Origin: Sphingomonas sp. HMP9
GTDB taxonomy: Bacteria; Pseudomonadota; Alphaproteobacteria; Sphingomonadales; Sphingomonadaceae
Assembly: GCF_013374115.1 (NCBI RefSeq)
Contig: NZ_AP022673.1
Span: 2,752,001-2,816,000 of the forward strand
Direction: 5' to 3'
Length of the DNA stretch: 64,000 nucleotides
The notes beneath the pieces were generated by a model that worked only from the letters and a program-made list of their open reading frames with translations, did no database searches and was not told the origin of the DNA. Position numbers and translations under genes: made by a program. Positions 1-64,000 of the stretch are shown piece after piece (positions within the stretch are counted from its first letter, which is position 1; every line of letters starts with the position of its first letter).

Positions 1-158
1 ACGCCGGCGATCTTCGCGGCCTCGGCCGCGACGCCGTCGACGCCCTGGCCGGCGACCAGCAGATGGACTTCACCGAGCTGGCTTGCCGCCGTGACGGCAG
101 ACAGCGTGGCATCCTTGACGGCCGTGCCGTCATGTTCGACCCAGACGAGCGTCTTCAC
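1..158 (-). CDS. etfA: Electron transfer flavoprotein subunit alpha, N-terminal part
   Basis: First 52 codons of EtfA; the gene runs off the left edge of the window. EtfA binds FAD in its C-terminal half (not present here) and forms a heterodimer with EtfB that passes electrons from acyl-CoA and related dehydrogenases to ETF:quinone oxidoreductase. The visible protein begins [11 protein letters not shown] and continues as the expected N-terminal nucleotide-binding-like fold. The start is GTG at 158-156, overlapping the etfB stop TGA at 157-155, so the two genes are translationally coupled. Identity rests on this N-terminus plus the etfB neighbour; the FAD domain cannot be checked. Confidence 0.88.
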
Positions 159-901
159 TTGGCGACTCCCATTTCCTTGAGCTTGCCGACCAGCGCGTCG
201 ACATCGGCGACCTTGATCCCGGCCGAGCGCTTGGCGGGCTCGACGACCTTCAGCGTGGTCAGGCGCGGCGTCACGTCGACGCCGAAATCGGCCGGCGTCT
301 TTTGCGCCATCGGCTTCGACTTGGCCTTCATGATGTTCGGCAACGAGGCATAGCGCGGCTCGTTCAGGCGAAGATCGGTGGTGATGATCGCGGGGAGCTT
401 CAGCGTGTCCGTCTCGGCACCGCCATCGACTTCGCGGGTCACATGAACCGAACCGTCGGCGATCTCGACCTTCGACGCGAACGTGCCCTGGCCCCAGTTA
501 AGGATGCCGGCGAGCATCTGCCCGGTCTGGTTGTTGTCGTCGTCGATCGCCTGCTTGCCGAGGATCACCATGTCGGGCTTCTCCTCCTCGACGATCTTGG
601 CGAGGATCTTGGCGACGCCGAGCGGCTCGACCTTGGTCTCGCTGACGACGAGGATCGCGCGGTCGGCACCCATCGCGAGCGCGGTGCGGAGCGTTTCCTG
701 GCTCTTCTGCTCGCCGATCGAGACGACGACGATCTCCGTCACGCCCTTGTCCTTCAAGCGGATCGCTTCCTCGACCGCGATCTCGTCGAACGGGTTCATG
801 CTCATCTTGACGTTCGCCAGATCGACGCCCGTTCCGTCCGCCTTCACGCGAGGCTTCACGTTGTAGTCAAGCACGCGCTTGACCGGTACCAGCACCTTCA
901 T
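155..901 (-). CDS. etfB: Electron transfer flavoprotein subunit beta
   Basis: 248-residue EtfB, the AMP-binding partner of EtfA in electron transfer from flavin dehydrogenases to the quinone pool. The protein starts [14 protein letters not shown], carries the family's AVEEAIRLK segment near residue 45 and the conserved [17 protein letters not shown] motif near residue 115-130, and has normal length. An ATG five codons further upstream is in frame, but the ATG at 901 is preceded by a good GAAGGAAT ribosome-binding site and gives the family N-terminus. It is the first gene of an etfB-etfA pair. The facing gene sucC ends 230 bases upstream behind a terminator. Confidence 0.96.
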
Positions 902-1065
902 CGGGATTCCTTCCAAGGTGGATATGTTCGTTTCGCCCGCCGGTTGCCCGGCGGCGTTGACCGGTCAGATGGCGGTTTCGAGCCGTTTTCGCAAGTGCGG
1001 TACGGAAACATCGCTATGCCGTAGCGTCACGACGACGACCTCACCGGACGAGATGCGGTACCAAC

Positions 1066-1105
1066 GAAAAAGGGCCCGGACGTTTCCGTCCGAGCCCCGT
1101 TTTTC
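1066..1105 (-). terminator. Rho-independent terminator downstream of sucC
   Basis: Stem of CGGACG (1077-1082) with CGTCCG (1087-1092), loop TTTC, extended by GGGC/GCCC with a mismatch, flanked by an A-run on the left and TTTTT at 1100-1104 on the right. Read on the minus strand it ends in TTTTT after the stem, 30 bases past the sucC stop. The A- and T-runs on both sides mean it could act in both directions. Confidence 0.8.
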
Positions 1106-1133
1106 GCAGAATCAGTATGCGAAGCGAAGCGCG

Positions 1134-2336
<1,203 letters not shown>

Positions 2337-2535
2337 CGGGAAGGCTCCACGCAATTTTTAGGAAACTCGGGAATTGGGTTGGCGTAAAGCACAGGGCGGG
2401 CTGCAAATCCACCCTTAAGGCATTTGCACTTGCGTCTCGTTCTCATTAGCGGAGCATCTCGACTGAATCGGTACGATTTTTCCTTGAGACAATTCGCCTT
2501 TTGCCGTGGCGTCTCCCCGCTCCTATACGCGGCCT

Positions 2536-2784
2536 ATGGCGATCTGGCTTGGCCTCTTCCTGTTTCTCTGTGCCGTGATCGGCATGGCGGCGTTTGCCTA
2601 TGCCGTGCACCGGCGGTCGACGCTCGGCTTCGGCTGGGTCCTGCATGATAGCCACCGCCGCGCGCGCCACTGTAATCGGGAATGGGACCTGTACGCGGCG
2701 ATCTTTGCGGTGCCGTCGTTCACGATGCTCCTCGCTGCGCCGGTCCGGCGGCGTGTCGTCACATCTCAAGCTGCCGAATCGTAA
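2536..2784 (+). CDS. Possible small membrane protein
   Basis: An 82-residue open frame starting MAIWLGLFLFLCAVIG, with one clear hydrophobic segment at residues 2-23 and a second weaker one around residues 55-68. I do not recognise a family. No good ribosome-binding site is visible and a similarly long frame lies on the other strand, so this could be chance. It sits between divergent sucC and the PilZ gene. The 200 bases before it carry no other gene and presumably hold the sucC promoter. Confidence 0.3.
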   Translation: MAIWLGLFLFLCAVIGMAAFAYAVHRRSTLGFGWVLHDSHRRARHCNREWDLYAAIFAVPSFTMLLAAPVRRRVVTSQAAES

Positions 2785-2828
2785 GACGTTTGGAAATTAG
2801 TAACCACTTGGGGAGCAGTATTCCGGAC

Positions 2829-3158
2829 ATGACACAGCCGGTCCCCATCCCCCCCGCCGAGCCGCAAGGCCAGGAGCTCCGTCAGGCGCTGCGCAAGGCC
2901 GTCAAGATGCGTGCACATCTGCGCGACCGGGGCCAGACGCGATTCGAGATCGAGGTGACGGATTTGTCGCTCTCGGGCTTTCGTGCGGAGACGAGCTTCA
3001 CGTTGTGGCCGGGGACGGTGGTTTGGTTGACCCTGCCGGGGTTGGCTGCGCTCGAAGCGGTGGTCGCGTGGCGCGACAAGTTCAAATACGGTTGCGCGTT
3101 CGCCAAACCGCTGCATCCCGCGGTGTTCGAGCATATCGTGGCGCTGAGCCAGCGATAG
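2829..3158 (+). CDS. PilZ domain protein
   Basis: 109-residue stand-alone PilZ domain, a fold that usually binds cyclic di-GMP and passes the signal to motility, surface or exopolysaccharide systems. The motif pair is visible: arginines in the RAHLRDRGQTRF stretch (residues 28-39), which cover the RxxxR element, followed by EVTDLSLSGF, a match to the D/NxSxxG element. The chosen start (MTQPVPIPP) is the first ATG that gives a compact domain; a longer in-frame extension upstream looks like noise. The partner cannot be told from context because its neighbours are prs and sucC. Binding of cyclic di-GMP is inferred from the motifs. Confidence 0.8.
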   Translation: MTQPVPIPPAEPQGQELRQALRKAVKMRAHLRDRGQTRFEIEVTDLSLSGFRAETSFTLWPGTVVWLTLPGLAALEAVVAWRDKFKYGCAFAKPLHPAVFEHIVALSQR

Positions 3159-3166
3159 GCGGCCGC

Positions 3167-3245
3167 GTTCTCCTGCGAACGCGGGAGCCCAGGGTTATTC
3201 AGCCCGACCTTTAGTTACCCTGGATTCCTGCGTTCGCAGGAAAAC
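3167..3245. repeat. Inverted repeat family D, copy 1
   Basis: Imperfect inverted repeat between the convergent PilZ and prs genes. Left arm 3167-3197 (gttctcctgcgaacgcggga...), right arm 3216-3245 (...ttcctgcgttcgcaggaaaac), near complementary over about 30 bases with an 18-base spacer. A second copy lies at 60108-60194 and a short relative at 5716-5739. Its position makes a bidirectional terminator role plausible. Confidence 0.8.
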
Positions 3246-3307
3246 AGTCCGTGCCGGGCACTCTCCCTTACGCGGCATCGGCGCGGGTGCGGCCGCGCCG
3301 GCGCCCT

Positions 3308-4246
3308 TCAGTCGAACAGACTCGACACGCTCGTCTCGTCCGCGATCCGCTTGATCGCCTCGCCCAGCAGCGGCGCGATCTGCAGATGGCGAATTTTGCC
3401 GTGCGCGTCCTTGATGACCTCATGATTGCCGATCGAGTCGGTGATCACCAGTTCGCGCAACTCGGAGCCTTCGACTCGCGCCACCGCGCCCCCCGACAGC
3501 ACGCCGTGCGTGACATAGGCGACGACGCCCTCGGCCCCCGCCTCCATCAGCGCGGCCGCCGCATTGCACAGCGTGCCCGCGGAATCGACGATGTCGTCGA
3601 TCAGGATGCAGAAGCGCCCCTCGACCTCGCCGATGATGTTCATGACTTCCGACTCGCCTGCGCGCTCGCGACGCTTGTCGACGATCGCGAGCGGGGCGTT
3701 GTCGAGTCGCTTGGCGAGCACGCGCGCGCGGACCACGCCGCCGACGTCGGGCGACACGACCATCAGGTTCTTGCCCTTGAACCGCGCGATGATGTCCGCC
3801 GACATGACCGGCGCCGCGTAGAGATTGTCCGTCGGGATATCGAAGAAACCCTGGATCTGGCCGGCATGCAGGTCGACCGACAACACGCGGTTCGCGCCCG
3901 CGACGGTGATCAGGTTGGCGACCAGCTTGGCCGAGATCGGCGTACGCGGGCCCGGTTTCCGATCCTGCCGCGCATAGCCCATATACGGGATCACTGCGGT
4001 GATGCGCCGCGCCGACGCACGCTTGAGCGCGTCGATCATGATCAGCAATTCCATGAGGTTGTCGTTGGCAGGATAGCCGGTCGACTGGATCACGAACACG
4101 TCCTCGCCGCGGACGTTCTCGTTGATCTCGACGAAGACCTCCTCGTCCGCAAAGCGCCGAACGCTGACGTCGGTCAGCGGAATCTCGAGATAGGCGGAGA
4201 TTTCCTGCGCCAGCGGCAGGTTCGAATTGCCGGTCATCAGTTTCAT
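3308..4246 (-). CDS. prs: Ribose-phosphate pyrophosphokinase (PRPP synthase)
   Basis: 312-residue class I PRPP synthetase, which makes phosphoribosyl pyrophosphate from ribose 5-phosphate and ATP for purine, pyrimidine, histidine and NAD synthesis. It begins [17 protein letters not shown], has the flexible loop region with ARQDRK near residue 98, the PRPP synthase signature in [15 protein letters not shown] near residue 126-140, and the phosphate-binding loop [14 protein letters not shown] near residue 215-230. Length matches the family. An upstream in-frame ATG at 4288 adds 14 residues not seen in the family and is rejected. It stands alone and is divergent from gltX. Confidence 0.97.
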
Positions 4247-4356
4247 GAAGCTATTTCCCGCTCGATATTCCGCACCCCTTAGGCGCACGAATCGTGTCGT
4301 GAAAGGGTTGCGTGGAATGGTTTGCCCGGGCGCGCACGGCTACGTACAGCGGCCGG

Positions 4357-5682
4357 ATGACCGTAATCACCCGTTTCGCCCCCTCGCCCACCGGCCGGCT
4401 GCACGTCGGCAACATCCGCACCGCGCTCCACAATTGGATGTTCGCGCGGGCGAACGGGGGCACGTTCGTGCTCCGGATCGACGATACCGATCCCGAGCGC
4501 AGCGAAGAGCGCTTTGTCGATGCGATCCGCGCCGATCTCGACTGGCTCGGGATGACTCCTGACCTGGAGGAACGGCAGTCGGCGCGGTTCGCGCTGTACG
4601 AGGCGCGGTTCGCGGCGCTGGTCGCGAGCGGGCACGTCTATCCGGCGTACGAGACGACGCAGGAACTCGACCTGAAGCGCAAGATCCAGGCTGGGCGCGG
4701 GTTGCCGCCGATCTACGACCGCGCGGCGCTGGCGCTCGACGACGCGGCACGCGCCAAGCTGGAGGCGGACGGCGTGCAGCCGCATTGGCGGTTCAAGCTC
4801 GATCACGACTCGGCGATCGCCTGGGACGACCTGATCCGCGGCGCGGCGCATTTCGAGGCGAAGACGATGAGCGATCCGGTGATCCGACGCGCCGACGGAT
4901 CGTGGCTGTACATGCTGCCATCGGCGATCGACGATGCCGAGATGGGCGTGACGCATGTGGTGCGCGGCGAGGACCATGTGTCGAACACCGCGCTCCAGTT
5001 GCAGATGTTCGCAGCACTCGGCGTCGCGCCGCCGCGGTTCGCGCATGAGGCCCTGCTGACGGGGGCGGAGGGGAAGCTGTCCAAGCGGCTTGGGTCGCTC
5101 GGCGTCGATCATTTCCGTGAGGTCGGGATCGAGCCGCAGGCGGTGCGCGCGCTGCTGGCGCGTATCGGCACGAGCGATCCGGTCGAGCCGATCGCCGACG
5201 CCGCGCCGTTGATCGCCGGGTTCGACTTTGCGCGGTTCGGGCGCGCGCCGGCGCGATTCGACGAGGCGGAACTGGCGGCGCTGAACGCGCGGATCCTGCA
5301 TGCGCTCCCGTTCGAGGCGGTGACCGAGCGCTTGCCCGCGGGCATGACTGTAGCGGCGTGGGAGGCGGTGCGGCCGAACCTCGTCACGCTGGCCGATGCG
5401 GCGGATTGGTGGCGCGTGATCGAGGGGCCGGTCGCCGTAGAGGGCGAGGTCGAGGTCGACTATCTCGACCAGGCGCTGGCGGCAGCCGAGTCGATCGACT
5501 GGTCGAGCGATCCCTGGCACGCGTTGACGGCGCGGTTGAAGGCGGAGACGGGGCGCAAGGGCAAGGCATTGTTCCTGCCGTTGCGGCGCGCGCTGACCGG
5601 GCGCGATCATGGGCCGGACATGGCCGCGCTGCTGCCGCTGATCGGGCGCGAGCGGGCCTTGGCGCGATTGGCGGCGCGCTGA
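4357..5682 (+). CDS. gltX: Glutamate-tRNA ligase
   Basis: 441-residue glutamyl-tRNA synthetase, which loads glutamate onto tRNA-Glu. The class I signature is clear: HIGH-type motif in APSPTGRLHVGN (residues 8-19) and KMSKS-type motif GKLSKRLGS near residue 238. The length of about 440 residues fits the shorter GltX form common in alphaproteobacteria, which often carry two gltX genes, one of which can mischarge tRNA-Gln for the GatCAB pathway; which form this is cannot be settled here. The start at 4357 gives MTVITRFAPSP; an upstream in-frame ATG at 4312 is rejected. Confidence 0.95.
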   Translation: MTVITRFAPSPTGRLHVGNIRTALHNWMFARANGGTFVLRIDDTDPERSEERFVDAIRADLDWLGMTPDLEERQSARFALYEARFAALVASGHVYPAYETTQELDLKRKIQAGRGLPPIYDRAALALDDAARAKLEADGVQPHWRFKLDHDSAIAWDDLIRGAAHFEAKTMSDPVIRRADGSWLYMLPSAIDDAEMGVTHVVRGEDHVSNTALQLQMFAALGVAPPRFAHEALLTGAEGKLSKRLGSLGVDHFREVGIEPQAVRALLARIGTSDPVEPIADAAPLIAGFDFARFGRAPARFDEAELAALNARILHALPFEAVTERLPAGMTVAAWEAVRPNLVTLADAADWWRVIEGPVAVEGEVEVDYLDQALAAAESIDWSSDPWHALTARLKAETGRKGKALFLPLRRALTGRDHGPDMAALLPLIGRERALARLAAR

Positions 5683-5715
5683 TCCCGCCCGCCCTAACGT
5701 CGGTCTGCCCCTTAT

Positions 5716-5739
5716 GTTCTCCCGCGAAGGCGGGAGAAC
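5716..5739 (+). terminator. Hairpin downstream of gltX
   Basis: Perfect 10-bp stem (gttctcccgc / gcgggagaac) with loop gaag, 33 bases after the gltX stop. There is no T-run, so it is only a possible terminator. Its sequence resembles the tip of the family D repeats. Confidence 0.45.
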
Positions 5740-5822
5740 AAGGAGTGGCGGGCTGACGGTTGATCGGATCGCAACGGACCTATTCTCGCGGCAGTGGCAG
5801 GAGCGCCGCCCCCACCTCCAAA

Positions 5823-5930
5823 CACCACCCCGGCGGAGGCCGGGGCCCAGCTGGAAAGGTCGCAGTAACGACGCGCGCCCTACGTTAGCGACGTCCCCCA
5901 ACTGGGCCCCGGCCTTCGCCGGGGTGGTGG
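5823..5930. repeat. Inverted repeat family C, copy 1
   Basis: Left arm 5823-5854 (caccaccccggcggaggccg...) and right arm 5898-5929 (...ggccttcgccggggtggtg), nearly complementary over 32 bases, with a 43-base spacer. The second copy is at 25219-25323; parts of the spacer (gacgcgc, acgtcccc) are shared as well. Confidence 0.85.
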
Positions 5931-6139
5931 GTGTGTCCGATGGCGCGCTGCCAAACTGGTCGAATTGATGTGCAAAGCCGGTCTGCCGTTCCCAGTCGCT
6001 CGCGAACGCCTCCGGCGCCGATCGGGTAGCGGACGCGCCCCCCCAAAACCCTCTTGCCCCTGAAATGTAATGATGTACCATCCCCAACGGCGGTACCTAT
6101 CTCGCCGCCATCCTCAAGGAGAAACAGGGGAGACGGAAA

Positions 6140-6805
6140 ATGTACGCGGATCGACCAAACCGGACCGGCGGATTCAATCCCGGGAGTCTCGGAATCGCGC
6201 TAGCCGTAAATGGCGCTGTTATCGGCGCGTTGTTCTTTGCCGCCCCGCACGTCCTGCCGTTCGTGCCCGACAAGCCGCTCGTCACCTATGTGCCCTACAC
6301 CCCACCGCCGCCGCCCGAGCCGGTTCCGCCCGCCGATCCGCTGATCCGTCAGCAACCGCGCCCCGCCCCGCGTCCCGACGCACCGATCCCGCAGGTCCCG
6401 ACGCGCACGGATGCCCGCTTCGAGGTCGCCCCCGACCCGCTTCCCTATACGCCGCCGATCGAGGTCGAAGGCACCGGCACAGGCACCGTCGTGGTCGATC
6501 CGCCGAAAGCGGCACCCGTGTTCGTCCAGCCCGGGATCGACCCGCGCTATGCCGCCGTTTTTCAGCCGAGCTACCCATCCGAGGAACGCCGCGCCGAACG
6601 CGAAGGCCGCGTCGTCGTCCGCGTGTTCGTCGGCACCGACGGACGCGTGAAACAGGTCGAGCGGGTCAGCGCGACCACCGACGCCTTCTACCGCGCGACG
6701 CTGGACCGTGCGCTGTCAAAGTGGCGGTTCAAGCCCGCGACGCGCGACGGCGTCCCGGTCGAGGCGTGGCGATCGATCGCGCTGACGTTCGTGCTCCAGA
6801 ACTAA
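6140..6805 (+). CDS. TonB family energy transducer
   Basis: 221-residue TonB-type protein that couples the proton-motive force, through ExbBD, to TonB-dependent outer-membrane receptors. Layout: a single hydrophobic anchor at residues 16-42, a proline-rich periplasmic spacer at residues 50-110 (TPPPPPEPVPP and further Pro/Arg pairs), and a C-terminal TonB domain at residues 138-221 with YPSEERRAEREG, the GRVVVRVFVG strand and WRFKPATRDGVPV. The start ATG at 6140 follows a GGGGAGACGG sequence. ExbB and ExbD are not adjacent. Sphingomonads carry many TonB receptors and several TonB copies, so the specific partner is unknown. Confidence 0.9.
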   Translation: MYADRPNRTGGFNPGSLGIALAVNGAVIGALFFAAPHVLPFVPDKPLVTYVPYTPPPPPEPVPPADPLIRQQPRPAPRPDAPIPQVPTRTDARFEVAPDPLPYTPPIEVEGTGTGTVVVDPPKAAPVFVQPGIDPRYAAVFQPSYPSEERRAEREGRVVVRVFVGTDGRVKQVERVSATTDAFYRATLDRALSKWRFKPATRDGVPVEAWRSIALTFVLQN

Positions 6806-6874
6806 AGCTGCCGAAACCAAAGCTTGCGGGTGCGGGGCTGGCCTAGCTGGCTCCGCCCCCCTATCTTGGTGCGC

Positions 6875-7222
6875 ATGGGCTTTTTCAGTCGTTTCACGCC
6901 GATCGTCGCCTATCGCGACCTGCGGCTCTTCTTCAGCCAGCGCCGGCCGTACGAGCTCGTGTTTCTTGTCGCCGCGCTCGGCGTCACTAGCTTCCTGATC
7001 TACGCGTTCATGAAGGATTCGTACGTCGAGAAGGAATATCGCCCGAAGATCATCTATGTCGAGCAATGGCCCGCGGATCGTACCGATGCGCAGATCGTCG
7101 CGCAGCAGAAGATCGACGCGCCGGTAAAGGCCAAGGCGCTCGCCGAACAGAAGGCCCGGGAGGATGCGCAGCGTGCCTCGTTCAAGCGGCTGGACGACAA
7201 GCTCAAGGCGATGGGAATCTGA
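6875..7222 (+). CDS. Conserved small inner-membrane protein, function unknown
   Basis: 115 residues with one membrane segment at about residues 27-46 (VFLVAALGVTSFLIYAFM) after a basic N-terminus, then a periplasmic or cytoplasmic stretch rich in Ala, Lys and Gln (residues 75-110) likely to form a helix. I do not recognise a named family. It sits directly before ribD: its stop at 7220-7222 lies inside the likely ribD start region, so it is probably cotranscribed with the riboflavin genes, but nothing ties it to riboflavin synthesis. The start at 6875 (MGFFSRF) is preferred to an upstream in-frame ATG that would extend back almost to the tonB stop. Confidence 0.7.
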   Translation: MGFFSRFTPIVAYRDLRLFFSQRRPYELVFLVAALGVTSFLIYAFMKDSYVEKEYRPKIIYVEQWPADRTDAQIVAQQKIDAPVKAKALAEQKAREDAQRASFKRLDDKLKAMGI

Positions 7223-7233
7223 CCGGGGGGGAT

Positions 7234-8211
7234 CTGACCGACCAGCGCTGGCTCGGCGCCGCGCTTACGCTCGCCGAGCGTGGTCGTGGCAGGACGGCGC
7301 CCAATCCCAATGTCGGCTGCGTGATCGTACGCGACGGCCGCGTCGTCGGGCGCGGCTGGACGCAGCCGGGCGGTCGTCCGCATGCCGAAGCGATGGCGCT
7401 GGCCGAGGCTGGAACGAACGCGCGGGGCGCCACCGCCTATGTCACGCTCGAGCCCTGCGCGCACCGATCGACCCGCGGGCCAGCCTGTAGCGACCTGCTG
7501 ATCGAGGCGGGCGTCGCACGAGTCGTCGCGGCGCTGGAAGATCCCGACGCCCGCACCGCCGGCCAGGGGTTCTCCCGGCTTCGGGAAGCAGGCCTCCTCG
7601 CGACATCCGGCATGCGTTCGGACGAGGCCCGCCGTTCGATGGCCGGGTTTCTCACGCGGCAGGCGCTCGGTCGTCCCCATGTCACGCTCAAGCTTGCGAC
7701 ATCGCTCGATGGCTGCATCGCGATAGCGGACGGGTCGAGTCGCTGGATCACCGGCCCGCAGGCCCGCGCGCACGCGCATCTCGAGCGGAGTCGACACGAA
7801 GCGATCCTCGTCGGGCGTGGCACATATGCGGCCGATGCACCGCGACTCGATGTGCGGCTGCCGGGTCTGGAAGATCGCGCGCCGAAACGCGTGCTTCTAT
7901 CCTCGACCATACACGACATGCCCGGCTGGACCGTGATCGCCGCCCCGCACGCCATCGCCACGCTCCCCAATGTCGACCACATCCTGGTCGAAGGCGGCGC
8001 TGCCGTAGCGTCGGCGTTCCTCGCGGCCGATCTGGTCGACCGCCTCCTTCTCTACCGCGCACCGATTCTCATCGGCGGCGGCAAGCACGCACTGCGCGAT
8101 ATCGGCCTCACCGACCTGACCAAGGCGCATGATCGCTGGGCGATCGTCGATGCGCGGCAACTTGGCATGGACCGGCTCGAGGTCTACGAGCGCGAACGAA
8201 ACGAGGGATAA
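7234..8211 (+). CDS. ribD: Bifunctional diaminohydroxyphosphoribosylaminopyrimidine deaminase / 5-amino-6-(5-phosphoribosylamino)uracil reductase
   Basis: Second and third steps of riboflavin synthesis in one protein. The N-terminal deaminase has the zinc motifs HAEAMALAEAG and PCAHRSTRGPAC; the C-terminal reductase has ASLDGCIAIADG. About 325 residues, slightly short for the family. The start is uncertain: the conserved part (LGAALTLAERGRGRTAPNPNVG) begins near 7234, but there is no ATG, GTG or TTG close by in this frame. The coordinate given is a CTG at 7234; another CTG is at 7219, and the nearest in-frame ATG is at 7066, inside the preceding gene. The stop overlaps the ribE start by one base, so it leads the ribD-ribE-ribBX-ribH operon. 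Confidence 0.88.
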   Translation: MTDQRWLGAALTLAERGRGRTAPNPNVGCVIVRDGRVVGRGWTQPGGRPHAEAMALAEAGTNARGATAYVTLEPCAHRSTRGPACSDLLIEAGVARVVAALEDPDARTAGQGFSRLREAGLLATSGMRSDEARRSMAGFLTRQALGRPHVTLKLATSLDGCIAIADGSSRWITGPQARAHAHLERSRHEAILVGRGTYAADAPRLDVRLPGLEDRAPKRVLLSSTIHDMPGWTVIAAPHAIATLPNVDHILVEGGAAVASAFLAADLVDRLLLYRAPILIGGGKHALRDIGLTDLTKAHDRWAIVDARQLGMDRLEVYERERNEG

Positions 8212-8822
8212 TGTTCACCGGAATCGTCACCGACATAGGCACCGTCACAACCGTGGAGTCGCAGGGCGACACCCGCGTCCTTGTCAGCACTGCCTATGAT
8301 ACCACCACCGTCGATCTCGGCGCGTCGATCTCCTGCTCGGGCGTCTGCCTGACCGTCGTGGATAAAGGCCCCAATTGGTTCGCGGTCGACGTCTCCGGCG
8401 AGACGGTCAGCCGCACGGCGAAGGACCAGTGGACCGAGGGCCGGAAATTCAATCTCGAACGCGCGATGAAGCTCGGCGACGAGCTTGGCGGCCACATCGT
8501 CACGGGCCATGTCGATGGGCTCGGCACCGTCGTCGCGCTTGCGGAGGAAGGCGGCTCGCACCGCGTCACGATCCGCGCAGGCGCCGATATCGCGCCGTTC
8601 ATCGCGCCCAAAGGTTCGGTGACGATCGACGGCGTCTCGCTCACCGTGAACAGCGTCCGGGACAGTGAGGGAGAGGTCGAGTTCGGCCTCAACATCATCC
8701 CGCATACCTGGGCGGTCACCACGCTCGGAACGATCCAGATGGGGCAGTCGGTCAATATCGAGATCGACGTCCTTGCCCGCTACCTCCAAAGAATGGAGCA
8801 TTACCGTGCCTCTGCCCGCTGA
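8211..8822 (+). CDS. ribE: Riboflavin synthase, alpha subunit
   Basis: 203-residue riboflavin synthase, which dismutates two molecules of 6,7-dimethyl-8-ribityllumazine to riboflavin. The family's two-barrel duplication is visible: MFTGIVTDIGTV at the N-terminus and a second lumazine-binding half starting near residue 97, with the GHIVTGHVDG signature at the junction. ATG at 8211 shares its A with the ribD stop. Its 3' end overlaps the ribBX start by 17 bases. The same gene is called ribC in some organisms. Confidence 0.95.
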   Translation: MFTGIVTDIGTVTTVESQGDTRVLVSTAYDTTTVDLGASISCSGVCLTVVDKGPNWFAVDVSGETVSRTAKDQWTEGRKFNLERAMKLGDELGGHIVTGHVDGLGTVVALAEEGGSHRVTIRAGADIAPFIAPKGSVTIDGVSLTVNSVRDSEGEVEFGLNIIPHTWAVTTLGTIQMGQSVNIEIDVLARYLQRMEHYRASAR

Positions 8823-9963
8823 GCTTGCCCGTCTGAAGCATGGTTATCTCTCCAGCCCCGAAGAGATCATCGACGAGGCGCGCAACGGCCGGATGTTCAT
8901 TCTGGTCGACGACGAGGACCGCGAGAACGAGGGCGACCTCGTCATCCCTGCGCAGATGGCGACGCCTGAGAAGATCAACTTCATGGCCAAATACGGTCGC
9001 GGCCTGATCTGCCTCGCGCTCACCAGGGATCGTACCGAAGAGCTCGGACTCGAGCTGATGAGCCGCAACAACGGCACGCGGCACGAAACCGCGTTCACCG
9101 TGTCGATCGAGGCGCTCGAGGGCGTCACCACGGGTATTTCCGCGGCAGATCGTGCGCGGACCATCGCGGTGGCGGTCGATGCGACCAAGGGCAAGCCGGA
9201 CATTGTTACCCCCGGCCACGTCTTCCCGCTGGTCGCGCGCGACGGCGGCGTGCTGATCCGCGCCGGCCATACCGAGGCGGCGGTCGACGTCGCGCGGCTT
9301 GCCGGGCTCAACCCCTCGGGCGTGATCTGCGAGATCATGAACGAGGACGGCACGATGGCGCGGATGGACGATCTCGTCACCTTCGCGCAGTTCCACAACG
9401 TCAAGATCGGCACGATCCGCGACCTGATCGCGTATCGCCGCCGCTACGATCACCTCGTCGAGAAGCGTGCCGAGGCCAGCTTCACCTCGGAATGGGGTGG
9501 CGACTGGACCGCGCTGACGTTCTGGAACAAGGCAACCGGCACCGAGCAGGTCGCGCTGGTCAAGGGCAAGATCGACCCCGCCACGCCGACGCTCGTCCGC
9601 ATGCACGCGCTGTCGCCGTTCGCGGATATCTTCGGTGAATCGGGCGATCGCGGCCGCATTCTGGCGCGTTCGATGCAGATGATCGCGGACGAGGGCGCCG
9701 GCGTGATCGTCGTCATCAACCGCCCGCGCAGCAACACCTTCACCTCGGCGGTCATGAAGAAGGCCGGTGCGGAGATCACGCCCGACATGGAGGAACTGCG
9801 CGACTATGGCGTCGGCGCGATGATCCTGACCGAGCTCGGCGTGCACGACATGGTGCTGATCACCAACACGCACCACACGCTGGTCGGGCTCGACGGCTAT
9901 GGCCTGTCGATCGTCGGCGAGCGGCGGATCGCATCCCTGGATACCGAAGAAAGCGCAAACTGA
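8806..9963 (+). CDS. ribB: 3,4-dihydroxy-2-butanone 4-phosphate synthase with degenerate GTP cyclohydrolase II domain (RibBX type)
   Basis: 385 residues. The N-terminal half (about residues 15-215) is a full DHBP synthase with the acidic loop [12 protein letters not shown] and the [10 protein letters not shown] motif ([11 protein letters not shown]). The C-terminal half (about 220-385) has the size and fold pattern of GTP cyclohydrolase II but contains no cysteine at all; the family's three zinc-binding cysteines are gone, with [20 protein letters not shown] in the place of the usual Cys-containing segment. It should therefore supply DHBP but not open GTP. This is the RibBX variant known from Proteobacteria. 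Start: GTG at 8806, preceded by GGAG at 8795-8798. A separate active ribA is expected elsewhere. Confidence 0.9.
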
Positions 9964-10385
9964 TGGCCCATCTCCTCATCGTCGAAGCCCGGTTCTACGA
10001 TCACCTCAACGACCTGCTGGTCGAGGGCGCGAAGGCCGCGATCGAAGCCGCCGGCCACACGCACGAGACGATCACCGTGCCCGGCGCGCTCGAAGTCCCC
10101 GGCGCGATCGCGCTGGCGGCCGAGAGCGAGACGTTCGATGCATACGTCGCGCTGGGCGTCGTGATCCGCGGCGAGACCTATCATTTCGAGATCGTCGCAG
10201 GCGAGAGCGCACGCGGCATCATGCAGCTGACGATGGACGGCCTGCCGATCGGCAACGGCATACTGACCACCGAGAACGAGGCGCAGGCGCTCACACGTGC
10301 CAAGCCGACCGAAGGCGACAAGGGTGGTGGTGCAGCGAACGCGGCGCTGGCGATGCTGGCGCTCAAGGACCGCTTCCTCGCATGA
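9963..10385 (+). CDS. ribH: 6,7-dimethyl-8-ribityllumazine synthase
   Basis: 140-residue lumazine synthase, which condenses the RibD product with dihydroxybutanone phosphate. Family landmarks: [11 protein letters not shown] (substrate-pocket Phe and helix), [26 protein letters not shown] with the catalytic His, and [11 protein letters not shown]. Length is standard for the short (often decameric or pentameric) forms. ATG at 9963 shares one base with the ribBX stop, so this is the last riboflavin gene of a fully overlapping operon. Confidence 0.96.
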
Positions 10386-10394
10386 GCGACGCGC

Positions 10395-10595
10395 GTGGGT
10401 GAGGTGATCAACCTGCGACTTGCGCGCAAGCAGCGCGCTCGGGCCGAGGCGTCGGTGCGGGCGGACCAGAACCGGCGCGTGTTCGGGCGGACAGCGGCGG
10501 AAAAGACGAGGGACGCGGCCGAGCACGCTCGGATCGACGCGACGCTCGACGGCGCTAGACTTGAGGGTCTCACACCCGACAAATCTGCGGAATAA
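10395..10595 (+). CDS. DUF4169 family small protein
   Basis: 66 residues, highly basic and charged: GEVINLRLARKQRARAEA near the start, then a NRRVFGRTAAEK segment. This pattern matches the DUF4169 family of small alphaproteobacterial proteins; the function is unknown. The start is GTG at 10395, ten bases after the ribH stop. It probably rides on the ribH transcript, but no functional link to riboflavin is known. Two sets of palindromic repeats follow. Confidence 0.75.
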   Translation: MGEVINLRLARKQRARAEASVRADQNRRVFGRTAAEKTRDAAEHARIDATLDGARLEGLTPDKSAE

Positions 10596-10597
10596 TC

Positions 10598-10694
10598 TCA
10601 CCCTCACCCTTCCCACGGGAGGATGTCGCGGATCCCACCCCTCTCCATTGGGAGAGGACGCGATGGCAAAGCCGGCGATGGGCTAGAGTGAGGG
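10598..10694. repeat. Palindromic element next to family A copy 1
   Basis: Outer arms ctcaccctcac (10598-) and gagtgaggg (ending about 10694) with an inner hairpin cctctccattgggagagg. Similar in style to the other intergenic palindromes but a different sequence; only one copy is seen in this window. Confidence 0.55.
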
Positions 10695-10704
10695 CAAAGC
10701 TGAA

Positions 10705-10829
10705 ATCCTCCCCCGCCAGGGGGAGGTGGCAGGCGTCAGCCTGACGGAGGGGGAGGTAAGCGATACCCTCCGTGCCGTGTCCGCCCCCTCCGTCGCCTAC
10801 GGCGCCACCTCCCCCTGGCGGGGGAGGAT
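10705..10829. repeat. Inverted repeat family A, copy 1
   Basis: Left arm starts atcctcccccgccaggggga and runs to cggagggggagg; the right arm ends acctccccctggcgggggag. Arms are about 50 bases and each folds on itself (cctccccc/gggggagg). Other copies: 12811, 22879, 30951 and, inside dnaE2, 61069. Confidence 0.85.
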
Positions 10830-10930
10830 CGTGAAGTCGGCGCGCTTGGATCGACGGCGTAGAAAACGCTCACGACCCCCGAACGCAAATCACCCCGCCC
10901 CTACAGGACTCCCCTCACCGCCCAGCCGCA

Positions 10931-10955
10931 GGAACGTCGCGCCCCCAGCGCCGTT
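10931..10955 (+). promoter_or_regulatory. Predicted EcfG-type general stress response promoter
   Basis: GGAAC at 10931-10935, 16 bases, then CGTT at 10952-10955: an exact match to the promoter consensus of the alphaproteobacterial general-stress sigma factor EcfG. It lies 25 bases before the ATG of the DUF1206 gene, giving a short leader. The match is read directly; use by EcfG is inferred. Confidence 0.7.
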
Positions 10956-10980
10956 ATGCCCCCGTAACAAAGTGGCCATC

Positions 10981-11796
10981 ATGATTTCGGATGCGAATGC
11001 GACGTTGCTCGCCAAGCTCGGCTTTGCCGCCCGCGGCATAGTCTACATCCTCGTCGGCTGGTTCGCGGTCGACGCGGCACTGCGCGGCGGGAAGATCGCC
11101 GACAATCAGGGCGCGATTGGGTCGATGGCGGACGAGCCGTTCGGCCCGTTCCTGCTCGCGATCGTCGCCGCAGGGCTGCTCGGCTACGCGATCTGGCGGC
11201 TGACCGAGGCCGCTGCCAATCCGGAGGGGATCGGTAGCGACATCAAGGGAAGCCTCAAACGCATCGGCCATGTCGTCAGCGGGATCGCCCACCTGATCCT
11301 CGCGTGGACCGCCGCCAAGCTCGCGATGAAATCCGGATCGCGCGATACCGCCGTCTCGCCCGGCGACGAGAGCGCCCGCGACTGGACCGCGTTGCTGCTC
11401 GACCAGCCCGCTGGCCGCGTTCTGGTCGGCGCGGTCGCGATCGGCATCCTCGTCGCGGGCTTCCAGCAGGCAAAGAAGGCGTGGCGCGGCGACTTCATCC
11501 ACGATCTGCGCGGCGATGCCCCTGCCCCCGGCTATGTCTGCACGATGGGCCGGATCGGCTACAGCGCGCGCGCGCTCGTGTTTCTGATCGTCGCGGGGCT
11601 GTTCGGACTCGCCGCGTGGACCGCACATGCGAGCGACGCGGGCGGCGTGGCCGAGGCGCTGGAGCGACTGCAGTCGCAACCGGGTGGGAAGTGGCTCCTC
11701 GCGCTGACCGGGATCGGTCTGGCGCTGTTCGGCGCGTACAGCCTGATCGAGGCGCGCTTCCGGCGGCTCCATGTCAATCTTCCCGGAACCAGTTAA
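10981..11796 (+). CDS. DUF1206 domain membrane protein, probable stress-response member
   Basis: 271 residues with six hydrophobic segments arranged as three pairs, each pair starting with a Gly-x-x-A-R/H-G-like helix (FAARGIVYILVGWFAVDA, VVSGIAHLILAWTA, GYSARALVFLIVAGLFGLAA). This three-fold repeat is the DUF1206 pattern. The molecular role is unknown. An exact GGAAC-N16-CGTT promoter lies 25 bases upstream, which suggests control by the general stress sigma factor. ATG at 10981 is used; a long in-frame extension to 10726 would run through the repeat and is rejected. The next gene on this strand begins 29 bases after its stop and may be cotranscribed. Confidence 0.85.
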   Translation: MISDANATLLAKLGFAARGIVYILVGWFAVDAALRGGKIADNQGAIGSMADEPFGPFLLAIVAAGLLGYAIWRLTEAAANPEGIGSDIKGSLKRIGHVVSGIAHLILAWTAAKLAMKSGSRDTAVSPGDESARDWTALLLDQPAGRVLVGAVAIGILVAGFQQAKKAWRGDFIHDLRGDAPAPGYVCTMGRIGYSARALVFLIVAGLFGLAAWTAHASDAGGVAEALERLQSQPGGKWLLALTGIGLALFGAYSLIEARFRRLHVNLPGTS

Positions 11797-11825
11797 CCGG
11801 ACGACAGCATATCGTTAAGGCGCGG

Positions 11826-12218
11826 ATGTTAACCGGCATCAATATGTATACGATCGCCTTCGACGTTCCGACCAAGACTCTCATCATCGTCACCGAAGGG
11901 TTCTGGTCGGTCGCGACGACCGCGGCGTTCTCCGCCGAACTGCTCGCACGGGGTACGGCGGCGCGGGTGTATCATGGGCGGTTCGTCGTGCTCGCCGACC
12001 TGCGCAAGGCGGCGATCCAGCCGCTGAAGGTCATCGATGCGCTCGAAGCGATGATGCCCAAGGCCCTGAAGGTGACGTCTGCGCCGATCGCCGCGGTGGT
12101 CGCGTCGCATTTGGCCAAGCTCCAGACCGAACGCTATCTGAAGGCCGAGAATTGCCGCACCTTCCTCGACATCGACGCGGCGAAGGCATGGCTGGCCGGG
12201 GATCGCATGCCGGCCTGA
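11826..12218 (+). CDS. SpoIIAA/STAS-like hypothetical protein
   Basis: 130 residues. The sequence alternates strands and helices: MYTIAFDVPTKTLIIVTEG, then SVATTAAFSAELL, then GRFVVLADLR, then PLKVIDALEAMM, and so on. This layout resembles SpoIIAA-like (STAS-type) small soluble proteins, but I see no decisive motif. The start may be ATG 11826 or ATG 11844 (MYTIAF), which fits the fold better. It follows the stress-promoter-driven DUF1206 gene by 29 bases and may share its transcript. Confidence 0.6.
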   Translation: MLTGINMYTIAFDVPTKTLIIVTEGFWSVATTAAFSAELLARGTAARVYHGRFVVLADLRKAAIQPLKVIDALEAMMPKALKVTSAPIAAVVASHLAKLQTERYLKAENCRTFLDIDAAKAWLAGDRMPA

Positions 12219-12225
12219 GCTGCCG

Positions 12226-12720
12226 TCAGCCTTCGCCGGCCGTTTCCAGCAGCGCCGCCTCGACCTCCTCGACGCTGATCCCGAACGCGCCTGCCAGTGC
12301 CGACATCGACGCGCCGCGATCCGCGAGAGTCCGTATCCGCTTCGAATCGACGATGGTCGTATAGCCGCGCGTATCGCGCTCCTTCTTCGTCTCCTCGCCA
12401 CTGCGCGCGAGTGCACCCGAGCGACGGCGTTTGGAGATCTTCAGCGCTTCGACATCATTGGTTGGTGGCGCATTCAAGCGCGCCTCGATCCGCTGATCCT
12501 CCTCGATCCGGCGCGCCTCGCGCGCACGCTCGCGCTCCTGGGACTGGAGATCGCGCTGGGCGAGCCGCGATTCAGACCGTTGCTCGGACGCGGCAAGCCG
12601 CTCCCTCGCGCGCTGCTCGCGGCCGTTGGCGCGCTCCTCCGCCCGCTTTGCGGCACGGTCGGCGGTGCCGGGCATGAGCGGCCCCGTTCCCCTGCCGCCG
12701 CTCGGCCAACCGTCGGTCAT
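12226..12720 (-). CDS. Charged coiled-coil protein with C-terminal helix-turn-helix-like segment
   Basis: 164 residues, family not recognised. Residues about 20-85 are almost all Arg, Glu, Ala and Gln (for example RAKRAEERANG, QSQERERAREARRIEED) and should form a long charged helix or coiled coil. The end, about residues 125-160, reads SKRIRTLADRGASMSALAGAF and then GISVEEVEAAL, which looks like a helix-turn-helix of the kind in resolvases and GcrA-like proteins. DNA binding is a guess. Start at 12720 (MTDGW). It is convergent with the SpoIIAA-like gene, 7 bases apart. Confidence 0.6.
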   Translation of the reverse strand: MTDGWPSGGRGTGPLMPGTADRAAKRAEERANGREQRARERLAASEQRSESRLAQRDLQSQERERAREARRIEEDQRIEARLNAPPTNDVEALKISKRRRSGALARSGEETKKERDTRGYTTIVDSKRIRTLADRGASMSALAGAFGISVEEVEAALLETAGEG

Positions 12721-12810
12721 TCGATATCCTGTCGTCACCGGTGCGCCGTACGACGCGGAGGCGCGCTGCTAGGCGATGGCGGCACCGGTGACCAGAGGTT
12801 CGTCCCTCAC

Positions 12811-12931
12811 GATCCTCCCCGGCAGGGGGAGGTATCGTCGAAGGTGATGGAAGGGGGAGGAACAACGTTCGTGCGTACCTCCCCCTCCATCAGGCTGGCG
12901 CCTGCCCCCTCCCCCTTGCGGGGGGAGGATC
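12811..12931. repeat. Inverted repeat family A, copy 2
   Basis: Left arm gatcctccccggcaggggga onwards, right arm ending ccttgcggggggaggatc; about 50-base arms with a short unique spacer. It lies between the charged protein gene and the end of the old-yellow-enzyme gene. Confidence 0.85.
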
Positions 12932-12952
12932 GAGCGCCGAGCCGGTTCGCGC

Positions 12953-14041
12953 TTATGCGTTCGCAGTCTCGAGCGCGGGGTAGTCGATGTACCCCTCGGG
13001 GCCCTGGCTGTACCACGTCTTCGCATCGTCCTTCGCCAGCGGCGCGCCGGTGCGCAGCCGCTCGGGCAGGTCCGGGTTCGCGATGAACGTACGACCGAAG
13101 GTGATCGCGTCGGCATTGCCCGAATCGAGTTCGGCCTGTGCCTCCTCGACGCTGGTATAGTCCGAGTTCACGATCAGCACGCCGTTGAACACCTTGCGGA
13201 TCTCGGGGCTGAGCTTGGGCACGTCGGTCTTGCCGAACGTACCATCGGGACCAGGCTCGCGCAGTTCGAGGAACGCGATGCCGAGGTCCGACAGCGCCTT
13301 GGCCGCTGCGGTGAACAACTCCTTCGGGTTACTGTCGTCGACGCCCTGCGAATCGCCATTGGGCGACAGGCGCACGCTGACGCGGTCGGCACCGGCGACC
13401 GCGATGACGCGCTCGGCGACTTCACGGAGTAGGCGCACGCGGTTCTCGATCGAGCCACCATATTCGTCGGTGCGGCTGTTGGCGTTGTCGCGCAGGAACT
13501 GGTCGATCAGATAGCCATTGGCGGCATGGATCTGCACGCCGTCGAAGCCAGCTGCCAACGCATTCTTCGTCGCCAGCTCGTAATCGTTCAGCAGGCGCGG
13601 GATCTCGTTCAGTTCGAGCGGACGCGCGACCTCGAAATCCTGCTTGCCCTCGAACGTGTGCGCCTGGCCTTCGGTCGCGGTTGCCGACGACGAAACCGGC
13701 TGCATGCCGATCACCGACGAATGGACCTGGCGACCCATGTGCCACAGCTGCGCGACGATGCGACCACCAGCGGCGTGGACCGCGTCCGTGACGGGCTTCC
13801 AGGCGGCGACCTGCGCATCGGTCCACAGACCCGGCGCGAACGGCCAGCCGAGGCCTTCGCGGCTGATGCCGGTGGCCTCCGAGATGATCAGGCCGGCGCT
13901 TGCCCGCTGCGTATAATAGTCGACCATGATGTCGGTCGGCACCGCATCCCTGTCGGCACGCCCGCGCGTGAGCGGCGCCATGATGATGCGGTTCGGCGCG
14001 TCGATGGCACCAAGAGTAATCGGATCGAAAAGGCTAGGCAT
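12953..14041 (-). CDS. NADH:flavin oxidoreductase, old yellow enzyme family (alkene reductase)
   Basis: 362-residue FMN enzyme that reduces activated C=C bonds of enals, enones, nitro-alkenes or nitrate esters with NAD(P)H. The single TIM barrel shows MAPLTRGRA near residue 21, the phenol-binding His-Asn region in QIHAANGYLIDQFLRD near residue 175-190 and DEYGGSIENR, then the phosphate-binding end with ADAITFGRTFIANPDLPERL. This is the NemA/OYE class. It stands alone, divergent from the EamA transporter by about 50 bases. The true substrate cannot be read from sequence. Confidence 0.92.
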   Translation of the reverse strand: MPSLFDPITLGAIDAPNRIIMAPLTRGRADRDAVPTDIMVDYYTQRASAGLIISEATGISREGLGWPFAPGLWTDAQVAAWKPVTDAVHAAGGRIVAQLWHMGRQVHSSVIGMQPVSSSATATEGQAHTFEGKQDFEVARPLELNEIPRLLNDYELATKNALAAGFDGVQIHAANGYLIDQFLRDNANSRTDEYGGSIENRVRLLREVAERVIAVAGADRVSVRLSPNGDSQGVDDSNPKELFTAAAKALSDLGIAFLELREPGPDGTFGKTDVPKLSPEIRKVFNGVLIVNSDYTSVEEAQAELDSGNADAITFGRTFIANPDLPERLRTGAPLAKDDAKTWYSQGPEGYIDYPALETANA

Positions 14042-14092
14042 GGGGGCTCCTTATTGGCCTGACGGGCGCAAGATAGGAGGCTACAGGGCGGC

Positions 14093-15070
14093 ATGCATCG
14101 CCCCGACCCGCAAACATTATCTAGCCTGCCCGATACGGCACATGCGGTATCGCCGCCCGCGCCGGGGCTGGTCGCGTTCGCCGCGCTGGTCGTCGCCAAC
14201 GTCGCGCTCGCGTTCGGACCGTGGTTCGTGCGCGCGACCGAAGTCGGACCGGTCGCCGCGGGGTTCTGGCGCCTGACGCTCGCCGTACCGTTCCTGGTCG
14301 CGCTGGCGGTGCAGCAGGGCGCGCGACCGACCAGGCTGGGCCGCGGCGTGTGGATCGGGCTGATCGTCGGCGGCGTGTGTTTTGCGGCCGATCTCGGCGC
14401 GTGGCATCTCGGCATCCGGCGCACGACGCTCGCCAATGCGACGTTGTTCGGCAACGCGGCGACGCTGATCTTCCCGATCTATGGCTTCCTGGTCGCCAAG
14501 GCATGGCCGACGCGGACGCAGGGCTGGGCGCTGGTGCTGGCGGCGGCGGGGGCTGCGCTGTTGCTGGGGCGCTCGTACCAACTCGATGCCAAGAACCTCG
14601 TGGGCGACCTGCTCTGCATTCTCGCGGGGCTGCTCTACACGGTCTATTTCATCCTGATGGCGCGCGCGCGGGCGACGCTGGCGCCGCTGTCCGCGCTGAC
14701 CCTGTCGACGCTCGCCGGGATCGTGCCGCTGCTCGTGTTCGCGCTGGCGATGGGCGAGCGGGTGTGGCCGACGCACTGGGGCCCACTGATCGGGCTCGCC
14801 TTGTGCAGCCAGGTGCTTGGCCAGGGGCTGATGATCTATGCGCTCGGCCGGTTCACGCCGCTGGTGATCGGGATCGCATTGCTCATCCAGCCTGTGGTTG
14901 CCGGTGTGGTGGGCTGGCTGGTGTACGGCGAACGGCTCGGCGCGGCGGATCTGGTCGGTGTCGTGATGGTGGCGGTCGCGCTGGTGCTCGTCCGCCAGGG
15001 ACCTCCCCCCGAATTACCTCTTGAAGACGCGCGTGATACGTCTGATTTTGAACGGCAGGAGACGGTATGA
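14093..15070 (+). CDS. EamA/DMT family transporter
   Basis: 325 residues with about ten membrane helices in two EamA repeats (residues about 20-150 and 170-300), the drug/metabolite transporter layout. The internal duplication is visible in FWRLTLAVPFLVALAV and in LVIGIALLIQPVVAGVVGWLVYGE, the latter ending in the usual Gly-Glu of the last helices. Members export amino acids, metabolites or drugs; substrate unknown. The stop overlaps the ATG of coq9 (ATGA at 15067-15070), so the two are cotranscribed. Confidence 0.9.
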   Translation: MHRPDPQTLSSLPDTAHAVSPPAPGLVAFAALVVANVALAFGPWFVRATEVGPVAAGFWRLTLAVPFLVALAVQQGARPTRLGRGVWIGLIVGGVCFAADLGAWHLGIRRTTLANATLFGNAATLIFPIYGFLVAKAWPTRTQGWALVLAAAGAALLLGRSYQLDAKNLVGDLLCILAGLLYTVYFILMARARATLAPLSALTLSTLAGIVPLLVFALAMGERVWPTHWGPLIGLALCSQVLGQGLMIYALGRFTPLVIGIALLIQPVVAGVVGWLVYGERLGAADLVGVVMVAVALVLVRQGPPPELPLEDARDTSDFERQETV

Positions 15071-15720
15071 CCCAGGACCTTACGCTCGACGAAATCCGCG
15101 CAAAGCTTGCGCCTGGCATCGCCGCCAACGCGGCGTTCGACGGCTGGAGCGATGCCGCGCGCGACATGGCCGCGCAGGCCGAGGGGATCGACACCGATAT
15201 CGCCGCGCTGGCCTTTAAGGACGGTCCGGTCGACATGATCGACGCGTGGTTCGCGCATATCGACCGCGTGATGCTCGCCGCAGTGCCGCCCGAACGCCTC
15301 GCGCTGATGAAGATCCGCGAAAAGATCACCGCGCTGGTCGAGGCACGCCTCGATGCGACATCGATCGACCGCGAATCGCTGCGCCGCGCGCTGGCGGTCC
15401 TCGCACTCCCGCAGAATCTGGCGAAGGCGACGCGGCTCGGCTGGCGGACGGTGGACACGATCTGGCGGGCCGCGGGCGATGTCGCGACCGACTATAACTA
15501 TTACACCAAGCGCACGATCCTGCTCGGCGTCTATGCGTCGACGATCACCGTCTTCCTCGATGACGACAGCGAAGGCCTTGCCGAGACCCGGGCGTTCCTC
15601 GGTCGCCGGATCAGCGGGATCATGCAGTTCGAAAAGGCCAAGGCCGGTTTCCTCAAGCGCACCGAGCACGGCTTCAGCCTGTCGCGATTCGTCGGCCGCC
15701 TACGCTATCCGACCGCGTGA
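15067..15720 (+). CDS. COQ9 family protein (ubiquinone biosynthesis)
   Basis: 217-residue COQ9 homologue. In mitochondria COQ9 is a TetR-like lipid-binding protein that presents the quinone intermediate to the COQ7 hydroxylase; alphaproteobacteria have an equivalent. Helical throughout, with the family C-terminal part visible: AGDVATDYNYYTKRTILLGVYAS and DDDSEGLAETRAFLGRRI. Start ATG 15067 sits within the stop of the transporter gene. Why a DMT exporter is coupled to coq9 is not clear. A family B repeat follows. Confidence 0.9.
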   Translation: MTQDLTLDEIRAKLAPGIAANAAFDGWSDAARDMAAQAEGIDTDIAALAFKDGPVDMIDAWFAHIDRVMLAAVPPERLALMKIREKITALVEARLDATSIDRESLRRALAVLALPQNLAKATRLGWRTVDTIWRAAGDVATDYNYYTKRTILLGVYASTITVFLDDDSEGLAETRAFLGRRISGIMQFEKAKAGFLKRTEHGFSLSRFVGRLRYPTA

Positions 15721-15748
15721 GGGCTTGGGCGCAGCCCGACCGGAGGCT

Positions 15749-15830
15749 CGTCATCTCGGGCGCGACTCAGATCCGGAGCCACAGATAACCGCACATGTGG
15801 CTCTGGATCCTGACTTTCGTCAGGATGACG
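15749..15830. repeat. Inverted repeat family B, degenerate copy
   Basis: The right arm (ctctggatcctgactttcgt caggatgacg, ending 15830) is identical to the other two copies; the left arm (15749-) is decayed (cgtcatctcgggcgcgactc). It lies after the coq9 stop. Confidence 0.8.
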
Positions 15831-15880
15831 GGGTGTTAGCGGTAGGGTGATCCGCTTTGGGCTTCCCTTCCCCCAGCGTT

Positions 15881-15893
15881 ACTGATAATCAGT
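15881..15893 (+). promoter_or_regulatory. Near-palindrome overlapping the feoAB start region
   Basis: ACTGATAATCAGT, a near-perfect palindrome 6 bases before the feoA ATG. It resembles a half Fur-type box (GATAATCA). An iron-responsive operator here would make sense for feoAB, but the closeness to the ATG means transcription would have to be leaderless or start further up. Confidence 0.35.
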
Positions 15894-15899
15894 CGCATC

Positions 15900-16175
15900 A
15901 TGGACACTCGCCCCGATCGTTCCGTCAGCCTCGAAACCCTGCCGCGCAAGCAGCATGCGATTGTCGCCGCCATCGAATGGGCGCGTCTCGCCGGGCCTGA
16001 AGCGCGACGCCTGCGCGAACTGGGCTTCGACGAGGGTGTCGATGTCGAGGTCCTGCACCGCGCGACGCTGGGCCAGGGCCCGATCGCCTGCCGGATCGGC
16101 CGGATGACCGTCGCGCTGCGTCGCGCCGTCGCCGGCGCGATCCAGGTTTCTCCCATGCCTGCCGCGGCCGAATAA
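15900..16175 (+). CDS. feoA: Ferrous iron transport protein A
   Basis: 91-residue FeoA, a small SH3-like cytoplasmic partner of FeoB in ferrous iron uptake. The family pattern is visible in RRLRELGFDEGVDVEVL, then GPIACRIGRMTVALRRAVAGAIQV. Start ATG 15900 (MDTRPD) gives a short leader of about 25 residues before the conserved domain; no Shine-Dalgarno is evident. feoB starts 9 bases after its stop. Confidence 0.9.
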   Translation: MDTRPDRSVSLETLPRKQHAIVAAIEWARLAGPEARRLRELGFDEGVDVEVLHRATLGQGPIACRIGRMTVALRRAVAGAIQVSPMPAAAE

Positions 16176-16184
16176 TCCTTTAGA

Positions 16185-18047
16185 ATGAACGCAGCACCGC
16201 TGGTCGCGCTGGTCGGCAATCCCAATGCCGGCAAGAGCGCGCTGTTCAATGCGCTCACGGGTGCGCGGCAGAAGGTCGGCAATTATCCGGGCGTCACGGT
16301 TGAGCGCAAGGTCGGGCGGCTGACGCTCGACGACGGACGGCCGGTCGAACTGGTCGACCTGCCCGGCGCGTACAGCCTCGAACCCTCTTCTCCCGACGAG
16401 CGCGTGACGCGCGACGTCGTTACCGGCACGCAGGACGGCGAGCGCCTGCCCGACGCGCTGGTCGTCGTCGTCGACGCCGCCAATCTCGACAATCATCTGC
16501 GCTTCACGCTCCAGCTGATTGCGTTGGGATTACCGGTCGTGGTCGCACTCAACATGGTCGATCTCGCCGAGCGCGACGGCTTGAAGCTCGATCCCAAGAT
16601 CCTCGAACGCGAACTTGGCGTGCGCGTGATCCCGACCGTCGCGGTGCGCAAGCGTGGTCTCGACGAGCTCAAGGCCGCGCTCTCCAGCATCGTCGTCAAC
16701 GGCCCGATGCGGCTGCGCAAATCGGACGGCAGCGTTCAGGACGACATCGTCACGCTCCAGCGCCGCGCGCGCCAGATCGCCACGTCCGCGACCGTGTCCG
16801 AGACGACCGTACGCCGCTGGACGCACATGCTCGATGCGGTCGCACTGCACCCCGTTGCCGGCCCGATCCTGCTGCTCGCGATCATGTTCCTGATGTTCCA
16901 GGCGGTGTTCAGCTGGGCACAGCCGTTCATGGACGCGATCGATGCGGGCTTCACCGCGTTGCAGGCGTTCCTCACGTCCGAACTCGCCCCGTCGCTGCTC
17001 CGCTCGCTGCTGGTCGACGGCGTGATCGCGGGCGTCGGCGCGGTGATCGTGTTCCTGCCGCAGATCCTGATCCTTTTTCTCTTCATCCTCGTGCTCGAGG
17101 CGAGCGGCTACATGGTCCGCGCGGCGTTCCTGATGGACCGCGTGATGGCGAGCGTCGGGCTGTCGGGCCGTGCGTTCATCCCGCTGCTGTCGAGCTTTGC
17201 CTGCGCGATTCCCGGCATCATGGCGACTCGGACGATCGACGACGAGAAGGACCGGCTGACGACGATCCTGATCGCGCCGCTGATGACGTGCTCCGCCCGC
17301 CTGCCGGTCTACACGTTGATCATCGGCGCGTTCATTCCCAACACGCAGGTGCTTCCCTTCGTCGGGCTGCAGGGTCTGGTGATGCTCGGGCTGTACGTGA
17401 TGGGGATCGTCGGCGCGTTCGTCGCCGCGCTGGTGCTGCGCCGGACGGTCACCAAGGGCGTGTCGTCGGGCTTCATGATGGAGATGCCCAAATACCAGTG
17501 GCCGCAGTGGCGCGACGTCGGCATCGGGCTATGGAGCCGCGCGCAGATTTTCCTGAAGCGCGCCGGCGGCATCATCCTCGTCTCGACGGTCGTGCTGTGG
17601 GTGATGCTGAGCTTCCCCAAGCCGCCCGAGGGCAGCAAGGTCTCGCCGGTCGACTATTCGGTCGCAGGGCGTATCGCCAACGGCATCGCGCCCGTGTTCG
17701 CGCCGATCGGCTTCAACCGCGACATCGTGCTGGCGTTGATCCCGGCGATGGCCGCGCGCGAAGTGGCCGTGGCGGCGATCGGCACGGTCTATGCTATCGA
17801 CGACCCCGACAGCAATCAGGGCGGAAAGGCGATGATCGAGAACCTGCGCGGCCGCTGGAGCCTGCCGACCGCGCTCGCCTTCCTGATGTGGTTCGTGTTC
17901 GCACCGCAGTGCATTTCGACGATCGCTGTCACGCGTCGCGAGACCAACGGATGGAAATGGCCGGCGTTCATGGTTGGCTATTTGTTCGCCGCCGCCTACA
18001 TAATGGCCGGAATCACATATTGGCTGGCGATGTTCGCCGGCCTCTGA
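16185..18047 (+). CDS. feoB: Ferrous iron transporter B
   Basis: 620-residue FeoB, an inner-membrane Fe(II) transporter with an N-terminal G-protein domain. G1 is [16 protein letters not shown], then the G2 region with [11 protein letters not shown]3 DLPGAYSL, G4 NMVD. After the GDI domain come about 8-10 membrane helices with two Gate motifs, including [15 protein letters not shown] and [13 protein letters not shown] with its conserved Cys. The protein is at the short end of the family but looks complete through the last helices. A Cys-rich FeoC is absent, as is common outside enterobacteria. Confidence 0.96.
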
Positions 18048-18055
18048 GGGGCATC

Positions 18056-18664
18056 ATGGCAGGCAGCGTCAACAAGGTCATCATCGTCGGCAATCTGGGT
18101 CGCGACCCGGAGAGCAAGGCGTTCCAGAACGGCGGCAAGGTCGTCAATCTGCGCATCGCGACGTCCGAGTCCTGGAAGGACAAGATGTCGGGCGAGCGCA
18201 AGGAAAAGACCGAGTGGCATTCGGTCGCCATCTTCAACGAAGGCCTCGCCAACGTCGCGGAGAAGTATCTGCGCAAGGGCTCGAAGGTCTATATCGAGGG
18301 CGCGCTCCAGACCCGCAAATGGCAGGATGCGCAGGGCCAGGACAAATATTCGACCGAGATCGTGTTGCAGGGCTTCAACAGCGTGCTGACGATGCTCGAC
18401 GGCCCGAATGGCGGCCAGGGCGGCGGCGCAGGCGGCGGCGGCGGTAGCCGTGGCGGCGGCGACGACTGGGCCGGTGCTGGCGGCGGCAACGACTTCGGCG
18501 GCGGCTCGTCGGGTGGCGGCGGCGGTTACGGCGGCGGCGGCGGCGGCGGCGGCGGTCGTGGCAGCGCACCCTCGGGTGGCGGTAGCGGTGGCGGGGCCCG
18601 CGGCGGCAGCTTCGGCCAGACCGGCGGCTTCTCGGACGATCTCGACGACGACGTGCCGTTCTGA
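18056..18664 (+). CDS. ssb: Single-stranded DNA-binding protein
   Basis: 202-residue SSB. The OB fold occupies residues 1-112 ([41 protein letters not shown]). Then comes a very glycine-rich linker at residues 118-190 with long Gly runs, and the acidic tip DLDDDVPF that recruits replication and repair proteins. The linker is longer and more Gly-rich than that of E. coli SSB. ATG at 18056, nine bases after the feoB stop. No promoter is visible in that gap, so it may be read from feoAB or from a promoter inside feoB. Confidence 0.97.
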
Positions 18665-18669
18665 TCTCC

Positions 18670-20202
18670 GTGACGCCGCTATACTCCGTTCCGAAGACTG
18701 CCGTGTTCGACGAGGCTGAGCGTAGCCGCGTGATCTCGGCCTACGACGTCGCCGGTGCCCGCGCCAAAGGCCAGCTCGACGACATCGTGTCGTTTGCAGC
18801 GGAGCTTTGCGGGGCACCGATCGCGTTGGTCAGTCTGGTCGAGGAGGAGTATCAGCGCTTTCTCGCGCGGAGCGGTACCGACCTGGAACAGACGCCGCGC
18901 AGCATGTCGTTCTGCGCGCATGCGATGCATCATCACGATGTGATGGAAGTGCCCGACGCGCAGGCGGATCCGCGGTTCGTCGACAATGCGCTGGTGACCG
19001 GCGAGCCGTATGTCCGCTTCTACGCCGGTGCGCCCCTGGTCTCCAGCGAAGGCGTACCGCTGGGCGCGCTCTGCGTGCTGGCGCCGGACCCGCGCGAGGG
19101 GCTGACGCGGTTCCAGCGGGACGGCCTGACGCTGCTCGCCAGGGCGGCAATGGGTCGGCTCGACGATCGCAGGACCGCCCGCGAACAGGCATTGGCCGAA
19201 GCCGAGGCGCGACGCACGCTGGAGGCGAGCGACCTGCGGTTCCGCACGCTCGCCGACACCATGCCGCAGATGGTATGGTCGACGCTGCCCGATGGCTTCC
19301 ACGATTATTATAATGCGCGCTGGTACGAGTTCACCGGCGCACCCGCCGGTACGACCGACGGAGAGGGCTGGAACGGCATGTTCCACCCCGAGGATCAGGA
19401 TCGCGCCTGGGCGATCTGGCGCCAGTCGCTCGCAACCGGCGACCCCTATAATATCGAATATCGCTTGCGGCATTTCGACGGCACGTACCGCTGGGTCCTG
19501 GGTCGCGCGCTGCCGGTCCGCGACGAAAGCGGCGCGATCCAGCGCTGGTTCGGCACATGCACCGACATCCACGAGCAAAAGCTCGCCTATGAAGAACGCG
19601 AGGTCATCAGCCAGGAGCTGAGCCACCGCATCAAGAACATATTCGCGGTCATTGCCGGGCTCATCGCGTTCTCGGCGCGGGGCAAGCCGGAGTTTGCCGG
19701 AATCGCGACCGACCTGCGCCACCGGATCAACGCACTGGGTCGCGCGCATGATTTCGTCCGCCCGCACAGCGCCAGTTCGCGACCGTTGATGGCGCAGAAC
19801 AGTCTACACGGCCTGCTGCACGAATTGTTCGAGCCGTATCAGCGGATCGACGGCGCACGGGTCAGCGTCGCGGGCGAGGATGTGACGATCGACGATCGCT
19901 CGGCGACGCCGCTCGCGTTGATGTTTCACGAACTCGCAACCAACGCGACCAAATATGGCGCGCTTGCAACCGAACTCGGCACGGTCCGGATCACCGTCGC
20001 GGCAAATGGCGACAGGGTGACGTTGAACTGGCGCGAAGCGGGGGGGCCGTCCGTTGCAAAACCTGAGACTCCTGCAGGCTTCGGGACGCAGCTGATCGAG
20101 ATGAGTGCGGTGCGTCAGTTGGGCGGTAGCGTGACCCGGACGTGGAATGAAGACGGCCTGATCGTCGAGCTGATGATCCCGAAGGCTGCGTTCAGCCGCT
20201 GA
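18670..20202 (+). CDS. GAF-PAS HWE-family sensor histidine kinase
   Basis: 510-residue soluble sensor kinase. Domains: GAF at about residues 35-170, PAS at about 195-305 (RFRTLADTMPQMVWSTLPDG, ending in IQRWFGTCTDIHEQ), then an HWE-type kinase core with phospho-acceptor His319 in ELSHRIKNIFAVIAGLI and an ATP-binding part with HELATNATKYGAL and GFGTQLIEMS. No membrane segment, so it senses a cytoplasmic cue. HWE kinases often feed the PhyR/EcfG general stress response in this order. Start GTG 18670. It is convergent with, and overlaps by 11 bases, a single-domain response regulator that is a natural partner candidate. Confidence 0.92.
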   Translation: MTPLYSVPKTAVFDEAERSRVISAYDVAGARAKGQLDDIVSFAAELCGAPIALVSLVEEEYQRFLARSGTDLEQTPRSMSFCAHAMHHHDVMEVPDAQADPRFVDNALVTGEPYVRFYAGAPLVSSEGVPLGALCVLAPDPREGLTRFQRDGLTLLARAAMGRLDDRRTAREQALAEAEARRTLEASDLRFRTLADTMPQMVWSTLPDGFHDYYNARWYEFTGAPAGTTDGEGWNGMFHPEDQDRAWAIWRQSLATGDPYNIEYRLRHFDGTYRWVLGRALPVRDESGAIQRWFGTCTDIHEQKLAYEEREVISQELSHRIKNIFAVIAGLIAFSARGKPEFAGIATDLRHRINALGRAHDFVRPHSASSRPLMAQNSLHGLLHELFEPYQRIDGARVSVAGEDVTIDDRSATPLALMFHELATNATKYGALATELGTVRITVAANGDRVTLNWREAGGPSVAKPETPAGFGTQLIEMSAVRQLGGSVTRTWNEDGLIVELMIPKAAFSR

Positions 20203-20575
20203 CGCGAATGACGTCGTCGTGCGCGGTCGGCTCTTCGTCGCATGCAAGGGCCGCAGCCGCCAGGATCGCAGCATCGCTGAACGGCTTGCGGATATAGCCG
20301 AGGCATTCCGCGTCACCGATCTGCGCAGGGTTTGCGGTAACGAACACGACCTTGACGCCGTAATCCTGCGCCATCCGCTTGGCGATCTCCGGTCCGGTCG
20401 GTCCGTCGCGCAGGTTGATGTCGACGAATGCGAAGCTGCATCCCGGTGCCGCGGCGATCGCGCTGTCACGATCCGCCGCAATCCCCACCACGCCGTACCC
20501 GGCATCCATGAGGATACGCTCCAGGTCGAGCGCAACGAAAATCTCGTCTTCGACAATAAGGGCGGTCTTGGTCAT
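20192..20575 (-). CDS. Single-domain response regulator (CheY-like)
   Basis: 127-residue receiver domain with no output domain. Acid pocket and phospho-acceptor are clear: IVEDEIFVALDLERIL at the N-terminus, FVDINLRDG with the acceptor Asp, VVFVTANP with the Thr, and GYIRKPF with the Lys. Single-domain receivers act as phosphate sinks or as shuttles in the stress phosphorelay of sphingomonads. It ends 11 bases inside the 3' end of the HWE kinase gene on the other strand. A GGAAC-N16-GGTT sequence just upstream suggests general-stress control. ATG 20575 (MTKTALIVEDE) is the family start. Confidence 0.9.
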   Translation of the reverse strand: MTKTALIVEDEIFVALDLERILMDAGYGVVGIAADRDSAIAAAPGCSFAFVDINLRDGPTGPEIAKRMAQDYGVKVVFVTANPAQIGDAECLGYIRKPFSDAAILAAAALACDEEPTAHDDVIRVSG

Positions 20576-20584
20576 CGGCGGAGT

Positions 20585-20609
20585 AACCAGTCGCCCGCCG
20601 ATCGGTTCC
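20585..20609 (-). promoter_or_regulatory. Near-consensus EcfG-type promoter before the response regulator
   Basis: On the minus strand GGAAC (20609-20605), 16 bases, GGTT (20588-20585). This differs by one base from GGAAC-N16-CGTT. The -10 element is about 10 bases from the ATG, so the transcript would be nearly leaderless, which fits the lack of a ribosome-binding site. Confidence 0.45.
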
Positions 20610-20611
20610 GT

Positions 20612-20639
20612 CGCGATACTGATCTCAATCAGTATCGCG
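20612..20639. promoter_or_regulatory. Perfect 12-bp inverted repeat upstream of the response regulator
   Basis: CGCGATACTGAT, four bases CTCA, then ATCAGTATCGCG: a perfect 12-bp palindrome with no T-run. It lies directly behind the predicted -35 element of the response regulator and 30 bases past the metW stop. It could be an operator or a terminator for metW. Confidence 0.6.
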
Positions 20640-20669
20640 CAACATAGTGTTACATTTGTCGCAGGCCGA

Positions 20670-21257
20670 TCATGGCCGAAGCAGGAATACCGCGTGTTCG
20701 GCGAGCAGGTTGGCGGCGCCCGTACCAGTCTGCTTGTCGCCCGACAGGAACCACGCATTCTCTACCGTGATGCCGCGCGTCCTCACGAAGCTGCGGAAAT
20801 CGTCGATCGTGACGTGGTGGATGTTGGGCGTGTCGTACCAGCTCTCTGGCAATTGCCGGGTCACCGGCATCCGCCCGCCCCACAGCAGCGACAGCCGCAC
20901 GCGCCAATGCGCGAAATTGGGGAAGCTGACGAACGCCCGCCGACCGATCCGAAGCAGGTGATCGAGCACCAGATCGGGCGCGCGCGCGGTCTGCAAGGTC
21001 TGGCTGAGGATCGCGTAATCGAAGCTGCCGTCGGGATAGCCGGCCAGGTCGACGTCCGCATCGCCCTGGATCACCGACAAGCCGCGCGCGACCGCCGAGG
21101 CGACGTTGCGCGCGTCGATCTCCAGCCCACGCGCGTCGACGCCGCGGGTGTCGCGCAGCGCCGCCATCAGCGCGCCGTCGCCACAGCCGATATCGAGCAC
21201 GCGGCTGCCTTGCGCGACGTTCTCGGCGATGACGGCAAGGTCGGTGCGTAACGTCAT
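20670..21257 (-). CDS. metW: Methionine biosynthesis protein MetW
   Basis: 195-residue class I SAM-methyltransferase-like protein that accompanies MetX and is needed for homoserine acetylation or the methionine pathway in proteobacteria that lack MetA. SAM motif I is VLDIGCGDGALMAAL near residue 22; further family marks are SFDYAILSQTLQTAR and NFAHWRVRLSLLWGGRMPVT followed by LPESWYDTPNIHH. ATG 21257 overlaps the GNAT gene stop by four bases (ATGA). Third gene of metX-GNAT-metW. Confidence 0.93.
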   Translation of the reverse strand: MTLRTDLAVIAENVAQGSRVLDIGCGDGALMAALRDTRGVDARGLEIDARNVASAVARGLSVIQGDADVDLAGYPDGSFDYAILSQTLQTARAPDLVLDHLLRIGRRAFVSFPNFAHWRVRLSLLWGGRMPVTRQLPESWYDTPNIHHVTIDDFRSFVRTRGITVENAWFLSGDKQTGTGAANLLAEHAVFLLRP

Positions 21258-21688
21258 GGTGCGGTCCGTAACTGATCGGCAAGCCCGGGGGCGAGCCGCT
21301 CCATATAGCGATCCGCGCGGACCAGCGGGTGGAAGCCGAGCCCTGCATAGACGCCGTGCGCGTCGGCGGTGACGAGCCCGATCCGCCGCAGCCCGGCAAA
21401 CGACGGATGATCGAGGAACCAGCCGACCATCCGCCGTCCCAGCCCCTGCCCGCGCACCGTCTCCTCGACCCAGACGTCCGCCAGCCACGCAAACGTCGCG
21501 TGATCAGTGATCATCCGCGCGAACCCGACCTGCGCGTCATCGCGGTAGGCGCCGAGGCAATGCGATCCCGCGATCGCACGTTCGACGAGCGCCCGCTCGA
21601 TCCCCGGCGACCAGTAGCTGCTCGCCAGCCAGCCGTGGATGCGGTCGATCTGCAACCGGCTCGCATCGTCCGAAAGAATGATCGTCAT
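21254..21688 (-). CDS. GNAT family N-acetyltransferase
   Basis: 144-residue GNAT acetyltransferase, family of small acetyl-CoA-dependent enzymes acting on amines. Visible marks: [20 protein letters not shown] at residues 20-39 and the acetyl-CoA pocket [21 protein letters not shown] (motif A with the Q/RxxGxG/A pattern). The substrate is unknown. It is inserted between metX and metW, overlapping both by four bases (ATGA at each junction), so it is made from the methionine operon. This is unusual because metX and metW are normally direct neighbours. Confidence 0.88.
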
Positions 21689-22839
21689 CGCCCCGCCCTC
21701 AGGAATCCGTCGACGACCCGGTTCAGATCGGGCGCCTCGAGCAGGAACGCATCGTGGCCATACGGGCTCGACAGTTCGACGAAGCTGACCGGCGCGCCGG
21801 CGGCGTTCAGGGCCTGGACGATCGCGCGCGATTCGGCGGTCGGATACAGCCAGTCGGTGTCGAAGCTGACGAGGCAGAACCGCGACTTGGTCGCGCGGAA
21901 GGCGTTGGCGAGCAGTCCACCATGTTCCTCGGCGAGATCGAAATAATCCATCGCGCGCGTGATGTAGAGATACGAGTTCGCGTCGAACCGGTCGGTGAAC
22001 GCGAGCCCCTGATGCCGCAAATAGCTCTCCACCTGGAAATCCGCGTCGAATCCAAACGACTTCGCGTCACGTGCCTGCAATCGGCGACCGAATTTCTCGG
22101 TCAGTCCCGCTTCCGACAGATAGGTGATGTGCGCCGCCATCCGCGCGACGGCGAGCCCCGCGGTCGGTGCCGAATCGTCGTGATACTCACCGCCTCGCCA
22201 GTTGGGATCGGCCATCACCGCCTGGCGCCCGACCTCGTGGAAGGCAATGTTCTGCGCGGTGTGGCGCGCGGTCGACGCGATCACGACGCACGCCTTCACG
22301 CGCTCGGGGAAGGTGGCGGGCCAGCTCAGTGCCTGCATCCCGCCCATCGATCCGCCGACGACCGCGTGGAGCACGCCGACGCCGAGATGATCGAGCAGCA
22401 TGCCTTGCGCGCGGACCATGTCGCGGATCGTGATGACCGGAAACGCCATCGCCCAGGGCCTGCCGGTCGCCGGGTTGATCGTCGCGGGGCCGGACGAGCC
22501 CATGCAGCTGCCGAGCACGTTGGCGCACACGACGAAGTGCCGCGCGGGGTCGATCGGCTTGCCCTCGCCGACCATCCGCGTCCACCAGCCCGGCTTCCCG
22601 GTGCGGGGATGCTCGGATGCGACATGCTGGTCGCCGGTGAGCGCATGGCAGATCAGGATGGCGTTCGAGGCGTCGGCGTTCAGCGTGCCGTAGGTCTCGT
22701 AGGCGATATCGACCGGCGACAGCAACACGCCGCCATCGAGCTTGAGCGGTCCGGGCAGCGTGACGCGCCGCGCCAGGCCGAAGCGGCGGTCGGTCTCGGG
22801 GTCGATGGTCGCAGGATCGAGCATGCCGCGCGCTACCAT
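21685..22839 (-). CDS. metX: Homoserine O-acetyltransferase
   Basis: 384-residue alpha/beta hydrolase-fold enzyme that acetylates (or succinylates) homoserine at the start of methionine synthesis. The family marks are [27 protein letters not shown], the nucleophile elbow [10 protein letters not shown] with the catalytic Ser near residue 166, and the end part with [10 protein letters not shown] and [12 protein letters not shown] containing the catalytic Asp and His. Start taken as ATG 22839 (MVARGM); ATG 22824 (MLDPATID) is as likely, and neither has a clear ribosome site because a family A repeat lies just upstream. First gene of the metX-GNAT-metW operon. Confidence 0.95.
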
Positions 22840-22878
22840 AAGCGGCCGCCGTCACACCAGCGCGCCGTCCACATCCTC

Positions 22879-23004
22879 GATCCTCCCCCGCCAGGGGGAG
22901 GTGGCGCCGAAGGCGACGGAGGGGGAGGACACGCAACGACGGTTTCCCTTGCCTCCCCCTCCGTCTGGCAAGCGCCAGCCACCTCCCCCTGGCGGGGGAG
23001 GATC
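22879..23004. repeat. Inverted repeat family A, copy 3
   Basis: Left arm from gatcctcccccgccaggggg to ggagggggagg, right arm from cctccccctccgtctggcaa to gggggaggatc; arms of about 50 bases with a roughly 23-base unique spacer. Part of a tandem with the family B copy. Confidence 0.88.
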
Positions 23005-23008
23005 GCCC

Positions 23009-23090
23009 CGTCATCCTGACGAAAGTCAGGATCCAGAGTATCAGGCGCCGACATTCGTCGCTCTGGATCCTGACTTTCGTCAGGATGACG
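23009..23090. repeat. Inverted repeat family B, perfect copy
   Basis: Left arm 23009-23038 (cgtcatcctgacgaaagtca...), right arm 23061-23090 its exact reverse complement: 30 of 30 bases match. Spacer 22 bases. Arms are identical to those at 48292-48374; the spacers are unrelated. Confidence 0.92.
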
Positions 23091-23194
23091 GGGGGGGCGA
23101 GAAGGATGACGGGAGCGAAACCCGGCGTCCCCGACGCCACCGGCACACACAAGCATTTGCCACCGCGGCACCGCGCCCGCTATGCCCCGCGGCC

Positions 23195-24304
23195 ATGACA
23201 AACATCATGCCCGCACCCGCGCCGAAGCCCTGGATCATGGGGATCGCGCCGTACACGCCCGGCCGCTCGACGACCGACGATGGCCGCAAGGTGATCAAGC
23301 TGTCGTCGAACGAGAATCCGCTCGGCACCAGCCCCGCCGCCAAGGCCGCGTTCGATGCCGCCGACCGGACGCTCGAACGCTATCCCGATGCGGGCGCGGT
23401 CGAATTGCGCGAGGCCTTGGCGGCGCAGTACGACCTCGATCCGGCGCGCGTCATCTACGGCACCGGGTCGGACGAGATCCTGCATCTAGTCGCGGGCGCC
23501 TATGCGGGCCCCGGCGACGAGATCATCCATGTCCGCTACGGTTTCGCGGTCTACGAGATCGCGACGCGCCGCGTCGGGGCCCAACCCGTCATCGTCGACG
23601 ACCGCGACTATGCGACCGACGTCGATGCGATCCTGGCGGCGGTCACCGAGCGCACCCGCGTCGTGTTCGTCGCCAACCCCAACAACCCGACCGGCACATT
23701 CACGCCGCGCGCGGAAATCGCGCGACTGCATGCAGGCCTGCCGAAGTCGGTGCTACTGGTGCTCGATCAGGCCTATGCCGAATATCTGTCGCCCGAGGAG
23801 GACGATGCGGGTCTCGCGCTGGCGATGACCGAGGCGAACGTGCTCGTCACGCGGACCTTCTCGAAGATCCACGGGCTGGCCGCCGAGCGGATCGGCTGGG
23901 GCTATGCCTGCGCGCCGATCATAGACGCGATGCACCGCATCCGCGCGCCGTTCAACGTGACCACCGCCGGCCAGGCCGCCGCGGTCGCCGCCCTCGCCGA
24001 CACCGGCTTCGTCGACGCGACTCGCGCGCACAACGACACGTGGCGCGGCTGGTTCGTCGAGCAGATCGGCCAGATGGGCAATGCGGGGCTGCGTTGCGTA
24101 CCGTCGAAGGCGAACTTCGTGCTGGTGCTGTTCGAGGGCACACTGACCGCCGACGCCGCCTATCACGGACTGATGGAGGCGGGCTATATTGTCCGCTGGC
24201 TACCAAGCCAGGGGCTGCCCAACGCGCTGCGCATCACGATCGGCACCGAGGAGGAGACGCGCGGCGTCACCGCGGCGCTGCGCGATCTGGTCGAGCGGGC
24301 CTGA
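23195..24304 (+). CDS. hisC: Histidinol-phosphate aminotransferase
   Basis: 369-residue PLP aminotransferase of fold type I, converting imidazole-acetol phosphate to histidinol phosphate; many such enzymes also transaminate aromatic keto acids. Marks: [10 protein letters not shown] near residue 30, NPNNPTGTF near residue 160, DQAYAEY, and the PLP Schiff-base lysine in [16 protein letters not shown] near residue 220. The neighbour is tyrA (prephenate/arogenate dehydrogenase), overlapping by one base, so the enzyme may serve tyrosine and phenylalanine as well as histidine. ATG 23195 chosen; longer in-frame extensions run through repeats. Confidence 0.93.
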
Positions 24305-25212
24305 TGCTGCCGTTCGCGCGCGTCACGATCATCGGGCTGGGGCTGATCGGCTCGTCGGTGGCGCGCGCGGTGCAGGAGACGATGCCGACGGTTCGCATCA
24401 CCGGCTACGACGCCGACGCGGGCGTGCGCGAAGCGGCGGACCGGCTGCAATTCTGCGACGACGTCGCGGACTCGGCGGGTGCCGCGGTGATCGACGCCGA
24501 CCTCGTGATTCTCTGCGTCCCCGTCGGGATCATGGGCGACGTCGCGCGCGAATTCGCAGCCGAGCTCCCCGCGGATGCGATCGTCAGCGACGTCGGCAGC
24601 TGCAAGGCCGAGATCGTCCGCGCGCTGACCGACGCGCTACCGGGCGCTACCGTGATCCCGGCGCATCCGGTCGCCGGCACCGAGCGCTCCGGCCCCGAAG
24701 CGGGCTTTGCGACGCTGTTCCGCAACCGCTGGTGCATCGTCACGCCCCCCGAAGGCGCGGATGCGGTCGCGGTCGAGCGCGTGGCCGAATTCTGGCGGCG
24801 GCTCGGCGCGCAGGTCGAGACGATGGCGCCCGAGCATCACGACCGCGTCCTCGCGGTGACCAGCCATCTGCCACATCTTATCGCCTACACGATCGTCGGC
24901 ACCGCGGGCGATCTCGAGGAAGTGACGCAGTCGGAAGTCATCAAATATTCCGCCGGCGGCTTTCGCGACTTTACGCGCATCGCGGCGTCAGATCCGACGA
25001 TGTGGCGCGACATCTTCCTCAACAACCGCGAGGCGGTGCTGGAGATGCTCCAGCGTTTCTCGGAGGATCTGAGCCAGCTCCAGCGTGCGATCCGCTGGGG
25101 CGACGGCGATGCGCTGTTCGACCTGTTCACGCGGACCCGCGCGATCCGCCGCAGCATCGTCGAGCAAGGCCAGGACGACGACGTCCAGGACTTCGGCCGC
25201 ACCCACGAGTGA
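24304..25212 (+). CDS. tyrA: Prephenate/arogenate dehydrogenase
   Basis: 302-residue NAD(P)-dependent TyrA, which oxidatively decarboxylates prephenate and/or arogenate on the tyrosine route. The N-terminal Rossmann motif is IIGLGLIGSSVARAVQ; further marks are DVGSCKAEIVRAL, AHPVAGTERSGPEAGF with the catalytic His, and VLAVTSHLPHLIAYTIVG. No chorismate mutase or ACT domain, so it is the minimal form. ATG 24304 overlaps the hisC stop. Whether it prefers prephenate or arogenate cannot be decided from sequence alone. A family C repeat follows. Confidence 0.93.
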   Translation: MLPFARVTIIGLGLIGSSVARAVQETMPTVRITGYDADAGVREAADRLQFCDDVADSAGAAVIDADLVILCVPVGIMGDVAREFAAELPADAIVSDVGSCKAEIVRALTDALPGATVIPAHPVAGTERSGPEAGFATLFRNRWCIVTPPEGADAVAVERVAEFWRRLGAQVETMAPEHHDRVLAVTSHLPHLIAYTIVGTAGDLEEVTQSEVIKYSAGGFRDFTRIAASDPTMWRDIFLNNREAVLEMLQRFSEDLSQLQRAIRWGDGDALFDLFTRTRAIRRSIVEQGQDDDVQDFGRTHE

Positions 25213-25218
25213 AATTTA

Positions 25219-25323
25219 ACCACCCCGGCGAAGGCCGGGGCCCAATTGGGTAGGCCAACGTGACGACGCGCAACGCCCGTTCGCCACGTCCCCCAATTGG
25301 GCCCCGGCCTTCGCCGGGGTGGT
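25219..25323. repeat. Inverted repeat family C, copy 2
   Basis: Left arm 25219-25250 (accaccccggcgaaggccgg...) and right arm 25292-25323 are exact reverse complements over 32 bases. The 41-base spacer shares gacgcgc and acgtcccc with the copy at 5823-5930. It lies between convergent tyrA and plsC. Confidence 0.9.
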
Positions 25324-25331
25324 CGCATATA

Positions 25332-26030
25332 TCAATCCAGCGCGTTCATCGCCGCATGGACACGCTGCTCGGCCTCCTCGCGCGGCAGGCCCGGCGGCAC
25401 CACCTCGCCAAAGCGGAACGTGATCACCCCCGGCCGCTTCGGGCCCTTTTTCGGCCATACCAGCCCGCTGTCGCATGCGATCGGCACAGTCGGCATCTTC
25501 AACGCGCGGTAGAGCCCGGCGAACCCGGGCTTCAGCGCCGGATGCTCCCCCGGCGAAACCCGCGTGCCTTCGGGAAAGATCAGGATCGACCGCCCCGTCG
25601 CCTTCGCCGCGGTCGCCTCGCGCATCATGCTGCGCATCGCCTTGGCCGACGCCTCGCGGTCGACGACGATCGCGCCATAGCGCCGCGCCGCCCACCCCCA
25701 GGCCGGAATATCGGCGAGCTCGCGCTTCAGCACGATCGCCGGGCCGTCGAGCATCCGCTGCAGCTCGAGCGTCTCGAACATCGCCTGATGCTTGCACGCA
25801 TAAAAGGCCGGCTCGGTCGGCCTGGTCCCCTCGATCCGGACATGCACACCGAGAATAACCCGTGCGCACCAACGATGAAACCGCGTCCAGATCGTCGAAT
25901 GCACGATGACCGCGCGCGACCCGAACAGCGCCGAGATCGGCACGCTCACCACGATCGGCACCGACCCCGTGTAGAAAACGAGCATGAACGCCCAGTTGCG
26001 CAGCCAAATCATCCGCCAAATCCTATCCAC
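25332..26030 (-). CDS. plsC: Lysophospholipid (1-acylglycerol-3-phosphate) acyltransferase
   Basis: 232-residue inner-membrane PlsC-type acyltransferase that adds the second acyl chain to lysophosphatidate or a related lysolipid. N-terminal hydrophobic segment at residues 12-36. The catalytic HX4D motif appears as KHQAMFE, with Glu in place of the Asp, a form seen in other alphaproteobacterial members; the second motif is FPEGTR near residue 153. Last gene of the overlapping ftsE-ftsX-ydcF-plsC group; its start lies 22 bases inside ydcF. Confidence 0.9.
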   Translation of the reverse strand: MDRIWRMIWLRNWAFMLVFYTGSVPIVVSVPISALFGSRAVIVHSTIWTRFHRWCARVILGVHVRIEGTRPTEPAFYACKHQAMFETLELQRMLDGPAIVLKRELADIPAWGWAARRYGAIVVDREASAKAMRSMMREATAAKATGRSILIFPEGTRVSPGEHPALKPGFAGLYRALKMPTVPIACDSGLVWPKKGPKRPGVITFRFGEVVPPGLPREEAEQRVHAAMNALD

Positions 26031-26545
26031 AGCGCGATCCGGCGAAGGATCAACTTGTTATATTCGTTGACCAAGGTCCCGAGGCGAGGCGTGCCGGGCA
26101 CCCCGTCGCCGAGAATCACGACGTTCTTGTCGAGCGCCGCCGCCAGTTCCATCCGGGCCCGCGCGACATGCCAATCCGACGTTACCAGGCGCACCGACCG
26201 GTATTTGTGCACGCGCACCCACCGCGCCGTTTCCTCCGCATTCGAGCGCGTGTCGACCGCGTCCGCGCCAAGATCGATGCAGCACGCGAACCAGGCAGGC
26301 GAGGTCCGATACTCCAGTGCGAGATCGATCGGCCGAACCCCCGGCGCGACGCCCGTCACGAGCATCCGCCTGGCCTGATGATCGCGGAGCAAGGCGATGC
26401 CGCGGTCGATCCGCCCTGCCCCACCGGTCGGCACCACGATCGCATCGGTCGTGAAACCGTCGAGCGGCTTGGGCAGCAGCAGCATGAACACCGCGAAGCC
26501 GAACGCCCAGGCGAGACCCAGGATGCCAAAGAACCGCACGATCAC
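26009..26545 (-). CDS. YdcF family (DUF218) membrane-anchored protein
   Basis: 178 residues: an N-terminal membrane segment (residues 5-25) followed by a DUF218 domain with AIVVPTGGAGRIDRGIALL, the RMLVTGVAPG strand, SNAEETARWV, and VTSDWHVARARMEL with its conserved His. DUF218 proteins such as SanA, ElyC and YdcF are linked to envelope integrity and peptidoglycan lipid carrier metabolism. Placement between ftsX and plsC supports a cell-envelope role. Start overlaps ftsX by four bases. Confidence 0.88.
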   Translation of the reverse strand: MIVRFFGILGLAWAFGFAVFMLLLPKPLDGFTTDAIVVPTGGAGRIDRGIALLRDHQARRMLVTGVAPGVRPIDLALEYRTSPAWFACCIDLGADAVDTRSNAEETARWVRVHKYRSVRLVTSDWHVARARMELAAALDKNVVILGDGVPGTPRLGTLVNEYNKLILRRIALWIGFGG

Positions 26546-27435
26546 AGGATGTGCCTCAGCGCGCGGACGATCGTGACGCGCGCGGCGAGCGTGGCGAGGA
26601 CGACGAACGCAATCGGCAGCAGCGCGAGCGCCACCCAGTCGACCCCGCCAAGCGTAACGCCGCCCAACAGCTCCGAACCCAATCCGTGCAACCGGATGCC
26701 GATGAACCCGACCACCAGCAGCGCCGCGACACCGCCGCCGACGCCACCGATCGTCGCATCGAGCGCGATCCGCCGCTGGAACAATCGCGCGACCTGCAGA
26801 TCGGTCGAGCCGAGCATATGCATCACTGCGATCGTCGCGCGATGCGTCTCCAGACCGGCGCGCGCGGCCAGTACGACGACTGCCGCGGTCGCGCTCGCCA
26901 TCAGCAGGACCAGCGCCAGTGCGAGGACCGTGAGCGACCGCATGACGTCGTTGACCGGTGACATCCAGCTTTCGTGACGATCGACGCGGACCGCGGGGCT
27001 CAGACGGCGCACCGTGGCCGCGACCCGCACGGCGGCGACGTCGCCATGGTCGGCGAGGTCGACATCGATCATCGCCGGCACCGGCAATTGCGGATCTGCG
27101 CCATCCGACCCGAGCCAGGGTTGCAGCAACCGGGTCAGCTCGGCGCGATCGACCGGCGTGGCGCGCGCCACCGCTGGCATCCTACGCAGCGCCGCAAGCA
27201 CGCGTGCGGCGGCGACGTCCCGCCGCACCGGATCGCCATCGACGACCTGCACCGTCAACCGCCCCGCCAATTGCCGATCGAGCAGGCGCGCCGCACTCGC
27301 GGTCGCCAGCCCGAGCGCCGCCGCGAGCATCGTCAGGAACAGCATGATCGCCATCACCCACGTCATCGCGCGCAGGCCACCCGCCTCGTCGAGCACGCGG
27401 CGTTCGGCCGAGGACCGGGCTTTCGTCAGCATCAT
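26542..27435 (-). CDS. ftsX: Cell division protein FtsX
   Basis: 297-residue ABC-like permease. Four membrane segments: one near residues 28-50, an extracytoplasmic loop to about 165, then three in the C-terminal half (SLTVLALALVLLMASATAAV, near 215-240, and WVALALLPIAFVVLATLA). With FtsE it forms the divisome complex that activates cell-wall hydrolases at the septum. Sphingomonad FtsX diverges strongly from that of E. coli; the call rests on topology and on the adjacent ftsE. It overlaps ftsE and ydcF by four bases each. Confidence 0.9.
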   Translation of the reverse strand: MMLTKARSSAERRVLDEAGGLRAMTWVMAIMLFLTMLAAALGLATASAARLLDRQLAGRLTVQVVDGDPVRRDVAAARVLAALRRMPAVARATPVDRAELTRLLQPWLGSDGADPQLPVPAMIDVDLADHGDVAAVRVAATVRRLSPAVRVDRHESWMSPVNDVMRSLTVLALALVLLMASATAAVVVLAARAGLETHRATIAVMHMLGSTDLQVARLFQRRIALDATIGGVGGGVAALLVVGFIGIRLHGLGSELLGGVTLGGVDWVALALLPIAFVVLATLAARVTIVRALRHIL

Positions 27436-28151
27436 GAATCAGGCCGCGTCGGCGGATACCGGAGCGACCCCGTCGGATCGAGCAGCCGCCCGCGATCGAG
27501 CCGCATCATCTGCGCGCCGGGTATCCGCCCGAGCAGGTGGAAGTCGTGGGTCGCGACGACCACGGTCGTCCCCAGCTTGTTGAGCGATTCGAACAGATGC
27601 AGCAGCCGCTCGGCCATGTCGGGATCGACGTTGCCGGTCGGCTCGTCCGCGACCAGGATCTCGGGGCGGGCGATCACCGCGCGGGCGATCGCGACGCGCT
27701 GTTGCTCGCCACCCGACAGCGTCGCCGGCCGCGCATCGGCACGCTCGGTCAACCCGACCCAGGCGAGCATCTCGCGCACCGGTTGCTCGATATCCGCTTC
27801 GGGCATGCCCGCAACGCGCAACGGCAGCGCGATATTGTCCCAGGTCGACAGATGCGGAACGAGCCGGAAATCCTGGAACACCACACCGATCCGCCGCCGG
27901 AACCCGGGCAGGCGATCGCGCGACAACACCACTGCATCCTCGCCGAACAGGCGGATCACGCCGCGCGTCGGCCGTTGTGCCAGATACAGGAGCTGCAGCA
28001 GCGATGTCTTCCCCGCACCGCTCGCCCCGGTCAGGAAATAGAACGCACCGCTGCGCAGCGTGAAGCTGACGTCTGACAGCGTCTCCGGTCCAGCGTCCGG
28101 GCCCGTGCCGTAGCGAAGCCCGACATTCTCGAATTGGACGATATTCGCCAT
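27432..28151 (-). CDS. ftsE: Cell division ATP-binding protein FtsE
   Basis: 239-residue ABC ATPase partner of FtsX. Walker A TGASGAGKTSLLQLL (near residue 37), Q-loop VFQDFRLVPHLS, ABC signature LSGGEQQRVAIARA, Walker B ILVADEPTGNVD, and switch His in ATHDFHLL. The DFRL sequence after the Q-loop is typical of FtsE. Start ATG 28151 (MANIVQFENVGLRYG); in-frame extension further upstream is not conserved-looking. First gene of a four-gene envelope operon; a 165-base gap to the divergent zinc-ribbon gene holds the promoters. Confidence 0.95.
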   Translation of the reverse strand: MANIVQFENVGLRYGTGPDAGPETLSDVSFTLRSGAFYFLTGASGAGKTSLLQLLYLAQRPTRGVIRLFGEDAVVLSRDRLPGFRRRIGVVFQDFRLVPHLSTWDNIALPLRVAGMPEADIEQPVREMLAWVGLTERADARPATLSGGEQQRVAIARAVIARPEILVADEPTGNVDPDMAERLLHLFESLNKLGTTVVVATHDFHLLGRIPGAQMMRLDRGRLLDPTGSLRYPPTRPDS

Positions 28152-28315
28152 GACGTGGTTGCGCCCGCTCTCGCCCGCTTGATGCCCGTGCCAATGCCCG
28201 TATCGGCGCTTTCGCATGAAAGCGCGCGCCGCTTCAAGCTTGCCACATATGCGGGCCGCGTGCTTATTCGCCGTGAGAACGGTCGCGCTCCGGCGGCCGC
28301 TGGTGAAGCGTATCC

Positions 28316-29113
28316 ATGATCCTCCAATGTCCCGAGTGCAGTACGCGCTATCTGGTCCCCGACAGCGCGATCGGGACCGAGGGGCGCACCGTGCGCTGCG
28401 CCAATTGCCGGCATAGCTGGTTCCAGGCCGCCGCACCGGAGATCGAGGACGCGCTGGAAAGTCCCGAACCGACGCCGCTCGCCCCCGTGCCGCCCCCGCT
28501 CGCCCCGCTCCCGCCTGCTCCGCTGGCGCGTCCGCCGGTGGTGGAGCCTACGGAACGATTCGCACCATTTGCTTCCCCTGCGCCGGTGACGGCCGCACCG
28601 GCGGCACCCGAGTCTGCGATCATCCCGACCTATGCCGCACCGACATTCCCGCCAGTCGCCGAGCAGCCACCGTTCCGCCCCCGTCGCAACACCACGCGGC
28701 GCTGGACGATCGTGGCTGTGCTCGCCGGGTTGCTGATGCTGATTGCGGCGGGGGCGATCGTGTATCTCGGTGCGCCCGGTGTCGCGGCCAAGCTCGGTCT
28801 CGGGATCGGCAGCGACGAGACGCCGCTACGGCTACGCGACAATCCGATCGAGCGACGCGAACTGGACAACGGTTCCGAGCTGTTCGCGGTCAGCGGTCAG
28901 GTCACCAACCCGTCGAACCAGCGCCAGCGCGTGCCCGACATCCGCGCCGAACTCCGCGATGCGCAGGGACGCCTGGTGTATAGCTGGACGATCACCCCGC
29001 AGCAGCGGACGCTCGCGCCGGGCGGTGCGATCGACTTCAACTCGGCGACGTTGAACGTGCCCGCGAACTCGAAGCGGCTCGAACTGAGTTTCGCGGGCGA
29101 GGCGACGCGCTAA
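28316..29113 (+). CDS. Zinc-ribbon (MJ0042-type) membrane protein, DUF3426-like
   Basis: 265 residues. N-terminal zinc ribbon CPECSTRY...CANCRHSW (residues 5-36), a proline-rich cytoplasmic linker (residues 50-115), one membrane segment at about 130-150, then a periplasmic beta-rich domain (residues 175-260: RRELDNGSELFAVSGQVTNP and RLVYSWTITPQQRTLAPGG). This domain order is common in proteobacteria and is annotated only as zinc-ribbon/DUF3426. The function is unknown. It is divergent from ftsE, a usual neighbour in this order. Confidence 0.85.
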   Translation: MILQCPECSTRYLVPDSAIGTEGRTVRCANCRHSWFQAAAPEIEDALESPEPTPLAPVPPPLAPLPPAPLARPPVVEPTERFAPFASPAPVTAAPAAPESAIIPTYAAPTFPPVAEQPPFRPRRNTTRRWTIVAVLAGLLMLIAAGAIVYLGAPGVAAKLGLGIGSDETPLRLRDNPIERRELDNGSELFAVSGQVTNPSNQRQRVPDIRAELRDAQGRLVYSWTITPQQRTLAPGGAIDFNSATLNVPANSKRLELSFAGEATR

Positions 29114-29123
29114 GTCCTTCGAG

Positions 29124-29145
29124 TCCTCCCTCGCCAGGGGGAGGA
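29124..29145. repeat. Half copy of family A (single hairpin)
   Basis: tcctccc tcgccagg gggagga, one inner hairpin of a family A arm without its mirror partner, 10 bases after the zinc-ribbon stop and 6 bases from the MATE stop on the other strand. It could serve as a weak terminator for both. Confidence 0.5.
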
Positions 29146-29150
29146 TCGTG

Positions 29151-30512
29151 TCAGTGGCGCAACCGCCGGCTCACGATCCAGAACCGCACGCCGTGCAATA
29201 GTGCCGCTGTCACCATGCCGAGTCCGGAGGCGTAGACCAGCGCCATCGGCCCGAGCCCCGCGTGCACCATCCACCAGCCTGCGCCGCCTGTGACGATGAA
29301 ATACGCGACGATGCTGTTCACGCCCGCGACGACCTGATCACCGAGCGAGCGGAGTGCGTAGACGAGGACGACCTGGGCGCCGTCGAACAGGATGAACGGC
29401 GCCCATACCGGCAACATTGCCAGCGCGGTTCCGTGCGTGGCGATGTCGGCCGGGAACGCCGCGACGATCGGCCCTCGGCCGACGATCAGGACGATCCCGC
29501 ACATGCCCAGCGCGAGCATCGACAGGCCGGTCGCGATCAGCGCGCGCGCGATACCCGCAGTCGGATTTCCCTCGCCCACCGCATTGCCGACGCGGACGCC
29601 GCATGCCGAGCCAAGCCCGAGCGCCACCCCGAAGGTGACGTTGTGGACCGAGAACACGATCTGGAACGCGTGCGCGACGTCGTCGCCGAATTGCGTCGAC
29701 AGCGCGATCAGGATCGAGAAGCCGGCAAGCTCGAGCCCCGACGCGACGGCCGGAACTATGCCGAACACCGCCAGCGTCGCGATCCCGGCTGGCACCCCCT
29801 GCCATGCCGCGAGATCGATTCGCCGTACACCCCGTTCCTTCGCGCGCGGCAGGGTCAGTGCTGCGGCGATCATGCCGACCGCACCGAGGCCGGACGCGAC
29901 CGCGGTGGCCGTCGCCGCCCCGACCGCACCCATGGCGGGCAATCCGAGATGGCCGCCTGACATCGCCCAGGCGAGCACGGCGTTGAACGGCAGGATCGAC
30001 AAATTCACCACCGCGACCCGCCGTGGCCGGCTGACGCCCTCCAGGAAGAAGCTGGCGGCGACGATCATGAGTTGCGGCGGATAGGTGAACGCCATTACCC
30101 GCACGACTCGCCCGGCCGGCTCGACCAGCGCAGGCGCAACGCCGATCCCGGCGAGCATGGCGTCGGCGAACACGAACATGACGCCGCCGACGACAAGCCC
30201 GAGCAGCAACCCCAGCACGAGACCTTCGCGGAGCACCTGCCCGGTTCGCGGCAGGTCGCCCGCCCCGTCGGCGCGCGCGGTGTGGACGAGCACGCCCGAC
30301 AGCCATGCGAGCCCGGTGACGATCGCGATGAACGTCAGCGAGCGGCTCGCCCCCAGTGCTGCGACTTCATGCACGCCGACGAGGCCGACGACGATCACGT
30401 CGGTGACGTGCAGGATCGTCCAGTTGAGGCTCGTCAGCATCACCGGCCACGCGAGCGCGAGGATGCGCCGCGTTTCGGCCCTCAGATTCGTGGAATGACG
30501 GGGTGCGGCCAT
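29151..30512 (-). CDS. MATE family efflux transporter
   Basis: About 453 residues with twelve membrane helices in two halves, the MATE layout: LAWPVMLTSLNWTILHVTDVIVVG near the N-terminus and the matching second-half helices around SGLELAGFSILIALSTQFG. MATE proteins export drugs or metabolites using Na+ or H+. The start is uncertain: ATG 30512 is used, with AAAGG directly before it; a TTG at 30545 is also in frame. It stands alone between the zinc-ribbon gene and the tRNA. Confidence 0.9.
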   Translation of the reverse strand: MAAPRHSTNLRAETRRILALAWPVMLTSLNWTILHVTDVIVVGLVGVHEVAALGASRSLTFIAIVTGLAWLSGVLVHTARADGAGDLPRTGQVLREGLVLGLLLGLVVGGVMFVFADAMLAGIGVAPALVEPAGRVVRVMAFTYPPQLMIVAASFFLEGVSRPRRVAVVNLSILPFNAVLAWAMSGGHLGLPAMGAVGAATATAVASGLGAVGMIAAALTLPRAKERGVRRIDLAAWQGVPAGIATLAVFGIVPAVASGLELAGFSILIALSTQFGDDVAHAFQIVFSVHNVTFGVALGLGSACGVRVGNAVGEGNPTAGIARALIATGLSMLALGMCGIVLIVGRGPIVAAFPADIATHGTALAMLPVWAPFILFDGAQVVLVYALRSLGDQVVAGVNSIVAYFIVTGGAGWWMVHAGLGPMALVYASGLGMVTAALLHGVRFWIVSRRLRH

Positions 30513-30624
30513 CCTTTGCGGTACCGGACGAACGCTTTTTCGCAAAGGGCGTTGCGCGATGCGGAAAGCCTTGCTAGTGGCGCTCGCCTACCAGATGCCG
30601 GGTCCGCCCGGTGATGTTTCATGG

Positions 30625-30711
30625 GCGGCCATGGCGGAACTGGTAGACGCGCAACGTTGAGGTCGTTGTGGGCGAAAGCCCGTGGAAGTTCGAGTCTTCT
30701 TGGCCGCACCA
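30625..30711 (+). tRNA. tRNA-Leu (anticodon GAG)
   Basis: 87-base tRNA with a 7-bp acceptor stem GCGGCCA/TGGCCGC, D-arm GCGGAACTGGTAGAC, anticodon stem CAACG/CGTTG with loop TTGAGGT (anticodon GAG at 30659-30661), a long class II variable arm (GGGCGAAAGCCC), T-arm with GTTCGAGTC, and encoded CCA at 30709-30711. Reads CUC and CUU codons. A T-run follows directly (ATTTTTC), which may terminate the transcript. Confidence 0.95.
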
Positions 30712-30787
30712 TTTTTCCGATAGAGTAAACACCCCCTTCGAGGGTCCCCATGTCGCCGCTGTGCGTTGGGCTTGGCGGAGGCATTGC

Positions 30788-30940
30788 ATGAGTTCGATCG
30801 ACGACACGATCATCGAAACGCCCGAGGGCCCGATGACGTTTGCCCAATGGAAGAAGAAGAACCCGGTCCAGCTGCCTTCGCGCCGGACCAAGGGAAAGAA
30901 GCTGCCCAACAAGGTGAAGCTGACCACCGACGAGACATAG
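30788..30940 (+). CDS. Conserved-looking small protein, function unknown
   Basis: 50 residues (MSSIDDTIIETPEGPMTFAQ...) ending in a basic stretch with SRRTKGKKLPNKVKL. I do not recognise the family, but the sequence is not low-complexity and has a plausible domain-like start. It begins 76 bases after the tRNA. An upstream extension in frame would overlap the tRNA and is rejected. Confidence 0.55.
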   Translation: MSSIDDTIIETPEGPMTFAQWKKKNPVQLPSRRTKGKKLPNKVKLTTDET

Positions 30941-30950
30941 CGGTGGCTGA

Positions 30951-31076
30951 AATCCTCCCCTGCCAGGGGGAGGTGGCTGGCACTTGCCAGACGGAGGGGG
31001 AGGACACGGAACAGGCGTCATCGCCGTCCTCCCCCTCCGTCACCTTCGGCGACACCTCCCCCTGCCGGGGAGGATT
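30951..31076. repeat. Inverted repeat family A, copy 4
   Basis: Left arm aatcctcccctgccaggggg to ggagggggagg; right arm cctccccctccgtcaccttc to tgccggggaggatt. About 50-base arms, short spacer. It lies between the small protein gene and the end of the secreted-protein operon. Confidence 0.87.
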
Positions 31077-31144
31077 TATTGGCGGTTCACCGCAGCCCCC
31101 GGCCCTTGCGTTGCGCGGATCATTCGCGCCTGGAACTTCACCCG

Positions 31145-31336
31145 CTACCAGAACGTCGCGTCGTCCAGCCGCCATTGACGGATCGCCTGCGTCGCGAGCG
31201 TCTCGATCAAGGCCTCGCTCGTCGCCGCATCCTGCGTCGCGAACGCCCGGGCGAGGTCCTCGACGCATGGACCGTGGTCGGTGAAGTCGCGTGGCAGCGG
31301 CATCGGTGCGGGCTGGCCCGGCATCGGCATTGGCAT
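31145..31336 (-). CDS. Small protein at the end of the secreted-protein operon
   Basis: 63 residues from ATG 31336 (MPMPMPGQPAPMPLP). A Pro/Met-rich head is followed by a helical segment with EDLARAFATQDAATSEALIE and an end of AIRQWRLDDATFW. Family not recognised. GAGAGAG at about 31340-31346 is a good ribosome site for this start; an ATG at 31357 overlaps the stop of the giant upstream gene. Its tight link to the operon suggests it belongs to it, but the product has no signal peptide. Confidence 0.55.
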   Translation of the reverse strand: MPMPMPGQPAPMPLPRDFTDHGPCVEDLARAFATQDAATSEALIETLATQAIRQWRLDDATFW

Positions 31337-31353
31337 GGATCTCTCTCCCTGTA

Positions 31354-34300
31354 TCATCGCCGCCCGCCGAACAGGGCGCGCGTGGCGCCACCGATCGTCG
31401 TTTGGTCGAACTTCAGCCGCATCGTCACGTACGGCCCCTGCCGCGTGTAGCGGTCATCCTCGAAATCGCGGTCGCGGTAGCCGGACACGTTATAGCCGGC
31501 ACTGATCCACGTGTTCTGCGCGGGCGACACGCCGACCGACGGCCCGCCGCTCCACGACCATGCGCCGCGCTCCCATGCGTGCTGGACCGAACCGCTCACG
31601 CCGATATCGAACCGCGTGCCGATATCGTGGCGCATCTCGAACCCGGTCACGTCGATATAGCCGTCATAAGCGTCGTCGACGAAGCGCCCGGCGACGTATT
31701 TCGCGCCGTAATACAGCGTCGCCTCGGTGCCGTGGCCGAGCCCTTCGGGGCCGGTGCGATAGTTCACCGCCAGATTGTTGATGATCCGCGACGTCACCTG
31801 ATCGCCGCCGCCATAGGCGGGCACGCCGAGGGAATTGGTGTCCGTGAATCCTGCATCCGCGCTCTCGTGCCGCAGTTCGAGCCGTTCGAGCACCGACCAG
31901 CGGCTGTCGAGCGGACGGAAGGCAAGCGCGACGTCGGCGGTGGCATAGGTGGCGACCGCGCCGCCGTTATCCTTGATCGTATAGGCCTTGATGCTCGACG
32001 CGAGCGTCTTGCCCTGCCCCAGCGTGCGGAGGAAATTGGTCGTGATTCCCCAGCGATCGCCGCTGTCCGCGTTGCGATATTCGAGCCGCCCGTTCCACGA
32101 CCAGCGTGCCTGGCGATAGGTCGCGCCGAGCGTCGCCGCCGCGTAATCGCCGTTGGTCTGGTCCTGCCCGACATAGCCGCCCGAGGTGACCGGCTGGAAC
32201 GCGTTGACCACCGCGCCCTCGGGGATCGTGCCCTTGAGCGTGTTGCTGGCGTCGAGCGTGCCGTCGACGGTCCAGTTCTTGCCGAGTGGCACCGACTGGC
32301 TGAGACCATATTGCGCATAGGTCCGCGCGCCATTCTCGCCGATCGCCTGCTGGTTGAGCGTGCTCATCAGCTTGGCACCGGTCCAGGGGGCGACGTCGAC
32401 GCCGAACTGCTTGGTATGCGCGACATAGCCGTCGCCGTTCGCGATCTCGTATCCACCGATCAGGCGGATGCCGGGCTTGATCCGGTACGCGAGCTGGATC
32501 TGGTGACGGACCGGGAAGTCTACGCTGTCGCTGTCGCCACCGGGCGCGAACTGGGTTTGGCCGGTTATCGTCACCGCGCTGCCGAACAACGCCTGCGTGC
32601 CGCCGACCGTCAGCAGACGGCTGTCGCGGTTCTTGCCGTCGATGCCGCGATCCGACGCGAACTGGCCGCCGACGAAGATCGTACCGGTGTCGCGGCGATA
32701 TTCCAGGCGGGCCTCGCCCGCGGCGCGCGTACCGGGGTTGCTCAACTGCTGCTGATACCACGCGACCCCCGTCACGCTCAGCCGATCGGTCAGCCGCAAC
32801 CGGCCGTCGAGCCCGAATTTGCGCGTGCCTGCCTCGACGAGGTTCTGCTGACCGACACCGAACGCGGTATCCTGCTGGCGGGCATAGGCGAGCAGGTCGA
32901 GCTTGGTGCCGTGGTGGTCGACCTCGGCCAGATAGGCGAAGCCTTGCCCCAGTCCGCCGCGACCGCCCTTGGCGATCTCGCCGCGCAATTCGGTGGTCGC
33001 ATCGACGCGCGCCTTGATATCGGCGCCAAGCACGGTGGCCTTGCCGACCGTCTCGTCACGGATGACCGCGGCGCCGACTTCGACGCGACCGTTGGCGAGC
33101 TTGGTCGCGACGCGCGCGGCGGCTGCCAGTTTCGCCGACCTGCCGCCCTCGATCTCGTAATCGGCGACGATGAAGATCGGGTTCAAGCTACTGTCGCGGC
33201 TCAGGATCGGCTGGCGGAAGCGGACCGTGCCCATGGACGTGTCGATGTCGTAATCGATGTGGCGGGTCAGTTCGGTGCTGGTGACGATCAGTTCGGAGCG
33301 AAAGCGATCGCGGGTTTCGAGCCGCAATTTGTCGCTGTTCGGCACGATTTTACGGCCCGACAGACGGTAGGGACCGCTCAGCCCGTTGCCCTGGATCTCG
33401 TCGCGCGAATACAGCGTGTCGGTATGCGCCGCGAACCCGGTCGCACGTACGCGCTTGCCCTCATACGCGGTCTTGATGCCGTTGAGCGTGCGATTGTAGC
33501 GCGTCAGCTGCGTGTCGGTGAAGCCGGTCTCGAAATCGCCGAACAGCGCGTAGAACTCGCGACGCTCGAGCCGCAGGTACAGTTTCCGGCGGGTCGCCGC
33601 GTCATAGCCCTGGCGCGATCCGTCGCCGTACACGGTGTAATAGCGGTCGGGGTCGATCGTGCCGAGCAGCCCGCGATCGGGATCGTATTTGTGGTCACTG
33701 TCATAGGCGATCGTCGCCAGCCACGATCCCTTGACCCGCCCCTTGGCGTAGAAGGCGAGCTGGCCGTCGGTGACCACGCTGCCCCGCTCCGACCGCGGCA
33801 GACCGGACTGGCGCTTGCTGAGCATGTCGTAGCCGAGCGAGCCCGCGCCGAACCCGACCACGACCCAGTCCTTGGCGGACGCAGCGAGCCAGGCGCGGAC
33901 TTCACTGGTGTGAACGATCTTCTCTTCCGCCAACGAGACGACGACATGCACCGCACCGGCCTGCGTGGTCGGCTGGAGCGCGATGAAGGCGAGACCGTCG
34001 TCGCCGACCACCAGCGCCGTGGTGGACGCGCGCTCGCGACCGGCGAGCTGGCGACCCTGTTCGAGTTCGGCTTCGACCGCCGCGGTATAAGGCTGGTCGA
34101 CGGTGAAGGGGACGAGCGTGTCCGCGCGCACCGGGCGGCCGGTCTTGTCGGTCACGCGCACCGCGATCAGCGGACGGGTCAGGCCGTCGGCGACGAGCCG
34201 GCTGTTGGCGGCATCGAACACCGCGCGGACGCCGGGCCCGGCATAATACACCTTGCGGTCGAGCGTCTTCACGACGCTGCCGTCCGCGGCGAGCACGCGT

Positions 34301-36381
34301 GCCTCGAGGCGATTGTCGCCGTCGATCAACGGGATACCCGTCCAGCGCGAGACCGCGACGTCGGAACCGTCACGCTGATCGGTACCGTCGAACGCGAGCG
34401 GCTCGACCTGCTTGCCGTTGATCGTCAGCGCGACTCGCTGGCCGGCCGCGTGCTTGACGACGGCGCGAACGACCGGCGCGCGCGGATTATGGTCGGCGCT
34501 CGGGAACAGCCAGTCGATGCCCGCGGTCTGTTCGCTCGCCAGCCAGTCGCGGCTACCCGCGGCGAGGGCGGCATCCGCGACCGTGATGGGAAGGCCCGAA
34601 TCGGCCGCCGCGGCCTTGCCGGTGGGCTTCAACTGGAAGTCGACGCGCTTGAGCAGGCCGCCATCCCCCTCGACGAACCGCGAGATCGGGCTGTTGGCCT
34701 GACGCGTGTCGATGTCGCAGGCGACCGGCGCGTGCGTCGCGGGGATGCTCGACGTGTCGATCTGGACGACGTGCCGCCCGGCGCGGACGCCCTCGAAATG
34801 ATACAGCCCGTCGCGATCGGTGGAGACGAACGTGCCGTCCTCCATCAAAAGGCGGATTCCGGGCACGCCCTTGCGCTTGTCGACCGGATCGCCGCAATTC
34901 CCCTCGGTCACGCGGCCGATGATCGTCATCGCATCGGTGAACAGGAGCGGACGCAGGCGAACCGATGCCGCCGCCTCGTTGCTGGTGACGCTGCCCTGGC
35001 CGACGACGCGCGCACGGTTGAGCGCTTCGCCGGTGGGTGCGCCGGGGGCGATGCTGACGACGTATTTCAGCTCGGTCGAGGCACCGGCGGCGAGCACGGG
35101 TATGACGAAGTCGAGGCTGCGACCATCGCTCGACACGCTCGGCTCGTCACCGCCGCGCGCGGAATTGCGCTCGTAGCGCAGTCCCCTGGGCAAGGTGTCG
35201 GCGACGTGGAGCCCGCGGGCCGCGACCGAATCGCGGTTGGTGATGCGCAGCAGATACTGGACGAAATCGCCGGGCGACGCCTCGCGCACCGATGCCACCT
35301 TCGTCAGCAGCAGCGACCCCGCCCCGGGGGCGTCGAGCGGGATATCCGCCGAAAACGGCTCGGGCGTCGACAGCGTGAATGTTTCCCCGAAACTGGCGCC
35401 CTTAAGGATGAACGCCGCGCCATCCGGGTCCTTGAGGGCAGCCAGCGTCGCGCGCTCGACCGTCGAGGGCGCGACATACGTGCCGGGCGGCACGACCCTC
35501 AGCGCATAGCGGCCAGGCGCGGTCAGCGGGAAGCGATAGCGCCCGGTTTCGCCAGGGTAGACCCGTCCGCTGGCGTCAGTGACGCTCTCGCCCGTCACCA
35601 TCGACGAGGGGTAGCGGCTGACACCGTCGTCGCCGAAGACGGTTGCCGGCTGGCCGGTCTCGTCGACCAGCGTCACGGTAGCGCCATCGACCAGTGCGCC
35701 GGTGCGCGAATCGAAGGTATAGCCGGCCGGATCAATAAGGATCGAGGAGGTCGAGCCGAAGCTGAATTCGTCCTCGGTGAAGATGAGCGTGATCTTCGCG
35801 CCGCGGGTCCGCACTTCGCAGGGTTCGAGGTCGGGATATCGGCCGGTCTCGGTGGAGGGAACGCCGCCAGCGAAGATGCCGCTGTCGGGCGTGGTTTCGG
35901 TCAGCGTCAGCTTGACGGTGCTGTTGCCGATATCGGCGGTGATCACCGACGTTTCACGGACCGCGGAATCATGATTGCCGGCCTGATTGTCGAGCACCAG
36001 GATCATGTCTTCCTTGACATCCAGCGCCGCGACCTTGGGCGCGGCCGCGAACGTAGTCCCGTCGATCGGTGCGGGAGTGAAGACATAGGTCGGGGCAGTC
36101 TGACACTTCGCGCCGGTGAAGGTATAATTGGTGGGTGCCAGTCGAAAGGATAGCGTGGTCGGACGCTTGCCACGGTTTACGTCGAGCGCGACCGTGTTGG
36201 ACGGCACGGTGCGTATGCCGGAATCGCTGGCCGCGTCGTCGAACGACAGCGTCGCGGTATTCTGGATACGGCCGGTCGGGGCGCCCGCCTGCGCAATCGT
36301 CGGCGAAGTGCCGACGATCAGCCCGAGCAGGAGCGTCAGGAGCAGCGCGCAGAGGCGCAAAAGGCGACGGAAGCTGGACAT
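31354..36381 (-). CDS. Giant secreted protein with DUF11 repeat domains and C-terminal beta-barrel-like region
   Basis: 1675 residues. A signal peptide (residues 1-32, LLLTLLLGLIVG core) is followed by the 'NTATLSF...SNTVALDV' domain shared with two neighbours (residues 36-68), a beta-rich stretch with carboxypeptidase-regulatory-like folds, a DUF11 domain (about 355-475, ITNRDSVAARGLHVADTLPRG), and a SpaA/prealbumin-like domain (about 485-545, GVPGIRLLMEDGTFVSTDRDG). From about residue 840 to the end the pattern is amphipathic strands with periodic aromatic residues and a terminal VTMRLKFDQTT, as in an outer-membrane barrel. No autotransporter or TPS motif is seen. Start 36381 has AGAGGACCC upstream. 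I cannot name a function. Confidence 0.8.
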   Translation of the reverse strand: MSSFRRLLRLCALLLTLLLGLIVGTSPTIAQAGAPTGRIQNTATLSFDDAASDSGIRTVPSNTVALDVNRGKRPTTLSFRLAPTNYTFTGAKCQTAPTYVFTPAPIDGTTFAAAPKVAALDVKEDMILVLDNQAGNHDSAVRETSVITADIGNSTVKLTLTETTPDSGIFAGGVPSTETGRYPDLEPCEVRTRGAKITLIFTEDEFSFGSTSSILIDPAGYTFDSRTGALVDGATVTLVDETGQPATVFGDDGVSRYPSSMVTGESVTDASGRVYPGETGRYRFPLTAPGRYALRVVPPGTYVAPSTVERATLAALKDPDGAAFILKGASFGETFTLSTPEPFSADIPLDAPGAGSLLLTKVASVREASPGDFVQYLLRITNRDSVAARGLHVADTLPRGLRYERNSARGGDEPSVSSDGRSLDFVIPVLAAGASTELKYVVSIAPGAPTGEALNRARVVGQGSVTSNEAAASVRLRPLLFTDAMTIIGRVTEGNCGDPVDKRKGVPGIRLLMEDGTFVSTDRDGLYHFEGVRAGRHVVQIDTSSIPATHAPVACDIDTRQANSPISRFVEGDGGLLKRVDFQLKPTGKAAAADSGLPITVADAALAAGSRDWLASEQTAGIDWLFPSADHNPRAPVVRAVVKHAAGQRVALTINGKQVEPLAFDGTDQRDGSDVAVSRWTGIPLIDGDNRLEARVLAADGSVVKTLDRKVYYAGPGVRAVFDAANSRLVADGLTRPLIAVRVTDKTGRPVRADTLVPFTVDQPYTAAVEAELEQGRQLAGRERASTTALVVGDDGLAFIALQPTTQAGAVHVVVSLAEEKIVHTSEVRAWLAASAKDWVVVGFGAGSLGYDMLSKRQSGLPRSERGSVVTDGQLAFYAKGRVKGSWLATIAYDSDHKYDPDRGLLGTIDPDRYYTVYGDGSRQGYDAATRRKLYLRLERREFYALFGDFETGFTDTQLTRYNRTLNGIKTAYEGKRVRATGFAAHTDTLYSRDEIQGNGLSGPYRLSGRKIVPNSDKLRLETRDRFRSELIVTSTELTRHIDYDIDTSMGTVRFRQPILSRDSSLNPIFIVADYEIEGGRSAKLAAAARVATKLANGRVEVGAAVIRDETVGKATVLGADIKARVDATTELRGEIAKGGRGGLGQGFAYLAEVDHHGTKLDLLAYARQQDTAFGVGQQNLVEAGTRKFGLDGRLRLTDRLSVTGVAWYQQQLSNPGTRAAGEARLEYRRDTGTIFVGGQFASDRGIDGKNRDSRLLTVGGTQALFGSAVTITGQTQFAPGGDSDSVDFPVRHQIQLAYRIKPGIRLIGGYEIANGDGYVAHTKQFGVDVAPWTGAKLMSTLNQQAIGENGARTYAQYGLSQSVPLGKNWTVDGTLDASNTLKGTIPEGAVVNAFQPVTSGGYVGQDQTNGDYAAATLGATYRQARWSWNGRLEYRNADSGDRWGITTNFLRTLGQGKTLASSIKAYTIKDNGGAVATYATADVALAFRPLDSRWSVLERLELRHESADAGFTDTNSLGVPAYGGGDQVTSRIINNLAVNYRTGPEGLGHGTEATLYYGAKYVAGRFVDDAYDGYIDVTGFEMRHDIGTRFDIGVSGSVQHAWERGAWSWSGGPSVGVSPAQNTWISAGYNVSGYRDRDFEDDRYTRQGPYVTMRLKFDQTTIGGATRALFGGRR

Positions 36382-36451
36382 GAAGGGTCCTCTCCCGACG
36401 CGCGTCTCCACGCGCCGGGATCGGTCGTTCCTTTGTACGAGGGCGTGGGGT

Positions 36452-37588
36452 TTAGTTGATCGTCACGCGGAAGAGTGCCGCGACCGATGTCCCGCCGAGC
36501 AATGTCGGAATCGTCGCACTCACCGTCTTCGTGCTCGCGTTGTACGAACCGGAGTAGAGCAGCAACGGTACGGTGACAGAGCCGTTGTCCGCCAGCGGAA
36601 CGCCGCCGGTGATACCCGTCACCAGGCAAGAGTTGCCCAGCGCGATGGCGCCGATCGAGATCGAGTTGGCGACATAGGTCGTGTTGGCCGGGATGATGTC
36701 GGTCAGCGTGACGTTGGACGCTGGCGTTCCCGTCGTGGCGTTGTTGACGACCAGGCAATATTGCACGACCGCGCCCGGGATCGCCTTCGGCGCGACGAGC
36801 AGATTGACCGGATCGGACAGCACCAGCTGCGACTTCGCCACGCTCAACGAGACATTGCGCGTGGTGATCTCGTAGCCGAGCGATGCGCGGCCCTGGCCGT
36901 TCAGCGCGGTGTCGAGGCCCAGACCATCCGAGTCGTTATCGGCAAAGACCACGTCGACGATGTTGTCGTCGTTAAGCGCGACACTGGCGGCCAGAGGCGT
37001 TCCCTGCGCGGCGATATCGCCACCCGCAGCCACTTGCGCGATCAACGTGATACCCGCGAGTGCGGCGCTCTGCGTGTTGGGGACGTCCGCAACGATGAAC
37101 ACGACCGCCGACGCATCGGCAGCGAGTTCATTGATGTAGGTCGCGGTATCGCTGCCGACCTCATACGTGCCGTTGTTGTTCCCATCGACGAAGATCTTGA
37201 TGTTGCTGACGTCGAGATTGTCGCCCGCGAACAATCCCTGGATCGGCGTCTGGCTGGTCGACAACAGGAAATCCTGCGTGCCGTTGGTGTTGTTGGTCAC
37301 CCTGAACGTCGTCACCGCGCCGGCCTGGCCGATCGCGACCTGCGTATTGGCGGGCTGGTTCGTGGAGACGGTGAGGTTGACCTTGCGATCGACCACGAAG
37401 CTGACCGCATTCGACGTCGCCGATTGCTGGACGCCGTTGACCGAATAGCTCGCCTGCGCCGTGTTGGTGACGGTCGTACCGGCGGCGGTACCTGCTAGTC
37501 CCGGTGCGGTCTGCGCCATGGCAGTACCGGCGGACACGATGGCGGCCGTACCGGCCAGCAGCGTGCGTATTACCCCTTTTGCGTACAT
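36452..37588 (-). CDS. Secreted DUF11-type protein
   Basis: 378 residues with a clear signal peptide (about residues 1-26, ending AGTAMAQ). Directly after it comes the shared domain TVTNTAQASYSVNGVQQ...SNAVSFVVDRKVNLTV. The middle is beta-rich and has calcium-type Asp/Asn loops (VDGNNNGTYEVGSDTATY, DNDSDGLGLD). The C-terminal part is a DUF11-like fold (PGAVVQYCLVVNNATTGTPA, TLTDIIPANTTYV) with a Cys pair. The start at 37588 follows AGGAAGACC. It sits 70 bases upstream of the giant barrel protein in the same operon and may be displayed by it, which is an inference from the shared domain. Confidence 0.75.
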   Translation of the reverse strand: MYAKGVIRTLLAGTAAIVSAGTAMAQTAPGLAGTAAGTTVTNTAQASYSVNGVQQSATSNAVSFVVDRKVNLTVSTNQPANTQVAIGQAGAVTTFRVTNNTNGTQDFLLSTSQTPIQGLFAGDNLDVSNIKIFVDGNNNGTYEVGSDTATYINELAADASAVVFIVADVPNTQSAALAGITLIAQVAAGGDIAAQGTPLAASVALNDDNIVDVVFADNDSDGLGLDTALNGQGRASLGYEITTRNVSLSVAKSQLVLSDPVNLLVAPKAIPGAVVQYCLVVNNATTGTPASNVTLTDIIPANTTYVANSISIGAIALGNSCLVTGITGGVPLADNGSVTVPLLLYSGSYNASTKTVSATIPTLLGGTSVAALFRVTIN

Positions 37589-37644
37589 TGTCAGGTCTTC
37601 CTTCTGTGATGGTTTTGGTCGGGAGTGGAGAGAGATTGGCCGGA

Positions 37645-38118
37645 TCATTTGAGGACGGCCTGAAACGCGAACTGGCCTTGCGAACCGGCCGCTAACGGGC
37701 TCGCGAGGCGCCACCGGACGCTGGTGACATCGTTAGGGCTCGCCGCGCGCGTGCTGCCGTCAGGGCTGCGGACGCGGAGGGTGGCGAGCGAACCGTAAGT
37801 CTTGCCGTCGACCGAGACGTCGGGCGCAGGCGAACCGGGATTGGCCGATCGGTAGGCGATCTGGCGCGGCAACGGGTTGTCGAGCACCACGTTCGCCAGC
37901 GGCTGAGCACCGCTGTTGCGATAGGCGAGGACGAAGATGACCTTGTCGCCCGGCGTCACCTTGGTCGGCTTCACCAGCGTGACTCGGGTGGTGCCGTCGG
38001 GCGCGGCGCTGCGCGCCTCGACCAGGATGCTGCTGGTGACCTGCAACGGGCCGGCTGCAGCAGACGCGACAGCGGCGGTGGCAACCAGAACGGCGGCGAT
38101 CATTGGACGCGTAATCAT
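37645..38118 (-). CDS. Small secreted single-domain DUF11-like protein
   Basis: 157 residues: signal peptide (residues 1-22, AAVLVATAAVASAAAG), then one complete beta-sandwich of the DUF11 kind (VTPGDKVIFVLAYRNSGAQP, LANVVLDNPLPRQIAYRSAN, VRWRLASPLAAGSQGQFAF). DUF11 domains are usually repeated modules of large surface proteins; here one forms the whole protein. Start 38118 follows GAGGAGCC. It is the second gene of the operon and ends 56 bases before the next gene starts. Confidence 0.75.
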   Translation of the reverse strand: MITRPMIAAVLVATAAVASAAAGPLQVTSSILVEARSAAPDGTTRVTLVKPTKVTPGDKVIFVLAYRNSGAQPLANVVLDNPLPRQIAYRSANPGSPAPDVSVDGKTYGSLATLRVRSPDGSTRAASPNDVTSVRWRLASPLAAGSQGQFAFQAVLK

Positions 38119-38129
38119 GGCTTGGCTCC

Positions 38130-39146
38130 TCATTGAATCTTGGTTTTGAACTGGACGATATGGCTGGATCCGCCGGCAACCCGGCCGAGCGCGACGGTGA
38201 TGCCGGCGCCCTGCGCGGTGGTCGGGTCGAAGCGCCCGGCGTCGTCGTCGACGCCGTCGCTGAGCGGCGCGCCGTCGAGCGTCAGGCTGCCGGGGACGAA
38301 GACGGTGCCCACAGGGATCGGGTCGGCGATCCGCGCGCCGGTGACGGCATCGGTGAAGCGCGCCTCGAGCGTGTAGGTGATGACCGCGTCGCGCACCGCA
38401 TTCTGCGATCCGTCGGCGGCGCGGACCGACTGGCTCTTGAGCAGCACCGGGCCCGCGACCGCCGTGCCGAGCGGAACCGAGACGGTGGCGAGGGCGCCGG
38501 TCGGTCCGACAACCGCATCGCCGCCGCCGTCGCCCGCGCCGGGATAGACACTGCCGTTCGCGCCGGATCCCGTCGTCGAGCGCGCGGTGACGGTCAACAC
38601 GGCATTCGTGGTGCCGCCCTCGGGCGTCGCAACCAGAATCACGAGCAGCTTGATCGACTGGCCGGGCGTCAGAAGCGGCGTCCGGCCATCGACGGGCGCA
38701 ACGTCCTTGGCAGGATCGTAGAGGCCGTCGTCATCGGCATCGATCACCAGGGCGCGCACCGTGGCCGCGCCGGGCGATACCGATGCGGTTAGGGCGAAGG
38801 ATTCTATGCCATTGTCCAGATTGGTCAGCGTGAAGGGAATGGCGACCGGTTGCGCGGACACGACGATCGCGCCCTGTCCGTCGCGGCCCAGCGCCACGTC
38901 GAGGCGCTCGGCGACGATGATCGTGACGGTGTTCGAACGGGTCGACTGCGCCGTACCGTCGGCATCATACCCAAGGCCCGCGGTATTGACGATCGGCGTA
39001 CCCGCCGGCGTGCCGGTCGAGGTCGCGACCGGTGGCGTCTGGGCGAGCAACGGCTGCGACAATCCCGCACCCAGGATACAGGACAGCAGGCAGGGTGCCG
39101 CTGCGACGCGTCGAAACCGTCCTCTGCTTCCCCCATGCTGTGCCAT
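38130..39146 (-). CDS. Secreted DUF11-type protein, first gene of the operon
   Basis: 338 residues from ATG 39146. The signal peptide (basic start, CLLSCILGAGLSQPLLAQ) is followed by the shared domain GTPIVNTAGLGYDADGTAQS...SNTVTIIVAERLDVAL. The middle holds Asp-rich turns (VIDADDDGLYDPAKD) and the C-terminal part is DUF11-like (VITYTLEARFTDAVTGAR, PVGTVFVPGSLTLDG). A GTG at 39203 is also in frame but would add 19 residues before the signal peptide. The promoter must lie in the AT-rich 315 bases upstream. Function unknown. Confidence 0.72.
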   Translation of the reverse strand: MAQHGGSRGRFRRVAAAPCLLSCILGAGLSQPLLAQTPPVATSTGTPAGTPIVNTAGLGYDADGTAQSTRSNTVTIIVAERLDVALGRDGQGAIVVSAQPVAIPFTLTNLDNGIESFALTASVSPGAATVRALVIDADDDGLYDPAKDVAPVDGRTPLLTPGQSIKLLVILVATPEGGTTNAVLTVTARSTTGSGANGSVYPGAGDGGGDAVVGPTGALATVSVPLGTAVAGPVLLKSQSVRAADGSQNAVRDAVITYTLEARFTDAVTGARIADPIPVGTVFVPGSLTLDGAPLSDGVDDDAGRFDPTTAQGAGITVALGRVAGGSSHIVQFKTKIQ

Positions 39147-39305
39147 CAGACGAATCAATTTTGTCCCAATCGCTAAGATCGGGAACAAATTGTCCGAAGC
39201 CACTTAATCAAATACTACGAAATCAAAATGGGATGCGAAACCCGAACTATAGTAGTTAACGTGACAAAATCCGTTTTGCTGGAGATGATCAGTTCATAAT
39301 ACCCA

Positions 39306-39326
39306 AAACGATATCTTTCATCGTTT
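39306..39326. promoter_or_regulatory. Candidate operator, AAACGAT-N7-ATCGTTT
   Basis: Perfect 7-bp inverted repeat with a 7-base spacer, 160 bases before the first gene of the secreted-protein operon. Size and symmetry fit a winged-helix dimer site, and the gene for such a protein lies just upstream. The link is inferred. Confidence 0.4.
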
Positions 39327-39390
39327 CCGTTCGATTGTTCGGATATCCAAATCCATAATGACTATATTTATGGAGACGTTGCCCAGACGC

Positions 39391-39440
39391 AAAAAGACCG
39401 GCCACGCCACGTCTCCGAAGAAGACGCGTCGTGGCCGGTC
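39391..39440 (-). terminator. Rho-independent terminator of the winged-helix regulator gene
   Basis: 11-bp stem GACCGGCCACG / CGTGGCCGGTC (39396-39406 with 39430-39440), an inner stem CGTCT/AGACG, and on the minus strand a TTTTT run straight after the stem (39391-39395). It lies 21 bases past the regulator stop and isolates it from the operon downstream. Confidence 0.88.
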
Positions 39441-39461
39441 GTGGCAGGCGTGGGGCTAGGG

Positions 39462-39923
39462 TTAGTCGCGGAGAAGCGCGCGCAGATACGCCTTCATCTG
39501 CTGGTCGCCATTATGGCTCAGCGATATCTCGACCCGCCGCCGATCGGTCGGATCGATGACGCGGTCGATCAGCTTCAGCTTGTGGAGATGTTCGATCCAA
39601 CGCTGCGACGTGGTGACGGGCGCGTCGGACATGCTGACCAGCGCCTTGATGTTCATCGGCATCCGGTCTTCGCGCGCGGCGAACAGCGCGAGGAGCATGT
39701 CCCAGGCCGGTTCGTGAAACAATTCGGCGGGCAGGAACTGCCGTCGCAATCGTCGTTGGGCCAGCACGGCATTCGCGTGCTTCACGAGGGCCGCGTCGTT
39801 CGGCTCGCCGCCTGCAAGTACAGGCTCGGCTGCTCTCTCCACCCGTCCGTTGAACTCTTCGGCTACCGCCGACAGCTTGGCAGTCAGATCCTTGATCAAG
39901 TCCACCACGGTCTCGTTCTTCAC
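39462..39923 (-). CDS. MarR-like winged-helix transcriptional regulator
   Basis: 153 residues. N-terminal helix about 1-35, then a winged helix: AWDMLLALFAAREDRMPMNI, the recognition region APVTTSQRWIEHLHKLKLID, and the wing RVIDPTDRRRVEISLSHNG. The DPTDRRR wing is typical of MarR relatives. Ligand unknown. It is followed by a strong terminator and then by the secreted-protein operon on the same strand, with inverted repeats in between, so control of that operon is a fair guess. The gene is flanked by AT-rich DNA on both sides. Confidence 0.82.
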   Translation of the reverse strand: MKNETVVDLIKDLTAKLSAVAEEFNGRVERAAEPVLAGGEPNDAALVKHANAVLAQRRLRRQFLPAELFHEPAWDMLLALFAAREDRMPMNIKALVSMSDAPVTTSQRWIEHLHKLKLIDRVIDPTDRRRVEISLSHNGDQQMKAYLRALLRD

Positions 39924-40392
39924 ACAAGGCCCCCCGTTGCCTGTTGATACCGTTACGTGATCGCTCGGCGCATGTTTGCGGCTTGTACCGCTATGTCATG
40001 CACCGCCGACCATCCCAGACGCCAGGCTGAGACACCCCGACCTTCCAACCAGCAGCAGGATTTCGAACATAGGCCCCTGAGGAACTAACTGCACAAACAT
40101 CCGGAAACCGACCACAGTATATTTAAGTACGGTTATCAAAACGATTATATGCAAATATGTCCACTCTGAACGCAATTTAATATTCTAACCCAGATCAATT
40201 CTGCATGTGTGCCAAAGTGATTTTGTTTTTTATTAAGCCGATCTGGCGACGTCGAACACGGGACCCTCAGCCCGCCCGCTGGCCGTCAAGTGCGCGTCGG
40301 ACACCGTAATTTGCGACGAAACGATATCGAACCGTCCCATAGTCCGATCGAACGTGCCATGCGTTAGGCATCGATCGAAGCGAAAGGGTATC
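39924..40392. other. AT-rich intergenic region before the type III PKS cluster
   Basis: 469 bases without a supported gene. The centre (about 40095-40240) is the most AT-rich part of the window, with runs such as attttgttttttattaagcc and aatttaatattc. It contains the divergent promoters of the winged-helix gene and the polyketide cluster. I found no clear RNA gene or mobile-element remnant. Confidence 0.6.
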
Positions 40393-41457
40393 GTGTCCGC
40401 CTATCTCAATGCCGTCGGGTCCGCTGTTCCCGGTCACGATATCCACGCGGCGTTCATCGCCTGGGCGCGGTCGCGGGTCGATGCCCGGACGGAACGCGTG
40501 TTCGACCGGATGGCGTCGCGGTCGGGCATCGGGCATCGCTGGTCGGTGCTGCCGCCCACCGCGAATGGCGGCTCGCCGGTCGACGATGCAGGCTTCTATG
40601 CCGTCGAACCCCATCCGGGCACCGCGGCGCGAATGACGCTGTATGCCGAGCACGCACCCGACCTCGCCATCCGCGCGATCGAGGCGTTGCGGGCCAAGGT
40701 CGCCGTCGCGGGTATCACGCATCTCGTGGTGGCGAGTTGCACCGGCTTCGTCGCGCCGGGGATCGACCAGATCATCGCCCGCCGGCTTGGCCTTTCGTCG
40801 AGCGTCGAGCGGCTGCTGATCGGCTTCATGGGGTGTTACGCAGCGATCGTCGCGTTGCGGAGCGCGCGGCATATCGTCCGTTCCGAGCCCGCCGCGCGCG
40901 TGCTGGTCGTGACGGTCGAGCTGTCCACGCTGCACCTGCAACCGGCCGACGACATCGAGGCGCTGTTGGCGATGCTGCAGTTCGGCGATGGTGCCGCCGC
41001 CGCGCTGGTGACGGCGGATGCGACCGGGTTCGCGCTCGAAGCGCCGTTCGCCGCGGCATTGCCCGATAGCGAGCAGCTGATCCGCTGGGACGTCACCGAT
41101 GCGGGCTTTGCGATGCATTTGTCGGGCGAGGTGCCGGGGCGGATCGCCGCAGCGCTGTCCGACGAGGAATTCCGCACGATCGTGAGTGCCGGCCAGCCGC
41201 CGGAGTCGATCGACGGCTGGGCGGTCCATGCCGGCGGACGATCGATCCTCGATGCGGTCGAGCATGCGATGCACCTCAATCCCGACGCACTGGCGGAATC
41301 GCGGCAGGTGCTGGCGGACAATGGCAACATGTCGTCGGCGACGTTGATGTTCGTGTTCGAGCGCTTGCTCGCCGGGCCACCGGTCGAGCATGGCGTGGCG
41401 CTGGCGTTCGGACCGGGCCTCGCCGCGGAGGGCTTCGGGTTCCGGAGCGCGGCATGA
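40393..41457 (+). CDS. Type III polyketide synthase
   Basis: 354-residue chalcone-synthase-like enzyme that extends an acyl-CoA starter with malonyl-CoA and cyclises the chain, typically to pyrones, resorcinols or phloroglucinols. Catalytic triad is complete: Cys116 in VVASCTGF, His279 in WAVHAGG, and Asn312 in DNGNMSSATLMF. The GFMGCYAAIVAL segment after the active Cys is typical of bacterial members. Start GTG 40393 with AAAGGG upstream. It overlaps the methyltransferase gene by four bases (ATGA). The starter is unknown; an acyl chain is likely given the oxidoreductase and methyltransferase partners. Confidence 0.93.
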   Translation: MSAYLNAVGSAVPGHDIHAAFIAWARSRVDARTERVFDRMASRSGIGHRWSVLPPTANGGSPVDDAGFYAVEPHPGTAARMTLYAEHAPDLAIRAIEALRAKVAVAGITHLVVASCTGFVAPGIDQIIARRLGLSSSVERLLIGFMGCYAAIVALRSARHIVRSEPAARVLVVTVELSTLHLQPADDIEALLAMLQFGDGAAAALVTADATGFALEAPFAAALPDSEQLIRWDVTDAGFAMHLSGEVPGRIAAALSDEEFRTIVSAGQPPESIDGWAVHAGGRSILDAVEHAMHLNPDALAESRQVLADNGNMSSATLMFVFERLLAGPPVEHGVALAFGPGLAAEGFGFRSAA

Positions 41458-42134
41458 GCCTCGCGGTCCGCAGCCAGGCCGAAGAGCTGATGGATGCCGA
41501 TGATCTCGACGCGGCGACCTATGCCGACGTGGTCGGCGATCTCGCGACGGTCAACACGGTGACGATGGCGCGCCGCCCGACGCTCGACTTTCTCAGCCGC
41601 GCGACCGCGGGGCGACGGAGCTTCCGGTTGCTCGATGTCGGGTTCGGCGATGGCGACATGCTCCGCCGGATCGCGCGCTGGGCGAAGGCAAAAAATATCG
41701 AGGCCGAGTTGGTCGGCGTCGATCTCAACCCGCGCAGCGAACAGGCGGCGCGGGCACATGGCGGCGACATCCGCTATGTCACGGGCGACTATGCCGACCT
41801 TGCGCATGAGCCGTGGGACGTGATCGTCAGCAGCCTCGTCGCGCATCACATGAGCCACGACCAACTGGTCGCGTTCCTGCGGTTCATGGAAATGCAGGCC
41901 CGAGCCGGGTGGTTCGTCAACGACCTCCACCGCCACGGGTTCGCGCATTGGGGCTTCCCGGTTCTGGCGACGATCGCACGCTGGCACCCGATCGTCCGGC
42001 ACGACGGCACGTTGTCGATCGCGCGCAGCTATCGCCCCGACGAATGGCCGCCGCTGCTTGCCGAGGCCGGCATCACCCAGGCGAAGGTCCGCCGCGTCTT
42101 GCCGTTCCGGTTATGCGTCGAACGCCTGCGCTGA
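41454..42134 (+). CDS. SAM-dependent methyltransferase of the type III PKS cluster
   Basis: 226 residues. Class I methyltransferase fold: motif I FRLLDVGFGDGDMLRRIA near residue 58, a second-strand acidic residue in ELVGVDLNPRS, then WDVIVSSLVAHHMSHDQLV and a WFVNDLHRHGFAHW segment with several His. The family of such proteins often methylates oxygen or carbon on polyketide or quinone rings. It overlaps the PKS (4 bases) and the FAD enzyme (22 bases), so it is made together with them. Acting on the PKS product is inferred from this. Confidence 0.88.
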   Translation: MSLAVRSQAEELMDADDLDAATYADVVGDLATVNTVTMARRPTLDFLSRATAGRRSFRLLDVGFGDGDMLRRIARWAKAKNIEAELVGVDLNPRSEQAARAHGGDIRYVTGDYADLAHEPWDVIVSSLVAHHMSHDQLVAFLRFMEMQARAGWFVNDLHRHGFAHWGFPVLATIARWHPIVRHDGTLSIARSYRPDEWPPLLAEAGITQAKVRRVLPFRLCVERLR

Positions 42135-43201
42135 TCGTCGGCGGCGGGCTCGCCGGCACCGCGACCGCGATCCAGCTCGCGCGCGCCGGCCTGCCGCATC
42201 TGCTCGTCGAGCGATCGCGCGAGACCGGCGATGCGATCTGCGGCGGGTTCCTGAGCTGGCGCACGCTGGAGACGCTCGGCGGGCTCGGGATCGACCCCGA
42301 CACGCTGAACCCCGAACGCGTGACGCGCGCCCGCATTTTCGCGGGTAATCGCCGTGCGGAGGCCGCCCTGCCCCATCCGGCGGTCTCGGTCTCGCGTCGT
42401 CGGCTCGATACCGTCCTGCTGGCCGAAGCCCAACGGCTTGGAACGCCGGTCGAGCGCGGGATCACCGTGCGCGAGATCGACGGGACGAGCGCACGGCTCG
42501 CGGACGGCGCGACGATCTCGGCCGACGCGCTGTTCCTTGCCAGCGGCAAGCACGACGTTCGCGGCATGGCACGCCCCGAGGACGCGCGCGGCGCCGACCC
42601 GACCCTGGGGATCCGGGTGCGGATCACGCCCTCGCCGGCACTGCGCACAGCGCTCGCCCGCGGAATCGAGCTGCATCTGTTCGACCGCGGCTATGCCGGC
42701 CTGGCGATGCAGGAGGACGGCACCGCGAACCTGTGCATGGCCGTGCATCGTTCCAGGCTCCAGGCTGCGGGCTCCCCCGCGCAACTGCTCGACGCACTGG
42801 GACGAGACATGCCAGCACTTGGCGAATGGGTTGCGCTGATCGCGCCGAACACCCCGATCGATGCGATCGCCAACGTCCCCTATGGCTGGCGCCAACGCAC
42901 CGGCGTCGATGCGATCTTCCGGCTCGGCGACCAGGCGGGTGTCATCCCCTCGCTCGCCGGCGAGGGCATGGGCATCGCGCTAGCCAGCGGAGTCGCGGCG
43001 GCCAACGCGTACGTCGTCGGCGGCCCCGCCTCCGCCGCGCACTGGCAGAAGGACTTCGCCCGCCGTCTCGCCCGCCCGATCGGTATCGCCGGCATCGTCC
43101 GCCATATCGCCGAAAGCGAACGCGCCGCGTGGCTGCTCCCGTTCATGCGGCCCGCACTGATCCAGGTCATCGCCAACGCAACCAGAATGGGCCAATCTTG
43201 A
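42113..43201 (+). CDS. FAD-dependent oxidoreductase (monooxygenase/geranylgeranyl-reductase-like) of the PKS cluster
   Basis: 362 residues. FAD-binding GGGLAGTATAIQLARAG at the N-terminus, Glu-Arg end of the second strand (LLVERSRETGD), and the second FAD motif RLGDQAGVIPSLAGEGMGIAL near residue 270. This is the group of class A flavoprotein hydroxylases and related reductases. In the cluster it could hydroxylate or oxidise the aromatic product, for example to a quinol or quinone. It starts 22 bases inside the methyltransferase gene. Substrate is unproven. Confidence 0.9.
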   Translation: MRRTPALIVGGGLAGTATAIQLARAGLPHLLVERSRETGDAICGGFLSWRTLETLGGLGIDPDTLNPERVTRARIFAGNRRAEAALPHPAVSVSRRRLDTVLLAEAQRLGTPVERGITVREIDGTSARLADGATISADALFLASGKHDVRGMARPEDARGADPTLGIRVRITPSPALRTALARGIELHLFDRGYAGLAMQEDGTANLCMAVHRSRLQAAGSPAQLLDALGRDMPALGEWVALIAPNTPIDAIANVPYGWRQRTGVDAIFRLGDQAGVIPSLAGEGMGIALASGVAAANAYVVGGPASAAHWQKDFARRLARPIGIAGIVRHIAESERAAWLLPFMRPALIQVIANATRMGQS

Positions 43202-43232
43202 AATACGCGCCGCCAGCACGAGATGCATGCTT

Positions 43233-43643
43233 ATGGACCAGCTCAATCTTTCCGAGGCCGAATGGCGCAAGCGGCAAACCCCCGAACAATATCACGTGTT
43301 GCGCGAGGCGGGCACCGAGCGCGCCTTTGCCGGCGTCCTGAACGATACCAAGGCCGACGGCATCTATCGGTGCGCGGCGTGCAGCAACGAACTGTTCGAC
43401 AGCGCCGACAAATATGATTCCGGTTCGGGCTGGCCCAGCTTCACCCAGCCGATCGGCCCCGACGCGGTCACCGATCACGCCGATCGCAGCCACGGGATGA
43501 CGCGCGTCGAAACGCGGTGCGCGCGCTGCGACAGCCATATGGGGCACGTCTTCCCGGACGGTCCGCCGCCGACCGGGCAACGCTATTGCATGAATTCGCT
43601 GTCACTCGAATTCCGACCGCGCAAAGCGAACGTCGCGGCCTGA
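43233..43643 (+). CDS. msrB: Peptide-methionine (R)-S-oxide reductase
   Basis: 136-residue MsrB that repairs R-methionine sulfoxide in proteins. Two zinc CxxC pairs are present (CAAC near residue 48 and CARC near residue 97), with SGSGWPSFTQPI, HMGHVFPDG and the catalytic Cys in RYCMNSLSLEF. Start ATG 43233 (MDQLNLSEAEW); an ATG six bases earlier is also possible. Separated from the PKS cluster by only 31 bases, but with no obvious functional link. Confidence 0.95.
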   Translation: MDQLNLSEAEWRKRQTPEQYHVLREAGTERAFAGVLNDTKADGIYRCAACSNELFDSADKYDSGSGWPSFTQPIGPDAVTDHADRSHGMTRVETRCARCDSHMGHVFPDGPPPTGQRYCMNSLSLEFRPRKANVAA

Positions 43644-43687
43644 TGCCGCTTGTAGGGCGGGACCATCGCGCGTAATTCTGCGGCCAC

Positions 43688-45871
43688 ATGGCTCGTACGC
43701 GTTCTGCTTCCCCGTCCCGTCGGTCCCCAACTCCCCCGGCGTCACGCTGGCGGCGGCGGCTGGTCGTGTTCCTGCAGCTTTGCATCGGGATCGGCGTCCT
43801 CGCGCTCGGGGCGCTGGCGATCGCGGTCTATATTGCGATGTCGCAGCTGCCGAGTTTCGACAGCCTGAAATCCTCGCCCAACGGCCAGATGATCCGCGTC
43901 CATGCCGCCGACGGCACCGTGATCGTGTCGATGGGGCCGAGCTTCGGCGAATGGCTGCCCTACGGCCAGATCCCCAAGGTGATGCGCGACGCGACCGTCT
44001 CGGTCGAGGATCGGCGTTTCCGATCGCATATCGGCGTCGATCCGGTCGGCATCGCGCGGTCCGTGAAGGTGCGGTTCGATCGCGGTCACTGGACGCAAGG
44101 CGGGTCGACGATCACGCAGCAGCTTGCGCGTACCGTCTTCCTCAACAACCAGAAGAAGTTCGGGCGGAAATTCCGCGAGGGCATCCTGGCGTTCGCGCTC
44201 GAATGGAAATTCACCAAGGACCAGATCCTCGAGCTCTATCTGAACAAGGTCTATTATGGCGGCGGCGCGTACGGGATCGACGCGGCGAGCCGCAAATTCT
44301 TCGGCCACGGCGCGGATCACCTGAGCCTCGCCGAGGCCGCGGTCATCGCCGGACTCGTCAAGGCGCCGTCCAACTATTCGCCGACCGCCGATGCCGAGGC
44401 CGCGATGGGCCGCGCGGGCGTCGTGCTGGAGACGATGCAGGAAACCGGCGCGATCTCCGCGTCCGAAGCCGCCGATGCCGACGTGTCCGGACTGAAACTG
44501 GCGCCCGAACCCAAGCAGAACAGCGTCCGGTATTTCACCGACTGGGCGTTGCCGCAGCTCGATACGCTGATCGACGAGACCTCCGAGCCGCTCGAAGTGT
44601 GGACCACGCTCGACCTGACGATGCAGCGCCAGGCGGACGAGGCGATCCGGGCCAATGCACCGCCAGGCGCGCAGGGCGCACTGGTCGCGCTCGATCGTGG
44701 CGGCGAAGTCCGCGCGATGGTCGGTGGCAAGGATTATGTCTCGTCGATCTATAATCGCGCCACGCAGGCGGTCCGGCAGCCCGGCTCGTCGTTCAAGCTG
44801 TTCGTGTACCTTGCCGCGCTCGAGGCTGGCCACAAGCCGGAGGATTCGATCGTCGACGAACCCGTGACGATCCAGGGCTGGAGCCCGCGCAACGATTCGC
44901 GGCGCAACTCCGGCGCGGTCTCGTTGCGGACCGCGTTTGCCTATTCGCTCAACACGATCGCCGCGAAACTGGGGCAGGAGGTCGGCTTCAACACGGTCGC
45001 CGACATGGCGCGGCGGTTCGGCATCACGACGCCGGTCAACACGCATCCCTCGATGGTGCTCGGCACGTCGGAGGTCCGCGTGATCGACATGACGCGCGCG
45101 TTCGCTTCCGTCGCCAGCAAGGGCGTCGCGGTGACGCCGTACGGGATCACCCGCGTCACGGCGAACGGCCAGACGATCTACACGCACGAAGTCGACCGCA
45201 GCCACGTGCTCGTCGCCCCCTATGTCGCCGCAGAAATGACCGACCTGTTGCAGACCGCGGTCAACACCGGCACCGGTCGCGCGGCGCAGATCGGCCGCCC
45301 GGTCGCGGGCAAGACGGGGACGACCAGCGCGTCGAAGGATGGCTGGTTCCTGGGCTTCTCCAGCGGGATCACCACCGGCGTGTGGATGGGCCGCGACGAT
45401 GCCAAGCCGATCGCCGGGCTGCATGGCGGCACCGCACCGGCAAAGGCGTGGGCCGCGTTCATGAAGCCTGCGACCGCGAACCGTCCGATCGAGCAGTTCG
45501 ATACCAAGGTCACGCTGCCCGAATGGCAGTTGGAGCCGGACGAGGAGAGCTATTTCGGGCAGCCCGACAACGGCCAGATGGCGGTCGATGCGGACGGCAA
45601 TCCGATCGAGCAGGGCCAGCCGCCGGTCCCGACCGACGCGCAGACCGGCGACACGATCCCGCGGCCCGATGCGGACCAGCCCGAGGCCCCCGCCGTGCCG
45701 CCGCTACAGTTGAACCAGGACTGGATCGACCGCGTCACCGGGCGTGAGCGCCGCGAGCCGTCACCGGCTGGCCGGCAGCCGCTCCAGCGCGACGTGCCCC
45801 GGGATGGGCCACGCGACCAGGTCCAGACGCAACGCTTCCAGAGCGATCAGGAAGAGCGCCCGAACCAGTGA
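43688..45871 (+). CDS. Class A penicillin-binding protein (transglycosylase-transpeptidase)
   Basis: 727-residue bifunctional peptidoglycan synthase, PBP1A/1C-like. Membrane anchor at residues 25-52. Glycosyltransferase 51 domain with VSVEDRRFRSHIGVDP (catalytic Glu), GGSTITQQLARTVFL and KEQILELYLN-type KDQILELYLNKVYYGGG. Transpeptidase domain with Ser in QPGSSFKLFVYL (SxxK), SLN near residue 420, and KTGTTSASKDGW. The tail after about residue 620 is Pro/Gln/Asp-rich and disordered. Its 3' end overlaps the facing M48 gene by 25 bases. Confidence 0.95.
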   Translation: MARTRSASPSRRSPTPPASRWRRRLVVFLQLCIGIGVLALGALAIAVYIAMSQLPSFDSLKSSPNGQMIRVHAADGTVIVSMGPSFGEWLPYGQIPKVMRDATVSVEDRRFRSHIGVDPVGIARSVKVRFDRGHWTQGGSTITQQLARTVFLNNQKKFGRKFREGILAFALEWKFTKDQILELYLNKVYYGGGAYGIDAASRKFFGHGADHLSLAEAAVIAGLVKAPSNYSPTADAEAAMGRAGVVLETMQETGAISASEAADADVSGLKLAPEPKQNSVRYFTDWALPQLDTLIDETSEPLEVWTTLDLTMQRQADEAIRANAPPGAQGALVALDRGGEVRAMVGGKDYVSSIYNRATQAVRQPGSSFKLFVYLAALEAGHKPEDSIVDEPVTIQGWSPRNDSRRNSGAVSLRTAFAYSLNTIAAKLGQEVGFNTVADMARRFGITTPVNTHPSMVLGTSEVRVIDMTRAFASVASKGVAVTPYGITRVTANGQTIYTHEVDRSHVLVAPYVAAEMTDLLQTAVNTGTGRAAQIGRPVAGKTGTTSASKDGWFLGFSSGITTGVWMGRDDAKPIAGLHGGTAPAKAWAAFMKPATANRPIEQFDTKVTLPEWQLEPDEESYFGQPDNGQMAVDADGNPIEQGQPPVPTDAQTGDTIPRPDADQPEAPAVPPLQLNQDWIDRVTGRERREPSPAGRQPLQRDVPRDGPRDQVQTQRFQSDQEERPNQ

Positions 45872-46521
45872 AGCCCCGCGCCCTGCGTGCGTAACCAGAC
45901 GCGCGCGGGCGTCGGATCTTCGCCGTAGAGCTGCTCGACCAAGGCGTGGAAGATCGGCGCGTGGTTCATGTGGACGCGGTGCGCCACCTCGTGCGCGACG
46001 GTGGCGCGACGGACCCAGCTTGGCGCCAGGATCAGCCGCCAGCTGTAGCGTATGACGCCGCTCGAGGCGCAGCTGCCCCAGCGGCCCTTGGCGTCACCGA
46101 CCGCGACCTGGGCGACGCTGACCTTGGCCTTGGCGGCATATTCATGGGTCTCGGCCTCCAGCACGGCGAGGGCGGTACGCTTCAGCCAGGCCTCGACCCG
46201 GCGCGCGATGGTTTCGGACGGGCCCGACAGCGACAGGACCGAACCTTCGCGAACCACGGTTCGGCGGCTGCCCGGCGTCCACGCGATCGTCAGCGGCTCG
46301 TCGGCGACGGTGAGGACCGCGCCGGGCACGAACGGCCGCGGCTGCGGGAGCAACGCGCGCTGTTCCGCGATCCAGCCGGCCTTGTCTTCGGCCCAGGCCA
46401 GCGCCTGCTTCAACGCCGCACGCTTGGGGAGGACGAGCCTGGCGCGGCCGCTCGCGGGATCGATCGACAGACGCGCGCGGCGGGCGCGCGGATGACGAAC
46501 GATCTCCAGTCCGTCTATCAT
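45847..46521 (-). CDS. M48/YgjP-type (DUF45) metallopeptidase-like protein
   Basis: 224 residues with HEVAHRVHMNHAPIFHALV, the HExxH zinc site with a later His, preceded by KGRWGSCASSGVIRYSWRLILAP, the conserved strand of the YgjP family. YgjP-type proteins are metal-dependent hydrolases of uncertain substrate. Third gene of the Sco1-YcgN-M48 group; four bases separate it from the YcgN stop. It is convergent with the penicillin-binding protein gene and overlaps it by 25 bases. Confidence 0.9.
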   Translation of the reverse strand: MIDGLEIVRHPRARRARLSIDPASGRARLVLPKRAALKQALAWAEDKAGWIAEQRALLPQPRPFVPGAVLTVADEPLTIAWTPGSRRTVVREGSVLSLSGPSETIARRVEAWLKRTALAVLEAETHEYAAKAKVSVAQVAVGDAKGRWGSCASSGVIRYSWRLILAPSWVRRATVAHEVAHRVHMNHAPIFHALVEQLYGEDPTPARVWLRTQGAGLHWFGRSS

Positions 46522-46525
46522 TGGG

Positions 46526-46960
46526 TCAAAGCTCGCGGTCGATCACATGGTATTCCAGCTCGCCCGCCTCGTCCTCGCTGATGGTCCAGCCGCGGACCGA
46601 TTGCTTGGCGCGGTGGACGGCTTCGCGGTCGCCGCAGACGAGGTAGTGCCATTCGGGCAATTGCTCGCCCGCCGCGCGCAGGCGGTACGCGCAGGTCGAC
46701 GGCAGCCAGTCGATCCCGCGGACGTTGCCGGTCGTCAGCCTGACGCATTCGGGGACGTAGGCATGGCGGTGGCGGTAATCGGAGCATTGCCCGCTGCGCC
46801 GATCGAGCAGGCGGCAAGAGACGTTGGTCGCGACGAGTTCGCCGGTATCCTCGTCCTCAAGCTTGTGGATGCAGCATTTGCCGCAGCCGTCGCACAAAGC
46901 TTCCCATTGGCCGCGGTCGAGCTGGTCGATCGGCGTATCTTCCCAGAAGCGCGCGCTCAC
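46526..46960 (-). CDS. YcgN family cysteine-cluster protein
   Basis: 144 residues. The conserved cysteine cluster is visible: CDGCGKCCIHKLEDEDTGEL near residue 22-41, then VSCRLLDRRSGQCSDYRHRH and further Cys in VPECVRL, STCAYRL and LVCGDRE. YcgN/UPF0260 proteins are thought to bind metal, probably iron or zinc; the function is unknown. Start GTG 46960 overlaps the sco stop (GTGA), so it is translationally coupled to the Sco1-like gene. A metal-related role for the pair is a natural reading but is inference. Confidence 0.9.
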   Translation of the reverse strand: MSARFWEDTPIDQLDRGQWEALCDGCGKCCIHKLEDEDTGELVATNVSCRLLDRRSGQCSDYRHRHAYVPECVRLTTGNVRGIDWLPSTCAYRLRAAGEQLPEWHYLVCGDREAVHRAKQSVRGWTISEDEAGELEYHVIDREL

Positions 46961-47550
46961 CGGACCCAGCGCTTTATCTCTGTCGCCACCGCATCGGGCC
47001 CTTGTTCCTGCGGCAGCAAAGCGATGGGCTTGCCGTCCGGATCCATCAGATAGGCCTGGCGAGAGTGGTTTACGAGGTAGCCGCCGCCGGGCGAGGCATC
47101 GCCCTTGCTCGAATAGACCGCATATTCGGTCTTGATCGCGGCGATCTGCGCATCGGTGCCGGTCAACCCGACCATGCGCGGGTGGAAGGTCGAGACGAAC
47201 TGCTTGAGCACCGCAGGCGTATCGCGCGCCGGGTCGACCGTCACGAACACCGGCACGATCTTCGCGGCGATCGCAGGATCGCTCGCCTCGAGCTTTTTCA
47301 CCGCAGCGCCGATCGCCTGGACATCCGTCGGACACACATCGGGACAGAAGGTGTAGCCGAAATACATGATCCGGTATTGGCCGGCGAACGCCTGATCGGT
47401 GATGGTCTGCCCGTTCTGGTTGGTCAGCGTGAAGCCGCCGCCGATCCGGGCGCCTTCCAGTGGTGGCTTGGCCGGGGGCTGGGACGAGTGGCACGCCGAC
47501 AGCGCCAAGGCAGGCAGCGCGAGCGCGCAGAGGAGGAAACGGAGGGTCAT
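46957..47550 (-). CDS. SCO1/SenC family copper-binding lipoprotein
   Basis: 197 residues. Lipoprotein signal with lipobox LSAC (Cys near residue 20). Thioredoxin-like Sco fold with the copper motif CPDVCP (TFCPDVCPTDV) and a later conserved His in GGYLVNHSRQAYLMDPDG. Sco proteins load copper into the CuA centre of cytochrome c oxidase. Start 47550 (MTLRFLLCAL) follows a GGCGGCATC leader; upstream in-frame codons to 47589 are rejected. First gene of a three-gene operon. Confidence 0.93.
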   Translation of the reverse strand: MTLRFLLCALALPALALSACHSSQPPAKPPLEGARIGGGFTLTNQNGQTITDQAFAGQYRIMYFGYTFCPDVCPTDVQAIGAAVKKLEASDPAIAAKIVPVFVTVDPARDTPAVLKQFVSTFHPRMVGLTGTDAQIAAIKTEYAVYSSKGDASPGGGYLVNHSRQAYLMDPDGKPIALLPQEQGPDAVATEIKRWVR

Positions 47551-47629
47551 GATGCCGCCAGCCTTGATCTGTTCGCTAGTGCGGCGCAAGCGTCACCCTA
47601 TATCCAGGACGAACCAAGGAAGTCTCTCG

Positions 47630-48238
47630 ATGCGTATCCGCCTGATGCTCGCCGCTACCCTCCTGACGCCTGCGCTGGCCTGCGTCGCGGCGCCCGCGTT
47701 CGCGCAAGGCCAGTCGGAGGGGTACAAGTTCCTGTCCGCGGTGCGCGATGCGAAGAACAACGAGGTGCTGGAAATGCTGGGCAAGCCCGGCAGCAACATC
47801 ATCAACACGCGCGACGTGACCAGCGGCGAAGGTGCGCTCCACATCGTCATCAAGCGCGGCGACGAGGTGTATCTGCGCTTCCTGCTGCAGAAGGGCGCCG
47901 ATGCGAACCTGCGCGACGGCAAAGGGAACACGCCGTTGTTGCTCGCGGTGACGCTGGGTCAGACGAACATGATCCCGATCCTGACCGCCGCGGGCGCGAA
48001 CCCGAACCTGGCCAATTCGGCGGGCGAGACCCCGCTGATCCGCGCGGTGCAGCGCCGCGACGTGGGTATGATCCGGGTGCTGCTGGCCGAGAACGCCGAC
48101 CCCGATCAGGCGGATATTATGGCCGGCATGTCCGCACGCGCCTACGCCAAGCAGGACGGACGCAATCCGATCGTGAGCAAGCTTCTAGCCGACGCCCCGA
48201 AGAAGGTGCGCAAAGCGGTTTCGGGCCCGAAGTTCTGA
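47630..48238 (+). CDS. Secreted ankyrin-repeat protein
   Basis: 202 residues. Signal peptide at residues 1-24 (ATLLTPALACVAAPAFAQ), then four ankyrin repeats at about residues 30-170, with the typical A-D-x-N-x-R-D-G-x-T-P-L pattern (GADANLRDGKGNTPLLLAV, GANPNLANSAGETPLIRAV). Such periplasmic ankyrin proteins bind partners, for example catalase in Pseudomonas, but no partner is nearby here. Start ATG 47630 has AAGGAAG upstream. Divergent from the Sco operon. A perfect family B repeat follows its stop. Confidence 0.9.
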   Translation: MRIRLMLAATLLTPALACVAAPAFAQGQSEGYKFLSAVRDAKNNEVLEMLGKPGSNIINTRDVTSGEGALHIVIKRGDEVYLRFLLQKGADANLRDGKGNTPLLLAVTLGQTNMIPILTAAGANPNLANSAGETPLIRAVQRRDVGMIRVLLAENADPDQADIMAGMSARAYAKQDGRNPIVSKLLADAPKKVRKAVSGPKF

Positions 48239-48291
48239 TCGTCCTCGGGTCGGTACCGACCCACTCTGTGAAATGCACGTAAACCCACCCC

Positions 48292-48374
48292 CGTCATCCT
48301 GACGAAAGTCAGGATCCAGAGTTACGGAACGCTATCTTCAATGGCTCTGGATCCTGACTTTCGTCAGGATGACG
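48292..48374. repeat. Inverted repeat family B, perfect copy
   Basis: Left arm 48292-48321 and right arm 48345-48374 are exact reverse complements over 30 bases and are identical to the arms at 23009-23090. The 23-base spacer differs. It lies between convergent ankyrin and mmcB genes. Confidence 0.92.
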
Positions 48375-48382
48375 CACCGCAC

Positions 48383-48892
48383 TCAGAATGCCAGTCCGTC
48401 CGCATCCGGGTCCATCTGCGCGATCAACCGCCGCGCCGCGCGCCGGGCGAACGCCAGCGTGCACCGTTTGCGGACATGCGCGGGCAGCGGCACGGTATGC
48501 GCCTCCCGCACGATCGCCGCGTCGTAGCGGTCCGCGACGATGATCCCCGTGCGCTCGGGCAGGAACGCAGGCCCGTCCAGCGGCCCGACATCGAACCCGG
48601 CCGGGACCGCCCAGAAATACCGGTCGCAATGCCCGAGATAATCCGGCCACTTGCCGTCGCCGAGCAGGTCGGCGCGGGACACCTTGATCTCGACGATCAC
48701 GATCTGCCCGCGCGCATCGACCGCCATCAGGTCGGCGCGTCGCCCCCCGTCGAGCGGCACTTCGGTCATCGCGGTGAGATCGTGGCGCAGCAACATCCGG
48801 ATCACGCCGCGCGCCACGTCGGCCGCACACAGGACCGAGTCGGGGGGTGATCCAGGTTTGTCGATGCAAGAGTCCGGCGGCATATCGAGCAT
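48383..48892 (-). CDS. MmcB family DNA repair protein
   Basis: 169 residues. Restriction-endonuclease-like fold: DLTAMTEVPLDGGRRADLMAV, then IVIVEIKVSRADLLGDGKWPDYLGHCD, with the D...ExK nuclease pattern (Asp in RADL, Glu and Lys in EIK). MmcB belongs to the SOS regulon in Caulobacter and its relatives and is found throughout the alphaproteobacteria. Start ATG 48892; an in-frame TTG is six codons upstream and an ATG at 48883 is also possible. Ends 9 bases from the family B repeat. Confidence 0.85.
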   Translation of the reverse strand: MLDMPPDSCIDKPGSPPDSVLCAADVARGVIRMLLRHDLTAMTEVPLDGGRRADLMAVDARGQIVIVEIKVSRADLLGDGKWPDYLGHCDRYFWAVPAGFDVGPLDGPAFLPERTGIIVADRYDAAIVREAHTVPLPAHVRKRCTLAFARRAARRLIAQMDPDADGLAF

Positions 48893-48953
48893 GCGCCGGA
48901 AATAGAACAATCCACGAACGAGGCAAGCCCATTCGCGGATTGGTCGCGCTGGA

Positions 48954-49946
48954 TCAGCCCGCCTCGCCCTTCAGCGGCCGCGCGAGCAGGTCGCCGATGA
49001 CGTCGCTCACCGGTGCCCCCTCCAGCAAGCGGCAGACCGCTTCGGTGATCGGCATGTCGACGCGCGCGTCGCGGGCGGCTTCGCGCAGGACAGGCGCAGT
49101 GAAGGCGCCTTCCGCAACGGTTCGCCGGTCGGCCAGCAAGGCCGCCGCCGACTCGCCGCGCCCGAGACCGACACCCAGCGAGAAGTTGCGCGAACTGGTC
49201 GAGGAACAGGTCAGCACGAGATCGCCCAGCCCCGATAGCCCCGCCAGCGTCTCCGCCCGCGCGCCGCGGGCCAGGCCGAACCGCGTCATCTCGGCGAACC
49301 CGCGCGCGATCAACGCCGCCCGCGCGTTCTGGCCGAGCCCTGCCCCCTCGACCACACCGCAACCGATCGCGAGCACGTTCTTCACCGCACCCCCGATTTC
49401 CGCACCCGCGACGTCGGTCGAAGCGTAGGTGCGGAAATGGCGTGCCGCGAGCCGGGTGGCGAGGCGTTCGCCAAGCGCGGCATCGTCGCAGGCGAGCGTC
49501 ACCGCGGTCGGCAACCCGGCGGCGACCTCATGCGCGAAGGTCGGCCCCGAGAGCACCGCGATCGGCGCATCCGGATGCACCGCGCGCGCGACCTCACCGA
49601 CGAGCCGCTTGCTGCCCGCCTCGATCCCCTTTGCGCAGAGCACGAGCGGAATGCGGCCGATCGGGGCGGCGGCGAGGACGCTGCCGACGTGCTGCGCGGG
49701 CGCGACGACGAGGATCGCATCCATGTCCGCCAGCGCGGTCAGGTCGTCGGTCGCGCGGATCGTCGGCGACAGCGCCACACCGGCGAGGAAAAGCGTATTC
49801 TCATGGGCGGCGTTGATAGATTCGACCACCGCTCCCTCGCGTGCCCAGAGGATCACGTCGCGCGCGCCATAGGCGGCGACCTGCGCCAGCGCGGTACCCC
49901 ATGCGCCACCACCGATGACGCCGATCCTCATGGCCTGGACGCTCAT
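48954..49946 (-). CDS. gpsA: Glycerol-3-phosphate dehydrogenase (NAD(P)+)
   Basis: 330-residue GpsA, which reduces dihydroxyacetone phosphate to sn-glycerol 3-phosphate for phospholipid synthesis. Rossmann motif [16 protein letters not shown], then [17 protein letters not shown] and the catalytic Lys in [20 protein letters not shown], followed by [17 protein letters not shown]. Length is standard. Start 49946 overlaps the tsaD stop (ATGA); the ATG at 49931 (MRIGVIGGG) is a possible alternative. Second gene of tsaD-gpsA, the usual order in alphaproteobacteria. Confidence 0.96.
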
Positions 49947-50968
49947 GCCTTGACCCCCGCGCCACGCACCGCCTCGGCGTTCGGATCGAGCGGCCAGCGC
50001 GGTCGCGCCGCGACGTCGAGCGGATCGGTAAGGCCCGTAGCCAGTCGCTCAGCCCCCGCCCAGCCGATCATCGCGGCGTTGTCGGTGCACAGCCACAAGG
50101 GCGGCGCGACGAACCGGAGCCCGTGCGCGCTCGCGAGCCCCTGCAACGCGGTACGAACCGCGGTGTTGGCCGCGACTCCGCCCGCGACGACGAGCGCAGT
50201 CGCGCCGTGCGACGTCCGCAGCGCTTTGGTCGTGCGGTCGATCAGGCAATCCACCACCGCCGCCTGGAACGAGGCGGCGATGTCCTCGGGCGAATACTGG
50301 CCGACGACGCGCGCGACGGCGCTCTTCAGCCCCGCGAACGAGAAATGCGGTTCGGCCGAGCCTTTCAACGGGCGCGGCAAGGGGACTGCCTTCGGGTTCC
50401 CCAACGCCGCCGCCCGTTCGACGGCGGGGCCACCGGGAAAGCCCAGCCCCAGGAGCTTGGCGGTCTTGTCGAACGCCTCGCCCGCGGCATCGTCGATCGT
50501 CGTCGCCAACCGCCGATAGGCTCCGACGCCCTCGACCAGCAGCAACTGGCAATGCCCGCCCGACACGAGCAGCAGCAGATACGGAAACGCCAGGTCCGGA
50601 TCCGACAGCCGCGGCGACAGCGCGTGGCCCTCGAGATGGTTGACCGCGACCAGCGGCTTGCCCGCGGCGTGCGCGAGCGCCTTGCCGGTGACGAGCCCGA
50701 CCATCACCCCGCCGATCAGCCCCGGCCCCGCGGTCGCGGCGATCGCGTCGACATCGGCCAGCGTCAACTTCGCGTCGGCCAGCGCCGCGACGATCAGCGG
50801 CTCGAGCGCCTCGACATGCGCGCGCGCGGCGATCTCGGGCACGACGCCGCCGAACGGGGCGTGCGCCGCCTCCTGCCCGAGCAGCCGGTGCGCAAGGACC
50901 TGCCGGTCGCCAGTGACGAGCGCGGCGGCGGTTTCGTCGCAGGAGGATTCGATACCGAGAATGATCAT
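49943..50968 (-). CDS. tsaD: tRNA N6-adenosine threonylcarbamoyltransferase
   Basis: 341-residue TsaD, which completes the t6A modification at position 37 of tRNAs that read ANN codons, together with TsaB, TsaC and TsaE. It begins [17 protein letters not shown], has metal-binding [16 protein letters not shown] and HLEGHALS, and ATP-binding [10 protein letters not shown] and [13 protein letters not shown]. Full-length. In-frame codons upstream to 51079 overlap the divergent hemC gene and are rejected. About 50 bases separate the divergent starts. Confidence 0.96.
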
Positions 50969-51020
50969 CGCGCGTCTGTATAGGCCTGCGTGAAGCTTGT
51001 CGAAGGGTGCCCCTTTCTGC

Positions 51021-51938
51021 ATGGCACGCACCATGACATGTTTTCGGCTCGGTACGCGCGGTTCGCCGCTGGCGCTCACCCAGGCAGGCCTGGTCCGCGA
51101 TGCCCTGTGCGTCGCGCATGGCTGGTCGCCCGATCAGGTCGAGACGGTCGTGATCCGAACCACCGGCGACCGCGTGCAGGATCGCGCGCTTGCCGAGATC
51201 GGCGGCAAGGCCCTGTGGACCAGGGAGCTCGATCGCGCGCTGCACGATGGCGACATCGACTGCGCGGTGCATTCGATGAAGGACGTCGAGACGATCCGGC
51301 CCCCCACGCTGAAGATCGCGGCGATGCTGCCGCGTGCCGACGTACGCGATCGGCTGATCGGCGCGGAGACGTTCGCCGACCTGCGGACCGGCGCCGTCGT
51401 CGGCACGAGTTCGCCGCGACGCCGCGCGCAGATGCTTCGGCTGCGGCCCGACCTGGAGATCGTGCTGATCCGCGGCAACGTCGATACGCGGCTCGGCCGG
51501 GTGGCGAGCGGCGAGATGGACGCCACGCTGCTCGCCGCCGCCGGGCTCGATCGCCTCGGGCGCGACGACGGCCATGCGATCCCGACCGACATCATGTTGC
51601 CCGCGCCGGCGCAGGGCGCGGTCGGCGTCGAAGTGCTGGACGGCAGTGCCGCGCACGCGATCGTCGCCGCGATCGATCATGCCGACACCAGCCTGTGCGT
51701 TCTGACCGAGCGCGCGCTGCTGGCGCGGCTCGGGGCGGATTGCCACTCGCCGGTCGCGGCGCTCGCGTCGCTGGCAGGCGAGACGCTGACGGTGCGCGCC
51801 GAGCTGATCGCCGAGGACGGGACGTGCGACGTCGCCGGATCGATCGAGGGCGGTGCGGGCGAGGATTTGGGCACGATGCTGGCGATCGACCTTCTCACGC
51901 GCGCACCGGCCAGCGTCCGGCGGTTGTTCGCGGCATGA
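51021..51938 (+). CDS. hemC: Porphobilinogen deaminase (hydroxymethylbilane synthase)
   Basis: 305-residue HemC, which polymerises four porphobilinogens in the heme pathway. [13 protein letters not shown] at the N-terminus, [53 protein letters not shown], and the dipyrromethane cofactor Cys in [10 protein letters not shown] near residue 240. Start taken as ATG 51021 ([11 protein letters not shown]); ATG 50997 and 51033 are alternatives. Its stop overlaps hemD by four bases (ATGA). Confidence 0.95.
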
Positions 51939-53608
51939 CGCCCGGTCGCGCCGTTGCCCACGCCGTCGTCGTCGTGCGGCCGGAGCCCGGCAATGCTCGA
52001 ACCGCAGCGGCGCTGCGGGCGCTCGGGATCGACGTACGGCAGGTTCCGCTGTTCGCCGTGACGCCGGTATACTGGAGCATGCCCGATCCGGCGGGGTTCG
52101 ACGGACTGTTGCTGACCAGCGCAAACGCGGTGCGCCACGGCGGCGCGGGCCTGGACGCGCTCAAGCGCCTTCCGGTGGTCGCCGTCGGCGCGGCCACGGC
52201 AGCGGCGGCGACCGACGCCGGCTTTGCGGTCGCGGTGACCGGGTCGGGCGATGCGCGCGATGCGGTATCCGAAGCGCGCGATCGCGGCTTTGCCCGCCTG
52301 CTGCATCTTGCCGGACGGGATCGTGCCCCGACCGGCGACGGGGTCGAGGCCGTCACCGTCTACGCCAGCGACGATCTGCCGATCGACGCCGACACCACGC
52401 GATCGTTCGCCGACACCGTCGTACTGCTGCACTCCGAACGCGCTGCGATCCGGTTAAAAGACCTGCTCGACGCGACGCACGTGGACCAGTCCGGCGTGGA
52501 GATCGCAGCGATCAGCGCGGCGGTTGCCGAAGCGGCGGGAACGGGCTGGGCTGCCGTCTCGATCGCCCCGCAACCCAGCGATCCGGCGCTCGTCGCGCTT
52601 GCTGCGGCACGGGCGACCATACGCGCGATTGACCATCCGGTGCGCGGCGGGGATAAGCACGCCATGAGCGACTACGTGCCGACCGATAGCCCACGGGCAC
52701 GCGGACCCAGAATGAGCATCATCATCGCTCTGACCGCGCTTGCGTTCATCGCCGGGCTGGCGCTGATGGCTTATGCCGCGAGGAAGTTGCCCTGGTTCGG
52801 CGTCACCGCGTCGACGACCGCAGGCCCGCCGGTCGCAGGGCAGAAGGCCGGCGCGAGCAGCACTGGCTATATCCCCTCGCAGCCGCTCGGTCCGGATGGC
52901 CAGCCCCAGGCGGCGGCGCCGGTCGACACCGCGGTGCTGGCAACGCGCGAAGCGACGTTGGCGGGCCAGTTGACGGCACTGGAGGCGCGGACCGCGGCGA
53001 TCACCACCGATGCCGCTGCGGCCGGTGGGCAAGCGACCCGCGCGGAAGGGCTGCTGGTGGCGTTCGCGGCGCGCCGTGCCCTCGATCGCGGGGTCGGGCT
53101 GGGCTATCTCGAGGAACAGTTGCGCCTGCGGTTCGGCCAGGCCCAGCCGCGCGCGACCATGCTGCTGATCCAGGCCGCACGCCAGCCCGTGACGCTCGAG
53201 GACCTGCGCCAGGGCCTCGATGCGATAGCGCCCGATATCACGAGTTCGACCGGCGAGAACTGGCTCGACACGATCCAGCACCAGATCGACACGCTGATCG
53301 TGCTGCGCAAGGCGGGTACGCCGTCGCCGATGCCCGCCGATCGCCTCGCGCGCGCACGACGTCTTCTCAGCGCCGGCCAGGTCGAGGCGGCCCGCGCCGA
53401 AGTCGCGCGCCTCCCCGGCGCGGGCCAGGCCGGCAATTGGATGGACGCGGCGCGACGCTACGTCGTCGCGCGCCAGGCCCTCGACGTGATCGAGAACACC
53501 GCGCTGATCGGTCAACCGGGGCAGCCCCAGCCGGCACCGGTGGTGATGCCCACTCCCGAACCAGCAGCTCCCACGATCGAACCAACGCCGGACGCTACGG
53601 GGGTCTGA
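51935..53608 (+). CDS. hemD: Uroporphyrinogen-III synthase fused to a membrane-anchored mitofilin/HemX-like domain
   Basis: 557 residues in one uninterrupted frame. Residues about 1-235 are HemD (VVVRPEPGNARTAAALRALG, LLLTSANAVRHGG, RLLHLAGRDR, DTVVLLHSERAAIRLKDLL, AISAAVAEAA), which closes the tetrapyrrole ring. Then come a membrane segment at 261-283 (SIIIALTALAFIAGLALMAY), a Gly/Pro/Gln linker, and a helical domain at about 330-525 resembling the mitofilin/HemX region. In most bacteria hemD and hemX are separate genes. Internal ATGs at 52664 (residue 244) and 52712 could also give a separate membrane protein. No stop codon separates the two parts in this sequence. Confidence 0.85.
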   Translation: MTPGRAVAHAVVVVRPEPGNARTAAALRALGIDVRQVPLFAVTPVYWSMPDPAGFDGLLLTSANAVRHGGAGLDALKRLPVVAVGAATAAAATDAGFAVAVTGSGDARDAVSEARDRGFARLLHLAGRDRAPTGDGVEAVTVYASDDLPIDADTTRSFADTVVLLHSERAAIRLKDLLDATHVDQSGVEIAAISAAVAEAAGTGWAAVSIAPQPSDPALVALAAARATIRAIDHPVRGGDKHAMSDYVPTDSPRARGPRMSIIIALTALAFIAGLALMAYAARKLPWFGVTASTTAGPPVAGQKAGASSTGYIPSQPLGPDGQPQAAAPVDTAVLATREATLAGQLTALEARTAAITTDAAAAGGQATRAEGLLVAFAARRALDRGVGLGYLEEQLRLRFGQAQPRATMLLIQAARQPVTLEDLRQGLDAIAPDITSSTGENWLDTIQHQIDTLIVLRKAGTPSPMPADRLARARRLLSAGQVEAARAEVARLPGAGQAGNWMDAARRYVVARQALDVIENTALIGQPGQPQPAPVVMPTPEPAAPTIEPTPDATGV

Positions 53609-53831
53609 CCCGAGGCGCCGCTGCCTTTCGCGAGGGACCGATGGTCCGACGCCGTTCCGCCCTATCGGGAGCAAGATCCTAGCGCGTCAGAGCACTCTGG
53701 CTTGGGTGATCGTTTCTAACGCTAACCAAGTATCCACTTTCCCGTCCGACTCAAAAATTCGTGGTTTTTTCGTCTGGAATGGCCGGAATGGAGAGGACAG
53801 CGGAACGGCGGCTTCCGGGGAGAACTACCGT

Positions 53832-54362
53832 TTAGCGGACATTTGGCTCGCCGAGGTAGGTGCCGCCATAGATCAAGCGATCCGCGGGTAGATGGCCATC
53901 GAACGACGATCCATCTCCATAGGGACGTTCGCATAGAACAATGGAGAGAATGTCTAAGCTCATCTCGCGACCTTTCCCGAAGTCGATCTTGACACGCGTA
54001 GCAGTCCCGGCCTCGCGAATCGCTACATGACAAACCCGACGAGCTTTGAGGTCTCTGATAACTTCGACAGCATGACTAAATGACGCGTGCGGCCCAAGGC
54101 TGACCAAGGCCATCGGCTTAAGCTGTTGTCCCGCAGGAGGGGCGAAGTATTTCGAGCGTAGGACCCGAAGAGGGTCTGCGTCCCACGTTCCGTTGCGATA
54201 TTCCGGAGCGCGAAGTGAGGCAGGAACAGTCATAATGACTGAGTCGAGCCCGATGTAAGTGAGCGCTGCGCTTGGGCGGTAATAGCGATAGTAAATCGTC
54301 GTGCCATCGAGTGCTAGCAAGGCAGCAGCAATAGTTCCAAGGATCGCAGAACGCGGGGACAT
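53832..54362 (-). CDS. Hypothetical membrane-anchored protein with ExbD-like end
   Basis: 176 residues. N-terminal anchor at residues 5-24 (AILGTIAAALLALDGTTIYY). The latter part, ALVSLGPHASFSHAVEVIRD followed by LKARRVCHVAIREAG, looks like the periplasmic domain of ExbD/TolR-type proteins. There is no ExbB nearby, so it cannot be a full energiser. Codon use and GC are lower than in the neighbours, as is the DNA on both sides. It could be a recent arrival or a diverged orphan. The stretch 53609-53831 before it carries nothing I can support. Confidence 0.5.
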   Translation of the reverse strand: MSPRSAILGTIAAALLALDGTTIYYRYYRPSAALTYIGLDSVIMTVPASLRAPEYRNGTWDADPLRVLRSKYFAPPAGQQLKPMALVSLGPHASFSHAVEVIRDLKARRVCHVAIREAGTATRVKIDFGKGREMSLDILSIVLCERPYGDGSSFDGHLPADRLIYGGTYLGEPNVR

Positions 54363-54457
54363 ACACTCTTAATAGCGGAGGATAAAACGTCCGCAATCCG
54401 GCAGCGCAAACACTCCTCGGAATGACCCCAATTGGGCGCTAGCGGACAAACGAGCCG

Positions 54458-55249
54458 CTATCCTCGAACCCTGTCGATCAGCGCCATTGCCGCATGGGGT
54501 GCGCGGACCTTGGCGCCGTTGATGAAGAAGATGAACGTGTCGCGTGGCGTCTTCGCGGGTGCTGCGTCCTCGACATAGGGCAATCCCTCGGGTCGTCCGC
54601 CTGCCGCCCAGATCTTCGCCTTGTCGGCCCATGCATCCAGCGCGGTCGGTGCATAGCCGGCTACGAAGCGCTCCTCGGCATCCTCCAGCCGCGCGTAGAC
54701 GAAGTCTCCGGTCACGTCGGCGATCGCGGGATAGTCCGCGGATTGCGCGAAGACGATCGCGGCGCCAGCATCGCGGCACATCGCGACGAATTCGGGCACC
54801 GCGAAACTTGGGTGCCGGACCTGGATCGCATGGCGCAGCGCGAGGCCGTCCTGCCTGGCCGGCAACAGCTTGAGGAACGCGGCGAAATCATCGGCGTCGA
54901 AGGTCTTGGTCGCCATGAACTGCCACAGGATCGGCCCGAGCCGGTCGCCGAGCTCGACGATCCCCTGCCCGGTGAATTTGGCGATCGACTCGCCGGCCTC
55001 GGCCAGCACCTTGCGGTTGGTGCAATAGCGCGAGGCCTTGAGCGAGAAGACGAACCCGTCGGGTACCGCCTTTGCCCAGGAAGCGAACGTCGCCGGCTTC
55101 TGGCTGCCATAATAGGTGCCGTTGATCTCGATCGCGGTGACGTGCTCGGCGGCATAATCGAGTTCGCGCTTCTGCGGCCATTTCTCCGGATAGAAGGTCC
55201 CGCGCCACGGCTCGTAGGTCCAGCCGCCAATACCGATTCTGATGGTCAT
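54458..55249 (-). CDS. DUF72 family protein
   Basis: 263 residues of the DUF72 (YecE-like) TIM-barrel family. Family marks: RIGIGGWTYEPWRGTFYP at the N-terminus, TAIEINGTYYGSQKPATFASW, FVFSLKASRYCTN, DRLGPILWQF, and VYARLEDAEERF with a final DTFIFFINGAKVRAPHAAMAL. The function is unknown; links to UV or to metal are unproven. Start ATG 55249. Same strand as the Crp/Fnr gene, 41 bases downstream of its stop, so they may be cotranscribed. Confidence 0.9.
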   Translation of the reverse strand: MTIRIGIGGWTYEPWRGTFYPEKWPQKRELDYAAEHVTAIEINGTYYGSQKPATFASWAKAVPDGFVFSLKASRYCTNRKVLAEAGESIAKFTGQGIVELGDRLGPILWQFMATKTFDADDFAAFLKLLPARQDGLALRHAIQVRHPSFAVPEFVAMCRDAGAAIVFAQSADYPAIADVTGDFVYARLEDAEERFVAGYAPTALDAWADKAKIWAAGGRPEGLPYVEDAAPAKTPRDTFIFFINGAKVRAPHAAMALIDRVRG

Positions 55250-55290
55250 GATGGCGAGTGTAGCGTGCTGGAGAAGGGCTTGGCGATGCC

Positions 55291-55956
55291 CTATTCGGTG
55301 ATGACGCCGCGCAGGCCCGGCAGGTCGAGAATACGCACCTGCGCATAGGCGACCGCGACCAGGCCATCGCGCTCGAACCGCTTCAGGTGCCGGTTGAGCG
55401 TCTGGCGCGCGATGCCGACCACGCCGGCAAGCTCCTCCTGCCGGATGGTGATGCGACCGTCCCCCGCCTGCGACGCCCGCATCAGCGCCTGCGCCAGTCG
55501 CACCCGGATCGACTGTCCGACGCTCTGCGCGATGAACCGCAACGCGGTGCGTTGATGCGCGCACACGAGCAGGCCGAGATCGCGGTACAGTTCCGGGTCT
55601 GCGACCGCCGCCCGCGCAAACGCCGCCACCGGCACGTGCAACAGTCGCGCCGCTCCGAACGCGGTCGCGTCATGTGGTCTGGGATGGCCGTCGAGCGTCG
55701 ACAGTTCGCCGAACCACGTCCCCGGCCGCACGATCAGCGCGAGGAGTTCCGCACCATTGGCGGACAGCCCCTTCAGCCGGACCTGCCCGTCCAGAACCGC
55801 CCACAATCCGTTCGGGGGATCGCCCGACCCATAGATTCGCGCGCCGTTCTCCAGAGCCTCGACCCGCGCCTCCTGCAACAGGCGTTCGCAACGACCCACC
55901 GGTATCGCGCCGAACCACGTGTCGGTCGCCAACATCGCATGATCCCGATCGTCCAT
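55291..55956 (-). CDS. Crp/Fnr family transcriptional regulator
   Basis: 221 residues. N-terminal cyclic-nucleotide-binding-like beta roll (NGARIYGSGDPPNGLWAVLDGQVRL, RPGTWFGELSTLDG), a long dimer helix, and a C-terminal winged helix with ITIRQEELAGVVGIARQTLNRHLKRFERDG. No N-terminal Fe-S cysteine cluster, so it is not an oxygen-sensing FNR; whether it binds cAMP or another ligand is open. It faces the class II aldolase gene across a 95-base gap that holds two palindromes, and likely controls it and itself. Confidence 0.9.
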   Translation of the reverse strand: MDDRDHAMLATDTWFGAIPVGRCERLLQEARVEALENGARIYGSGDPPNGLWAVLDGQVRLKGLSANGAELLALIVRPGTWFGELSTLDGHPRPHDATAFGAARLLHVPVAAFARAAVADPELYRDLGLLVCAHQRTALRFIAQSVGQSIRVRLAQALMRASQAGDGRITIRQEELAGVVGIARQTLNRHLKRFERDGLVAVAYAQVRILDLPGLRGVITE

Positions 55957-55970
55957 CGCCCAAGGCTAAG

Positions 55971-56001
55971 CGAAATTTCGAGATTGTCACCATCGAGACA
56001 A
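55971..56001. promoter_or_regulatory. Candidate operators between the Crp/Fnr gene and the aldolase gene
   Basis: Two palindromes in the 95-base divergent gap: CGAAATTTCG (55971-55980, perfect) and TTGTC-N8-GACAA (55984-56001). The second resembles Fnr/Dnr-type half-sites but with wider spacing. Suitable for control by the adjacent Crp/Fnr protein. Confidence 0.4.
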
Positions 56002-56051
56002 GGTTTGCCGAATGCCGGTCGTACAAGGCGTCAAACATAAGGAGGCGGATG

Positions 56052-56873
56052 ATGGCAACGGCATTCAAGGCGATGGAACCGGCCGCGATGGAACCGGCTG
56101 CGATGGCGACGGCGGCAACGACGATCAAGGACCAGGTATCGGCCGAGGAATGGGCGCTGCGCGTCGATCTCGCCGCCGCGTACCGGCTGGTGGCGCTGTA
56201 CGGTTGGGACGATCTGATCTTCACGCATCTGTCGGCGCGCGTGCCTGGCCCCGAGCATCATTTCCTGATCAACCCGTACACGCACATGTTCGAGGAGATC
56301 ACCGCATCGTCGCTGGTCAAGATCGACGTCGACGGCAACAAGGTCATGGACACCCCTGCCCCGGTCAACCGCGCGGGCTTCGTGATCCACTCGGCGGTCC
56401 ACGCCGCGCGCCACGACGCGGTCGCGGTGCTGCATCTCCACACCCCGCATGGCCAGGCGGTATCGGCGATGGCCGAAGGGCTGCTCCCGCATACCCAGAC
56501 AGCGATGATCGCCGGGCACGACGTGGCCTATCACGACTTCGAGGGCATCGCGACGGAACTGGAGGAACGCGAGCGGCTGGTGCGGGATCTGGGCACGAAG
56601 AACGCGATGATCCTGCGCAATCACGGCACGCTGACCGTCGGCGAGTCCGTACCGCAGGCGTTCCTGCGGATGTATTTCCTGGAGCGCGCCTGCGAGGCCC
56701 AGGTCCTGATGCTCAGCGCTGGTCGCGAGAATCTGAACTCCCCGAACCAGGGTGTCGCCGAGAAGGTCGAGGGGCAATCGAGCGGCACCGGGATGCGCAT
56801 GCTCGCCGATGGTCTTGCCTGGCCCGCGCTGCTGCGCAAGCTCGACCGCGTCAATCCGGGCTATCGGGACTGA
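56052..56873 (+). CDS. Class II aldolase/adducin family protein
   Basis: 273 residues. After a variable N-terminus rich in Met/Ala/Pro (residues 1-20) the class II aldolase fold begins: EEWALRVDLAAAYRLVALYG, DLIFTHLSARVPG, the zinc His pair in AVLHLHTPHGQAV, HDVAYHDFEG, and AMILRNHGTLTVGE with a third His. These are the metal ligands of fuculose-phosphate-type aldolases and epimerases. The substrate is unknown. A strong AAGGAGG site lies 6 bases before ATG 56052. Followed after 27 bases by a lactate monooxygenase-like gene, so the two may act on one pathway. Confidence 0.9.
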   Translation: MATAFKAMEPAAMEPAAMATAATTIKDQVSAEEWALRVDLAAAYRLVALYGWDDLIFTHLSARVPGPEHHFLINPYTHMFEEITASSLVKIDVDGNKVMDTPAPVNRAGFVIHSAVHAARHDAVAVLHLHTPHGQAVSAMAEGLLPHTQTAMIAGHDVAYHDFEGIATELEERERLVRDLGTKNAMILRNHGTLTVGESVPQAFLRMYFLERACEAQVLMLSAGRENLNSPNQGVAEKVEGQSSGTGMRMLADGLAWPALLRKLDRVNPGYRD

Positions 56874-56900
56874 CCGCAACCGGTTTCGGAAGGGCATTTC

Positions 56901-58067
56901 ATGCCGCATTACGGCGATTACCAGAACGCGATCTATTTCGCCGGCCTCGCCGGTGTCGTCCCAAAGGTCCCGGTCGATTTCGCATCGCTCGAGGCTCGGG
57001 CGGCAGCCGCCTTGCCGCCGTCGGTGCTGGGCTATCTGCAGGGCGGGTGCGGCGACGAATTTACGCAACGCCAGAATGCCGAGGCGTTCCAGCACTGGGG
57101 CATGATGCCGCGGATGATGGTCGATGCCACGCGGCGCGACCTGTCGATCGACCTGTTCGGGATGACGCTGCCCAGCCCGATCTTCATGAGCCCGGTCGGG
57201 ATCAACGGGCTGTGCACGCAGGACGGGCACGGCGACCTCGCCGCCGCGCAGGCGGCCGCACTCACCGGCGTCCCGCTGATCCAGTCCACGCTGTCGAACG
57301 ATCCGCTCGAGGACGTCGCTGCGGCGATGGGCGACACGCCCGGCTTCTTCCAGCTCTACACGCCCAAGGACACGCCGCTCGCCGAAAGCCTCGTCCACCG
57401 TGCCGAGGCGGCAGGGTACAAGGCGATCGTCGTCACGCTCGACACTTGGGTGACCGGCTGGCGTCCACGCGACCTGAACGTCGCGAACTTTCCGCAACTG
57501 CGCGGCCATGTGCTGGAGACGTACTTCAGCGACCCGGTCTTCCGCGCGATGCTGGCCAAGCCACCGCGCGAGGATCTGCCCGCGGCGGTGCGGCAATGGG
57601 CCGGGACGTTCGGCAAGGTCCTGACATGGGACGACATGCCGTGGCTGCGATCGATGACGTCGCTGCCGATCGTCCTGAAGGGAATATGCCATCCCGACGA
57701 CGCCCGCCGTGCGATCGATCTGGGTGCGGACGCGATCTACTGCTCCAACCATGGCGGCCGGCAGGCGAATGGCGGGATCGCCGCGATCGACATGCTGCCC
57801 GCGGTCGTCGAGGCGAGCGGAACCGTACCGGTGCTGTTCGATTCCGGCATCCGCTCGGGCAGCGACGTGGTCAAGGCGCTCGCACTCGGCGCCACTGCGG
57901 TCGGGATCGGCCGGCCCTACACCTATGGCCTGGCGCTCGACGGCGCGAACGGCGCCGCGCACGTGCTGAAATGCATCCTCGCCGAAGCCGACCTGCTGAT
58001 GGCGGTGAACGGCTACCCGACGCTCGCCGCCGTCCGAGAAGCCGGAGCAACGCGGATGGGCCGCTGA
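56901..58067 (+). CDS. FMN-dependent alpha-hydroxy-acid oxidase, lactate 2-monooxygenase-like
   Basis: 388-residue FMN TIM-barrel enzyme. Segments that match lactate 2-monooxygenase of mycobacteria are QLYTPKDTPLAESLVHRAE, YKAIVVTLDTWVTGWRPRDL and NFPQLRGHVLETYFSDP. The active-site His is in IYCSNHGGRQANGG, preceded by the catalytic Lys/Asp region VLKGICHPDDARRAI, and the FMN-phosphate Arg end is FDSGIRSGSDVVKAL. It would oxidise L-lactate or another 2-hydroxy acid with O2. It follows a class II aldolase and the divergent Crp/Fnr gene. Lactate 2-monooxygenase versus plain lactate oxidase cannot be settled. Confidence 0.92.
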   Translation: MPHYGDYQNAIYFAGLAGVVPKVPVDFASLEARAAAALPPSVLGYLQGGCGDEFTQRQNAEAFQHWGMMPRMMVDATRRDLSIDLFGMTLPSPIFMSPVGINGLCTQDGHGDLAAAQAAALTGVPLIQSTLSNDPLEDVAAAMGDTPGFFQLYTPKDTPLAESLVHRAEAAGYKAIVVTLDTWVTGWRPRDLNVANFPQLRGHVLETYFSDPVFRAMLAKPPREDLPAAVRQWAGTFGKVLTWDDMPWLRSMTSLPIVLKGICHPDDARRAIDLGADAIYCSNHGGRQANGGIAAIDMLPAVVEASGTVPVLFDSGIRSGSDVVKALALGATAVGIGRPYTYGLALDGANGAAHVLKCILAEADLLMAVNGYPTLAAVREAGATRMGR

Positions 58068-58077
58068 CGCCGGACGG

Positions 58078-58263
58078 TCAGGCGGCGGTGTCGTCGATCC
58101 GGCGTGCCTCTTCGATCAGCATCACGGGCACGCCGTCGCGGATCGGATAGGCCAGACCTGCCGCATCGGAGATCAGCTCCTGCGCGGCGTCGTCATAGCG
58201 AAGCGGCGTGCGCGTCATCGGGCAGACGAGCCGTTCGAGCAGCCACGGATTCAGAGGCGTCAT
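58078..58263 (-). CDS. Trm112 family protein
   Basis: 61-residue YcaR/Trm112-like zinc-ribbon-like domain: [20 protein letters not shown] at the N-terminus and [22 protein letters not shown] at the end, nearly the full family sequence. Only one Cys remains of the usual CP..CK..L pattern, as in many bacterial forms. In eukaryotes Trm112 activates methyltransferases; the bacterial role is unclear. Start overlaps the stop of the small upstream gene by four bases. Confidence 0.92.
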
Positions 58264-58415
58264 CGTCCAACGCCTTCGCCGCGTGACGGCGGCGCCGCGG
58301 CGGCCTGGGCGATGCGACTGGATTCGCTGCCGATCCGCCGCTGCGTCGCGACGTGTTCGATCGCGGTGATCTTCTTGGGGTCGAACAGATTGGCGAAGAA
58401 CATGCCGATCATCAT
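58260..58415 (-). CDS. Small protein upstream of Trm112, function unknown
   Basis: 51 residues from ATG 58415 (or ATG 58412 or 58403): a short hydrophobic start ([11 protein letters not shown]) then [24 protein letters not shown] and a Gly/Arg tail. Family not recognised. It lies between the Lon-substrate-domain gene (35 bases away) and Trm112, which it overlaps by four bases, so it is likely a true member of this operon. Confidence 0.5.
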
Positions 58416-58450
58416 CACGGCACCGTGCGCGCGCCCCTTGCCGGGCGACG

Positions 58451-59089
58451 TCACTGCAACGTCACCGATTCGTCGCCATCGTGCCGGCCGAAGAACTGCA
58501 TCAGCTGGATGATCAGTTCGGCACGCTGTTCGATATCCGGCGCTTCGAGCAACGCCTGCTTCGCGGCGGCATCGAACGGCGCGATCTGCGCGATGCCGTT
58601 GACCAGGCTTTCGTCGTCGAGCCGCCCGACCGCATCCCAATCGACCGCATAACCCTGCACGTCCGCAAACCGGCGCGACTCCAGTTCCAGCGAAGACCGG
58701 CGCCCGAGCGACAGCGAGTCGTCCTCGATCAACGGCAGCAACTCGGCCTCGACCTGGCGGAACGCCGTCGTCACATCGAGCTCGCGGACGATCCGGAACA
58801 GCGCGATCCCCTCCAGCACGACGTTGTAGCGCCCGTCGTCGAGCGCCTCGACCTCGGCGATCTTGCCGACGCAGCCAATGTCATACAGCGCATCCGCATC
58901 GTCATGCGGTCCGCCCCGCGGCTGGATCATCCCGATCCGCCGGTCGCGCGCCATCGCGTCGCTGATCATCGCCCGATAGCGCGGCTCGAACATGTGCAGC
59001 GGCAGGTGCATGCCGGGGAACAGAAGCGCCCCCGGCAGCGGGAAGATCGACAGACGCGTGGTGGCGCGGGGAGGCGACTCGGTGGTCAT
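58451..59089 (-). CDS. Lon substrate-binding (LON_substr_bdg) domain protein
   Basis: 212 residues made up of the N-terminal domain of Lon protease without ATPase or protease parts. Marks: [71 protein letters not shown], and a helical tail. Stand-alone LON domain proteins are common in proteobacteria, and their role is not established. Start 59089 (MTTESPP) overlaps the ybbN-like stop (ATGA); the longer frame to 59134 is rejected. Confidence 0.92.
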
Positions 59090-59997
59090 CCGAACAGGAT
59101 CGCAGACAGACGCCGTCGCTGTCCAGAGACCCACGGGTCCTCGAGCCCGACGACCTCGAACAATTTGAGCAACTGCGTGCGCGCCGCGCCCTCGTTCCAG
59201 TCGCGCTCGGCGGCGATGATGCCGAGGAACGTGTCGGCGGCGGCATCGCGGTCGTTCGCCGCCATCTGGCCGTTGGCGAGCGCGAAGCGGGCATGCAGGT
59301 CGTCGGGGGTCGCCTCGACCGCAGCAAGCAACGGCGAGAGGTCTTCAACGGGAGGCGCCGACTGCGCGAGCGCGAGCGCCGCCTGCGCGCGGTGGATCGC
59401 CGGGTCCTTGGCGATCGCCGGATCGAGGTTCGCCAGCCAGTCGGTCGCCTCGTCGAGTTGCCCGGTCGCGACCAATGCACGGACGAAGCCGGCATGGACC
59501 TGCGGATGCTCGGGCGCGATCTCGGCGATCTCGCGGAAAATCCCAAGCGCGCGCTCGCCGTCGCCCTCGGCCAAGGCCTCTTCGCCCACCGCGATCAGCG
59601 GCTCGACGTCAGGCGCCGCGTCCGTCGCGTCGGCTTCGATCGGCAACTGCTTGAGCAACTGGTCGAGGATCACGCGCAGCTGCGATTCGGTGCGTGCGCT
59701 GGTCATGTCGGCGACCAGCTGGCCCTGGAACATCGCATAGACGGTCGGGATCGACTTGATCTGGAATTGCGCGGCGATGAACTGGTTCTTGTCGGTATCG
59801 ACCTTCGCCAGCACGACGCCCTTGTCGGCATAGTCCGCGGCGACCTTTTCGAGCGTCGGGGTCAGTGCCTTGCACGGCCCGCACCATTCGGCCCAGAAAT
59901 CGATGATCACGAGCTTCGTCATCGACGGTTCGACGACATCGCGACGAAACGCCTCGACGGCATCCTTCTCCGCGGGGGACATTCCAAGCGTGGCCAA
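59086..59997 (-). CDS. Thioredoxin-TPR co-chaperone (CnoX/YbbN-like)
   Basis: 303 residues: an N-terminal thioredoxin domain with active site WCGPC (IIDFWAEWCGPCKALTPTLEKV, near residues 27-48), then TPR-like helices from about residue 130 to the end (ALAEGDGERALGIFREIAEI and similar). E. coli CnoX has SXXC at this place; here a true CxxC dithiol is present, so it may also be an oxidoreductase. Start TTG 59997 (MATLGMSPAEK) is preferred because GGGAG lies six bases upstream; ATG 59982 is an alternative. Confidence 0.9.
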   Translation of the reverse strand: MATLGMSPAEKDAVEAFRRDVVEPSMTKLVIIDFWAEWCGPCKALTPTLEKVAADYADKGVVLAKVDTDKNQFIAAQFQIKSIPTVYAMFQGQLVADMTSARTESQLRVILDQLLKQLPIEADATDAAPDVEPLIAVGEEALAEGDGERALGIFREIAEIAPEHPQVHAGFVRALVATGQLDEATDWLANLDPAIAKDPAIHRAQAALALAQSAPPVEDLSPLLAAVEATPDDLHARFALANGQMAANDRDAAADTFLGIIAAERDWNEGAARTQLLKLFEVVGLEDPWVSGQRRRLSAILFG

Positions 59998-60107
59998 GTT
60001 CAACTCCCGTATTGCACTGCGCGCTATTTGGGGGCGCGCGCGATGAATGCCACCTCTAGGATGGATCGGTACGCACGACAAACCGCGCTTATTACGCGTT
60101 ACCCACC

Positions 60108-60194
60108 GTTTTCCTGCGCACGCAGGAATCCAGGGCCAAGCAGATAACCACGTGCGGCGCTCGAAACCCTGGGCTCCTGCTTTCGCAGGAGAAC
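60108..60194. repeat. Inverted repeat family D, copy 2
   Basis: Left arm 60108-60135 (gttttcctgcgcacgcagga...) and right arm 60168-60194 (...ctgctttcgcaggagaac), near complementary with a 32-base unique spacer. It lies between the dnaE2 stop and the ybbN-like start, both on the minus strand. Confidence 0.83.
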
Positions 60195-60232
60195 GAGGCG
60201 CAGAGGCCCCGCATTGGCCGTGATGACGGCGC

Positions 60233-63200
60233 TCAATGAAAATCGCGCGACTTAGGCAGGACGCGAACGTCGCGCGGATGCGTCGCGCGGGGATGTCGTT
60301 CGCGAGCGTCCGGACTGCGCGTCAGTACCGGCCGGATCACCTCGTCGACGCGTGCAAGCGGCGGCTCCAGCGCATGATCTTCCGACAACAGCCGCAACAT
60401 CTCGGTGCGATCCTGCACGCGCGCGGTCATCAAATGCGTGACGCCTTCCTCGCTGCGCTGGATCACGCCCTCCAGCACCATCAGCCGCGACGCCATCACC
60501 GCGCGGCGATTGGCCTCGAAATCGCGCGCCCACATCAGCCCGTTGGTGATCCCGGTCTCGTCCTCGATCGTCACGAAGATCGCATTGCCCTTGCCCGGCC
60601 GCTGGCGGACCAGCACCACGCCCGCGACCTTCGCGCGGCGGCCGTCCTTGGTGGCGTTGGCCTGCGCGCTCGACAGGACGCCTTCCGCTGCGAACCGCGC
60701 GCGGAGGAATTGCATCGGATGCGCCTTCAGCGACAGCCGCGTCGTCTGGTAATCCGCCGCCACCTGCTCGGACAGCGGCATGGCGGGCAGATGCGCGTCG
60801 GGCTCGGCTCCGAGTTCGGGCACCTCCGCCGCGGCGAAGAGCGCGAGCTGCTTGGGCGGGGTCCGGCGCACGTCCCACAACGCCTCGCGCCGCGGCTTGG
60901 CGACCGAGCGGAACGCGTCGGCATCGGCGAGCAGGTTCATCGCCCGCTGCGGCAGGTTCGCGCGGCGAGCGAGGTCCTCGATGCTGGCGAACGGCGTGGT
61001 CCGAACGCGGACGATCTCGTCGGCCCAGTCCTGACGGAACCCATCGACCTGCCGGAACCCAAGCCGCAAATCCTCCCCGGTACGGAGAGGGGGACCATCC
61101 GCAGGATGGTGGAGGGGGGCCGCCGCGGACGTTCCGCCTGGAAGGGTGGCAGGCGCAAACGCGCCGTCCGCAACGGGCCCGGCCGCAAGCGATCCGTCCG
61201 TGGAAGCCCCCCTCCACCCCGCTTTGCGCGGTCCCCCTCCCCGTGCCGGGGAGGATTCGAGCGTGCTGTCCCACGCGCTGGCATTCACATCGACCGGCAG
61301 CACCGTTACGCCGTGCTCGGCCGCATCGCGCACCAGCTGCGCGGGCGCGTAAAACCCCATCGGCTGCGAATTGAGCAGCGCGCAGCAGAACACCGCGGGG
61401 TGGAAGCATTTGATCCACGACGACACATAGACCAGCCGCGCGAACGACAGCGCATGGCTCTCCGGAAACCCGTACGATCCGAACCCCTCGATCTGCTTGA
61501 AACAGCGCTCGGCAAACTCCGCCTGATAGCCGCGCGCGACCATCCCGCCGATCAGCTTGGCCTGGAAATTGTCCATGCCGCCCACCTTGCGGAACGTCGC
61601 CATCGACTTGCGGAGCTGGTTCGCCTCGTTCGGCGTGAACCCCGCCGCGACGATCGCCAGCTTCATCGCCTGTTCCTGGAACAGCGGCACGCCGTAGGTG
61701 AAGCGCAGCAGCTGCTGCAGCTCGTCGGGCGGCCCGAATTTCGGATCGGGGGAGGGGAATTCGACCTTCTCCTTGCCGCTGCGCCGCCGGAGATACGGAT
61801 GGACCATGTCGCCCTCGATCGGCCCAGGCCGGACGATCGCGACCTGCACGACCAGATCGTACAGCACGCGGGGGCGGAGCCTTGGCAGCATGTTGATCTG
61901 CGCGCGGCTCTCGACCTGGAACACGCCGATGCTGTCGCCCTTACACAGCATGTCGTACACGCGCGGGTCCTCGGCGACCGCGATCGTGTCGAGCAGATGA
62001 TCGCCGTGGCCATGCTGGCGCATCAGGTCGAACGCCTTGCGGATGCAGGTGAGCATCCCGAGCGCGAGGATGTCGACCTTCATCAGCCCGAGCGCGTCGA
62101 TATCGTCCTTGTCCCATTCGATGAAGGTGCGGTCCTCCATCGCGCCGTTATTGATCGGCACCATCTCGTCGAGCCGGCCCTGCGTCAGCACGAACCCGCC
62201 GACATGCTGCGACAGATGGCGCGGGAATTCGAGCAGCCGGTCGACCATCCCGCGAAGCCGGGCGATCTCCGGATTGTCGACGTCGAACCCGGTTTCGGCA
62301 AAGCGCTGTTCCTGGAACCGGCTTGAGAAACTCCCCCACACCGTGCTCGTCAGCCGCTGCGTCACGTCTTCGGTAAGCCCCAGCGCCTTGCCGACCTCGC
62401 GTACCGTGCTCTTGGGCCGGTAATGGATCACGGTCGCGGCGATCGCGGCGCGCTCGCGGCCATAGCGGCGATAGATATACTGCATCACCTCCTCGCGCCG
62501 CTCATGCTCGAAGTCGACATCGATATCGGGCGGCTCGTCGCGCTCGCTCGACACGAACCGCGAGAAGAGCAGGTCGTATTTCATCGGATCGACCGACGTG
62601 ACGCCGAGGAGGTAGCAGACCACGGAATTGGCGGCCGATCCGCGCCCCTGGCACAGGATCGGCGGGTCCTGCGCGCGCGCGAACCGGACGATGTCGTGCA
62701 CCGTCAGGAAGTAATAGGCGTATTTGCGCTCGCGGATCAGCACGAACTCCTCGTACAGGAGCTTCAGCATCTTCTCGGGCACGCTATAGTCATAGCGATC
62801 GAGCGCGATCTGCCAGACCATATGCTCCAGCCAGTCCTGCGCGTCCCACCCCGCTGGAATCGGCTCGTGCGGATATTCGTATTTCAGGTCGTCGAGCGTG
62901 AAGGCGATCCGTGACAGCAGCCGTGCGCTCTGCGCCACCGCGTCGGAGCGATCGCGGAACAGCCGTACGATCTCGTCCTCTGGCTTCAGGTGCCGCTCGC
63001 CGTTCGCGGCCAGCAGGCGCCCCGCCTTGTGGATCGTCGTGCGCTCGCGAATGCAGGTGACGACGTCGTGCAGGTCGCGGTCGTCGGGATAGGCATAGAG
63101 CGCGTCGGTCGTAGCGAGCACGGGAACGCTCGCCGCATCGGCGATGCGGCCAAGCCGCGCCAGTCGCCGCCGATCGCGACCACCACGCGGCATCGTCACG

Positions 63201-63748
63201 CCCAGCCAGATCGAGTCCGATCCCAGTCGCCTGACCGCACGAAGGACCGTCGCCAGATCGCGCTCTTTCCGTTCGGGTAGCGCGTCGCCGTCCGGCAGCG
63301 GCGACACCGGCGTCGCACCGCGCGCGCTGCTCTCGGGCATCACCACCAGCATCATGTCGGCGTGATGCGCGATCAGGTCTCCCAGCCCGAGGATGCAGCC
63401 GCCCTTTTCGGCACGGCGATTGCCGACCGTCAGCAGCCGAGTCAGCAGCCCCCAGCCACGGCGTGTCGCCGGGTAGGCGACGATGTCGGGCGTACCGTCC
63501 TCGAACACGAGCCGCGCGCCGACCACAAGCCGGAAGTCGATCGGCGGCATCCCCATGCCCAGCAGGCCGTCGCGGGCCTTCTTCAACGCCTGATGCGCGC
63601 GGACCACGCCCGCCACGGTGTTACGATCGACGATCCCGATCCCGCCGAGCCCGAGCTCCACCGCGCGGCCGACCATCGCGCCCGCATCGCTGGCCCCGTC
63701 GAGGAACGAGAAATTGGTCGCCGCGACCAGTTCGGCGAACCCGGTCAT
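60233..63748 (-). CDS. dnaE2: Error-prone DNA polymerase DnaE2, carrying an in-frame repeat element
   Basis: 1171-residue alpha-type polymerase of the SOS mutasome (ImuA-ImuB-DnaE2), which copies past damaged bases. PHP domain at the N-terminus (ELVAATNFSFLDGASDAGAMV), catalytic core with PPDIDVDFEHERREEV (metal-binding Asp), CQGRGSAANS, and a C-terminal OB-fold region (GVVLVRQRPGKGNAIFVTIED). Residues 831-894 (61069-61257) are unusual: this exact 189-bp stretch is an inverted repeat of the family A type with 51-base arms and is rich in Gly/Pro/Ala; the conserved protein resumes at LRLGFRQVDGF. The frame is kept. Start ATG 63748, 13 bases after the imuB stop. Confidence 0.95.
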   Translation of the reverse strand: MTGFAELVAATNFSFLDGASDAGAMVGRAVELGLGGIGIVDRNTVAGVVRAHQALKKARDGLLGMGMPPIDFRLVVGARLVFEDGTPDIVAYPATRRGWGLLTRLLTVGNRRAEKGGCILGLGDLIAHHADMMLVVMPESSARGATPVSPLPDGDALPERKERDLATVLRAVRRLGSDSIWLGVTMPRGGRDRRRLARLGRIADAASVPVLATTDALYAYPDDRDLHDVVTCIRERTTIHKAGRLLAANGERHLKPEDEIVRLFRDRSDAVAQSARLLSRIAFTLDDLKYEYPHEPIPAGWDAQDWLEHMVWQIALDRYDYSVPEKMLKLLYEEFVLIRERKYAYYFLTVHDIVRFARAQDPPILCQGRGSAANSVVCYLLGVTSVDPMKYDLLFSRFVSSERDEPPDIDVDFEHERREEVMQYIYRRYGRERAAIAATVIHYRPKSTVREVGKALGLTEDVTQRLTSTVWGSFSSRFQEQRFAETGFDVDNPEIARLRGMVDRLLEFPRHLSQHVGGFVLTQGRLDEMVPINNGAMEDRTFIEWDKDDIDALGLMKVDILALGMLTCIRKAFDLMRQHGHGDHLLDTIAVAEDPRVYDMLCKGDSIGVFQVESRAQINMLPRLRPRVLYDLVVQVAIVRPGPIEGDMVHPYLRRRSGKEKVEFPSPDPKFGPPDELQQLLRFTYGVPLFQEQAMKLAIVAAGFTPNEANQLRKSMATFRKVGGMDNFQAKLIGGMVARGYQAEFAERCFKQIEGFGSYGFPESHALSFARLVYVSSWIKCFHPAVFCCALLNSQPMGFYAPAQLVRDAAEHGVTVLPVDVNASAWDSTLESSPARGGGPRKAGWRGASTDGSLAAGPVADGAFAPATLPGGTSAAAPLHHPADGPPLRTGEDLRLGFRQVDGFRQDWADEIVRVRTTPFASIEDLARRANLPQRAMNLLADADAFRSVAKPRREALWDVRRTPPKQLALFAAAEVPELGAEPDAHLPAMPLSEQVAADYQTTRLSLKAHPMQFLRARFAAEGVLSSAQANATKDGRRAKVAGVVLVRQRPGKGNAIFVTIEDETGITNGLMWARDFEANRRAVMASRLMVLEGVIQRSEEGVTHLMTARVQDRTEMLRLLSEDHALEPPLARVDEVIRPVLTRSPDARERHPRATHPRDVRVLPKSRDFH
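61069..61257. repeat. Family A-type inverted repeat inside dnaE2
   Basis: Left arm 61069-61119 (aatcctccccggtacggaga...) and right arm 61207-61257 (...ccccgtgccggggaggatt) are reverse complements at about 41 of 51 positions, with an 87-base spacer. Whole element 189 bases = 63 codons, no stop in the dnaE2 frame. It encodes a Gly/Pro/Ala-rich insert between STLE and LRLGFRQ. Confidence 0.85.
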
Positions 63749-63761
63749 GACACGGGAGGGG

Positions 63762-64000
63762 TCACGCGAACACGCCGTGGAGGTACCAGCGCGGTGCCTC
63801 CATCTCGGTGTACAGCCCATGGCGGAAGATCCAGAAGCGTCGTCCGCGGCGGTCTTCGATCCGGTAGTAATCGCGCGTCGGGATATCCTCGCGCCGCCAC
63901 CATTCGCCCGCGATCCGCTCCGGCCCCTCGCTGTGCGCGACGTCGTGGACGGTGCGGCGCCAACGGAAGCGGTGTGGCGGGCCGTCGGGGACCTCCGCCA
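63762..64000 (-). CDS. imuB: DNA repair protein ImuB (Y-family-like), C-terminal part
   Basis: Last 78 codons of the gene, which enters from the right edge. The visible protein contains RIAGEWWRREDIPTRDYYRI, then EDRRGRRFWIFRHGLY and EAPRWYLHGVFA at the end, the typical C-terminus of ImuB, the inactive Y-family polymerase that tethers DnaE2 to the beta clamp. The call depends on this tail and on the directly following dnaE2, 13 bases away. The polymerase-like domain and clamp motif are outside the window. Confidence 0.88.
   Translation of the reverse strand, partial: AEVPDGPPHRFRWRRTVHDVAHSEGPERIAGEWWRREDIPTRDYYRIEDRRGRRFWIFRHGLYTEMEAPRWYLHGVFA

Follow-up and report, generated by a model that had tools for sequence, protein, structure and literature searches.

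The dnaE2 gene and its palindromic insert

The stretch of DNA analyzed here (the window, 64,000 nucleotides; G000:C1:2752001-2816000) belongs to the 4.0 Mb genome of Sphingomonas sp. HMP9. The gene under study encodes DnaE2, whose profile score of 1354.7 bits is above the curated cut-off of 939 for the NCBIfam error-prone DNA polymerase model NF004225. The closest named relatives of the protein are all from Sphingomonas: sp. BK036 (94% over residues 760-960) and sp. Leaf208 (94% in the best segment). The following features are found at the locus:

60233..63748, minus strand: dnaE2, error-prone DNA polymerase of the ImuC type; putative start at 63748 (MTGFAELV), P0001 beginning at 63736, four residues later
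61070..61256, no strand assigned: palindromic element, reading ATCCTCCCC...GGGGAGGAT in the direction of the gene, in frame in dnaE2 and missing from close relatives
61186..61257, minus strand: 5' arm of the element in the gene's sense, encoding SSPARGGGPRKAGWRGAST..., from arm pairing and shuffles
61069..61140, minus strand: 3' arm of the element in the gene's sense, encoding ...APLHHPADGPPLRTGED, from arm pairing and shuffles
61079..61249, minus strand: codons for P0001 residues 830-886, predicted to be disordered (AlphaFold pLDDT <50), between strands 825-827 and 889-891

That a palindromic element lies in frame within dnaE2, as had been proposed from the sequence alone, is confirmed, with some corrections. 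The inverted repeat is real, but its arms are 72 nt each and 76% complementary, and the repeat is therefore imperfect, not one of 51 clean bases. The 189 nt proposed as 63 codons are free of stops, but the palindrome is not aligned with the codons, as it begins at the second base of one of them. The element spans 187 bp and has the ends ATCC...GGAT. Its best ungapped arms score 24 compared to 12 or less in 200 codon shuffles, and the RNA fold of the insert has an energy of -141 kcal/mol (z -9.0), equalled by 0 of 200 shuffles. The only two Rfam matches to the element, both to the MIR1858 microRNA family, have 32.4 and 30.1 bits compared to a gathering score of 137 and were taken as chance.

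The insert is contained in one uninterrupted open frame of the minus strand and brings a net gain of 57 residues. The loop has 67 residues here and 10 residues in Sphingomonas sp. UV9 and S. faeni, in which the empty sites read NALE-SSGAD-VRLGF and SSLE-ALGAD-LRLGF, respectively. The alignment of DnaE2 shows the insert to be present in some Sphingomonadales and absent from others, among them these two, and orthologs from outside the lineage do not have the same residues at this place. Disorder of the insert is predicted by AlphaFold: the pLDDT is 25-31 across residues 831-880, and the insert separates the two strands of a hairpin.

A second variable site of DnaE2 is the linker of the PHP domain near residue 150 (L070, L071, L073, L074). 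The peptides found there, for example RHAGLVPAST, look like those of another palindromic repeat, perhaps a decayed one.

Related palindromes in the window and the genome

A search of the 4.0 Mb genome for the arm motif CCTCCCCN5-6GGGGAGG gives 114 occurrences, compared to 0 for the reversed-pattern control, and the paired motifs are about 100 bp apart. The dnaE2 insert belongs to a rarer subtype, which is present at six places of the genome: in dnaE2, in truB (C1:3537885), at the glgC-glgA junction (C1:2115962-2116150), and near C1:1865691, 2926231 and 2926612. Other copies do resemble the arms, the nearest being the one at the glgC-glgA junction (72% over 189 nt), and the nearest copies also include those at 1865691, 2926231/2926612 and in truB.

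The copy at the glgC-glgA junction (L009; junction identified by eye from translations) is full-length; it lies directly before the likely start of GlgA and can be read without a stop in the frame of that protein. It could lengthen the N-terminus of GlgA.

The ten loci of the commoner subtype that were examined appear intergenic, as judged by eye from the codon-position G+C pattern. The following related palindromes lie in the window:

10705..10829, no strand assigned: related palindrome of subtype A1, overlapping none of the called coding segments
12812..12930, no strand assigned: related palindrome of subtype A1, overlapping none of the called coding segments
22880..23003, no strand assigned: related palindrome of subtype A1, overlapping none of the called coding segments
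30952..31075, no strand assigned: related palindrome of subtype A1, overlapping none of the called coding segments
5823..5929, no strand assigned: palindrome of the putA/glycosyltransferase insert family (75% over 107 nt; 80% over 106 nt), outside called coding segments
25219..25323, no strand assigned: second member in the window of the family of the putA insert, which it matches at 80% over 109 nt; not within any called coding segment

The first four palindromes had been assigned to the same type as the dnaE2 insert. This assignment is only partly right: in a BLASTN comparison of the insert with the window, 12811 and 30951 are matched over 21 and 22 nt (95%), and 10705 and 22879 have no match at E <= 1, although their ends look similar by eye.

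Fourteen elements measured in the HMP9 genome, nearly all of them intergenic, are 119-132 bp long and open in at least two of the six frames each, and three are open in all six. With most frames open in this set, the notion that entry into genes is limited to stop-free elements was rejected. Another perfect palindrome (CGTCATCCTGACGAAAGTCAGGATCCAGAG) occurs at positions 23006-23093 and 48292-48374 of the window, outside called coding segments; its copy at 23006-23093 directly follows a palindrome ending near 23005.

The dnaE2 loop across Sphingomonas

All 151 genomes of the genus that were searched for dnaE2 gave some match. The survey comprises 68 loci (30 + 38) of the higher-scoring class, to which genomes with only a distant paralog or a fragment do not belong. 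The loop could be parsed in all 68 loci; it has 17 residues or fewer in 45 of them and is longer in 23. As palindromes, 16 of the 23 long loops beat all 200 shuffles, and L035 beats 198. The remaining six (L033, L034, L078, L075, L079 and L081) have no significant palindrome, so the loop lengthens in other ways too. Among the 80 named GTDB loci, 63 could be parsed into 48 short and 15 long loops. Four of the 15, from Sphingomonas sp. Leaf208, sp. PP-CE-3G-477, Hephaestia caeni and Sphingobium xanthum, outscore every shuffle as palindromes. The peptides of the best 120 homologs listed in a protein search give the same picture, with many dissimilar inserts.

The inserts are in many cases dispersed repeats. 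The family of L083 has 39 matches in G019, 74 in G103 and 28 in G024, the L047 insert has 78 matches in its own genome (G047), and the L032 insert has 84 in its own (G084); both strands are counted in each of these genomes, so that the number of places is about half. The L045 insert has 7 matches in a 40-kb sample of G130 and 0 over 20 shuffled controls. In samples of 30-40 kb from their own genomes, L027 has two matches, and L047 and L035 one each, whereas the inserts of L028, L032, L083, L033, L034 and L078 have none; L032 and L083, absent from the samples, are nonetheless dispersed in the genome-wide search. The shuffled controls of L033 gave three chance matches in the sample search.

A pairwise comparison of a subset divides the dnaE2 inserts into five groups that have no cross-links:

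the HMP9 insert's own group: L017 and L027, with truB
L083, L035 and L045, with the truB insert of G024
L047, with a truB insert
L028, together with putA, the glycosyltransferase and two window palindromes (5823 and 25219)
L032, with hrpB

Single-linkage grouping had placed L083, L035 and L045 with the family of the HMP9 insert, but this was due to chaining and was rejected when the pairwise comparison separated them. One putA insert provides weak links to the L047 type, the L028 type and also to the DnaE1 insert. Because these links touch the L047 and L028 types, we count four families and not five: judged by sequence, the dnaE2 inserts can safely be said to comprise at least four clearly different families, most of which were confirmed as dispersed in their own genomes. 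In the L019 insert, a tandem duplication of 10 residues is found in the drifting middle, and the frame is intact.

The focal clade consists of 15 rows, of which ten are filled and five are empty; all ten inserts are in frame and stop-free, and their lengths differ by multiples of three. On the tree of the 68 rows, filled and empty sites occur in sisters (filled/empty: L027/L036, L083/L053, L047/L061, and L045 versus five empty relatives). When the six non-palindromic long loops are dropped, the tree has 62 rows, 17 of them filled, and at least 11 changes are required. Outside of the focal clade, 7 of 47 rows are filled and 7 changes are required, each filled row standing alone among empty neighbors. 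The tree of the 3' part requires 6 changes over 18 rows. Such change counts cannot separate gain from loss, and gain is the natural reading because the isolated filled tips belong to different families.

Other host genes

A sample of 464 kb of the HMP9 genome was examined (the window and 20 stretches of 20 kb, with 380 genes predicted from a custom codon score). It contains 55 inverted repeats scoring 16 or higher, six of which are within coding segments. Four of these six are recognizable palindromic repeats, in dnaE2, hrpB, putA and a PEP-CTERM glycosyltransferase gene, and two are not. The TruB insert, though in the sample, was missed because it scores 14, under the threshold of 16. Scaling from this one-genome sample suggests that roughly 35-45 genes per genome would carry an in-frame palindrome. 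One repeat family can have several hosts: dnaE2 and truB share one, dnaE2, putA and the glycosyltransferase another, and dnaE2 and hrpB a third. The truB copy is placed as follows:

C1:3537885-3538016 (L011, L100): truB copy of the same subtype as the dnaE2 insert, in frame, in the turn before SKGTYIRS

The truB insert is also present in most of the close relatives read. The truB search matched 147 of 151 genomes, and the 50 loci read are a biased set (the 30 best matches and 20 picked for a split match), so that the counts are not a frequency: 30 loops are long, 29 of these (all except L117) are palindromic beyond all shuffles, and of the 20 short loops one (L157) is palindromic beyond 200 of 200 shuffles. 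Several of the short TruB loops (L150, L155, L157) retain an SSP...GEE look, as if they were remnants of a shrunken element.

In the replicative polymerase DnaE1 (L200, G000:C1:3590800-3594700; also L201-L203), a different palindrome is found in the hairpin that is homologous to the dnaE2 site. An insert is present at this hairpin in 4 of 38 DnaE1 proteins read (the 30 best matches and 8 picked, most of them for length), and the four genomes concerned all belong to the focal clade. A repeat-like insert at another position of DnaE1 is found in L204.

The PutA linker is palindromic in HMP9 and six relatives (93-95% identity), beating 200 of 200 shuffles in all seven genomes, and its palindromes are of three types; four further genomes match only a paralog at 51-52%. 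The hrpB gene reads through in 9 of 11 cases (that of HMP9 and ten others), with palindromic inserts in all nine, which are read in two different phases (five genes versus four). It does not read through at the insert in G124 and G024 (L330-L333). The sequence of G024 has an undetermined base there, so an assembly error is possible.

A possible mechanism of spread

By combining these observations, it is possible to describe how the dnaE2 insert may have arisen. Several families of non-autonomous palindromic repeats would have spread in Sphingomonas, those copies that landed in frame in exposed turns or linkers would have survived, and the dnaE2 insert would be one such copy. We give this reading a probability of about 0.82.

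The families would consist of short (about 90-190 bp), G+C-rich, stop-poor palindromes that land widely. When the length of a copy is divisible by three and the copy enters an exposed turn or linker, it would add an unstructured loop and survive; most other copies landing in coding DNA would presumably be purged. The dnaE2 insert occupies the turn of a predicted hairpin located after the fingers domain, and this turn appears to have been struck repeatedly in other species by different families. The turn of TruB, the linker of PutA, the HrpB site and, in DnaE1, the corresponding hairpin would have been struck likewise. Selection after insertion may act mainly to hold the frame open, and filled and empty alleles may move between species by recombination. 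The palindrome, its dispersed family, its position in frame, its absence from sister species, the recurrence with different families, the predicted disorder and a middle free of codon bias are what the data show. Transposition as the source, the purging of other copies, the tolerance of the proteins and the exposure of the sites other than that of dnaE2 are the parts that we infer.

The presence and absence in sisters, the dispersed copies, the open frame in the ten focal carriers, the predicted disorder and the in-frame copies elsewhere all support a frame-preserving insertion of a spreading repeat similar to that of the Rickettsia palindromic elements (RPEs). The mobility proposed in the sequence-only reading is thus supported, as judged from the distribution of the copies. 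The accompanying proposal that the repeats land in genes without breaking them has exceptions: in 2 of the 10 relatives searched, hrpB is interrupted at its insert.

The elements might, instead of surviving where the protein tolerates them, choose their DNA or their sites (an existing palindrome, a secondary structure or a feature of replication), and the dnaE2 loop would then be a hotspot and not merely a tolerant place. The seven isolated filled rows beyond the focal clade all concern one turn of a gene of about 1100 residues, the homologous turn of DnaE1 has also been struck, and GGAT or GAT at the right junction is often common to filled and empty alleles of the focal clade. However, the dnaE2 site is used by families with different end sequences, no common DNA motif is visible among the empty sites read, and the other hosts truB, putA and hrpB are unlike in sequence. 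In addition, the sites look like turns and linkers, as would be predicted from protein tolerance, the structural model in question being that of dnaE2. Targeting is therefore considered unlikely. Some observations count against the main reading of spreading repeats: no target-site duplication is recognizable by eye in the filled and empty dnaE2 groups read, in which the loop diverges fast; the genome gives no match to the transposase family PF01797; six long loops are not palindromic; the arms are conserved at third positions; and several inserts have no match in the 30-40-kb samples of their genomes.

History of the dnaE2 loop

The preferred reading of spreading repeats takes the short loops of the focal clade as uninvaded sites. 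Conversely, the filled form could be ancestral in this clade, the short forms being the result of excisions or internal deletions. The sequence of Sphingomonas sp. UV9 (L029) does look like the two ends of the element joined, and the short truB loops that keep the SSP...GEE look, together with the still palindromic L157, might be understood in the same way. Nevertheless, the two halves of the clade have short loops of the same length and of the form LEAxGADLRLG, and the isolation of each filled row among empty ones outside of the focal clade does not favor an ancestral filled state.

The dnaE2 gene of the focal clade is a mosaic, which bears on the same question. Over the first 780 codons or so, the two halves of the clade are 67-83% identical (seven pairs). 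Beyond codon 780, four filled-filled pairs between the halves are 86-93% identical, whereas over the 40 codons after the loop the filled-empty pairs and two empty-empty pairs between the halves fall to 79-81%. Within the first half, the filled-empty pairs L017-L029 and L019-L029 are 77.8% identical over these 40 codons, compared to 94.9, 98.3 and 87.2% for the filled-filled pairs of L017 with L018, L019 and L020. Since the filled-empty pairs of this half are less alike after the loop than the filled-filled pairs, an exchange of alleles is suggested, which argues against short forms made by deletion. The contrast is not seen in the second half (L038-L022 90.6%, L041-L022 85.5%), and the 90.6% identity of the filled-empty pair L022 and L038 makes allele exchange not evident there and fits an ancestral filled form. 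Taken together, the sequences provide partial evidence that filled and empty alleles may have been exchanged by recombination, and the ancestry of the filled form appears to be a rather doubtful explanation of the short loops.

Evolution of the insert

When the ten filled genes are compared, 13, 12 and 13 of the 23 codons in the middle of the insert are variable at codon positions 1, 2 and 3, while the corresponding numbers in the dnaE2 flanks are 41, 19 and 246 of 411. The dN/dS ratio is 0.65-1.9 in the insert versus 0.07-0.18 in the upstream part of the gene (nine pairs). The description of the element as domesticated is not upheld: no codon position of the translated middle varies more than the others, so the insert looks tolerated, not adopted. 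An adaptive role of the added loop in the polymerase, for example in binding ImuB, the clamp or DNA, is on this evidence quite improbable. It would account for the presence of the insert in 10 of the 15 members of the focal clade and for the conservation of the arms, but the arms do not show a pattern of the amino-acid type, different peptides occupy the same loop, the loop is predicted to be disordered, and close relatives are without it.

The arms behave differently from the middle. Their variable codons are 10, 5 and 5 of 39 at positions 1, 2 and 3, which is not a coding-type pattern, and at third positions the contrast with the flanks (5 of 39 versus 246 of 411) has a p-value of 9e-9. In truB, the variable codons number 9, 11 and 6 of 36 for the arms and 28, 17 and 151 of 263 for the flanks (p 4e-6 for third positions); both p-values treat the sites as independent, which those of related sequences are not. 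By these patterns, the middle evolves as if neutral, and the arms are conserved as DNA and not as protein.

The mean identity of the arms among orthologous copies is 95.6% in dnaE2, and in truB it is 94.4%; both exceed the 87.9% found between the dnaE2 and truB arms of one genome. Compensatory change in the stem was rejected as an explanation, as it is found in only 2 of 25 varying pairs. Concerted evolution or gene conversion between dnaE2 and truB was rejected as well for this pair of loci: the identity of their arms is 87.9% within genomes (n=16) and 88.1% between genomes (n=112), in a comparison of 8 of 9 genomes (G127 was dropped as its truB left arm did not parse), and because the two values are the same, such conversion does not explain the conservation of the arms. 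A lower mutation rate of the G+C-rich arms could also be its cause. Plain neutrality does not predict the conservation of the arms. As a tentative thought, which we hold to be less probable than its opposite, the copies in genes might still be kept as nucleic acid: the conservation of the arms locus by locus would then be due either to a function of the hairpin or to a mobile element keeping its working ends within the host gene, and exposed turns could be reusable landing sites at which families of palindromes replace one another, as in the PutA linker.

Palindromes are hard to sequence, and in two genomes the reading frame of hrpB is broken at the insert. The idea that the dnaE2 insert is an artefact (a misassembly, a pseudogene or a chance G+C-rich loop) can nevertheless be practically dismissed, because ten assemblies of the focal clade agree on an in-frame, stop-free insert whose length varies only by whole codons, the remainder of the gene is strongly constrained, and the arms beat 200 of 200 shuffles.

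Relation to known palindromic repeats

RPEs are described as palindromic repeats of 100-150 bp that form several families and are found between genes as well as in frame within conserved genes, at solvent-exposed places (PMC3767692, PMC10969869, PMC2229807). In some Rickettsia species the gene for the DNA polymerase III alpha subunit is reported to contain RPE-4, and the gene of R. felis RPE-6; the authors favor a common origin of RPE-4, RPE-6 and RPE-7 from one old insert but leave hotspots open as a possibility that is not negligible (PMC3767692). The likeness of the dnaE2 element to these repeats, drawn previously from the sequence alone, stands. Dispersed palindromes with both intergenic copies and in-frame copies (dnaE2, truB, dnaE1, putA, hrpB and the glycosyltransferase gene) resemble those of Rickettsia and Wolbachia. 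The dnaE2 copy, at 187 bp, is outside the size range given there, and the 14 measured copies are within it. In dnaE2 the placement is a predicted disordered loop between hairpin strands, which may be solvent-exposed. Unlike RPEs, the Sphingomonas repeats are G+C-rich, and different families occupy one loop whose sister sites are empty. Sphingomonas is not known to be an intracellular genus. By analogy, the dnaE2 element works like an RPE; the likeness is one of behavior, and membership among the RPEs is not claimed.

REP elements and REPINs, which are moved by RAYT proteins, are likewise short palindromes in high copy number, and the paired arms about 100 bp apart are reminiscent of them. REP/RAYT elements are described as having GTAG/CGTC tags (PMC3733652). 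The HMP9 genome, however, has no match to the RAYT/IS200-type transposase family PF01797 at E <= 0.001, whereas 5 of 14 control genomes match, and RAYT was therefore rejected as the mobilizer.

ERIC and the 107-bp Correia element are bacterial MITEs with open frames, for which in-frame fusions are known (PMC2229807). The Sphingomonas elements are similar to them in being non-autonomous, in their size of about 100-190 bp, in their inverted repeats and in their in-frame fusions, but the dnaE2 element has the ends ATCC...GGAT, not TA, and no target duplication that could be recognized by eye. The CIR repeats of Caulobacter are also alphaproteobacterial intergenic repeats; none are reported within genes, and they are reported to have stops in all six frames (PMC2229807), whereas the 14 Sphingomonas elements are open in at least two. 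Coding palindromes have been claimed in Pseudomonas aeruginosa (PMC4496055). Within the coverage of the literature search, outside of which most subscription journals lie, no report of in-frame palindromes in Sphingomonadales was recognized.

Implications

Rickettsia and Wolbachia are the best-known hosts of in-frame palindromes. What is new here is the host group, the several families, the reuse of one loop with empty sites in sisters, the presence of inserts at corresponding hairpins of two paralogous polymerases, and the arms conserved as DNA within translated sequence. The work on Rickettsia could not separate repeated insertion at a hotspot from the divergence of one old insert (PMC3767692). 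For Sphingomonas, repeated insertion is favored because filled and empty alleles occur in sisters and clearly different families occupy one loop. The Sphingomonas system thus makes the origin, the cost and the movement of such inserts testable. If tens of genes per genome carry an insert, as the one-genome sample would suggest, these repeats could steadily supply new protein loops.
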